A stretch of 32,253 nucleotides of DNA from a bacterium (GTDB taxonomy: Bacteria > Armatimonadota > Chthonomonadetes > Chthonomonadales > CAJBBX01), in contig VFKD01000146.1 of assembly GCA_009885735.1 (NCBI GenBank), forward strand, positions 1 through 32,253. The letters run 5' to 3'. The translations under genes were made by a program, and so were the position numbers. How positions within the stretch are numbered: position 1 is the stretch's first letter; each line of letters opens with the position of its first letter. Shown here in pieces: positions 1 to 32,253 of this stretch. Under the pieces are notes generated by a model. It saw only the letters and a list, made by a program, of their open reading frames with translations. It was not told where the DNA came from and made no database searches.

Positions 1-2
1 CG

Positions 3-635
3 TTGATGCGTGACCTCACGGTCTCCCCGAGTGACTTCGAAGCCCAGGTGAAGCACCTCGCGGAGAGCGGTTTCACGTTCCTGCTTGCAGGTGAAGTAGA
101 GGCAGCCCTTCGCGATGGCACGCCGCTGCCGGAGAAGTCCGTGGCGATCACCATGGACGACGGATACTGGGACAACTTCTCGGAGGCCTATCCGATCCTC
201 AAAAAGTACGGGGCCCGAGCGACTCTCTTCCTGGTGACCAACACGGTCGGCACTCCGGGTCATGTCTCCTGGGAGGAGGCTCGCCAGATGCTCGCGGACG
301 CGGCGGGATTCGGTTCGCACACTGTGAACCACTATGAGCTGCCATCGCTGCCGGTTGAGCAGATGGACTTTGAACTGCGCGAGTCCAAGCGAGTCCTCGA
401 AGAGAGGCTGGCCGAAACCATTACGTCTGTCGCGTATCCCAGCGGCAAGTACAATCGGCTCGTTGCAGATCGAACCAAGGCTGCAGGCTACCTGGCTGGC
501 TGGAAGAAGGGCGGCGGACCGGTCGAGCCAGGAGATGACCCTTACCTCCTGCCAAGAGTGAGAGTGAACGGCGACACGACGATGAAAGAATTCATGCGTA
601 AAATCCGAAGCAATATCCATGGAGATCGGGCCTAG
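3..635 (+). CDS. polysaccharide deacetylase (NodB-type), 5' end cut by window edge
   Basis: A NodB-type carbohydrate esterase that would remove acetyl groups from a polysaccharide or glycan, usually outside the cytoplasm. The frame is open to the window edge, so the true start and any signal peptide lie upstream. Counting from the first in-window codon, the metal-binding Asp pair sits in ITMDDGYWDN (about residues 49-58), and the two His ligands sit in GSHTVNHYEL (H106 and H110). The YPSGKYN segment near residue 145 matches the family's later motif. The opening VSPSDFEAQVKHLAESGF is the usual family N-terminal segment, so only a short piece of domain is missing. It ends about 220 bases before a Gfo/Idh gene on the same strand and may share a sugar-related role with it; that link is inference. 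Confidence 0.85.
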   Translation: MMRDLTVSPSDFEAQVKHLAESGFTFLLAGEVEAALRDGTPLPEKSVAITMDDGYWDNFSEAYPILKKYGARATLFLVTNTVGTPGHVSWEEARQMLADAAGFGSHTVNHYELPSLPVEQMDFELRESKRVLEERLAETITSVAYPSGKYNRLVADRTKAAGYLAGWKKGGGPVEPGDDPYLLPRVRVNGDTTMKEFMRKIRSNIHGDRA

Positions 636-858
636 GACGTAGAATCCACTCGTCCTGCGCCCGGCAATTCCGCTCAGCCTGAGCCTGCCGCAGTACCACC
701 GTGGCTCGTCATTCCCGCATGTCGTTAGCGGGAACGAAGGACCGTCCCGGTGCGAAATCGAAGGATGCGGGCCCAGTGCTATTGTGATCAGCATGGGAGG
801 CCTCGCGCCGCATGCGGTTCGGGAATCGAGTTGACACCAAGAGCAGATTGGAGACGGA
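636..858. other. intergenic region with one short hairpin
   Basis: No gene is visible here. The clear element is an inverted repeat, TTCCCGC at 712-718 and GCGGGAA at 728-734 with a 9-base loop. It follows the deacetylase stop by about 77 bases. It resembles the CGTCATTCCCGC-type dispersed palindromes seen in many genomes and could also help end transcription. There is no T-run after it, so a terminator call would be weak. Confidence 0.4.
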
Positions 859-1842
859 ATGGCGGGTTCTACACGGTGGGTGGTAGTCGGTTACGGTATG
901 GGCGCCTATCATTCCCGGCTCATCAAGGAAGTAGACGGCCTTGATCTCCTGGGAGTATGCGACCAAGATCCAGTCAAGCGCGAGCAAGCTCTACGCGATT
1001 CGCCAGCAATTCGAACCTATTCGACCTTCGACGAAGTCCTCGCAGACAAGGATTGCGACGGCATCGTAGCGGTGACTCCGCACAACCTTCACTGCGAGAT
1101 GGCCGTGGCCGGAATGCAGGCTGGCAAGCACACCATTACCGACAAAGCAATGTGCCTAACCGTGGCCGAGGCCGAGAAGATGATATCGGCTCGCGACAAG
1201 GCCGGTGTCCTGCTCTCGGTTTTCCACAATCGCAGGTGGGACAGCGACTTCCTTACCGTGCGGCGGCTGGTGGAGGAGGGGACTCTAGGCAGGCTGCACC
1301 ACATTGATTCCTGCGTGACGGACTATGCAGAGCTTCAAGGCTGGCGCACCGAAAGAGCGTCAATGGGCGGGTGGCTCTTCGACTGGGGCGCGCACACGAT
1401 CGACCAGATTCTCATCCTCGCGAAGTCGAAGGCGAAGCATGTGTATGCATTCGCGCACCATCGGTTCACGGACCGCAAGAGTGTCGAAGACTACGTTAAC
1501 CTCACCATCACCTTCGAGAGCGGCCTCACGGCGACTACGGTCGTGAGCTATCTTCACCGTATCCGCGCCCCAAGATGGCATGTGATCGGCGACGGCGTCA
1601 CGCTGCGATCTGAGGGGTTCGAGACGCCCGCCGTTCTCAAACACATGATTGCCGGACAGGTGGCCGAGACGACCGTGCCACAGGTGAAAGGCGATTGGAA
1701 GAGCTTCTACCAGAACATCGCGGACCACCTTGCCGGTCGTGCGGAGCTGGAGGTGAAGCCCGAGCAGCTCGTGCCGCAGATTGCGATTGCCCAGGCGGCG
1801 TACAGGAGCATCGAGACGGAGCAGGTGATCAAGCTCGCGTAG
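859..1842 (+). CDS. Gfo/Idh/MocA family NAD(P)-dependent oxidoreductase
   Basis: A 327-residue cytoplasmic dehydrogenase of the Gfo/Idh/MocA family, which oxidises or reduces sugars and cyclitols with NAD(P). The N-terminal Rossmann fold begins VVVGYGMGAYHSRLI, a GxGxxG-like turn followed by an acidic end of strand 2 (VCDQD). The usual EKP signature appears as DKA in TITDKAMCL, keeping the Lys but changing the neighbours. The C-terminal domain carries GGWLFDWGAHTIDQ, the family's active-site helix with a conserved Asp and His. The start has a GGAG Shine-Dalgarno sequence six bases before the ATG. The substrate cannot be told from sequence. Tandem hairpins follow the stop and separate it from the convergent gpmA. 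Confidence 0.9.
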   Translation: MAGSTRWVVVGYGMGAYHSRLIKEVDGLDLLGVCDQDPVKREQALRDSPAIRTYSTFDEVLADKDCDGIVAVTPHNLHCEMAVAGMQAGKHTITDKAMCLTVAEAEKMISARDKAGVLLSVFHNRRWDSDFLTVRRLVEEGTLGRLHHIDSCVTDYAELQGWRTERASMGGWLFDWGAHTIDQILILAKSKAKHVYAFAHHRFTDRKSVEDYVNLTITFESGLTATTVVSYLHRIRAPRWHVIGDGVTLRSEGFETPAVLKHMIAGQVAETTVPQVKGDWKSFYQNIADHLAGRAELEVKPEQLVPQIAIAQAAYRSIETEQVIKLA

Positions 1843-1845
1843 GGT

Positions 1846-1877
1846 GCGGGGCTTGCCCCGCCCAGACTTGTCTGGGC
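1846..1877. terminator. two tandem hairpins between convergent genes
   Basis: GCGGGG (1846-1851) pairs with CCCCGC (1856-1861) around a CTTG loop. GCCCAGAC (1860-1867) pairs with GTCTGGGC (1870-1877) around TT. Both stems are perfect and they share two bases, so they compete slightly. They fill the gap between the Gfo/Idh stop and the gpmA stop and could end transcription from both sides, although no clear T-run follows. The second stem runs into the gpmA stop codon. Confidence 0.5.
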
Positions 1878-2488
1878 TACCCGCCCATCTCCACCTTCCC
1901 GAGCACCGTTCCGTCCGCAGCCATGTCGTACACGATAGGCACGCCATTCGGGATGTTGAGTTCCAGCACCTGAGCCTGGGAGAGGTTCTCGATGTGCATC
2001 ACAATCGCACGTAGGCTGTTGCCGTGCGCGGAGACGAGAACATTCTTGCCTGCCCTGACCTCTGGCAGAATGACGTCGATGAAGTAGGGGAGAGTGCGCG
2101 AGGCTGTGTCCTTCAGGCTCTCGCCGTTCGGGGGCGCCACGTCGTAGCTGCGGCGCCATATCTTTACCTGCTCGTCGCCGAAACGCTTGGCCACATCCGC
2201 CTTGTTCAGTCCCTGCAGGTCGCCGTACATTCGCTCGTTGAGCGCGGCATCCTGGCGTACAAGGGCACCCTCCTGGCCTGCGCCCTTGAGAGCTAAGGTG
2301 GTGGTGTCGATCGCACGCTTCAGCACCGATGTGAAGACCTCATCCAGGTGGATATCGCGGATGTGCTCTCCGGCCCGCGTCGCTTCCCGTTCACCAAGCG
2401 GCGTAAGCGGCACGTCTATCCATCCCGTGAATCTGTTCTCTAGGTTCCAGGTGGACTGGCCGTGGCGAAGCAGGATCAGCTTGGGCAT
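1877..2488 (-). CDS. gpmA: 2,3-bisphosphoglycerate-dependent phosphoglycerate mutase
   Basis: Interconverts 3-phosphoglycerate and 2-phosphoglycerate in glycolysis and gluconeogenesis. The 203-residue length fits the shorter bacterial form rather than the roughly 250-residue enterobacterial one. The catalytic segment LILLRHGQSTWNLENRFTGW holds the phospho-accepting His in RHG and the substrate-contact residues. LNERMYGDLQGLNK contains the general-acid Glu and tyrosine, and SAHGNSLRAIVMHIE carries the second catalytic His. The protein starts directly with MPKLILLRHGQ, the standard family start, so the start codon is secure. The gene is transcribed away from a small helix-turn-helix gene 72 bases upstream, with which it might be co-transcribed. 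Confidence 0.95.
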   Translation of the reverse strand: MPKLILLRHGQSTWNLENRFTGWIDVPLTPLGEREATRAGEHIRDIHLDEVFTSVLKRAIDTTTLALKGAGQEGALVRQDAALNERMYGDLQGLNKADVAKRFGDEQVKIWRRSYDVAPPNGESLKDTASRTLPYFIDVILPEVRAGKNVLVSAHGNSLRAIVMHIENLSQAQVLELNIPNGVPIVYDMAADGTVLGKVEMGG

Positions 2489-2560
2489 GCGGTGTTGTTC
2501 CTCGGTGAGTTGAAGTTGAGACCGCGCAATTGTACCCCAGCCGATCCTGTCGTGATGGAG

Positions 2561-3034
2561 CTACGGCTTCTGACCCTCTTGAGCCTCCATCCATTCGAGG
2601 ATTGCCGCCTTGCGATACCGCAGTCGGCTTCCAAGCTTCACCACCGGCAGCCCGTCACGGGTCAGATTCCGTAGGGTGGTCCGTCCCACGCGCAAGTAGC
2701 TCGCAGCTTCCTGTGCAGTGAGCACATCCTGCCATTCCACTCTCTGGCGTACTTGCGGAGCAGCGTCCGCCTGCTCCCACCTTGCCGAGTCAGGCTGATA
2801 TGGGACGGAGGTTCCCTCTTGGCCGGAGGCTGAGCGAGACCGAGAGATACGATGAGTGAGGTCATCGGTCCTCCAGTCCGAGCAGGAAGCTACCGGGGCA
2901 GATCCCGTTGCAAGGATCGCGTCGTGAAGAAACGCGGCCTTCATGGTTGCGGATAGGAATGGTTGGTTCTCAAAGAGATCGTCCAGTCTGCGTCGTCTAT
3001 TGTCCAGCTTGTTCGGTATCGCGGAGTCTGTCAT
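2561..3034 (-). CDS. helix-turn-helix, excisionase-family DNA-binding protein
   Basis: The last 55 residues form an excisionase/MerR-like winged helix: LTAQEAASYLRVGRTTLRNL, then GLPVVKLGSRLRYRKAAILEW. In this family the first helix pair reads DNA and the K-G-R-R wing touches the backbone. The upstream 100 residues are low-complexity and not recognised. The frame stays open to 3196, but a terminator-like hairpin for the preceding gene lies at 3143-3172. I therefore prefer the internal ATG at 3034 (157 residues); it has only a weak AGG-rich upstream sequence, and a still later start is possible. No integrase or phage gene lies nearby, so a regulatory rather than recombination role is more likely, but this is not shown. 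Confidence 0.6.
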   Translation of the reverse strand: MTDSAIPNKLDNRRRRLDDLFENQPFLSATMKAAFLHDAILATGSAPVASCSDWRTDDLTHRISRSRSASGQEGTSVPYQPDSARWEQADAAPQVRQRVEWQDVLTAQEAASYLRVGRTTLRNLTRDGLPVVKLGSRLRYRKAAILEWMEAQEGQKP

Positions 3035-3142
3035 TCTAGTTCGGCTGCCTATCTGCCGGCGACGCGAGCCTGTTGGCTCCGTCCGGCGGTGATATCGCGG
3101 CGATGGGGACTCTTCGTCCCGCGAGATCGCTTCAGCAATGGA

Positions 3143-3172
3143 AAACCACTGCACAAAGATGTGCAGTGGTTT
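3143..3172 (-). terminator. rho-independent terminator of the cyclase-like gene
   Basis: AAACCACTGCAC (3143-3154) and GTGCAGTGGTTT (3161-3172) form a perfect 12-base stem with a 6-base loop. Read on the minus strand the stem runs into TTTT. It begins 53 bases after the stop of the minus-strand cyclase-like gene, which fits intrinsic termination. Confidence 0.7.
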
Positions 3173-3224
3173 CTTCCACCCTTCCGAAGCCGGCAAGGTC
3201 GGTGAGATTGCCGGACTTGCGCCG

Positions 3225-4697
3225 CTAGGCTGCTAGGACTTGCCGGGCCTCGCTGCGCATTCCCTGAACCACGAAGGTGTGAATGCACTTGCCTGCCGCC
3301 GTCGTCTTCTCGCCGGAATCGTAGACGTGAACGTCCGACATCACGTTTCGATAGGTTGCTTCGTCGATGAGTATCGTGTCTTCCTCTGGTGTGTGCTTGC
3401 TTATCTCCTCGAGCCAGTGGGCGTTCACCACCACATCGCCAAGGGCGGTGTACTCCATGTGTTCGGAAGAGCCAAAGTGACCAACAATCGGCTCGCCCGT
3501 GGTGATACCAATCCCCACACCCAGTTCCCAGCCGAACTTCTCATCCAGGCGAACATAGAGGTTCTGCAGAGCGGACGGAATCTTAAGAGCAGCCTTCACC
3601 GCGTCGAGGGCGTGATTTCGTTTGCTTGACGGCATTCCGAAGGTCGCCAACACGGTGTCTCCCAGGTATTTGCTCACCAAGCCATGATGGCTCACGATTA
3701 CTTTGTTGACCTCGGCGAAGAACTCATTGAGCGTGCTCACTGTCTGCTCTGGCGGAAGATGCTCCATCAGCAGCTTGAAGTTGCGAATGTTGATCACCAC
3801 GATGCTGACGCTGTGCCGCGTGCCCGCCATAATCGTGGAGGCTTCCTTGCCGAGCGTCTGGGCTGCAACGCTGGCCGGAATGAACTGCTGGAACATTGCT
3901 CGCAGCTTCTCTTCGTGTACTAGCTTCTCGCGGAGCCACCGAGTAGTCTCCTGGAAGCTGCTGGCAAGCTGGGCAAACTCATCGCTGGACCGCGCGTTAA
4001 ATCGTGCGTCCCACTCGCCTCGGCGAATGGCCTGGCTCACATCCAGCAGCTTTAGGATTGGCTTTGCAATCAATGCGTTCAGGCGCCAGTAGAGCAGTCC
4101 GGTAGCCGTGAGGCATAGCAGCGCCACAATGCCTGCAGGCAGCCAGAATGCCCTCGAGGCCTGATCGTGCGCGAAGTGGCTGGGCACATAGACCACCGAG
4201 GCTCCCACAATCTTGCCGTTGACCTCTACGGGAGACGCGACGGCTAACATCTCTTGCTCACCGGAGCCTGTCTTCTCTTGGAAGGTCTTGACGCGCGTGT
4301 CCGCCTGAAGGAAAGCAATCGCGCGGCTCTCGAAGTCGGTTGGCGCTTCCAGGCCGAATTGAGGAACTTCACCCACACGCTTGTACTTGAACGCCACTTC
4401 GGACGGAGCTTTGCTGTAGTTGTCTGCCACTGCCCGGGCAGCCTTGCCGCGCTTGACTTCCGCCTCTGCCGTGACCTTTCGTTTCGCACCGCCGGCAGGC
4501 TCATCGGCTGTGAGTCGGTCGACAGCATCGAATGTCCGAAGAATCGTCCCTGCCTTCTCGTGATTTTCGCGTTCAGCTCCCCGCTGCATGAGCTGATAGG
4601 CGAGCACACCGGGAATGACGCCACCAAGGACGATGACGGACATGGGGATTAAGATCAGCTTGAAGCCAATGGTGCGCGCAAACTTGCCAGGGGACAT
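3225..4697 (-). CDS. membrane-bound class III nucleotidyl cyclase-like protein with HAMP, catalytically degenerate
   Basis: A 490-residue inner-membrane protein. It has a first membrane helix at about residues 11-33, an extracytoplasmic sensor region to about 183, a second helix (about 184-205), a HAMP linker (about 206-260), and a class III adenylate/guanylate cyclase domain (about 295-470). The cyclase fold is clear: LNEFFAEVNKVI, KYLGDTVLATFG with the second metal Asp (D347), and MEYTALGD. However, the first metal Asp is Asn (N303 in INIRNF). In GDVVVNAHWLE the transition-state Asn and Arg positions are Val424 and Trp428. Cyclase activity is therefore doubtful, and the domain may sense or regulate. 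The ATG at 4697 has a strong GGAGGAGGG Shine-Dalgarno sequence; a longer frame begins at 4775 without such support. Confidence 0.85.
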   Translation of the reverse strand: MSPGKFARTIGFKLILIPMSVIVLGGVIPGVLAYQLMQRGAERENHEKAGTILRTFDAVDRLTADEPAGGAKRKVTAEAEVKRGKAARAVADNYSKAPSEVAFKYKRVGEVPQFGLEAPTDFESRAIAFLQADTRVKTFQEKTGSGEQEMLAVASPVEVNGKIVGASVVYVPSHFAHDQASRAFWLPAGIVALLCLTATGLLYWRLNALIAKPILKLLDVSQAIRRGEWDARFNARSSDEFAQLASSFQETTRWLREKLVHEEKLRAMFQQFIPASVAAQTLGKEASTIMAGTRHSVSIVVINIRNFKLLMEHLPPEQTVSTLNEFFAEVNKVIVSHHGLVSKYLGDTVLATFGMPSSKRNHALDAVKAALKIPSALQNLYVRLDEKFGWELGVGIGITTGEPIVGHFGSSEHMEYTALGDVVVNAHWLEEISKHTPEEDTILIDEATYRNVMSDVHVYDSGEKTTAAGKCIHTFVVQGMRSEARQVLAA

Positions 4698-4844
4698 TGC
4701 AACAACCCTCCTCCAGAGTAGCCTCCGCGCCCTGAGTGGGAGTGCGAAGGAGATTCTGCAAGGGTTTTGTTCCATGAGAGGATTGGCGAATCACCATACT
4801 ATTACGGTGTTACTTGGTGCGGATTGCCGAAGCGGACATGAGAT

Positions 4845-4873
4845 GGGGGAGCAGGCGATGCTCCTGCTCCCCC
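4845..4873 (-). terminator. hairpin terminator downstream of metK
   Basis: GGGGGAGCAGG (4845-4855) and CCTGCTCCCCC (4863-4873) form a perfect 11-base GC-rich stem with a 7-base loop. It lies 15 bases past the metK stop on the minus strand. No T-run follows on that strand, so it may act with a partner factor or protect the mRNA 3' end. Confidence 0.6.
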
Positions 4874-4887
4874 GACCGTTATACAGG

Positions 4888-6042
4888 CTAGGCGAGTGAG
4901 GCGGCGAGGTCGGTCTGCTCCCAGGGGAAGACAGGGTTGCCGAAGTGACCGTTTTTGGCAGTATCGAGGTAGGTGATCTTCGTTGGGTCCAGGAGGCTGA
5001 GCTTCGAGATGATGAAGTAGGGGCGCAGATCCACCGCGCTTCGAAGCCGCTTGCTGATCTCGGAAGGATCGAGCGAGCTAGTTCCGAACGTGTCTACATA
5101 CACGCTCACCGGCTCGGCGACGCCGATAGCATAGGCGAGCTGAATCTCGCACTTTTCCGCAAGTCCTGCCGCCACAACGTTCTTGGCCAGGTAGCGCGCC
5201 ACGTAGGCTGCAGAGCGGTCCACTTTCGACGGATCCTTGCCGCTGAAGGCTCCTCCACCATGACGAGCGTAACCGCCATAGGTGTCCACGATGATCTTGC
5301 GGCCGGTTACACCCGTATCTGCTTGTGGACCACCAATCACAAACTTGCCGGTTGGGTTGATGTGATACTTCACATTGCCGCGGTCGAACTGTGCAAACTC
5401 CCTCAATGCCGGACGAACAACGTGCTCGCGGATGCGGTCCTCAACCTCGGTCTGGCTTACAGCCTCGTCGTGCTGAGCCGAGAACACAATGGTTTCGATG
5501 TACTGCGGCTTGCCATCGACGTAGGCGATGGTAACCTGAGACTTGCCGTCCGGCCTGAATCCAAGCTCCGGATTGGAGCTTCGTAGGTCCGCGTACAGCT
5601 TGGTGAGCCGGTGCGCGATTGTTACCGGCAAAGGCATCAGGCTCTCGGTCTCGTTGCACGCGAAGCCGAACATCATGCCTTGATCCCCGGCGCCCTGGTC
5701 CTCGGGCCTGGTCCTGTCCACGCCTTGGTTGATGTCTGGTGACTGCTTCTGGATTGCCAGCATCACGCCGGTGGTGTGCCCGTCAAAGCCAAAGTCGGTA
5801 TGCACGTAGCCCACATCGCAAATTGTCTTTCGAACGATGTCCGCAATCTCTACATAGGCTTCAGTGGTGAGTTCACCGCCGATCACGGCAAGGCCCCGCG
5901 TGAGGAAAGTCTCGAGCGCAACGCGAGACTTCGGATCCTGCTTCAAGAGCTCATCTAGGATCGCATCGCTAATCTGGTCCGCCAGCTTGTCGGGATGTCC
6001 TTCGGTAACGCTCTCCGAGGTGAAGAGCCTTGTTTCTGCCAT
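4888..6042 (-). CDS. metK: S-adenosylmethionine synthetase
   Basis: Makes S-adenosylmethionine from methionine and ATP in the cytoplasm, in three intertwined MAT domains. The 384-residue length is typical. Signatures seen are [21 protein letters not shown] at the N-terminus with the catalytic His of GHPDK, the [12 protein letters not shown] methionine/ATP loop, and the phosphate-binding [16 protein letters not shown] segment. The C-terminal [28 protein letters not shown] is the standard ending. The chosen ATG (6042) gives the usual METRLF-like start and is preceded by a GGAAGGA Shine-Dalgarno sequence. The frame extends to an ATG at 6120, but that region is the structured leader described separately. 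That leader can form mutually exclusive helices, suggesting control by attenuation. Confidence 0.97.
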
Positions 6043-6065
6043 AGTTTCGTATCCTTCCAGGATAG

Positions 6066-6163
6066 GCACGGCGAGGTTGCGCCGTGCTTGTGCGTCGCAC
6101 CAAAACGCCCCCTTCCGCATGGAAGGAGGCGAGAGCGCCGCTGGGCGGCAAAGTCGTCTCCTT
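6066..6163 (-). promoter_or_regulatory. metK leader with antiterminator/terminator-type structure (candidate riboswitch)
   Basis: On the metK sense strand, AAGGAGACGA (6163-6154) can pair with TCGCCTCCTT (6132-6123) with one mismatch, enclosing GCCGC/GCGGC (6149-6137). The 3' half of that outer stem also belongs to a second helix, GCCTCCTTCC (6130-6121) with GGAAGGGGGC (6116-6107), loop ATGC, followed by GTTTTGG. The second helix looks like an intrinsic terminator and the first like its antiterminator; they cannot coexist. A further perfect 8-base hairpin lies just before the Shine-Dalgarno sequence (arms 6066-6073 and 6080-6087). The SAM-I consensus core is absent and I do not recognise the fold as a known SAM riboswitch. 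Ligand sensing is inference. Confidence 0.5.
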
Positions 6164-6376
6164 ATCTTGCAGAGTACTGCTCGGATTTAGCACCTGCCGC
6201 GCGCACGAAGACGCACGGTGGTTGTTGTGGCATCAACGGGCCGGTCCCTCCGCCACTCTCGATAAGGAAGCATATTGGATTGTTGGAGTGACTCTACCCG
6301 CGCCGCAGCGAAAGTGTCAACAGATTCTGGGCCTTGGCGCGCAGCCGGGTACTCTTGTCTTCAAGAGGGTACTTAC

Positions 6377-6997
6377 TTGGGCTTTGACGAACGCCTATTC
6401 CTAATTCTGAACCGCGGCGCGGCGAACGGCCCGATGGATGCTGTGATGCCAGTCATCACAAACCTTCACCAGCAGAAGTGGTTTTTCGCGGTGATAGCTG
6501 TGGCGGCTGTGGCCGGCATTCTCCGGCACAAGAAGCGCGGATGGGTTGCCGTCATTGCCCTTGTTGTCGCCATCGGTCTTGCTGACTCAGCGTCGACGAG
6601 AATCCTTAAGCCTGTAGTGGGTCGTCCAAGACCCTGTCATGTTGCTTCAGGCGGAAGGTTCGTCGTTCCGGACGTTCGCATTATTGCGGGGGAGAGCTGT
6701 CCGGGTTCGCCGTCCTTCCCGTCGAACCACGCCGCAAACACGATGGCCGCTGCGACCGTGTGTGTTTGGCTGACACGGGGTCGCAAGCGCTGGGCTTGGC
6801 TGCTGCTTCCTGCCGTCATCGGCTACAGTCGTATCTACTTGGGTTACCACTACCCATCGGATGTTCTGGCCGGGTGGCTGCTTGGGTTTGCACTCGCGCT
6901 TTCGGTCGTCTGGGCGGCACGAAGGGTGTTGCCACCTAGCGCAACAATTGTCGGCGACGCAATTTCGGGGAGTACCGAACCACGCACGAGTGGCTAG
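6377..6997 (+). CDS. PAP2-family membrane phosphatase
   Basis: A type 2 phosphatidic acid phosphatase/undecaprenyl-diphosphatase-like integral membrane enzyme that removes phosphate from lipid phosphates. All three motifs are present. Counting from the TTG at 6377, these are KPVVGRPRP (K78, R85-P86), PSFPSNH (H118), and SRIYLGYHYPSD (S151-R152, H158, D162). The N-terminal segment FDERLFLILNRGAANGPMDAVM is the usual family start. The TTG at 6377 puts the start right before it with an AGAGGG Shine-Dalgarno sequence seven bases upstream; an ATG at 6275 would add 34 unlikely residues. Four to six membrane helices are visible. A diverged copy of its 3' end lies at 12971-13101, marking this gene as one border of the accessory slot. 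Confidence 0.88.
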   Translation: MGFDERLFLILNRGAANGPMDAVMPVITNLHQQKWFFAVIAVAAVAGILRHKKRGWVAVIALVVAIGLADSASTRILKPVVGRPRPCHVASGGRFVVPDVRIIAGESCPGSPSFPSNHAANTMAAATVCVWLTRGRKRWAWLLLPAVIGYSRIYLGYHYPSDVLAGWLLGFALALSVVWAARRVLPPSATIVGDAISGSTEPRTSG

Positions 6998-7119
6998 TCT
7001 CCCGAGAATGATCACGGAGTTCATGATACAATTGTCATCAAGCACTCTGGCATAACGAAGGCGTTGTCATGATGTTGGGCATCATTGACACCATTGGCGC
7101 TGAGTTGGGGGACGGGATA

Positions 7120-7290
7120 ATGGCTATTACGCTGCACTTAAGACCAGAAATCGAAGCGGCGATTGAGGCGCGGGCGCAGGCTAGGCAGGTGCCTGTGGAG
7201 ACTCTCTTGCAGGAGGTGATCGACGGGTTCGCTGTGCCAATGCTCCACCCTAAAGGAGACACGTGTGACTTCGTTACTAATCACTCTTGA
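7120..7290 (+). CDS. small antitoxin-like protein
   Basis: A 56-residue protein whose first 38 residues (ITLHLRPEIEAAIEARAQARQVPVETLLQEVI) have the beta-strand plus two-helix pattern of ribbon-helix-helix-like antitoxins. The tail from about residue 40 is unlike that family and overlaps the start of the next gene, so this may be a truncated antitoxin whose 3' end was replaced. I chose the ATG at 7120 because it follows a GGGGGA stretch; ATGs at 7069 and 7072 are possible. It may be a second antitoxin for the MazF-type toxin downstream, or a remnant. Confidence 0.5.
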   Translation: MAITLHLRPEIEAAIEARAQARQVPVETLLQEVIDGFAVPMLHPKGDTCDFVTNHS

Positions 7291-7522
7291 CGACCCGACT
7301 CGCAGGCGCCTCGATTCACTCAGCCGCTTGGAAGGGATTGCAGCGGAAGACGCAGCAGCGAGGTTGCTGCGCCGTGCAGTGATGGGCGCCCGACCCCGCC
7401 GTACGTTCGACACAGACGCGATCCTCCGAATCAACGAGCCATTCGCGCACGAGGATCTAGCCCTGGCAGAGTCTGATTCCGAATCCCGCCTTGAATTGCT
7501 CTTAGCCGAGGACAGTCTTTGA
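7265..7522 (+). CDS. antitoxin of a MazEF/PemIK-type pair
   Basis: An 85-residue protein starting at GTG with a strong AAAGGAG five bases upstream. The N-terminal half (SLLITLDDPTRRRLDSLSRLEGIAAEDAAARLLRRAVM) fits a ribbon-helix-helix DNA-binding antitoxin. The acidic C-terminal half (FAHEDLALAESDSESRLELLLAEDSL) fits the toxin-neutralising tail. Its stop overlaps the toxin's TTG start by four bases, as is normal for toxin-antitoxin operons, and such pairs usually repress their own promoter. The assignment rests on position and pattern rather than a strong family motif. Confidence 0.72.
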   Translation: MTSLLITLDDPTRRRLDSLSRLEGIAAEDAAARLLRRAVMGARPRRTFDTDAILRINEPFAHEDLALAESDSESRLELLLAEDSL

Positions 7523-7854
7523 AGCGCGGTGAGGTTTGGTTGGTCGACTTTGGTGTGCCGTCTGGTCCCGAGCAAGCAGGTCGCCGACCAGCACTTCTGT
7601 TCCAGCATGATAGCCTTACGCCTGGCCTGACGACAGTTCTCGTCATACCGCTCACCACGAACCTTCGACGTTTGCAACTTCCATGCACGGTGAAGATACC
7701 CTCGGGCGAGGCGGGCCCGGACAGAGATTCGGTGGTCCTCTGCCATCAATTGCAGGCCCGCGGAAAGTTGCGCCTCCTTGAGCGAATAGGAGAGCTACCA
7801 TTGGACCTGCTCTCCGAGGTTGAGGAGTGTGTGCTGGATACGGTGGGTCTCTAG
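7519..7854 (+). CDS. MazF/PemK-family mRNA interferase toxin
   Basis: A 111-residue ribosome-independent endoribonuclease that would cleave mRNA at short sequence sites and stop growth unless bound by its antitoxin. The start KRGEVWLVDFGVPSGPEQAGRRPALLF is the hallmark MazF strand-loop, followed by VLVIPLTTNLRR (the conserved P-L-T segment), then SVVLCHQLQARGKLRLLERIGEL, matching the family's D-S-x-x-x-x-x-Q segment with the basic catalytic-side residues. Length is typical. It starts at TTG overlapping the antitoxin stop. Its stop lies 41 bases before the antisense accA tail remnant at 7896, so the toxin set fills the space between PAP2 and that remnant. Confidence 0.9.
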   Translation: MKRGEVWLVDFGVPSGPEQAGRRPALLFQHDSLTPGLTTVLVIPLTTNLRRLQLPCTVKIPSGEAGPDRDSVVLCHQLQARGKLRLLERIGELPLDLLSEVEECVLDTVGL

Positions 7855-7895
7855 CTTGTTCCGCAACGGCGATAGTCCTTCCGGCACTCCTCGGC

Positions 7896-7958
7896 TTACT
7901 CCTCCCACGACCCTAGCTTGCGGATGTGGGCGTAGCGGTCGTCCAGCAGCGTCATGAT
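7896..7958 (-). pseudogene. accA 3'-end remnant, copy A (about 20 codons plus stop)
   Basis: On the minus strand this stretch encodes TLLDDRYAHIRKLGSWEE then a stop, against TLLDERYARIRKLGAWEE at the end of the intact accA (13826). The match stops at about 7958. The frame continues upstream to 8099 in unrelated sequence, so this is only the tail of the gene. It shares the Asp-Asp and Gly-Ser-Trp variants with copy B at 12793 rather than with the intact gene, suggesting origin from a different accA allele. Confidence 0.85.
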
Positions 7959-8137
7959 AGTCTGCGGCATGCAATGTCCCAATTGGTTTGCCCCTGCTAG
8001 ATCATAGGCCGGCGATTTCTCGGGAACTGGGAAGCAGGAATCTGCCGAACCCAATCCCGAACTGTGATCTAATTCGCTCAAACCGAGTGCAGTACTCATT
8101 ACCGGTTAACGCCTCGGCGAGATAGACTGGTTCCACT
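7959..8137. other. gap before the first NTPase
   Basis: No gene or clear promoter is visible. A loose inverted element involves GGGAACTGGGAAGCAGG and nearby C-rich sequence, but the pairing is poor. The ATG at 8138 has only a weak upstream ribosome binding sequence. Confidence 0.3.
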
Positions 8138-10321
8138 ATGGCCGACACCTTCTTCATAGCAGGCGGAACGCTCAGTGCAGCAGCTCCCAGCTACATCGAG
8201 CGTGCTGCCGACCGCCAGCTTCAGGACGCCCTACGCGAGGGCGAGTATTGCTACGTCCTCGACAGTCGGCAGAAGGGCAAGTCCTCGCTCATGGCTCGCG
8301 CTATCGAGCGCCTGCGAAACGACGGCATCGTTTGTGCCAAGCTCGACCTGCAGAGGTTCGGCGCCAATCTCGACCCGGAGCGATGGTACGCAGGGCTCCT
8401 CTCTGCCATCGGCCAGGACCTCGGCCTTCGGGAGGAGATGTTCAGCTATTGGGGCGCGAACCAGACATTCGGTCCGCTGCGTCGCCTGTTGGGTGCGCTC
8501 GAAGAGGTAGTCCTTCCGTGGCTCGGCGAGCGCCGGCTCATCATCTTCATCGACGAGATAGACTATGTTCGCAGCCTGCCGTTCCCCACGGACGAAGTCT
8601 TCGCCGGACTGCGCGAGCTGTACAACCGCCGCGCGGATGACCCCCGCTTTCGGCAGATTGCGTTCTGCCTGCTTGGCGTGGCCACTCCCAGCGACCTCAT
8701 CAAGGACGTGCGAATCACGCCGTTCAATGTGGGCAAACGAATCGAGCTAACTGACTTCACGCTCGATGAGTGCTGTCAGTTGGCGGCAGCGCTCGGTCCG
8801 AGCGGTCAAGCACTGATACGTCGGGCCCACTACTGGACGAATGGCCACCCGTATCTGACGCAGCGCCTGTGTCAGGCTATCCAGGAAGACGGGCGCGTAA
8901 CTACTGCAAAGGGCGTCGACCGAAGCGTCGAGAGCCTCTTCTTCAACGCCAGGGCGCGGGAGGAGGAGCCGAACCTGAGCGACGTGGCGCGGCGCGTGCT
9001 GGAGAGCAACCCCGGCGACCGCTCCAGCGAGGAGTACCGCTCCGCTATCCTGGACCTGCTCGATCAGGTGCGCTCGCGGCGCAGGTCCATTCGCGACGAC
9101 GACACCGATCTGCTAGTCGCGGCGCTCAAGCTCTCGGGAGTCTCCGCTGTGGTGGAGGGCTACCTCTGGATTCGCAACCGCATCTACTACCGCGTGTTCG
9201 ACCAACAGTGGGTGCGCGCGAACCTGCCGGATGCTGAGCTGCAGCGGCAAGGGTCTGCTGCGAGGCGTGCAGCGCTTCGGACGGCGTCGGTTGCGGGAGG
9301 CGTAGTAGTGGCGATGGGTGCCTTAGCCATCTTGGCTCTTTGGCAGAGAAGTGAAGCGATTCAGAGTGGGAACGTGGCAGAATTCAACGAATCCAAAGCC
9401 AATGTTAACGCTACAAAACTTGCGTCGGCACTCGAGACGGTCAAGAAGCAAAGTGCTGATGCCACCCGACTTGCTCAGCAACGCCAGGAAGCACTAACGA
9501 AAGCAAGAGAATATCTGAGCGAGAGTACAATTAATGCAACGCGCCTCATGATCTCGAATAGGAACCTTCAAAAAGCCTCGGCACACTCTAGCTGGCTGGC
9601 AAACAAAGCAAGCCTTGCAGCCAGGAATGAGAAGCAACTACGACTTGATATTCAGAAGGTTGTCAAGCAGTTGAAACTGTCCAGAACTGCTATGAGGATG
9701 GTGGAACGGCAGGTCAATCTCATCATGTTGGCTGTCGCAAGTGAGATTCCGAGCTTGACCCTCAATACACGGATTGGTGACCACATCGATGCCATCGAGT
9801 TCATTTCGCAAGGTAGGCGAGCGCTTGCGAACAAGGATTATTCACTCGCAGAGGAATCATTCGTCAAAGCACTCCTCGTCGATTCCCGAACTGCTAGCGG
9901 TCTTCAAATAGCCTCCGTTCTAAACAGGATCGGCGGCACATTGCTTGCAGCTGATGAGTCCGCGCTTGCGGTGAGCTACTTTTTGAGGGCACTGCCTATC
10001 CTTGAGCGTGATGCTCCTGGATCGTTGGAAGTAGCCACAGTACATGGGAATCTGGGCTACGCTTATGACAGCCTCGGTCAGACTAAGCGAGCACTAGGAC
10101 ATTATGTCAGTGCATTAGCCACTCTTAGAATCAAAGCACCTGGATCGCGAAAACAGGCTGTCATGGAAAGGGCGCTCGGAGGTGTTTTCCACAAGCTAGG
10201 ACGAAAACAGGAGTCAATTATCCACTTAACTAATGCTAATGAGACGTACAAGTCTTTTGGCCTCCAAGCTCTCGGTATAGAAGTTCAAATGAGGTTTGCG
10301 ACAATTTCAGCCCGAATGTAG
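8138..10321 (+). CDS. AAA_35-type NTPase with membrane helix, coiled coil and TPR-like repeats
   Basis: A 727-residue protein. Residues 1-290 are an AAA-like (AAA_35) NTPase: PSYIERAADRQLQDAL, a P-loop region DSRQKGKSSL (42-51) in which the first P-loop Gly is Asp, Walker B LIIFIDEID (134-142), then TPFNVGKRIELTDFT and NGHPYLTQRLCQAI. These last two segments recur in the NTPase at 10596. A single membrane helix follows (about 385-403), then a long Ala/Lys/Glu-rich coiled coil (about 404-540), then TPR-like repeats (about 555-715, e.g. GTLLAADESALAVSYFLRALPIL). From about base 9340 the DNA becomes visibly more AT-rich, so the C-terminal half may have a different origin. The layout suggests an NTP-driven switch with a C-terminal sensor at the membrane; a role in defence or signalling is inference. 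Confidence 0.8.
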   Translation: MADTFFIAGGTLSAAAPSYIERAADRQLQDALREGEYCYVLDSRQKGKSSLMARAIERLRNDGIVCAKLDLQRFGANLDPERWYAGLLSAIGQDLGLREEMFSYWGANQTFGPLRRLLGALEEVVLPWLGERRLIIFIDEIDYVRSLPFPTDEVFAGLRELYNRRADDPRFRQIAFCLLGVATPSDLIKDVRITPFNVGKRIELTDFTLDECCQLAAALGPSGQALIRRAHYWTNGHPYLTQRLCQAIQEDGRVTTAKGVDRSVESLFFNARAREEEPNLSDVARRVLESNPGDRSSEEYRSAILDLLDQVRSRRRSIRDDDTDLLVAALKLSGVSAVVEGYLWIRNRIYYRVFDQQWVRANLPDAELQRQGSAARRAALRTASVAGGVVVAMGALAILALWQRSEAIQSGNVAEFNESKANVNATKLASALETVKKQSADATRLAQQRQEALTKAREYLSESTINATRLMISNRNLQKASAHSSWLANKASLAARNEKQLRLDIQKVVKQLKLSRTAMRMVERQVNLIMLAVASEIPSLTLNTRIGDHIDAIEFISQGRRALANKDYSLAEESFVKALLVDSRTASGLQIASVLNRIGGTLLAADESALAVSYFLRALPILERDAPGSLEVATVHGNLGYAYDSLGQTKRALGHYVSALATLRIKAPGSRKQAVMERALGGVFHKLGRKQESIIHLTNANETYKSFGLQALGIEVQMRFATISARM

Positions 10322-10595
10322 ATTGAGAGTCTGCGCTTCCATGACGCGCCAGGAACGGCGTTACGGTCTGAAAGGTTCTCGTGTCCGGGCATGTGATGTT
10401 GCCGGTTGCAGATGGTGGATATGCGGAGTCTCAGCACGATCTGATGAGCAGTAACGAGTGCCATGCACAGTACTCACTTGCGGCGGGGCGAACGACCGGG
10501 CCGCCGGCCGAACTGCCATACATGATGGCCCTTACGTATTCCGGCTATTGTGGGTACGATGAGTACAGACAGTACCTATCGCTGGGGAACTAGCC
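10322..10595. other. gap between the two NTPase genes
   Basis: A 70-residue frame (10381-10593, GTG start) is open here, but it has no Shine-Dalgarno sequence, no recognisable family and an unusual mix of residues, so I do not call it a gene. The second NTPase starts two bases after it. If translated, it could be a coupled leader peptide. No terminator-like hairpin was seen after 10321, so read-through between the NTPases is possible. Confidence 0.3.
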
Positions 10596-12587
10596 ATGAA
10601 CGCAGAAATCGCCTTCGTCGTCGCGATGGACCGTGTCCGGTCCAGCCCACAGCCCATGGAGCGAAAGGCAGCCATGAGCAGTGAGTTGACCGAGGCTATT
10701 GGCGCGTGTCCCGCTTACCTCGCCGCCAAAGAGGTCGGTCAGGTGATCACTCTCGACTCCGGCGATGGCGCCGCTCTCGTCTTCTTCGGCGATCCTCTCT
10801 CCGCAATGCATGCGGCTCTGGAAGTGCAGCGCGCGGTCAACTATCCGGGCTGCCACTCGCCACTGCGCGTCGGCGTCCATACAGGGCCGGTCATTCGGCG
10901 CACGGACGTAGCGGGCAAGCCGAATGTGGATGGTCATGGGATCGATATGGCGTTTCGCGCCATGGCTGTGGCAGACGGATCTGCGGTCGTCGTCACCGAG
11001 GCCTACGCGGCCATTTTGGTGGCGTTCGAGGAGTGGGCAGCCCGACTCAACGAGCCCGAGGACCACCTGGTGAAGCACGACCGCGTGAGTGTCTGCCGGG
11101 TGCTGGACGCTGCGCAGGAGCCTAAAGCAGGCGACGGCCTACGAGTTTCCATCGTCTACAAGCGTCATGCCCAGCCGGACGGCGCTCTGTTGGCGAAGCT
11201 TGAGGCTAGGCTGCGGGCAGGCGGATTCAGGGTGTTTGTGGATCGCCACATGTCTATTGGGGTGGAGTGGGCGCACGAGATCGAGCGTCAGCTTCGCGCG
11301 TCAGACGCAGTGATTGCGCTGCTCTCGGATCGCGCGGGCGACAGCGAGATGATGTTGTATGAACTGCAGACGGCCTGCGATGAGCGCGACAAGAGCGGCA
11401 AGCCAGCCATCCTTCCCGTGCGTGTCGGCAGTGACGCGCCGCTCGGGGGTGAGATTGGCCGGCTCGTCTCGCGGTACCACTACTTCCACTGGTCACGTTC
11501 CGGCGACGATGAGCGTCTGTGGAGCGAGATCGATGCGGCGCTGCGCAAGCCGCCTGACCCGCCTGCGTCGCTTGTCGCGCCCATCGAGCAGCCTGGTGGA
11601 GCGGTGCCGCTTGACTCACCTTACTATATCGAGCGTTCAACCGACGCGCAGTTCGCGGAGGCCATCGCTCGGCGTGACAGCATTGTTCTGTTGAAGGGCG
11701 CGCGCCAGATGGGCAAGACCTCGCTGTTAGCGCGCGGTCTGAACGCCGGCCGCGCGCGCGGCTGGCAGATCGTCCTCACCGACTTCCAGACGTTCAGCAG
11801 TTCGCAGCTCGAGACCGACGAGCGCCTCTATCGCTCGCTCATGCACGCCTTCCGCACGCAGCTCAAACTGGACGTCGATCTGGAGTGGAACGACTGGCTC
11901 GGCGCGAACACGAACCTGGAGCACTTCATCCAGACGCGCGTGCTGCCGCAGGTGGATGGGCACCTCATCTGGGCGATGGATGAGGCGGATCGGCTGTTCA
12001 GCCGGCCCTACGCGGGTGACTTCTTCGGGTTGGTGCGGTCTTGGCACAACCGCCGCCCCCTGGAGCCGCAGGGGTCTTGGCAGCGAATGACCATGGCGAT
12101 ATCCTATGCCACCGAGGCGCATCTGTTCATTACGGACCTGAACCAGTCACCGTTCAATGTGGGCACTCGTCTCGGCCTGACCGATTTTTCGGTGGATCAG
12201 GTCCGGGCGCTCAACGACCTGTATGGCAAGGCGCTGCGAACGGAGGAGGAGGTCAGGCAGTTCTTCGATCTGCTGAACGGCCAGCCGTACCTAACGCGCC
12301 GTGCACTGGACGAGCTTGTCCGCGATGGACACTCGCTTGCTCAAGTGATTGAGTTGGCCGATCACGACGAGGGAATCTTTGGTGACCACCTGAGGCGCAT
12401 CATGGTGGCGCTGTCCAACGATTCGACGCTTGCAACGGCGGTCCTGACGCTTCTCGGCGGCAAGTCCATCGAAAGCGAGCCCTTCTATCGGCTGCGCGCC
12501 GGCGGCGTAATTCGGGGGGACTCCGTAGCAACTGCGACGTTCCGGTGCCGCATCTACGAGACCTACTTGCGCAGGCACCTTAGCTGA
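10596..12587 (+). CDS. fusion of cyclase-like domain, TIR domain and AAA_35-type NTPase
   Basis: A 663-residue three-domain protein. Residues 1-172 are a class III cyclase-like domain: IAFVVAMDRVRSS (D12), LDSGDGAALVFF (D57), LRVGVHTGPV, and NVDGHGIDMAFRAM, where the usual transition-state Asn is Asp and the Arg remains. Residues 182-300 are a TIR domain (TIR_2 type): RVSIVYKRH, LRAGGFRVFVDRHMSIGVEW, SDAVIALLSDRAG, and MMLYELQTA, with E256 at the position of the catalytic Glu of NAD-cleaving TIRs. Residues 335-640 are an AAA_35 NTPase: YYIERSTDAQFAEAI, Walker A GARQMGKTS (368-376), Walker B LIWAMDEAD, SPFNVGTRLGLTDFS, LNGQPYLTRRAL. The NTPase is related to the upstream one. The plan resembles prokaryotic STAND-type conflict proteins, in which the NTPase gates a toxic TIR. 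It has no membrane segment. The target and trigger are unknown. Confidence 0.85.
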   Translation: MNAEIAFVVAMDRVRSSPQPMERKAAMSSELTEAIGACPAYLAAKEVGQVITLDSGDGAALVFFGDPLSAMHAALEVQRAVNYPGCHSPLRVGVHTGPVIRRTDVAGKPNVDGHGIDMAFRAMAVADGSAVVVTEAYAAILVAFEEWAARLNEPEDHLVKHDRVSVCRVLDAAQEPKAGDGLRVSIVYKRHAQPDGALLAKLEARLRAGGFRVFVDRHMSIGVEWAHEIERQLRASDAVIALLSDRAGDSEMMLYELQTACDERDKSGKPAILPVRVGSDAPLGGEIGRLVSRYHYFHWSRSGDDERLWSEIDAALRKPPDPPASLVAPIEQPGGAVPLDSPYYIERSTDAQFAEAIARRDSIVLLKGARQMGKTSLLARGLNAGRARGWQIVLTDFQTFSSSQLETDERLYRSLMHAFRTQLKLDVDLEWNDWLGANTNLEHFIQTRVLPQVDGHLIWAMDEADRLFSRPYAGDFFGLVRSWHNRRPLEPQGSWQRMTMAISYATEAHLFITDLNQSPFNVGTRLGLTDFSVDQVRALNDLYGKALRTEEEVRQFFDLLNGQPYLTRRALDELVRDGHSLAQVIELADHDEGIFGDHLRRIMVALSNDSTLATAVLTLLGGKSIESEPFYRLRAGGVIRGDSVATATFRCRIYETYLRRHLS

Positions 12588-12792
12588 CGGGGCTGCAAGA
12601 CTGTTCGCTTAGCCAAATCCGTTCGCCCTGAGCGCTCGTCAGCCTCATCGACGAGCAGTCGAAGGGTGCATCAGCGACTGCTTAACTGAACGGTGTTGGA
12701 CAGGGCAGTACCAGACAGTCATTGGCAAGTGGGTGCATAGTGGTGATGTTCAACCGCAGTGATTCGCCGCAGGTGAATCGGGGTACCGCGTC
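12588..12792. other. gap downstream of the TIR-NTPase gene
   Basis: No gene is seen. It contains the palindromic element at 12621-12670 and a small hairpin, GATTCGCC (12761-12768) with GGTGAATC (12772-12779) around a 3-base loop and one G-T pair. Either could end the upstream transcript, but neither is followed by a T-run. Confidence 0.35.
12621..12670. repeat. REP-like palindromic element
   Basis: GTTCGCCCTGAGC at 12621 and GCAGTCGAAGGGTGC ending near 12669 flank an inner inverted repeat, GCTCGTC with GACGAGC, around a short loop. The TTCGCCCTGAGC...GTCGAAGGG arrangement matches a dispersed palindrome common between genes in many bacterial genomes. Only one copy was noticed in this window. 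Confidence 0.5.
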
Positions 12793-12963
12793 CTACTCCT
12801 CCCACGACCCCAGCTTCCTTATGCGGGCGTAGCGGTCGTCGAGCAGAGCCGTGATCGACTTCTTAGCAAGCGTGGCGAGGGATTTTGAAACTGTCTGCTT
12901 TATGGAGTTCGCCGTTGCCACGGGGTCGCGATGCGATACTCGCAGAGGCTCTGGGATTACCAT
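12793..12963 (-). pseudogene. accA 3'-end remnant, copy B (56 codons, frame intact)
   Basis: The minus strand reads VIPEPL, then HRDPVATANSIKQTVSKS, then ALLDDRYARIRKLGSWEE and a stop, aligned throughout with the end of intact accA. By hand count about 26 of 168 bases differ, mostly at third codon positions, and a 38-base central run is identical. The frame is unbroken and opens with an ATG at 12963, but the rest of the gene is missing, so it cannot make a carboxyltransferase. The pattern of silent changes says it diverged as a working gene elsewhere before arriving here. It abuts a PAP2 tail remnant at the broken end. Confidence 0.88.
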
Positions 12964-12970
12964 GTACTAG

Positions 12971-13101
12971 CCCTCAAGCGTGCTTGCGGGGTGGGCCTGG
13001 GATTTGCACTCGCGCTTCCGGTGGTGTGGCTTGCGGCGAGGATAAGCGAGCCATTGGTGGAACCTGCAACATCAGGCAATGCCGCGAGCGTGGATACATA
13101 G
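12971..13101 (+). pseudogene. PAP2 phosphatase 3'-end remnant
   Basis: The plus strand reads PSSVLAGW, loses one base, then reads LGFALALPVVWLAARISEP and continues to a TAG at 13099-13101. It matches YPSDVLAGWLLGFALALSVVW near the end of the intact PAP2 gene at 6377. The codon equivalent to the Tyr before PS is TAG, and the single-base loss breaks the frame, so it is dead. It is fused head-on to accA remnant B at about 12953-12970, where both gene families share a few bases (CTGGGATTACCA-like). Confidence 0.8.
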
Positions 13102-13111
13102 TGCCGCGTGT

Positions 13112-13117
13112 TACAAT
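13112..13117 (+). promoter_or_regulatory. possible -10 box for the DUF433/DUF5615 pair
   Basis: TACAAT at 13112-13117 lies 20 bases before the antitoxin ATG and just after the PAP2 remnant stop. A -35 match about 17 bases upstream is poor. The GGAGGT Shine-Dalgarno sequence at 13124-13129 is well placed. The promoter call is tentative. Confidence 0.35.
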
Positions 13118-13136
13118 GACGATGGAGGTAACGATA

Positions 13137-13451
13137 ATGGCGATACTTGATGTCCGCTCACATGTAACTCGCGACGCTGACGGCAGAGCCTGGGTACTGG
13201 AGGCAAACACGAAGGTTATTGAGATTGCAATGGATCGCTACGCCTATGGCTGGAGTCCCGAAGAGATTCACTTTCAGCATCCCCACCTATCCCTGGCGCA
13301 AATTCACTCAGCTCTAAGCTTCTACTACGACCATCAGCCGGAGATGGACGCCGAGATCGAGCGAGACCTACAGGAGTACAAGGAACTGAGGGCGAAGGCT
13401 GAGCCGTCCCCATTTACGCGGCGAATGAAGGCAGAGGCACGTGCTGAATGA
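13137..13451 (+). CDS. DUF433 antitoxin-like protein
   Basis: A 104-residue protein. The C-terminal part matches the DUF433 pattern, a small helix-turn-helix-like fold found in antitoxins: TKVIEIAMDRYAYGWSPEEI, then FQHPHLSLAQIHSALSFYYDHQPEMDAEIERD. In this module the DUF433 protein binds DNA and neutralises the downstream PIN-like protein. The ATG at 13137 follows GGAGGT by seven bases; the frame runs on upstream through the accA and PAP2 remnants, which is clearly not part of the gene. The stop overlaps the toxin start (ATGA), typical of a coupled toxin-antitoxin pair. Confidence 0.88.
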   Translation: MAILDVRSHVTRDADGRAWVLEANTKVIEIAMDRYAYGWSPEEIHFQHPHLSLAQIHSALSFYYDHQPEMDAEIERDLQEYKELRAKAEPSPFTRRMKAEARAE

Positions 13452-13795
13452 GTGTGGCGCTGTACATGGATGTTCACATTCCGCGCGCTGTGACGCTGGG
13501 GTTGAGGATGCGAGATGTTGATGTTCTGACGGCGCAGGAGGACTACGCGGCCAGGGTGGACGATGCAACACTCCTGACACGGGCCACTGTGCTGGGACGG
13601 GTTTTGGTTACTCAGGACAAGGACTTCTTGGCAATTGGCGCCGATTGGCAGCGTCGTGGAGTTGCGTTTGCCGGCGTTGTCTACGCGCCGCAGGCAGCTC
13701 TCACGATTGGGGAGCTAATCCGAGACCTTGAGCTTATCGGGCGGGCAGGTGAGCCGGTTGACTTCGAGAATCGTGTAGAGTTCCTGCCGTTGTAG
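13448..13795 (+). CDS. DUF5615 PIN-like toxin
   Basis: A 115-residue protein of the DUF5615 PIN-like family, the usual partner of DUF433. ALYMDVHIPRAVTLGLRMRDVDVLTAQE has the first acidic strand (D9) and following helix. RATVLGRVLVTQDKDFLAIG carries the second acidic pair, and GVVYAPQAALTIGELIRDLELIG closes the fold. These Asp residues correspond to the metal site of PIN nucleases, so RNA cleavage is likely but not shown. It starts at an ATGA overlap with the antitoxin and ends 30 bases before the accA stop, placing the pair directly between the PAP2 remnant and intact accA. Confidence 0.88.
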   Translation: MSVALYMDVHIPRAVTLGLRMRDVDVLTAQEDYAARVDDATLLTRATVLGRVLVTQDKDFLAIGADWQRRGVAFAGVVYAPQAALTIGELIRDLELIGRAGEPVDFENRVEFLPL

Positions 13796-13825
13796 CTACG
13801 ACATTGTCTGAGCGGCTGAGTCTCG

Positions 13826-14797
13826 CTACTCCTCCCACGCCCCCAGCTTGCGAATTCGCGCGTAGCGCTCGTCCAGGAGAGTAGTAATCGACTTCTTAGC
13901 AAGCGTGGCGAGGGATTTTGAAACTGCCTGCTTGATTGAGTTCGCCGTGGCAACAGGGTCGCGGTGCGCTCCTCCGAGCGGCTCTGGAATCACAGTGTCC
14001 ACCACGCCCAGCTCTTTCGCGCTCTGAGCAGTCAGCTTAAGCGCATCGGCTGCATCGCCCGCTCGCTTGCTGTCGTGCCACAGTATAGATGCGCACCCTT
14101 CTGGCGAGATGACCGAATAGACGGCATGTTCGAGCATGAGCACTCGGTCGCCCACGGCCATCGCCAGGGCGCCGCCGCTGCCGCCCTCGCCGATCACTAT
14201 CACGACGATAGGAGTCCTAAGGACCGCGAGCTCCTTAAGGTTGCGTGCAATTGCGTCGCTCACGCCCATCTCCTCGGCGTGGAGGTCCGCCGCGGCGCCC
14301 GCCGTGTCTACAAATAGGATGAGCGGCTTCTGGAACTTCTCGGCAAGACGAGCGATGCGCAGCGCCTTCCGAAACCCTTCCGCGTGGGCGCTGCCGAAGT
14401 TACGCCTCTGCCGCTCGCGCAGGTCCCGCGCCTTCTGCTGGCCGATGACGAACACGGGAGCGCCGTCCAGGCGAGCAGGCCCCCCAACCACGGCTTCGTC
14501 GTTACCCGCCAGGCGGTCCCCCGAGAGCTCTAGGAAGTCATCTAGGATAAGTCGCACATAGTCGAGCGTGTAGGGACGATCTTTGTGGCGTGCCATGAGC
14601 GTCTTCTCCCACGGAGAGAGGCTGCTGTAGACCTGCTTCATCACCCGTTTCAGCTCAGATTCGAGGACGTCAATGCGGGCGTCTAGGTCTATTCCCTGGG
14701 CCTTGGCCTCGTCCTGCTTCTCCGGTCTCCGAAGCTCGGCGATAAGCTGCTCGAGCTCGGAGATGGGCTTCTCGAAGTCGAAAGCGTTATTCAGCAT
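13826..14797 (-). CDS. accA: acetyl-CoA carboxylase carboxyltransferase, alpha subunit
   Basis: Together with AccD, transfers carboxyl from biotin to acetyl-CoA, giving malonyl-CoA for fatty-acid synthesis. The 323-residue protein starts MLNNAFDFEKPISELEQLIAEL, the normal AccA opening, then has RPYTLDYVRLILDDFLELSGDR, GQQKARDLRERQRRNFGSAHAEGFRKALR, FVDTAGAAADLHAEEMG, and the oxyanion-forming GEGGSGGALAMAVGDRV. The C-terminus RIRKLGAWEE is complete. The ATG at 14797 overlaps the accD end by 11 bases, consistent with coupled translation for 1:1 subunits; an ATG nine codons upstream is possible. Two foreign-looking copies of its last 20-56 codons lie downstream, so the 3' end of this gene borders a variable region. 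Confidence 0.96.
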   Translation of the reverse strand: MLNNAFDFEKPISELEQLIAELRRPEKQDEAKAQGIDLDARIDVLESELKRVMKQVYSSLSPWEKTLMARHKDRPYTLDYVRLILDDFLELSGDRLAGNDEAVVGGPARLDGAPVFVIGQQKARDLRERQRRNFGSAHAEGFRKALRIARLAEKFQKPLILFVDTAGAAADLHAEEMGVSDAIARNLKELAVLRTPIVVIVIGEGGSGGALAMAVGDRVLMLEHAVYSVISPEGCASILWHDSKRAGDAADALKLTAQSAKELGVVDTVIPEPLGGAHRDPVATANSIKQAVSKSLATLAKKSITTLLDERYARIRKLGAWEE

Positions 14798-15638
14798 TCG
14801 GCACTGCCTGAATGAGCAGACCAAGGAGCTGAGCCAAAACTGACCGCATCTCCTTGCGCGGGACGATACGATCGATCATTCCGTGCTCAAACTGAAATTC
14901 GCTCGTCTGGAAGTTGTCCGGGAGCTTCGTGCCCACGTCTTGATTGCCGACTCTGCGCCCCGCGAACCCGATGATTGCTCCAGGCTCCGCCAGCGCAATG
15001 TCGCCAAGCGAGGCATAGCTTGCGAAGACGCCTCCGGTGGTGGGATCAGTGAGCACGACGATGTATGGAATGCGCGCCAGGTCGAGCCTAGCCGCCGCCG
15101 CGCTAGTCTTCGCCATCTGCATTAGCGCCAGCAGGCCCTCGTGCATACGAGCGCCTCCAGACGCGGTGAACATCACGACGGGCATGCCCTCCGCAGCGCC
15201 CATCTCCATGGCGCGGGCCACGCGCTCTCCTACAACTGAGCCCATGGATCCGCCCATGAATCCGAAGTCCGCCACGCCGATTACCACTGGAATGCCCTCA
15301 ATGGCCGCGGTTCCAGTCAGCACTGCTTCCCAGAGCCCGGTCTTCTCCTCGGCCCGCTTTCGTTTGTCCAGATATTCTGGAAACTGGAGTGGATCTGTGG
15401 AGCGCAGGTGGCCATCGATCTCCACGAAGGTCTCTTCGTCCACCGTCATGGCAAGCCGCTCGCGAGCGCTCAGCCGATGATGGTGCTGGCACTTGTGGCA
15501 GACCTTTTGGTTTCGCTCGAAGTCTCGCGCGAATAGAATCTCGCCGCAACTGGCACACTTCGTCGCGATTCCCTCTGGAACGCTTGACGCCGTTCGACTG
15601 GGGCGGGCCCGCCTGCCAAACCACGAGCCTCGGTTCAC
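14787..15638 (-). CDS. accD: acetyl-CoA carboxylase carboxyltransferase, beta subunit
   Basis: Beta subunit of the same carboxyltransferase. The N-terminal zinc ribbon is seen as CASC...CHKC (two CxxC pairs 15 residues apart), followed by HHRLSARERLAM. The crotonase-like core has DFGFMGGSMGSVVGERVARAME, FTASGGARMHEGLLALMQMAKT, and LTDPTTGGVFASYASLGDIALAEPGA with its acyl-CoA oxyanion loops. I prefer the GTG at 15638 (283 residues, start NRGSWFGRR) because a GGAGG lies five bases upstream; the ATG at 15650 has no such site. The gene runs divergently from pheA, 86 bases away, and continues straight into accA. Confidence 0.95.
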   Translation of the reverse strand: MNRGSWFGRRARPSRTASSVPEGIATKCASCGEILFARDFERNQKVCHKCQHHHRLSARERLAMTVDEETFVEIDGHLRSTDPLQFPEYLDKRKRAEEKTGLWEAVLTGTAAIEGIPVVIGVADFGFMGGSMGSVVGERVARAMEMGAAEGMPVVMFTASGGARMHEGLLALMQMAKTSAAAARLDLARIPYIVVLTDPTTGGVFASYASLGDIALAEPGAIIGFAGRRVGNQDVGTKLPDNFQTSEFQFEHGMIDRIVPRKEMRSVLAQLLGLLIQAVPNAE

Positions 15639-15724
15639 ATGCGCCTCCATGCGCGAGCCTGCAGGAGTCGCGCGGGATACTGAAGAAAGGGGTCATTCGC
15701 CGAAAATGTCGGGACGAGGTGCGG

Positions 15725-16789
15725 ATGAATCTTCAAGAGCTTCGCAAAGAGATAGACAAGATAGACGAACAGGTAGTGATTCTGCTGAATCGGCGCGCTG
15801 GGCTTGCTCAGGAAGTTGGGAAACATAAAACACGCTCCAGCAGCCACTATTTTACCCCCGAACGCGAGCAGAATGTCTTCAAGCGCCTTCTCGCGCTCAA
15901 TCCTGGACCCTTGGATGCTCGCGCTATTCGAGCCATCTATAGGGAGATTATCTCCGCGTCTCGCGCTCTCGAAAAGCCCCTTTCGGTGGCCTATCTCGGT
16001 CCGTCCGGCACTTTCTCGCACCAGGCAAGCATTGGGCGATTCGGCTCGTCGTCTGCCTTCGAGCCGGCCGACACCATCGCGGAGATATTCTCAATGGTGG
16101 AGCGTGGCAAGTGCGACTATGGCCTTGCTCCCATCGAGAACTCCCTTGCGGGCGTCATCCCAGAGACGCTGGACACCTTCATGCAGACGAATCTGCGCAT
16201 CGTCTCGGAGGTGTTCGTGCCCATTGTACACAACCTGGCTTCCCACTGCAAGAAGCTCGAAGACATCCAGAAGATCTACTCGCACCCTCAGCCATTTGCC
16301 CAGTGCAAGCAGTGGCTGCGGAGCCATCTCCCCGGAGTTGAGCTGGCGGAGGTGTCGAGCACAGCTCGCGGCGCGGCGTTGGCGGCGGCGGAGCCGACCT
16401 CGGCTGCAATCTGTCCCGATCTCGCCGCCGAGCAGCATTCCCTGCCAATCTTGGTGGAGCACACAGAGGACAACCCGAGTAACCGCACCCGATTCGTGGT
16501 GCTAGGCTACAACGAGCCCGAGCCCACGGGCAAGGACAAGACATCGCTGATGTTCTCGGTTCATCACAAGAGCGGCGCACTCTTTCGTGCGATGGCGGCC
16601 TTCGAAAAGTACGATGTAAACCTCACAATGATCGAGTCGCGTCCTGCCAAGGTGGCTGCTTGGGAGTATGTTTTCTACCTGGACGTTCAGGGCCACGTTC
16701 GTGACCTCCAGGTTCAGAGAGCTATCGACCAGCTTCGTGAACAGTCGCTGTTTGTAACCGTGCTTGGGTCCTATCCCGCGGCAGGGTAG
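15725..16789 (+). CDS. pheA: bifunctional chorismate mutase / prephenate dehydratase
   Basis: Converts chorismate through prephenate to phenylpyruvate for phenylalanine synthesis. A chorismate mutase domain fills about residues 1-85 (NLQELRKEIDKIDEQVVILLNRRA, then FTPEREQNVF). Prephenate dehydratase spans about 90-270: AYLGPSGTFSHQA, ENSLAGVIPETLD, YSHPQPFAQC, and SNRTRFVVLG with the catalytic Thr. An ACT domain (about 275-354) has the ESRP phenylalanine-binding motif and gives feedback control. The ATG at 15725 is preceded by GAGGT. The 354-residue length is typical. Its stop is one base before the ATG of the next gene. Confidence 0.96.
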   Translation: MNLQELRKEIDKIDEQVVILLNRRAGLAQEVGKHKTRSSSHYFTPEREQNVFKRLLALNPGPLDARAIRAIYREIISASRALEKPLSVAYLGPSGTFSHQASIGRFGSSSAFEPADTIAEIFSMVERGKCDYGLAPIENSLAGVIPETLDTFMQTNLRIVSEVFVPIVHNLASHCKKLEDIQKIYSHPQPFAQCKQWLRSHLPGVELAEVSSTARGAALAAAEPTSAAICPDLAAEQHSLPILVEHTEDNPSNRTRFVVLGYNEPEPTGKDKTSLMFSVHHKSGALFRAMAAFEKYDVNLTMIESRPAKVAAWEYVFYLDVQGHVRDLQVQRAIDQLREQSLFVTVLGSYPAAG

Positions 16790-16790
16790 G

Positions 16791-17924
16791 ATGGCTCCGG
16801 GCCGTTTTGCGTTTCTAGACGGGCTTCGGGGCCTTGCAGCGCTTTACGTCGTCTACTTTCATATCGCAGCACGGTTTGCCGGCCCACATGGGTCAGATTT
16901 GCTGAACCACTTTAGCGCACCTCTGAAGTACGCGCACTTTGCCGTGAGCCTCTTTATCGTCATCTCGGGCTTCTGCCTTGTGCTGCCGGTTGCGGCGTCG
17001 GCAGAGGGAGTTCTCCCGGGCGGCACATGGGGGTTCCTGAAGCGGCGAGCGAGGAGGCTTCTGCCGCCGTACTATGTCGCGCTCTTGCTATCCATCCTTA
17101 TCATCGCAGCCTCACAGGCTCGAAGGCAAGTCTCGGGGGAGGGAGCAGGCCCTCGCATGGCGGCGCTTGCTGCGGATCACATCGGGTCGCATTTGCTGCT
17201 CGTCCACAACCTGCGGGAGGATTGGAGCCAGTCGATCAACGCACCTCTATGGAGCGTTGCCACCGAGGCGCAGATCTACGTTGTGTTTGCCCTGGTCCTG
17301 GTTCCGGTGCGTCGGAGGTTCGGCACTCCTTTGGCAGTCGTTAGTGCGATTGCGCTTGGCTTGGCTCCTTCGCTCTTGCCCCGCGGGCTGAATATTCCGC
17401 AGGCATGCCCGTGGTTTCTCGGGCTCTTTGCGCTGGGAATGGCTGCCGGCGAGGTCGCTGTAAGCAGCGATGGGAGCAAAGCGAGGCAAGTGAGGTGGGC
17501 ACGAATTGCGGCGACCTTCGGCGTGCTCCTCGTGGCCCATTGCTCATTGAGTCCTCTTGGAACTGATGCCTGGCGTTTGCGTGGAATTGAACTGCACGAC
17601 CTGCTTCTGGGCTGTGGCGCCGCCTCTCTGCTGGCCTGGAGTGCCACCGCCGACGCTGCGAAGAGGCCGATGCTTCTGCGGATGCTCGAGTCTCGCATCC
17701 TTGTGGTCCTCGGGGCGTTCTCCTACAGCCTCTACCTCATTCACGTACCCGTGCAGGACCTGATGGTCTATGCAATGCAGAGGCTAGCCATCTCCGGACC
17801 CGTTCAGCACTGGGCAATGCTGCTGGCTGGCCCTCCAGTTTGCCTCGCGGCAGCCTACGCCTTCTTCCTTGCGGTTGAAAGAAGATTCATCTCTTCGCGG
17901 ACCGCAACTCCATCCGTCGGATAA
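16791..17924 (+). CDS. acyltransferase 3 (OafA/YrhL-type) membrane protein
   Basis: A 377-residue inner-membrane O-acyltransferase that would move acyl groups to sugars or other surface molecules. The signature FLDGLRGLAALYVVYFHI contains the conserved Arg and His of the first helix. HFAVSLFIVISGFCLVLP and KRRARRLLPPYYVALLL follow, as in OafA-like proteins; about ten membrane helices can be drawn. SYSLYLIHVPVQDL near residue 310 is the usual late motif. It starts one base after the pheA stop with AGGGTAGG as ribosome binding site, so the two are co-transcribed, though no metabolic link is evident. The last 38 bases overlap the convergent response-regulator gene. Confidence 0.88.
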   Translation: MAPGRFAFLDGLRGLAALYVVYFHIAARFAGPHGSDLLNHFSAPLKYAHFAVSLFIVISGFCLVLPVAASAEGVLPGGTWGFLKRRARRLLPPYYVALLLSILIIAASQARRQVSGEGAGPRMAALAADHIGSHLLLVHNLREDWSQSINAPLWSVATEAQIYVVFALVLVPVRRRFGTPLAVVSAIALGLAPSLLPRGLNIPQACPWFLGLFALGMAAGEVAVSSDGSKARQVRWARIAATFGVLLVAHCSLSPLGTDAWRLRGIELHDLLLGCGAASLLAWSATADAAKRPMLLRMLESRILVVLGAFSYSLYLIHVPVQDLMVYAMQRLAISGPVQHWAMLLAGPPVCLAAAYAFFLAVERRFISSRTATPSVG

Positions 17925-18321
17925 CGCTCACGGCGCTTCGTCTGCGCTCAAGCGCCTGGGCAACCTTCATTATCAGCAGTTCGTAGACGTCCACGCCTGG
18001 AACGTTCTTTTCCAGGTAGTCGAACGCGCCCCTCCGCATAGACTCGACTGCGTTCGCAACGTTTCCGTAAGCAGTCAGCACGAGCACTTCGGTGAACACG
18101 TCATGCGCAATCGCATCCGTGAGCACCGCGAGGCCGCTGTCGGTCTCCTCCATCGACATGTCCGTGATCACGAGGTCGAAGGACGGTGCCGAGCCAGCCA
18201 TTAGCTGCGAAGCTGCCGCAGCGCTCTCGGCGGTGGCTACTTCATATCCTTCGCGTTCCAGCCGGCGCTTCAGAGCGCTTCGAACCTCGTCTTCATCATC
18301 CACTACCAACAGTCTAGCCAT
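17887..18321 (-). CDS. response regulator, receiver domain only
   Basis: A 144-residue single-domain CheY-like receiver. The acidic pocket is D8-D9-E10 in VVDDEDE, the phosphoacceptor is D54 in VITDMSM, the switch Thr is T83 in VLTAYG, and the conserved Lys is K105 in YLEKN. There is no DNA-binding output domain; the basic tail (RRRSAVSVIRRMELRSAKR) may bind a partner. It lies 51 bases downstream of a histidine kinase gene on the same strand, with a GGGAGAGAA Shine-Dalgarno sequence, and is presumably phosphorylated by it. Its 3' end overlaps the convergent acyltransferase gene by 38 bases. Confidence 0.92.
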   Translation of the reverse strand: MARLLVVDDEDEVRSALKRRLEREGYEVATAESAAAASQLMAGSAPSFDLVITDMSMEETDSGLAVLTDAIAHDVFTEVLVLTAYGNVANAVESMRRGAFDYLEKNVPGVDVYELLIMKVAQALERRRSAVSVIRRMELRSAKR

Positions 18322-18372
18322 TAGGCTTCTCTCCCATTGAATCGTGTTTTATTCTGGCGCACGGTCGCACGG

Positions 18373-20145
18373 TCAGTTCTCCATCACGGGCAGGAAGATG
18401 AGGAACTTTGCGCCCTCGCCCTCCGTGCCAACCTCTCTCAAGACGCCTTGGTGCGCCTCCACAACTCCCTTCACGATGCTGAGGCCAAGGCCCATGCCTT
18501 TCACCCGCGAAGTGAAGAACGGCCTAAAGATGCGCTCCTTGATCTCCTGCATCACTCCGGGACCCTCGTCCTCGAACGAAACCTCCACATAGGTTCGCGA
18601 AGGCGCTAGACGAAGCTCGGCTAGGTTCTCTTCATCCAGCAGGCGGCTGGATATCCGAAGGGTTCCCCCATCAGGCTGGAAGCTCACCGCATTCTCGACC
18701 AGCTCTCCAAATGCACGCTTCAGCTTCGACTGGTCACAGGAAAGCGCAGGAAGTCCGGTCCCGAGTTGCAGCTCCAACTTCACCTTGGACCTCTTTGGGA
18801 AGGTTTCGGCCACGACCTCGTGGATGAGCGCGTTGATGTCGGTCTCCGAAAGCGCAAGCTGCGTGGCCATTACGAAGTCCCGGAACTCCTTGAGGATCTC
18901 TTCGAGCCGTTCTATGCCTCGGTTCATGCTCTCCACAAGCGCAAGGATCTCTCCGCGCTCGCTGCCGCTGCAGAGCTCGTGAACCAGGTGCTCCATCTCG
19001 TTCAGATCGCCCTTGAGGGCAAACGTCCGGTTTCCTATCATGTGCGCGGATTTAGCCGAGAGCTCGCCCCAGGCAGCCATGCGCTCCGCGCGAACGAGAC
19101 GTTGGAAGTTGCGCGCATTCGCCACGGCCGCACCCACCTGTCCCGCGATGACGCTGAGTACCCGTTCATCTGTGTCCGTGAAGCGGTTGGGAAACCATGG
19201 GGCATTGCTCTTGCGGCGCAGCACGCGCAGCACGCCCAGCACTTTGTCCCGGCTCAGAATTGGGACAGCGAGGAACGCGCCCATCTCCTCAGGCTCCATC
19301 TCGGTGTAGCGTCCCAGCCAGCGCGGGTCGCACCGAGGGTCTTCCAGCCGGATTGGCGCGGCATGCTCCGCCACCCAGCCAGTGAGCCCCTCTCCCACGC
19401 GATAGGCGGCTTCACCCGCTCTCTCTGAGAGAGCGCCGCGGCTGGCGTGAAGCACCAGATGATCGGTCTGCTCGTCCAGTAGGAAGACCGAGCAGTCCTC
19501 GAATTGCAGCGCCGAGGCGCCTATCTCCACGACTCGCTTCATCAGCTTGTCTACGTCGAGCGTGGAGGCGAGCCGGGTGCCGATCTCTACTAGAGCGGAC
19601 TCTCTAGCGCGGAACCCGTCTACGCCAATGGCAGTCGCCGCAGCCTGAGCGATGGCCATGAGGTGCGCGCAGTCGTGCGTGTCGAATGCGTTCGCGCGAT
19701 CGCTCTCAATGTTGATGACACCGCAGGTCTCGCCCTGCATTCCGATAATGGGAACGGCGATCTCGCTGCGAGTGTCTGCAAAGTAGCGCAGGTAGAAGGG
19801 GTCGGACTCCGCGTCGCCAGTGGAGTAGGGCTCTCCCGTGAGAGCCACATGTCCGGTGATGCCGCTGCGGGTTACCTCATCCAGGTAGAGCTTGCGCTTG
19901 GCCTGGTCGTCAGTCCAGCCTGGGCCGGAGGTACACATCACCGTGAGTTGACCCATTTCGTGCTGCACTAGCGCCAAGAACCCGCGCGCGCCATTGACCG
20001 ACTCGATGGCAGCGTCAAGGGTGTCCTGGAAGAGCTGAGGGCCGCCGCCGCTCACGGCATCTCGATAGAGCGTGCTTAGGCGCTGGAGGAAGGCCTGGTC
20101 TTGGTCGACAGCGTCGACCTGAGGATTTGGAAGAGTGTTCGCCAT
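18373..20145 (-). CDS. GAF-GAF sensor histidine kinase
   Basis: A 590-residue soluble kinase with two GAF sensor domains (about residues 20-175 and 185-345), a dimerisation helix pair with the phosphorylated His at about H368 in AKSAHMIGNRT, and a HATPase domain. The HATPase boxes are seen as FGELVENAVS (N box), EDEGPGVM (G1), and GMGLGLSIVKGVVEAHQG (G2). There is no membrane segment, so it senses an internal ligand such as a cyclic nucleotide or redox signal; the ligand is not deducible. A TATAAT only nine bases from the ATG suggests a very short or absent 5' leader. It is followed by a lone receiver gene that probably forms a two-component pair. Confidence 0.92.
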   Translation of the reverse strand: MANTLPNPQVDAVDQDQAFLQRLSTLYRDAVSGGGPQLFQDTLDAAIESVNGARGFLALVQHEMGQLTVMCTSGPGWTDDQAKRKLYLDEVTRSGITGHVALTGEPYSTGDAESDPFYLRYFADTRSEIAVPIIGMQGETCGVINIESDRANAFDTHDCAHLMAIAQAAATAIGVDGFRARESALVEIGTRLASTLDVDKLMKRVVEIGASALQFEDCSVFLLDEQTDHLVLHASRGALSERAGEAAYRVGEGLTGWVAEHAAPIRLEDPRCDPRWLGRYTEMEPEEMGAFLAVPILSRDKVLGVLRVLRRKSNAPWFPNRFTDTDERVLSVIAGQVGAAVANARNFQRLVRAERMAAWGELSAKSAHMIGNRTFALKGDLNEMEHLVHELCSGSERGEILALVESMNRGIERLEEILKEFRDFVMATQLALSETDINALIHEVVAETFPKRSKVKLELQLGTGLPALSCDQSKLKRAFGELVENAVSFQPDGGTLRISSRLLDEENLAELRLAPSRTYVEVSFEDEGPGVMQEIKERIFRPFFTSRVKGMGLGLSIVKGVVEAHQGVLREVGTEGEGAKFLIFLPVMEN

Positions 20146-20153
20146 TACACGCT

Positions 20154-20159
20154 ATTATA
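20154..20159 (-). promoter_or_regulatory. -10 box directly before the histidine kinase start
   Basis: A perfect TATAAT reads on the minus strand with only eight bases between it and the ATG at 20145. Transcription would begin almost at the start codon. No Shine-Dalgarno sequence is seen there, consistent with a leaderless mRNA. The -35 region is not consensus. Confidence 0.5.
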
Positions 20160-20273
20160 GCCGCTCGCCTAGGGGCGCCGTTAGTCTCGTTAAGAAGTGG
20201 CATGATGTCCGTCAGATTAGCAGGCAGGACCTCTGCCCGCACGCATCGAAATCACCCACCGGAGGAGACCAGA

Positions 20274-21494
20274 ATGCGCCTTGCAGCGTGGATAGGAGCG
20301 GCGGTGATGGCTGGAGTGAGCGCCCCAGGCGCGGGCCAGGGCAACGAGGTGCGCGTGTCGGCGCCGAATCGCGACTATGCAGAGGTCCCTGTCAGATTTC
20401 AGATTGACGCTCCGAAGGACTTTGCGGGCGTTGCCCTCATGAAGGGCTCGGTCCCCGTGCCGGTGCAATCACGGCTTCTCGGCACCGGAAAGGCAGAAGT
20501 CTGCTGGATCGAACGCGGCCTCAAGAAAGGCGAGACGCGAACCTATCGCATGGCGTTCGAGAAGGTAGGTAGGCCCGCTCCACCGAGTGGAGTCATTGTC
20601 GACCGCAGTGGCCTGAACCTGGACATCCGGATCGACAATCAGCTCTTTACGCGCTACGACAGCACCACTGGGCCGAATAAGCCCTACTTCTATCCCATCT
20701 TTGCGCAGGGCGGCAAGCGCATGGCGCGCGGCTACCCGCTCGAGAACCTCCCAAAGGAGGAGAAGGACCATCCGCACCATCGCGGCCTATGGTTCACCCA
20801 CGGCGAGGTGAACGGCGCGGACTTCTGGAGCGAGGGTCCCAAGGCCGGGAAGACGGTCACCACCAAGGTAGAGGCGACCCAGAGCGGTCCAATTTATGGA
20901 TACTTCCGTACCACCACCGACTGGCTTGCGCAGGACGGCAAGAAGGTGGCCGAGGACACTCGGGAGGTGACCATCTATGCCCTCGCGGAGGGCCGAATGC
21001 TGGACCTGTCTGTCACCATGAAACATAAGGATGGTCCTCTCCACTTCGGCGATACGAAAGAGGGTTCACTCGGCATCAGAGTGCCGGAGAGCATGCGCGT
21101 CAAGCCGAATTCCGACGGCGCAGGGCAGGGGCACATCGTCACGTCTGCGGGCCTTAAGGACGCTGCAACCTGGGGCAAGAAGGCCGAGTGGGTGGACTAC
21201 TATGGACCAGTGGACGGCGAGACGCTCGGCATCGCCATTCTAGACGACCCCGGTAACCTCCGGCATCCAACCACATGGCACGTGCGAGACTACGGCCTCT
21301 TCGCGGCAAACCCATTTGGACTGCACGACTTCGGGCCTGGAGTACCCGCTGGAGCAGGGGACCACACGGTTGCCGCCGGCGGCGCCATCACCTTCAAGTA
21401 CCGCATCTACCTGCACAAGGGCACCGCCGAGGAGGCGGGAATCGCAAAGCTCTGGGCCGCCTCCATCGACCCTCCGATGGTGGAGTTGCGGTAA
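20274..21494 (+). CDS. PmoA-like DUF6807 secreted protein
   Basis: A 406-residue protein of the DUF6807 family, often labelled methane oxygenase PmoA although true methane oxidation is not implied. The start MRLAAWIGAAVMAGVSAPGAG looks like a signal peptide, so it is probably exported. The core contains DHPHHRGLWFTHGEVNGADFW, the family's His-rich signature, and YGPVDGETLGIAILDDPGNLRHPTTWH. The C-terminal half ends GLHDFGPG... and FKYRIYLHKG. Function in this family is unknown; members are often next to oxidoreductases and transporters. The ATG at 20274 follows GGAGGAG by six bases. An MFS transporter follows after four bases, so the pair may handle the same compound. Confidence 0.85.
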   Translation: MRLAAWIGAAVMAGVSAPGAGQGNEVRVSAPNRDYAEVPVRFQIDAPKDFAGVALMKGSVPVPVQSRLLGTGKAEVCWIERGLKKGETRTYRMAFEKVGRPAPPSGVIVDRSGLNLDIRIDNQLFTRYDSTTGPNKPYFYPIFAQGGKRMARGYPLENLPKEEKDHPHHRGLWFTHGEVNGADFWSEGPKAGKTVTTKVEATQSGPIYGYFRTTTDWLAQDGKKVAEDTREVTIYALAEGRMLDLSVTMKHKDGPLHFGDTKEGSLGIRVPESMRVKPNSDGAGQGHIVTSAGLKDAATWGKKAEWVDYYGPVDGETLGIAILDDPGNLRHPTTWHVRDYGLFAANPFGLHDFGPGVPAGAGDHTVAAGGAITFKYRIYLHKGTAEEAGIAKLWAASIDPPMVELR

Positions 21495-21498
21495 CTCG

Positions 21499-22854
21499 AT
21501 GACAACCTCCTCGCAACCCAATGCGCCGTTGCAGCGCTGGTATCAGGGCGTGCCGCGCTATGCGTGGCTCGTTTTGTTCATAGCTACGCTCGGCTGGCTC
21601 TTCGATGCAATGGACCAGAACCTGTTCAACCTGGTTCGGCAGCGATCAGTCATAGACCTGATTGGTTCTCATGTTCCGGCATCCGAGCTTGATGCAACGG
21701 CCAAGATTGTCGGCGGGCAGATTACGGCGATTTTCCTGATTGGTTGGGCCATCGGCGGTTTCATCTTTGGGATGCTGGGCGACCGGCTAGGCCGCAGCCG
21801 CACGATGATCATCACAATCCTCATCTATGCGGCATTCACGGGGCTAAGTGGCCTGGTCCAGACGCCATTGCAGTACGCCATCTGCCGCTTCCTCACCGCG
21901 CTAGGAGTAGGGGGCGAGTTCGCAGCCGGCGCGGCGCTCGTTGCAGAGGTGTGGCCCGAGCGATCGCGGCCGATGGCGCTAGGCATGCTTCAGGCGCTCT
22001 CGGCTGTCGGCAACATGATGGCTGCAGCCATTACCTATGTGCTGGCAAGCTACAGTTGGAGATGGGCGTTTGCTGTCGGGGCGCTGCCTGCTCTTCTGGT
22101 GGTCTGGATTCGAGCCTACGTGAGGGAGCCCGAGAAGTGGACGGCAGCGCGCGAGGCAGCTAAGAGCGGAGTTGGGGCATCGGAAATAGGCAGCATCGCG
22201 GCACTATTTCGCGACCCCGTTTTGCGGAGAAACACCTTCGCGGGCGTCCTGCTTGCGACGGCGGGAGTCGGTGGTATTTGGGGAGTGGGCTTCTTCCTGC
22301 CGGACCTTGTAGGCTCGGTTCTCAAACCACTCGTTGCGGGCATGCCGAAGGCTGTCGGCGACATGATGCTCCAGCAGTGGCGCAGCCAGGCGTTCTTCAT
22401 ACAGAACATCGGCGCGTTTCTGGGGATGTTCTCCTATGCGCTTCTTGCGGTGAGATTCGGACGAAAGCCCGCTCTGTTGTTTTTTCTGATCCTCGCATGG
22501 GCGGCAGTGGAAGGGACCTTCTGGGGTGTACACGATCTGAACAGCGCCCGAGTGTGGTCGTTCGTGCTCGGCTTCTGCGCCCTGGCCCCGTTTTCAGCGT
22601 ACTGTGTCTACTTCCCGGAGCTCTATCCCACGAGGCTGCGAGCCACAGGGGTTGGCTTCAACTACAACTGTGCCAGGCTGCTCGCTGCGGGGGCTCCCAT
22701 GGCGCTTGGCAGTCTGGCCGCTCACTTTGCGGTTCCGGGCGACGAGACCGCAGGACTACGCAAGGCTGCTGCCATCGTAGCGTGCATCTATGTGGTGGGA
22801 TTGGTAGGGCTGATCTTCGCGCCCGAGACGAAGGGGAAGCCTCTGCCGGAGTAG
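21499..22854 (+). CDS. MFS transporter
   Basis: A 451-residue major facilitator superfamily transporter, 12 membrane helices. The first helix carries the charged LGWLFDAMDQNLFNL. The helix 2-3 loop is GMLGDRLGRSRTM, the family's motif A (GxLxDRxGRR-like). Helices 4-5 have FLTALGVGGEFAAGAALVAEVWPERSRPMALG, and YPTRLRATGVGFNYNCARLLA is the second-half counterpart. This pattern is closest to the aromatic acid/sugar-type proton symporters. The ATG at 21499 begins four bases after the DUF6807 stop. What it moves is unknown; its neighbour suggests a small organic acid or sugar. Confidence 0.9.
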   Translation: MTTSSQPNAPLQRWYQGVPRYAWLVLFIATLGWLFDAMDQNLFNLVRQRSVIDLIGSHVPASELDATAKIVGGQITAIFLIGWAIGGFIFGMLGDRLGRSRTMIITILIYAAFTGLSGLVQTPLQYAICRFLTALGVGGEFAAGAALVAEVWPERSRPMALGMLQALSAVGNMMAAAITYVLASYSWRWAFAVGALPALLVVWIRAYVREPEKWTAAREAAKSGVGASEIGSIAALFRDPVLRRNTFAGVLLATAGVGGIWGVGFFLPDLVGSVLKPLVAGMPKAVGDMMLQQWRSQAFFIQNIGAFLGMFSYALLAVRFGRKPALLFFLILAWAAVEGTFWGVHDLNSARVWSFVLGFCALAPFSAYCVYFPELYPTRLRATGVGFNYNCARLLAAGAPMALGSLAAHFAVPGDETAGLRKAAAIVACIYVVGLVGLIFAPETKGKPLPE

Positions 22855-22980
22855 TTACGAAGGACCTTACCGCAGAGGACTCAGTGCAACGCACAGAAGG
22901 GCAGGGTCAGGGGCATTGAACCACCCGCTGCGCTAGAGACACAGAGGCACGGAGAAGGGCAACGCCCAGCGTTTCCTTCT

Positions 22981-23011
22981 AAGTTACTGGCGTATCAGCG
23001 ACCAGTAACTT
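22981..23011 (+). terminator. hairpin downstream of the MFS gene
   Basis: AAGTTACTGG (22981-22990) and CCAGTAACTT (23002-23011) pair perfectly around an 11-base loop, 126 bases past the MFS stop. The following sequence is CCCTTGC rather than a T-run, so the terminator role is probable rather than certain. Confidence 0.4.
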
Positions 23012-23110
23012 CCCTTGCAGACGTGCGCAGCAGGTCGGTCGCTCTGCGGTAGAGAGCTCTTGACGCATAACGGCTTTTGACCCGCAGAGAGAGCGTCTGT
23101 CCCGCTAACG

Positions 23111-23146
23111 ATTGAAGGCGTCCCGCAATTGCGGGACGCCTTCAAT
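23111..23146. terminator. 36-base perfect palindrome
   Basis: ATTGAAGGCGTCCCGCAA (23111-23128) is followed directly by its exact reverse complement (23129-23146). As RNA it makes a long hairpin from either strand, with AATT at its tip. It lies 22 bases past the DUF1501 stop and can serve as a terminator for both convergent genes, although T-runs are short. A binding site for a dimeric protein is an alternative. Confidence 0.55.
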
Positions 23147-23168
23147 GGCTCACCTTGCCGTCCGTGCG

Positions 23169-24617
23169 CTAGAACAGGCTCAAGACCGGCTTCGCCTTCA
23201 CCAGCTCGCGCGGCTGGTTGAGGTGGTTGTACGTAATGGTGTCCGGCGGGATGCCAAGAGCATGGTAGATGGTCGCCAAAAGCTCCGTTGGATGTACGGC
23301 GTTCTCAATGGGCGAGGAGGCCGTCGCGTCGGACTTGCCGTAGATGGCCCCTGCCTTCACTCCTGCGCCCGCCATCATTGCCGTGTAGCAATACGGCCAA
23401 TGGTCGCGGCCGTCTGGAGCATTTCCGTTGCCGGAGGTGCTCACGCCGAGCCGCGGGGACCGCCCAAACTCGCCAATTGCCAAGACCAGGGTGTCCTTGA
23501 GCATGCCTCGCTGGCTGAGATCCTCAAGCAGAGCTGAAAGTGCGCTATCGAGCTTCGGGCAGTGGATGTTCTTCAGCGGACCGAAGTTGGCTGCATGAGT
23601 GTCCCACGCGGTCTGCAGCGGATCGCCGTTGGCGACGGACGGCCAGTTGACCTGCACGAAGCGAGTGCCCGCTTCAATGAGGCGGCGCGCCATCAGGACG
23701 GACTGTCCGAACGTGTGCTTGCCATATCGCTCGCGCACCTTGTCGGGCTCGAGCGTGAGGTCAAATGCCTGCCGCGCCTTGCCACTCAGGATGAGATCAA
23801 ACGCCTTGCCGTAGTATTCGTTGAGCGCATAGGGCGCGACTGCCTTCTGGAGCTCGGGCATGCCGCTGTCGATGAGGCTGCGCAGGGTGGATCGCCGCTC
23901 AAGCCGCGCCTTCGAAACCTCTGCGCGGAGCGAGAGATCGTCCAGTTTCACCGCCCCGTTCGGGTCCTGGTACATGTAGTACGGGTCGTACGCCTTGCCC
24001 AAAAATCCTGCACTTCCGGCCTTGCCGATGATGTTGCTCTCCTGCAGCGGCCTAGGCAGCATCACGAACGGGAGCATCGGAGAATCCGGCGGTCGGATCT
24101 TCGCCACCTGGGAGCCGACGTTTGGAAAGTCGGTCGGAGTGGGCTGCTCGAGCTGACCGGAGGGCGACACCTTGTCTGCTTGCTCGCCCGTGAGCATCTG
24201 GTACATAGCGGCCGTGTGGTTAAAGAGACCGTTCGGCGTATAGCTCACAGAGCGAATGAGGGTCGCCTTGTCGAGCTGCTGCGCCAGAAGCGGCATGGTC
24301 TCCGAGACGTACTCGCCCGGAATCTTCGTCTTGATGGGCTTGAAGAGGCCTCGCACGTTGTCCGGCGCGTCTGGCTTAGGGTCCCAGATGTCGATGTGGC
24401 TGGGGCCGCCCTGCAGGAAGATCAGAATGACCGACTTGGCGCCGCCGAAGCCCGACGCGCGAGTTCCCGCGTCGCGAGGCTTCTCCGCGGCTTGCGCCTC
24501 CAAAGCGAGTATTCCTGGAAGGCTGAGGCCGAGCATTCCAGCTCCGCCGATCCTCATCAGTTCGCGCCGGGTCACTCCGTCACAGTTCTGTACGCCTTGG
24601 CCTGGAATGCTTAGCAT
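23169..24617 (-). CDS. DUF1501 domain protein
   Basis: A 482-residue protein of the DUF1501 family, common in Planctomycetes and related phyla. The twin-arginine-like start [21 protein letters not shown] suggests folded export. [23 protein letters not shown] is the family's alkaline-phosphatase-like opening, and [30 protein letters not shown] holds the late metal-site-like Asp and His. DUF1501 proteins are usually encoded beside DUF1549/1553 cytochrome proteins, as here, but the pair is interrupted by a nucleotidyltransferase module. The ATG at 24617 has AAAGGAG upstream. The biochemical role is unknown in this family. Confidence 0.93.
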
Positions 24618-24657
24618 GTCTGGCTCCTTTGGTGCGGTTGCTTTACAGCCGTACTGT

Positions 24658-25137
24658 CTACGTTTTGCCTTCTCGTTTGCGCGTTGGTCGGTTGAGCTTG
24701 ATCAGGTCGTCCAAATCCTTTGGCCTTCCCGCTGCAGCCTTATATTTTAACAGATTGGACAAATCAATCATCGGCACTACTACTCCACCAAGGTCGGCCA
24801 TCGTTCGTGCTGCATCGCACTCTGCGAACTCGACTCCGGACAGGCTCGTGAGAAACTCAACCTGCATTGGCGGGTGGCCCATTCTGGTTAGTCTATGCTC
24901 ATGCATAAACAGGGCGGCGGTTAGGCCTGCTTGTCCGAGCCCGAACTTTTCTAGTGCGCCCACCAACGCTTGGGCGTTGCGCTCGTTTCGATTGATCCAT
25001 ATGTCGATGTCGTTGGTTGTTCTCGGGTATCCATGATAGAAGACCGCATATCCGCCAACTACCAGGTACTCAATCTTCGCCTCGTTCAACAACTGTAATA
25101 ACTCTTTGAAGTCTTGCGGTACATGCATCGACGCCAT
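24658..25137 (-). CDS. DUF6036-type nucleotidyltransferase
   Basis: A 159-residue nucleotidyltransferase-fold protein. [25 protein letters not shown] carries the GG...DxD signature for metal-dependent nucleotide transfer. [14 protein letters not shown] holds the third acidic strand, and [24 protein letters not shown] is the typical C-terminal helix of the DUF6036/AbiEii-like group. Members act as toxins or protein-modifying enzymes in some toxin-antitoxin systems; activity here is inference. The first 68 bases overlap the end of the upstream small gene in another frame, and an ATG three codons in (25128) is an alternative start. It lies between the DUF1553 and DUF1501 genes on their strand. 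Confidence 0.85.
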
Positions 25138-25303
25138 AGTTTAGTCGCCTAAGGAACTCCGCCGCCCGAAGCCGCTCCGCGGGTGTGCGAGACTGCCAGT
25201 ATTCAATGTCGTCCGCCTCTGCCTCCTCGAACGTCCTATGCGTGATAACACTCTTGTCCAGCCGGAAACCCAGATCCTCCGGCACTTGCTCTTGATCTGG
25301 CAT
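25070..25303 (-). CDS. small conserved partner of the nucleotidyltransferase
   Basis: A 77-residue protein with the pattern seen in many small genes just upstream of DUF6036-like nucleotidyltransferases: [34 protein letters not shown], then [12 protein letters not shown]. It probably regulates or neutralises the next protein, but its biochemistry is not known. I chose the ATG at 25303, with GAGG eight bases upstream overlapping the end of the DUF1553 gene; a TTG at 25309 would add two residues. Its last 68 bases also encode the start of the nucleotidyltransferase in a different frame, and both readings match their families. Confidence 0.78.
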   Translation of the reverse strand: MPDQEQVPEDLGFRLDKSVITHRTFEEAEADDIEYWQSRTPAERLRAAEFLRRLNYGVDACTARLQRVITVVERGED

Positions 25304-25316
25304 GACCAAACCTCGG

Positions 25317-27830
25317 TTATCTGTTGAACAGGAACGCCGGACTGTTAATGAGAGCCCACATCAAGTCTTGGGCCGCGTCCTTCTGAACAAGCTGCTTGGC
25401 TGCCGCCGCATCGGGTTTTGGATCCGGCAGCGTTGCGAGTTTCGCCTGTACTGCGTCAGTGCTGGTATCAAAGGCCGCCAGGACTTTCTTCATCTCGGTT
25501 GCAGTTGGTTCACGGCAATAGACTGCCATGAATATCTCCGAGATGATCTGTTTGTCCGAAAGGCCGCGCTCCACTAACACAGCGGCACGTCCTGCTGGGT
25601 CACTCACTGCGGTATGGATAGACGGATCGTTGATGAGATGCAGGGTCTGCCCAAGGCTCACCGTGCTCGTGCGCTCGCACTCGCAGGGGCTCTCGCGAGC
25701 GGGCCGACCGAACAGGTCGAGGAAACCACCCGCTGCGACGGATGTGTCCGGAAGCTGAACTGCCCTGAAGCCGACGGGCACGCCTGGGTACCGCTGAATG
25801 CTTCCCGTAGCCCGCGCGATGGCGTCCACAAGCTGCTCCGCGGTGAGCCTCCGCGGAACCGCATGAGAAAAGTTGACCAGATCATCAATGTTCCACTTGT
25901 TCGGCTTGTAGCTTGCCTGATAGGTTCTGCTCGCAGTGATGGTGCGCATCAGGTGCTTGATGTCGAACTTGTGCTTAATAAAGTCCGCAGTGAGGGCATC
26001 CAGAAATTCAGGATTGCTGGGCGGGTTGCTCCCGCGGATATCGTCAACCGGATCGATGATTCCCTTGCCAAGGAAGTAGCTCCAGAATCTGTTTACGATG
26101 CTCTTGGCGAAGTAAGGGTTCTCTGCAGCCGTCAGCCACGTGGCGAGGTCGTCTCGGCGATTCGCGCCACGGGCGAGCTTGCCTGGGAACGAGTAGGGCA
26201 CCGAGGCGGTCATAACCGCATTCGTGCGCGGGCTCAGCACCTCTCCGTCGCGCCGTTCATATACGGATTCGTCCGCTCCAGTGGCGCCGGGCTTGTATCC
26301 AACCCGCGCAAAGTGTGCACCGAATTGGTAGTATTGCTGTTGGGTCCAGCGCTCAAACGGGTGATCGTGGCATTTGTTGCAAGAGAAGCGAATTCCCAAG
26401 AAGAGCTGAGTCACGTTCTCGGTGGCTACGTCTGGTTCGCGCGCTACTCGGAGGTAGTTGGAAGCAGGGTGGTCCAATGCACCGCCGGTAGCCGTGATAA
26501 TCTGCCGAACAAAGTCGTTGTAGGGGCGGTTCTCGGCGACCGCTTCGCGAATCCAGTTGCGGAACTTCCAGGCGCCGCGCTCGCCAAGGTACTTGCGGTT
26601 GCACTGCAGCAGGTCGGCCCACTTGTTGGTCCAGTTCTCCACAAAGTCCTGGCCTGCCATGAGCGCGTCCACCAGCTTCGTTCGTTTCGCAGCGCTCGGC
26701 TGTCTGTCCGCGAGGAATGCCCGCACCTCTTCAGGAGTTGGCGGCACTCCCGTGAGGTCGATTGCGACCCGACGAACGAAGTCCTCGTCGGTGCAGAGGC
26801 CGGAGGGCAGCGCTTTCACGCGCAACAGCTTGGCGTCCACCAGCTTGTCAATATAGTTGATCTGCGGCTTCCCGACCCACTTGTATCCGGTTCTGTCACC
26901 TATCACGGTGATGCCGTTCGCCGCATAGTTGCCTTCGTAGCGAACAAGGATGGCAGCCTCGCCCCGCCTGGCGGCGGTTACCACGCCTTCTGGAGTGACC
27001 GTCGAGGTTTCAGACATGGTGCTGGTAAAGACTGCGTCGCGAGTGACATCTCGAGTTGCGCCGTCCGGATAGTGAGCGATCACCACAAGTTGCTGCTGAT
27101 CGCCTGGGAGCCGCATCTTAGGCGAGGCGGGCAGTACTTCTATGCGATTGGCTCTTTTCAATTTGTCGGCATCGGTCTTCACGCCGCCGGCAATCCACTT
27201 GTAGAACATGGGATAGAATCGGGAGGACTTCTCGAAGACCAGGCCGCCCTGGTGAGCGACTTCCTGCATCGGTTTGGAGAGCATGAGGCTCTCTTCTGGT
27301 TTGGCCTTGTTGAGCCGCCTTCCCGAGATGTCCTGAACAATAGCGTGGTAGTCGAACTCGGGGTCAAACCCGCGCAGCGAAAGCTTGAAGCCGTTCTTGC
27401 CCTTCACCGAGCCGTGGCATGTGCCTGCGTTGCACCCAGTCTTGGAGAGGGCAGGCATGATGTCGCGGACAAAGCTAACCTGAGGAGTGGCTGTGCCGAC
27501 AACGACGACTGGGACTGTGGTCGTTCGGCCCGCAGCGGAGACAACTATCTGGCTCTTGCCTGCGCGGGCGGCATGGAACAGGCCTTCTTTGTCTCGCTTG
27601 ACGATAGGCGCTGAAGGCGTAAACTTCGCCTTGGACGTGAGGTCGAGCCAGAATCCATCCGCCGTGCGGCCACTTACGATGAGACGGCGTGCGTCGGCTG
27701 CATTCGCAATCTTTAGGGCAGGGGGAGCCACGCGGATCTCCAGTATCTGCTCGGCGCTTGCAGCAGAGACCAATCCTCCAACCAGAATCGCCGAGGTGCC
27801 GGTGATTGCCAGACGATTGCGCAGACGCAT
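25317..27830 (-). CDS. Planctomycete-type cytochrome, DUF1549/DUF1553 protein
   Basis: An 837-residue exported protein. The signal peptide (RLAITGTSAILVGGLVSAASA) ends near residue 27. An Ig-like Big_2-type segment follows, then CNAGTCHG (C133-x4-C138-H139), a c-type-heme-like motif with four residues between the cysteines. A second Big_2-like part lies at about 225-320. DUF1549 (about 335-540) contains the canonical CNKCH heme motif in FSCNKCHDHPFERWTQ, and DUF1553 runs about 560-815. Such proteins occur beside DUF1501 and are thought to act outside the cytoplasm in polymer or redox metabolism, without a proven reaction. GGAAGGGA precedes the ATG. The stop is 13 bases before the inserted nucleotidyltransferase module. 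Confidence 0.93.
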   Translation of the reverse strand: MRLRNRLAITGTSAILVGGLVSAASAEQILEIRVAPPALKIANAADARRLIVSGRTADGFWLDLTSKAKFTPSAPIVKRDKEGLFHAARAGKSQIVVSAAGRTTTVPVVVVGTATPQVSFVRDIMPALSKTGCNAGTCHGSVKGKNGFKLSLRGFDPEFDYHAIVQDISGRRLNKAKPEESLMLSKPMQEVAHQGGLVFEKSSRFYPMFYKWIAGGVKTDADKLKRANRIEVLPASPKMRLPGDQQQLVVIAHYPDGATRDVTRDAVFTSTMSETSTVTPEGVVTAARRGEAAILVRYEGNYAANGITVIGDRTGYKWVGKPQINYIDKLVDAKLLRVKALPSGLCTDEDFVRRVAIDLTGVPPTPEEVRAFLADRQPSAAKRTKLVDALMAGQDFVENWTNKWADLLQCNRKYLGERGAWKFRNWIREAVAENRPYNDFVRQIITATGGALDHPASNYLRVAREPDVATENVTQLFLGIRFSCNKCHDHPFERWTQQQYYQFGAHFARVGYKPGATGADESVYERRDGEVLSPRTNAVMTASVPYSFPGKLARGANRRDDLATWLTAAENPYFAKSIVNRFWSYFLGKGIIDPVDDIRGSNPPSNPEFLDALTADFIKHKFDIKHLMRTITASRTYQASYKPNKWNIDDLVNFSHAVPRRLTAEQLVDAIARATGSIQRYPGVPVGFRAVQLPDTSVAAGGFLDLFGRPARESPCECERTSTVSLGQTLHLINDPSIHTAVSDPAGRAAVLVERGLSDKQIISEIFMAVYCREPTATEMKKVLAAFDTSTDAVQAKLATLPDPKPDAAAAKQLVQKDAAQDLMWALINSPAFLFNR

Positions 27831-27895
27831 GAGTAAAATCCCTTCCAGTGAGGCAAGAAACCAGGTGGCAGCCGCTAGCGCGTCTGCATAGCGTC

Positions 27896-27901
27896 ATTAT
27901 A
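27896..27901 (-). promoter_or_regulatory. -10 box upstream of the DUF1549/1553 gene
   Basis: A perfect TATAAT on the minus strand lies 65 bases before the ATG at 27830. The -35 region 17 bases upstream (TTCCCG) matches only weakly. Its position fits a leader of about 58 bases. Confidence 0.5.
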
Positions 27902-27981
27902 GCGGCATTTCGTGCAAACGGGAAGAGCGAAGTGCATTGATAGAGGCGTTTGGAAGTGAACATCCGTTCACTGCCTGTGTG

Positions 27982-28010
27982 TTGACAGCCGCGCTCCCAA
28001 TCTGTAGACT
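27982..28010 (+). promoter_or_regulatory. sigma-70-type promoter of the metallo-hydrolase gene
   Basis: TTGACA at 27982-27987 is followed after exactly 17 bases by TAGACT at 28005-28010. A perfect -35, a fair -10 and ideal spacing make this the best-looking promoter in the window. It lies 57 bases before the chosen ATG at 28068. Confidence 0.7.
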
Positions 28011-28067
28011 GGCCCCATCCACGGCCTTGCCGTGCCGAATCCGATGATAATGGAGGGTCATTTCGCT

Positions 28068-29093
28068 ATGTGCCAGTTGAGTCGCCGCGAAGTTCTAGCC
28101 TCTGCCGCAGCCTTGTCCGCACTTCTCGAGGGCGAAACTGCCCAGCCAGCTCACGCCGAGATCGGCAAGGTCGATCCGATTGCTCCGGGAGTCTACTTTC
28201 ACGAGGGGGACCTGAGTAAGGGACACTGCAACAATGGCTGGGTCATCTTCGAGGACTACGTGCTCGTCATTGATGCGAACTTTCCAAGCGGCGCAAAGGA
28301 GATCATCCCAAAGATTCGCGCACTAACGCCCAAGCCGATACGGTTTGCGTTCGATACGCATCACCACGGCGACCATGCGTATGCCAACCAGGTATGGGTG
28401 GAGGAGGGGGCAGTTCCAGTGGCCCACACCGGGGTAGTGGAGGAGATGAAGAAGTACGAGACAGGCTACTACGGCGGCAAGCCAGGTCGCTGGGAAGAGG
28501 CCGCAGCGGGCAGGCCGGACGTGGCCGCCAGCAAGCTCAAGCCGCCCTCGCTGCTGTTTCCCCGTGAGTTGATATTCGACGATGGCAAGCAGCGGGTGGA
28601 ACTGCTCCACCTAGGAGTGGCCCATACACACGGCGACGCATTCGCCTGGATGCCGAAGCTGGGAATCCTGTTTGGCGGAGATGCATGCGTAAACGGACCC
28701 TACAACTTCGTGGGAGACGGCGACACAGGCAAGTGGATTGGCACTCTGGCTGAGGCGAAAAAGCTCAAGGCATCAACTCTGTGCCCTGGGCACGGTCCCA
28801 GAGGAACTGGAACAATTGTCGAGGACCAGCAGGCGTACTTTCGGTCGCTGCGCTCCGCGGTTGGGTCGATCCTCCGGGGCGAACAGACCGAGGAGAGCGT
28901 GAAGGAGGCCGTCGCGAAGATAGAGGCTGCCCTGAAGGCGAACAAGCAGGTGAGCCGCTACGTGGGAGACTTCCTGCCTGCCCAGATCGAGAAGGTCTAT
29001 CTGGAGACATCCGGCAAGGCTCTTCCGGGCAAGAGGGCGATGCAGCAAGCGCGCCACCATCATGCCATCGATCACGGTAAGCGCCTCGCATAG
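28068..29093 (+). CDS. metallo-beta-lactamase-fold hydrolase, exported
   Basis: A 341-residue enzyme of the metallo-beta-lactamase fold. The zinc motif HHHGDH (H98, H100, D102, H103) is intact, followed by HLGVAHTHGDAFAW (third-strand His), LFGGDACVNG (bridging Asp), and CPGHGP (last His), giving a two-metal site. The start SRREVLASAAALSALL with a double Arg suggests twin-arginine export. Subfamily members range from lactamase-like to glyoxalase-like hydrolases; the substrate is unknown. I chose the ATG at 28068 because GGAGGG lies ten bases upstream; the frame opens at 28032. Transcription is probably driven by the good promoter at 27982. Confidence 0.9.
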   Translation: MCQLSRREVLASAAALSALLEGETAQPAHAEIGKVDPIAPGVYFHEGDLSKGHCNNGWVIFEDYVLVIDANFPSGAKEIIPKIRALTPKPIRFAFDTHHHGDHAYANQVWVEEGAVPVAHTGVVEEMKKYETGYYGGKPGRWEEAAAGRPDVAASKLKPPSLLFPRELIFDDGKQRVELLHLGVAHTHGDAFAWMPKLGILFGGDACVNGPYNFVGDGDTGKWIGTLAEAKKLKASTLCPGHGPRGTGTIVEDQQAYFRSLRSAVGSILRGEQTEESVKEAVAKIEAALKANKQVSRYVGDFLPAQIEKVYLETSGKALPGKRAMQQARHHHAIDHGKRLA

Positions 29094-29113
29094 GCTCGTA
29101 CCATATTCAGCGA

Positions 29114-29161
29114 CCCCGCATCCCTGAGCGCGCACGGATCTTTCGTGTGAGGGGTGCGGGG
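29114..29161. terminator. hairpin between convergent genes
   Basis: CCCCGCATCCCT (29114-29125) pairs with AGGGGTGCGGGG (29150-29161), twelve base pairs with one G-T pair and a 24-base loop that can fold further. It lies 20 bases past the metallo-hydrolase stop and 90 bases past the prepilin-like gene's stop, so it may end both transcripts. Confidence 0.5.
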
Positions 29162-29251
29162 CATACTTCACATGTGGCGGTCCACGATCCATCCGCGCAC
29201 ACTACCGCTTTCGCGCGCAGGGCACGGGGCTTGCCGCGTCCGTTATCATTG

Positions 29252-30010
29252 CTATCCTGGGCAGTTCGGATGCCATGGCGCCGCGCCCGGAATAGGGTGC
29301 TTGCGCATCAGGTCCACGCCCGAGTACGGTTCGCCGCACGGATTTGCCAGGAGAGTGTGCAGACCCATCCACCGCGCGTGGCCGTCAAAGAATGTAAGGT
29401 TAACTCCCAAATGGTGTCTCTTCATCGCGAGGACCGGCTCCCCTAAGTCCACGCTCCCTCTGATCTTGTTGTAGAGGTTCTTCGGCGGCTCGAACCAGGA
29501 GTCGTCCGCCCACGGTGCGCTCGACTTCTCGGTAACAACCACGATCTCTGCAGGCGAATCTATCGCAGCGATCACAAGAGATTCCGCTGCCCTATTCGCT
29601 ACATACGACCGTGGCACGCGAGGGGACCCGTCCAGGCCGCTCTCGTAAATGTGCGGAGTGCGGCCTGCGTCTGTCGGGCACACCAGCAGGCCGCCTTGCG
29701 AACGACTGTAGGGCAGGATCTGGTTCCACCACCTGTTTTGCCGCGTGGCGCCGAGCGGGCGAACTGGGTCGAGGCGGCTCAGAGCGCTGTTATGAGCAAA
29801 GAAGAAGCAGCGCTCGTCGTAGTCGGCAATGTACATGCTCAGCCCGATGCCTAGTTGGCGCATGTTGCTTAGGCAAGTGACTTGACGGGCCTTTTCTCTC
29901 GCCTGAGAGAAAACCGGGAACAGGATTGCGGCTAGGATAGAGATGATAGCGACGACGACGAGCAGTTCAATGAGCGAGAAGCCGCTCAACCGTGATTTGG
30001 CGAAGAGCAT
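29252..30010 (-). CDS. DUF1559-type prepilin-like protein
   Basis: A 252-residue protein with the type IV pilin-like leader GFSLIELLVVVAIISILAAILF, cut and methylated at Gly-Phe by a prepilin peptidase. The following helix, VFSQAREKARQVTCLSNMRQLG, is the DUF1559 conserved region. NLTFFDGHARWM near the end is the H-x9-DG family motif. Such proteins are abundant in Planctomycetes and Armatimonadota and are presumed pseudopilins of secretion or surface structures. It lies eight bases downstream of tpiA on the same strand, so the two are likely co-transcribed although unrelated in role. Confidence 0.93.
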   Translation of the reverse strand: MLFAKSRLSGFSLIELLVVVAIISILAAILFPVFSQAREKARQVTCLSNMRQLGIGLSMYIADYDERCFFFAHNSALSRLDPVRPLGATRQNRWWNQILPYSRSQGGLLVCPTDAGRTPHIYESGLDGSPRVPRSYVANRAAESLVIAAIDSPAEIVVVTEKSSAPWADDSWFEPPKNLYNKIRGSVDLGEPVLAMKRHHLGVNLTFFDGHARWMGLHTLLANPCGEPYSGVDLMRKHPIPGAAPWHPNCPG

Positions 30011-30018
30011 AGCTGCAA

Positions 30019-30819
30019 CTACACGGGTGCGGCGAGGATGATGGCAGTGAAGTCCGCTGCATTTAGGCTCGCGCCTCCAACAAGGGCGCCATCAATGTTT
30101 GTCCTCGAGAGAAGATCTGCGGCGTTATCCGGCTTCACGCTGCCGCCGTACTGAACCCGGAGAGAGGACGCTGCGGATTGGGTGCTGAGTTCGGCCACGG
30201 TTTGCCGGATAACACCGCACACTCGGTTTGCTTCGTCTGGAGCGCATACCTCGCCCGTGCCGATTGCCCAGACAGGCTCGTAGGCAAACACAACTTCGTT
30301 CTGCGCTGGGTCTATGTTCTGCAGCGCTTTGCGCACCTGGTCCGCCACCACCACGTCGGTTGCGCCTGCCGAGCGCTCGGCAAGAGTCTCGCCTACGCAG
30401 ATAATGGGACGAATACCTGCGGCAAGGGCCGTTATCACCTTTCGGTTAACCGTCTCGTCCGATTCGCCGAAGTGCCGAAGTACCGCCTCATCGAAGTCGG
30501 GCTCAGGCACGCCGAACCTGCCCCTCGTTTCTGAATGACCTACCAAAACGGTGGATATCTTGAGATCCACGAGCATTGCAGCGGAGATTTGGCCGGTGTA
30601 GGCCCCCTTGGGCTTCCAGAAGAGATTCTGTGCGGCGACGCCGACATTCGTGCCTGCCGCTGCTGCCGTTGCGGTCTCAAGAGCCGTGTAGGGCGGGCAA
30701 ACGAGCACCTCCACGTCCGGTCGCTGCGAGGCAGCCACTACGACGCCCGCAACCAGCGCTCGAGCGTCGGCCCGGGTGCAGTTCATCTTCCAGTTACCGG
30801 CAATTATCGTGCGCCGCAT
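30019..30819 (-). CDS. tpiA: triosephosphate isomerase
   Basis: Interconverts dihydroxyacetone phosphate and glyceraldehyde 3-phosphate. The 266-residue protein starts MRRTIIAGNWKMN (N9, K11). The catalytic His is H95 in LVGHSETR and the catalytic base is E181 in AYEPVWAIGTG. GETLAERSAG and RVQYGGSVKP form the phosphate-binding parts. The normal HSERR is HSETR here, and the residues after it (GRFGVPEPDFDEAVLRHFGE) carry about ten extra residues compared with the common form, a variant I associate with some other phyla. The frame extends upstream to 31083 through the sugar-isomerase gene, but the ATG at 30819 begins one base after that gene's stop. Confidence 0.96.
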   Translation of the reverse strand: MRRTIIAGNWKMNCTRADARALVAGVVVAASQRPDVEVLVCPPYTALETATAAAAGTNVGVAAQNLFWKPKGAYTGQISAAMLVDLKISTVLVGHSETRGRFGVPEPDFDEAVLRHFGESDETVNRKVITALAAGIRPIICVGETLAERSAGATDVVVADQVRKALQNIDPAQNEVVFAYEPVWAIGTGEVCAPDEANRVCGVIRQTVAELSTQSAASSLRVQYGGSVKPDNAADLLSRTNIDGALVGGASLNAADFTAIILAAPV

Positions 30820-30820
30820 T

Positions 30821-31660
30821 CTACGCAAGTTCCCAGTTGTCGGAGAGTCGCAGAAGGTAGTCGCGCACATCCGCATACTCGTCTGGAGCGACGTTTCGGG
30901 CGATAGCAGCGGTATCCCGCGGAGCACTGCGCATGATGTGGCGAATGTAGGCGTCGTAGTCCAAGCCGCCGGCGCCGGGCGCGGTGAGGCCGCACTCGCC
31001 GTTCGCCTGTACAGCGAAGTCTCGGAGATGCACCACCGCCGAGAGGGGACCGAGGTGCGAGCAGACGCGCTCAGCCATTTCACCGCGCATGGGGTAGTCG
31101 TTCGCCGTTAGATGGCTCGCGGCGTCGAGGACATATCGAACATGGCTCGAAACCACGGGCGCGAGGGTTCGATGGAACTCAATCACATCTTCGGTGGTCG
31201 CCAGCACGTGGTCTGGATTAGGCTCGAGTACGAGAGTAAAATGGCGCGCGCGCGTGCTGGCTACCACGCTTTCAAGGAATGTCCGTAAGAGATCCTTGGA
31301 ACTTGTGTTGCTGTTCTGCGCATTCGGCTCGAACCAGGTGTTCGAGTGTGTGCCGCTCCAGAGCACGATTCGCCGAGCGCCAAGAAGGTCGAGGGAGTGC
31401 AGCAGCACATCAAGGTCCGCCCTGCACGTGCCCATCAGCGAGCTGTCGTCGGGCCGCATAGGGTTCACGTAGCATCCTAGCGCCAAAGGCCGCACATCGT
31501 ACGCTTCGAACGCATCGGCTACTGCCACAATGTCGGGCCGCGTGAGGCCCGTCTCGTGGAAGTTCAATTGGCACAGCGAAAAGCCGCTCTCTCGAGCGGA
31601 CGACAGCCGCTCCGCAATGTCTTCGGGCCGGCGCCCTGCAAGGTGAATACCCAGCTTCAA
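30821..31660 (-). CDS. sugar phosphate isomerase/epimerase family protein
   Basis: A 279-residue TIM-barrel protein of the xylose isomerase-like AP-endonuclease-2 superfamily. MKLGIHLAGRRPEDIAERLSSAR and FSLCQLNF are strand 1 and 2 patterns. FTLVLEPNP carries the conserved metal-ligand Glu of the barrel, SSHVRYVLDAASHL the later Asp, and AVVHLRDFAV the His-Asp pair before the final strands. Family members isomerise keto-sugars or polyols; the substrate is not deducible. It starts directly with MKLGIHLAGR. Its stop is one base before the tpiA ATG, so translation is coupled. Confidence 0.85.
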   Translation of the reverse strand: MKLGIHLAGRRPEDIAERLSSARESGFSLCQLNFHETGLTRPDIVAVADAFEAYDVRPLALGCYVNPMRPDDSSLMGTCRADLDVLLHSLDLLGARRIVLWSGTHSNTWFEPNAQNSNTSSKDLLRTFLESVVASTRARHFTLVLEPNPDHVLATTEDVIEFHRTLAPVVSSHVRYVLDAASHLTANDYPMRGEMAERVCSHLGPLSAVVHLRDFAVQANGECGLTAPGAGGLDYDAYIRHIMRSAPRDTAAIARNVAPDEYADVRDYLLRLSDNWELA

Positions 31661-31709
31661 CGCGACATCCTCCAGCGCGGCGGGTCACAAGGATGCCGCG
31701 CGGCATTGA

Positions 31710-32156
31710 CTACAGGATAGTGGGTTCGACCGAGACGGCCACGTTTCCTCGTACCGCGTTCGAAATGACGCAGTAGAGCTCCGCGCGGTGCGCAGCGTCC
31801 TCGATGGCGGCGCGCTGCTTCTCGTCAATCTCGCCCGCTTCTATCGTGGGACGAAGGCGAATGGCCGTGAACTTTAGCGTGCGATCCGGCTGACGGACTA
31901 CATCGCCCTCCGCCTGGACGGATATTCGCACAATGGGCAGCCTACGCCGCTCCGCGAGGTAGGCGAACGAGATGCTGTAGCACGACGTCAGCGCGCCGAG
32001 CAGCAGGTCTTCAGGGCTCAGCCGCCCCGGCCGTCCGCCAAAGGCGCTGGGAGTGCCATACTCGAGTTCACCACCAGATGTCGTCAGGCTGCCGTCTCCG
32101 TCACTCGTTCCTTCCCAGACGCTGCTGAGGGTGAACAGATGCACCTCTTCGCTCAT
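31710..32156 (-). CDS. OsmC/Ohr-family protein
   Basis: A 148-residue protein of the OsmC/Ohr family, which reduces organic peroxides with a pair of reactive cysteines. The two cysteines are seen at C59 in GALTSCYSISF and C129 in AELYCVIS, the classical spacing for the second helix and the C-terminal segment. The glycine-rich GGRPGRLSPEDLLLGALTSC is the expected entry to the active-site helix. The enzyme acts in the cytoplasm as a dimer. It is separated by about 50 bases from the sugar isomerase gene on the same strand. Confidence 0.93.
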   Translation of the reverse strand: MSEEVHLFTLSSVWEGTSDGDGSLTTSGGELEYGTPSAFGGRPGRLSPEDLLLGALTSCYSISFAYLAERRRLPIVRISVQAEGDVVRQPDRTLKFTAIRLRPTIEAGEIDEKQRAAIEDAAHRAELYCVISNAVRGNVAVSVEPTIL

Positions 32157-32163
32157 GGTAGCC

Positions 32164-32253
32164 TCAATTTCTGCTTCGGTTCAGCTCCATCAGCAGCCGA
32201 AGAATCATGTAGAACAGGCCGATGAAGTCAAGATAAAGGCTGATAGCTCCGCC
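32164..32253 (-). CDS. Bax inhibitor-1/YccA-type membrane protein, C-terminal end only
   Basis: The last 29 codons and stop of a minus-strand gene running off the window. The ending GAISLYLDFIGLFYMILRLL matches the final helix and re-entrant segment of Bax inhibitor-1/YccA proteins, where the conserved Asp of LYLDF lies in the membrane. The family comprises about seven-helix proteins linked to ion leak and stress control. Only the tail is present, so the rest is not described. The stop is eight bases upstream of the OsmC ATG, so the two could be one transcript. Confidence 0.7.
   Translation of the reverse strand, partial: GGAISLYLDFIGLFYMILRLLMELNRSRN

Follow-up and report, generated by a model that had tools for sequence, protein, structure and literature searches.

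In transcriptional members of the SAM-I (S-box) riboswitch family, a terminator/antiterminator platform that engages the P1 3′ strand is typical, but not required. The same platform has been reported for many SAM-I riboswitches (PMC10853860), and there are also SAM-I variants with a changed J1/2 and P3 loop that bind spermidine and can precede metK (PMC10853860). A literature search found no paper on SAM riboswitches in Armatimonadetes. We analysed the metK leader in a 32,253-nucleotide stretch of DNA from this phylum (the whole stretch is called the window), and we regard it as almost certain that this leader is a canonical SAM-I riboswitch whose expression platform is of the transcription-terminating type.

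The SAM-I aptamer in front of metK

The metK gene (4888-6042; Pfam PF00438, PF02772 and PF02773) encodes an S-adenosylmethionine synthetase of 384 aa and, like its leader, is on the reverse strand, so that leader features are given here from higher to lower coordinates. An Rfam search of the 32-kb window gave a match to RF00162 (SAM-I, S box) at 6268-6159, with a score of 70.5 bits (E 9e-15) relative to a gathering score (cut-off) of 44.4 bits, and the cmscan alignment covered model positions 1-108 of 108, comprising P1 to P4. This was the sole Rfam match in the window, a permissive Rfam scan of 6000-6400 yielded no further match, and the window's genome contains one SAM-I copy, before metK. 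An earlier note, which had marked the interval 6163-6066, held that the SAM-I core was absent and that the first of two competing structures was much smaller than known SAM riboswitches. The first statement was wrong and the second is not confirmed: the aptamer is of full length and lies mostly just outside the marked interval, which consists of the expression platform alone, and it was missed.

In the alignment, P1 is formed by TCCTTATC (6268-6261) and GATAAGGA (6166-6159) with standard pairs at 8 of 8 positions. The conserved segments of the ligand pocket, whose contacts with SAM are known from the crystal structure, are all kept in the window: AGAG (J1/2), CAACC and GGUG (P3), and UAUC/GAUA (P1). 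Inspection of the alignment by eye identified a pseudoknot of three pairs between L2 (CGG) and J3/4 (CCG), for which one relative (G047) has UGG and CCA, a compensating change. One P3 pair of the window is A.C in place of G-C, as in most of the order and in family f9 of the phylum. The model score, the pocket segments, the pseudoknot, the location before metK and the terminator/antiterminator platform described below are all those of a SAM-I member.

These data bear on the possibility that the aptamer is derived from SAM-I but has a changed ligand, as in the spermidine class, which includes members that stand before metK. Such variants exist, one of them in front of the Oceanobacillus damuensis metK gene (PMC10853860), but they are altered in J1/2 and in the internal loop of P3, whereas the window keeps AGAG, CAACC and GGUG and its score clearly exceeds the SAM-I cut-off. 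Furthermore, no spermidine variant is known outside a few Gram-positive genera and metagenomes, and we consider this explanation extremely unlikely for the window.

Upstream of the aptamer, a pattern scan found a sigma-70-like promoter, TTGACA-18-TAGAGT, at 6320-6291 (a consensus match only), with 10 of 12 matches where 0.2 such sites were expected by chance. If this promoter-like site is used, the RNA would start some 15 bases before P1.

Alternative helices between the aptamer and metK

The segment AAGGAGACGA (6163-6154) starts within the P1 3′ strand, the two overlapping strands together occupying 6166-6154, and it is complementary to TCGCCTCCTT (6132-6123) at 9 of 10 positions, with one A.C mismatch; this helix is the antiterminator. 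The second helix, GCCTCCTTCC/ATGC/GGAAGGGGGC (6130-6107), is a stem of 10 pairs with a 4-base loop, as had been described, and it reaches 11 pairs with C6131-G6106, followed by TTTTGG. The whole element (6131-6100) has the form of an intrinsic terminator, with a computed hairpin energy of -20.6 kcal/mol, and a hairpin is found at the same position in relatives. The antiterminator 3′ arm (6132-6123) is mostly also the terminator 5′ arm, and because the two helices share 6131-6123 they are mutually exclusive. Therefore, the competition between helices proposed in the earlier note is confirmed, as 6163-6154 with 6132-6123 against the terminator at 6131-6106.

The fold of 6158-6043 had an energy of -56.8 kcal/mol, compared to -40.3 ± 3.7 kcal/mol for dinucleotide shuffles (z -4.5). 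For an RNA ending at 6121, the calculated energies were -56.2 kcal/mol for the P1 state and -55.8 kcal/mol for the antiterminator state, with the ligand and the pseudoknot not counted. For the full leader, P1 plus terminator was slightly favoured (-76.2 kcal/mol) over the antiterminator (-75.3 kcal/mol). Such nearly equal calculated energies of the P1 and antiterminator states would suit a switch that is tipped by a ligand.

By analogy with the SAM-I family, from which we infer SAM as the ligand, off as the direction of its effect, and termination itself, the switch would operate as follows. The nascent leader RNA would fold the aptamer (6268-6159), and SAM, when bound, would hold P1 closed and make the P1 3′ strand unavailable for downstream pairing. 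With P1 closed, an intrinsic terminator would form from 6131-6121 and 6116-6106, halting RNA polymerase near 6102. At low SAM, P1 would open, and part of its 3′ strand together with the next five bases (6163-6154) would capture 6132-6123, in which case the terminator would not form and metK would be transcribed.

The U tract of the window's terminator is short (TTTTGG), and weak U tracts are general in the window's family (f1; for example, CATGTG in G008), whereas those of a sister family (f2) are long. Because U tracts are weak or absent in the window and in its family relatives, termination may be incomplete or factor-aided.

Between the terminator and the ribosome-binding site there is an 8-pair hairpin, GCACGGCG-CAACCT-CGCCGTGC (6087-6066), which had also been pointed out previously and is indeed present upstream of the metK Shine-Dalgarno sequence, GGAAGGA (6058-6052). 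The leaders of relatives have no clear counterpart of this hairpin; a conserved role for it was therefore rejected, and it is probably outside the switch. In the window, the Shine-Dalgarno sequence can itself fold into a small hairpin (6065-6050), which is also possible in a few relatives (G009, G010 and G208); most relatives cannot form one, and it was rejected as a common feature. On sequence comparison, both hairpins are regarded as incidental. The metK start is the ATG at 6042. Another ATG, in the terminator loop (6120), lies 26 codons farther upstream in the metK reading frame, and an ORF caller would place the metK start there instead of at 6042.

We considered whether translation might be the main target of the SAM-I aptamer, with control exerted by the two hairpins close to the ribosome-binding site (6087-6066 and 6065-6050). 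The ability of the Shine-Dalgarno sequence to sit in a small hairpin agrees with this, as does the existence of two families of the phylum (f8 and f9) with leaders that lack a T-tailed hairpin. However, neither hairpin is conserved in the window's family, and the element that covaries is the terminator, which makes primary control of translation highly unlikely. A dual-layer device, in which SAM-I control of transcription would be combined with translational control through the same two hairpins, is also very unlikely.

Elsewhere in the window, two adjacent genes on the forward strand (8138-10321 and 10596-12587) both encode AAA_35-domain proteins, of which one also carries TPR repeats and the other a TIR domain; these are possibly signalling or defence genes.

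Distribution and covariation among relatives

SAM-I was found in 11 of the 12 genomes of the window's family and in 52 of the 291 genomes of the phylum Armatimonadota. It precedes a bacterial-type metK at 43 loci, that of the window included. Of the genomes of the order that gave no SAM-I match, five were searched for metK, and none was found in their assemblies; for one of them (G005), the absence of metK was obtained again in a repeat search with positive controls (G010, G011 and G037) in the same run. Because metK was also not found in these assemblies, the five genomes are no counter-examples.

The check named in the earlier note, covariation in the metK leaders of relatives, was carried out on 25 leaders of the order, and compensating changes were found, within a SAM-I riboswitch. 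Antiterminator pair 4, formed by the base after GATAAG in P1 and its partner in the terminator arm, is G-C in 7 leaders, A-U in 16 and G-U in 2, and is broken in none. Pair 5 is G-C in 24 of the 25 leaders and A-U in the window alone, with both sides changed. The corresponding P1 pair is broken in 4 of the 25 leaders, which indicates that, at this position, the antiterminator constrains the P1 3′ strand more than P1 itself does. A further comparison used the 20 leaders in which a T-tailed hairpin is clear: the mean pairing energy between P1 3′ strand and terminator arm was -11.1 kcal/mol when both came from one leader and -8.6 kcal/mol when partners were swapped; 0 of 20,000 permutations matched the observed sum, in a test that is not corrected for relatedness. 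The compensating changes are, in our reading of the alignments, the stronger evidence.

The earlier note had suggested that 6163-6066 could by itself be a small SAM sensor of a new type, or else an attenuator bound by a protein. Of this interpretation, the mutually exclusive antiterminator and terminator hold, and the compensating changes favour the SAM-sensing role. However, the competing helices do not require a new sensor, as the antiterminator 5′ arm is part of P1 in a full SAM-I aptamer, covariation ties that arm to the terminator, and nothing of the platform beyond antiterminator and terminator looks conserved in relatives. With a canonical RF00162 match directly upstream, of a kind shared by the metK leaders of the order, the small sensor was rejected, and we assign a vanishingly small probability to a new sensor or attenuator of this kind.

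Several other leaders of the phylum differ from the canonical arrangement. The metK SAM-I leaders of families f8 (L127, L129-L131, L113 and L116) and f9 (L100, L102, L107, L108 and L110) have no T-tailed hairpin, and by eye they contain a CCUCUU- or CUUCUU-like stretch for which the Shine-Dalgarno sequence and the P1 3′ strand are alternative pairing partners. This suggests that a translational platform replaces the terminator. In families f12 and f13 (L133-L137), SAM-I precedes an archaeal-type AdoMet synthetase (PF01941, 491 bits in the one tested), not bacterial MetK, and the L2 loop of the aptamer also differs. It follows that the riboswitch tracks the function and not the homologous gene.

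Three genomes of one genus in the window's family (G002, G003 and G004) contain unusual aptamer arrays (L096, 2602-2488, 2447-2341 and 1607-1501 on the reverse strand; related arrays in L097 and L095/L147). In these genomes a SAM-I/IV aptamer is followed in tandem by a terminator-like hairpin and then by a SAM-I aptamer, and the tandem stands before a gene, which in G002 encodes a YbjN domain. G002 and G004 have a third SAM-I-like aptamer, which ends 7 bases before an ORF for an SNF2-type helicase and has an altered core, with GGCAUCC for GGCAACC, ACGAG for AAGAG and GUGCCCC for GUGCCAA. The YbjN-domain and SNF2-type helicase genes are odd targets for SAM control, and the ligand has perhaps changed.

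Comparison with known SAM riboswitches

The structure marked in the earlier note represents ordinary metK regulation, and it illustrates that an expression platform viewed without its upstream aptamer can pass for a new regulator. The riboswitch is new solely as a sequence and its kind is already known; what is gained is that the well-documented S-box leader, its covarying terminator platform included, is extended to one Armatimonadota order.

The SAM-I/IV riboswitch (RF01725) shares the clan and the ligand, but the window's match is to RF00162, and a match to RF01725 was absent from the window's genome. The spermidine riboswitch has the same overall fold and the same terminator/antiterminator platform, and it is set apart by the changes in its J1/2 and P3 core, as described in PMC10853860, which are not present in the window. 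The SAM-I riboswitch (RF00162) has in common with the window P1-P4, J1/2 AGAG, P3 CAACC/GGUG, the L2-J3/4 pseudoknot complementarity, the control of metK, and a P1 3′ strand that competes for the terminator 5′ arm. Relative to it, the window has a P3 A.C pair and a short terminator U tract, and there is no essential difference.

Follow-up and report, generated by a model that had tools for sequence, protein, structure and literature searches.

The stretch of DNA considered here (the window; 32,253 nucleotides) corresponds to one entire contig of a 5.0 Mb assembly. Judging from matching contigs, its named relatives would place it within Armatimonadota, in the order to which the Chthonomonadaceae MAGs belong. 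Examination of that portion of the window lying between a PAP2-family gene and accA revealed two adjacent and similarly oriented genes, termed here S and E, together with a series of smaller features, as follows.

6275 to 6997, plus strand: PAP2-family gene, the left core gene of the slot
7265 to 7522, plus strand: putative antitoxin without a Pfam match, lying immediately ahead of the PemK/MazF toxin
7519 to 7854, plus strand: PemK/MazF-family toxin (E 1e-22), neighbouring cargo
7889 to 7963, minus strand: displaced copy of the accA 3' end (the older one), left boundary of the S-E cargo
8138 to 10321, plus strand: gene S, the putative sensor, with AAA_35 (GKS and DEID kept), one transmembrane helix (aa 383-401), a coiled coil and TPRs
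10596 to 12587, plus strand: gene E, the putative executor, with a cyclase-like domain (aa 3-165), a TIR domain (aa 183-318) and an AAA_35/STAND-like NTPase with C-terminal winged helix (aa 329-663)
10602 to 11090, plus strand: class III cyclase-like domain of E, keeping the metal-binding aspartates D12 and D57 as well as R121, with D117 in place of the transition-state asparagine
11142 to 11549, plus strand: TIR domain of E, whose candidate catalytic glutamate, E256, does not vary within the family and lines up with the glutamate of 7uxr
11577 to 12584, plus strand: AAA_35 NTPase of the E type, with P-loop GARQMGKT (aa 368-375) and a DEAD-like Walker B (aa 461-465)
12793 to 12965, minus strand: a further displaced accA 3' end, sharing 84% identity with that of the live gene and marking the right edge of the S-E cargo
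12971 to 13077, plus strand: displaced PAP2 3'-end fragment, repeating the terminal part of the gene at 6275-6997
12981 to 13451, plus strand: DUF433 protein with an uncertain start, probably an antitoxin and part of the neighbouring cargo
13448 to 13795, plus strand: DUF5615/PIN-like toxin, neighbouring cargo
13826 to 14824, minus strand: accA, the right core gene of the slot

Gene E begins with an ATG and encodes a protein of 663 residues. The ORF is real, with the frame being kept in homologues and with no internal stops being present. The initial annotation had described the product as a fusion of cyclase-like, TIR and AAA_35 domains with an intact P-loop. Indeed, Pfam detected both TIR_2 (aa 191-304; E 5.6e-18) and AAA_35 (aa 333-659; E 5e-74), the cyclase-like domain was recognized by a profile of its relatives and by modelling, and the P-loop is intact from residue 368, with a Walker B-like MDEAD beginning at residue 461. 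E is conserved in a second genomic copy and in other phyla, neither E nor S is named by an NCBIfam family, and a search for a phage origin of the module returned 0 matches among 50,697 phage records.

Structure prediction, which the initial annotation had proposed as a check, yielded a model of E with a mean pLDDT of 87.7 and a pTM of 0.53, such that the individual domains are reliable and their relative arrangement is uncertain. The model recovered the class III cyclase fold at the N-terminus and a winged helix at the C-terminus. When compared to the PDB, it best matched the plant TIR-NLR RPP1 (8.8e-12), with Avs3 (5.9e-8) and CED-4 (6.2e-8) also being matched. Because RPP1, followed by CED-4 and Avs3, offered the best matches, the AAA_35 domain looks like a STAND NTPase; a P-loop, a Walker B motif, a winged helix and STAND proteins as closest structures, the features by which a STAND/NLR-like NTPase is recognized, are all found in E. 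The chain, however, stops with AAA_35 (aa 659-663), and the sensor repeats absent from it are instead found on S. Nor was a transmembrane helix detected in E proteins, apart from one borderline score within a cyclase domain.

In TIR NADases, the catalytic glutamate is found in an S-x-M/W-x-x-x-E motif at the start of helix alphaC. In E, that catalytic position is held by E256, within the sequence SEMMLYEL. Although the TIR domain alone matched no solved structure when searched by sequence, a family profile reached the bacterial TIR structure 7uxr and aligned E256 with the glutamate of WTEYEL in that protein. The position is a glutamate in all 21 of the 21 family TIR domains considered, so that the earlier nomination of E256 as a catalytic residue holds. 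The TIR domain of E probably destroys NAD.

The cyclase-like domain is more divergent. Pfam reported Guanylate_cyc at aa 89-142 with an E value of 0.0027, under the Pfam cut-off, while a profile built from the cyclase domains of relatives matched Rv1900c (6e-11) and Ma1120 (4e-9), and the modelled N-terminus of E could be superimposed on Ma1120 with a target-normalised TM score of 0.8. The position of the transition-state asparagine is an aspartate (D117) in the window copy, a glutamate in the Chthonomonas MAGs and an asparagine in most relatives; in Rv1900c itself, this position is a histidine. The start motif of the window domain, MDRVRSS, is likewise divergent. Since the far N-terminal position of the domain is shared with peptidases and kinases (a trypsin, a CHAT peptidase or a kinase is found there in relatives), the domain is treated here as accessory, and it is possibly inactive. 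That it serves as an essential input is unlikely, given how TIR-AAA_35 proteins lacking the cyclase-like domain adjoin the same kind of partner. Accordingly, the earlier proposal of a nucleotide-binding, cyclase-like gate is not retained, the domain being optional and swappable. The same domain is common among Acidobacteria and Verrucomicrobia (L063-L126), where it is fused to kinases, TPRs or DUF4062 and often present in multiple copies. Elsewhere in the window, near the slot, positions 3225-4775 encode a HAMP-cyclase protein of 516 aa that is a canonical class III cyclase. Finally, in two genomes of one genus, a small gene encoding a cNMP-binding domain is the immediate convergent neighbour of a cyclase-TIR-AAA_35 gene (L178:6056-6541 and L179:6437-6904), its product being a possible receiver of a cyclase product.

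The related NTPase gene noted earlier in the vicinity of E is S, lying upstream at 8138-10321 and encoding a second AAA_35 NTPase (Pfam E 2.9e-25) followed by TPRs. S proteins form an AAA_35 subtype of their own. In the first set of S proteins examined, 19 of 19 present one strongly hydrophobic helix directly after the NTPase, nearly always preceded by an arginine-rich stretch. The positive-inside rule would thus place the NTPase in the cytosol and the repeats outside the membrane, a topology that fits with one helix-containing S protein from Nostoc ending in a peptidoglycan amidase. In one plasmid-encoded S protein bearing PAS-GAF sensors, the helix is not convincing, and this version would be cytosolic. 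Across relatives, the C-terminal region of the partner comprises WD40, TPR or PAS-GAF domains. The model of S (pLDDT 73.9) matched SSO1545, archaeal ORC and Avs3/Avs4. S is probably a membrane-anchored sensor NTPase.

The distribution of the two genes was then considered. Of 251 surveyed genomes from the phylum, 48 contain E-type AAA_35 domains, at 99 places in all. An adjacent S gene accompanies approximately 49 of the 56 E genes whose flanks were long enough for evaluation, as counted by hand from tables of the regions read; random placement would be expected to put S beside E in about 0.2% of cases. In the present genome, seven of the eight E genes adjoin S, with the eighth, a second cyclase-TIR-AAA_35 gene, starting at a contig edge. 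The two genes are mostly separated by no more than 130 bp and share a strand, with the pair being convergent in one family. S comes first with most cyclase-TIR genes of the order to which the window belongs, and E comes first in Verrucomicrobia and Acidobacteria. Because gene order differs among lineages, the linkage of S and E has survived reordering. Moreover, distances between E NTPases and between S NTPases are correlated across 41 pairs (r = 0.72), a value attained in 0 of 5000 trials in which paralogues were re-paired within genomes (the three genomes with at least four pairs); when only the seven pairs of this genome were re-paired, the corresponding figure was 99 of 5040. These observations offer evidence, rather than proof of contact, for S and E being cognate partners. 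E belongs to a two-gene system in which the upstream S is the likely sensor, and not to the one-protein switch previously envisaged.

Seven E genes are orphans with no adjacent S (L038, L170, L173, L179, L187, L201 and L203), all of which encode a cyclase domain. Two of these (L201 and L203, from two genomes of one genus) encode cyclase-AAA_35 proteins with no TIR domain and lie between the same CofD/YvcK-family gene and a GHMP kinase gene; they may represent a domesticated form. The initial annotation had held that orthologues fixed in housekeeping contexts would count against a defence role for E, and this objection applies in part, namely to these two TIR-less relatives.

The E chassis carries a range of N-termini. 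In addition to the cyclase-TIR arrangement of the window, TIR alone, cyclase alone, kinase-TIR, kinase-cyclase-TIR, trypsin-TIR, CHAT-TIR, BTAD/SARP and BTAD-TIR versions were identified, with a TIR domain immediately ahead of AAA_35 being the element common to the non-SARP class. TIR-AAA_35 proteins lacking the cyclase are paired with S at four loci (L192, L197, L200 and L209), and relatives with a cyclase and no TIR likewise have an S of this kind as their partner. A one-protein switch gated by the cyclase was rejected on these grounds, as relatives missing either domain keep the partner gene. Six of the eight E genes of the present genome bear BTAD/SARP N-termini and lie beside an S gene, which suggests that the same NTPase chassis also serves ordinary transcriptional signalling. 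At three other loci (L189, L193 and L207), a BTAD-TIR-AAA_35 protein presents a degenerate TIR domain, with the glutamate being lost in L193, and the S gene is convergent rather than co-directional.

The conflict systems predicted by Kaur et al. (2020; PMC7159879) include among their parts trypsin with Trypco1, TIR domains and cNMP cyclases. Among the relatives of E, trypsin-TIR-AAA_35 with Trypco1 and CHAT-TIR-AAA_35 with a WD40 protein are encoded on Nostoc plasmids, and one Nostoc operon comprises Trypco1, a trypsin-TIR-AAA_35 protein and an AAA_35-WD40-amidase protein. More broadly, plasmids from both Nostoc and Abditibacteriota bear TIR-AAA_35 genes, each with an adjoining partner. At one further locus (L175:4492-10209), SIR2-like and HerA genes occupy the space between the NTPase part of S and WD40-like remnants that adjoin a TIR-AAA_35 gene; apparently, one defence-type module was inserted into another. 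Outside the window, the surroundings of relatives proved to be mostly housekeeping in nature, with 100 neighbours yielding few matches to defence models. No dense defence islands were found in this set, where PADLOC matches were mostly generic, with SIR2-HerA being the clear exception. Reading E as a conflict protein, as first proposed, finds partial support: in a TIR domain with the catalytic glutamate on an NLR-like NTPase, in a variable slot shared with toxin-antitoxin genes, and in the known conflict parts of its relatives (trypsin with Trypco1, CHAT and the SIR2-HerA insertion), some of which are on plasmids.

The placement of the pair in a swapped-cargo slot, together with toxin-antitoxin pairs (PemK/MazF at 7519-7854 and DUF433/DUF5615 at 12981-13795), was also borne out. 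In three relatives from the family (L131, L132 and L134), the PAP2 gene and accA are immediate convergent neighbours, corresponding to empty sites. Here, they are separated by 6.8 kb containing the PemK/MazF pair, the S-E pair and the DUF433/DUF5615 pair. In blastn searches, extra accA 3' ends of 173 nt (84% identity; 5e-48) and about 70 nt (83% identity; 8e-14) were detected, and these, along with the duplicated PAP2 3' end, lie between the cargos, at the junctions. The graded divergence of the copies fits with successive insertions, the oldest being furthest from accA. No integrase or recombinase is visible in the slot, and exchange via homologous flanks, leaving slots in tandem, can be envisaged. 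The nearest known analogy is the insertion of restriction-modification genes with long target duplication. The slot could reflect a mechanism of tandem cargo accumulation.

The sequences show the domain architecture, the pairing and co-divergence of the two genes, catalytic motifs that are intact and a history of insertion. We consider it reasonably likely that S and E comprise a two-gene, NLR-like conflict module in which S senses, E assembles in an NTP-driven manner and the TIR domain cleaves NAD+, such that the cell stops growing or dies. In such a module, the repeat domain of S would detect some form of insult (phage infection or damage to the envelope, for instance), freeing the S NTPase to engage the E NTPase in trans. 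E would then oligomerize, bringing TIR domains together, and the assembled TIR domains would cleave NAD+, leading to death or dormancy before the invader spreads, that is, to abortive infection or dormancy. As an accessory, the cyclase-like domain might dimerize, serve to bind a nucleotide or provide a second output. More tentatively, and with somewhat greater doubt than confidence, the pair may be the bacterial counterpart of paired sensor and helper NLRs, with a membrane-anchored sensor STAND protein switching an executor STAND protein in trans, and with one NTPase-pair chassis accommodating swapped outputs, be they a NADase TIR, a protease, a cyclase, a kinase or a SARP transcription factor.

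The main rival sees S and E as a membrane-linked switch for stress or envelope signalling, with the TIR domain mostly scaffolding assembly or making a signalling nucleotide and the output being regulatory, as in the SARP-AAA_35 paralogues. Such a switch, deemed rather unlikely, would agree with six of the eight E genes of this genome bearing BTAD/SARP N-termini beside an S gene, with the housekeeping surroundings of some orphan E genes and with the lack of dense defence islands in PADLOC scans around E genes. It does not sit well with the invariance of the catalytic TIR glutamate, with the association of the TIR class with trypsin-Trypco1, CHAT, plasmids, the SIR2-HerA insertion and, here, two toxin-antitoxin modules, or with the window copy being an insertion absent from relatives. 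A self-contained, Pycsar-like switch, in which infection would prompt the cyclase-like domain to synthesize a cyclic nucleotide that triggers the TIR domain of the same protein, appears improbable: E contains no cNMP-binding domain, the window copy has replaced the asparagine by an aspartate and fails to match PycC, and relatives with a TIR and no cyclase, or the reverse, have S partners of one kind. This is so despite both metal-binding aspartates and the arginine being kept (as is the asparagine in most relatives), three of 19 cyclase domains of the family weakly matching the PycC model (best 3.7e-4) and a cNMP-binding protein being encoded immediately beside two relatives of one genus (L178 and L179). 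Lastly, the module could be a once-functional passenger decaying as cargo, its cyclase remnant and TIR domain now inactive, as the lost transition-state asparagine and the divergent MDRVRSS motif might imply; with both reading frames open, with P-loops, Walker B and the TIR glutamate intact, and with E conserved in the second copy of this genome and in other phyla, this is highly improbable.

TIR-STAND proteins are already known, and bacterial NLR-type immunity is usually viewed as relying on single proteins that both sense and execute. If the conflict module proposed here is correct, then the paired sensor and executor logic of plant and animal NLRs also exists in bacteria, as a widespread two-gene version. 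Association of the same NTPase pair with either a TIR domain or a SARP transcription factor would, moreover, directly raise the question of how immune and regulatory switches interconvert. Culturable Nostoc strains hold relatives of the pair, rendering the system testable. As far as could be found, a two-gene split that combines AAA_35 on both chains, a probably membrane-anchored sensor and swappable outputs has no precedent in PADLOC or NCBIfam; nor did searches of the open-licence literature for AAA_35 (PF14516) alongside TIR, WD40 or SARP yield any account of the present system.

Of known systems, Thoeris was rejected, as the ThsB model matched with an E value of only 0.037 and the partner is an AAA_35-TPR protein rather than the ThsA NADase. 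Pycsar shares with E the coupling of a class III cyclase-family domain to a TIR domain. Membership was likewise rejected, since the window domain does not match PycC (three of 19 relatives do so, weakly) and E has no cNMP-binding domain; unlike in Pycsar, both domains are found on an NTPase chain. SARP/AfsR-type STAND regulators are represented in the same genome by BTAD/SARP-AAA_35 paralogues, each beside S, whereas the window protein contains TIR and cyclase-like domains and no BTAD. The NTP-dependent conflict systems of Kaur et al. (2020; PMC7159879), namely the VMAP and iSTAND ternary systems and System 4, share with the present family TIR, cNMP cyclase, trypsin with Trypco1 and caspase-like peptidase domains, as well as variable N-termini on a constant NTPase. 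AAA_35, BTAD and SARP go unmentioned in the main text of that study. None of the components MoxR, vWA, VMAP and EACC1 was seen here; the MoxR ATPase and the vWA component, which together mark operons of the ternary systems, are absent from the window proteins scanned and from the commonest Pfam families of the 100 neighbours. Avs3, Avs4 and Avs5 resemble E and S in NTPase structure and in having an N-terminal effector domain, yet combine effector and sensor in a single chain where two chains are found here, and a PADLOC scan returned neither an Avs model nor any confident match for E or S. There is likeness, too, to the plant TIR-NLR RPP1, the best structural match of E, and to APAF-1/CED-4: in RPP1, as in E, a TIR domain precedes a STAND-like NTPase with a winged helix, although AAA_35 forms a family of its own, the TIR domain of E is preceded by a cyclase-like domain, and the sensor repeats, rather than being part of the TIR protein, are carried by a second NTPase encoded next door, usually with a transmembrane helix. 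The logic shared with NLRs and APAF-1/CED-4 is that of sensing by a repeat domain and NTP-driven assembly (PMC7159879).
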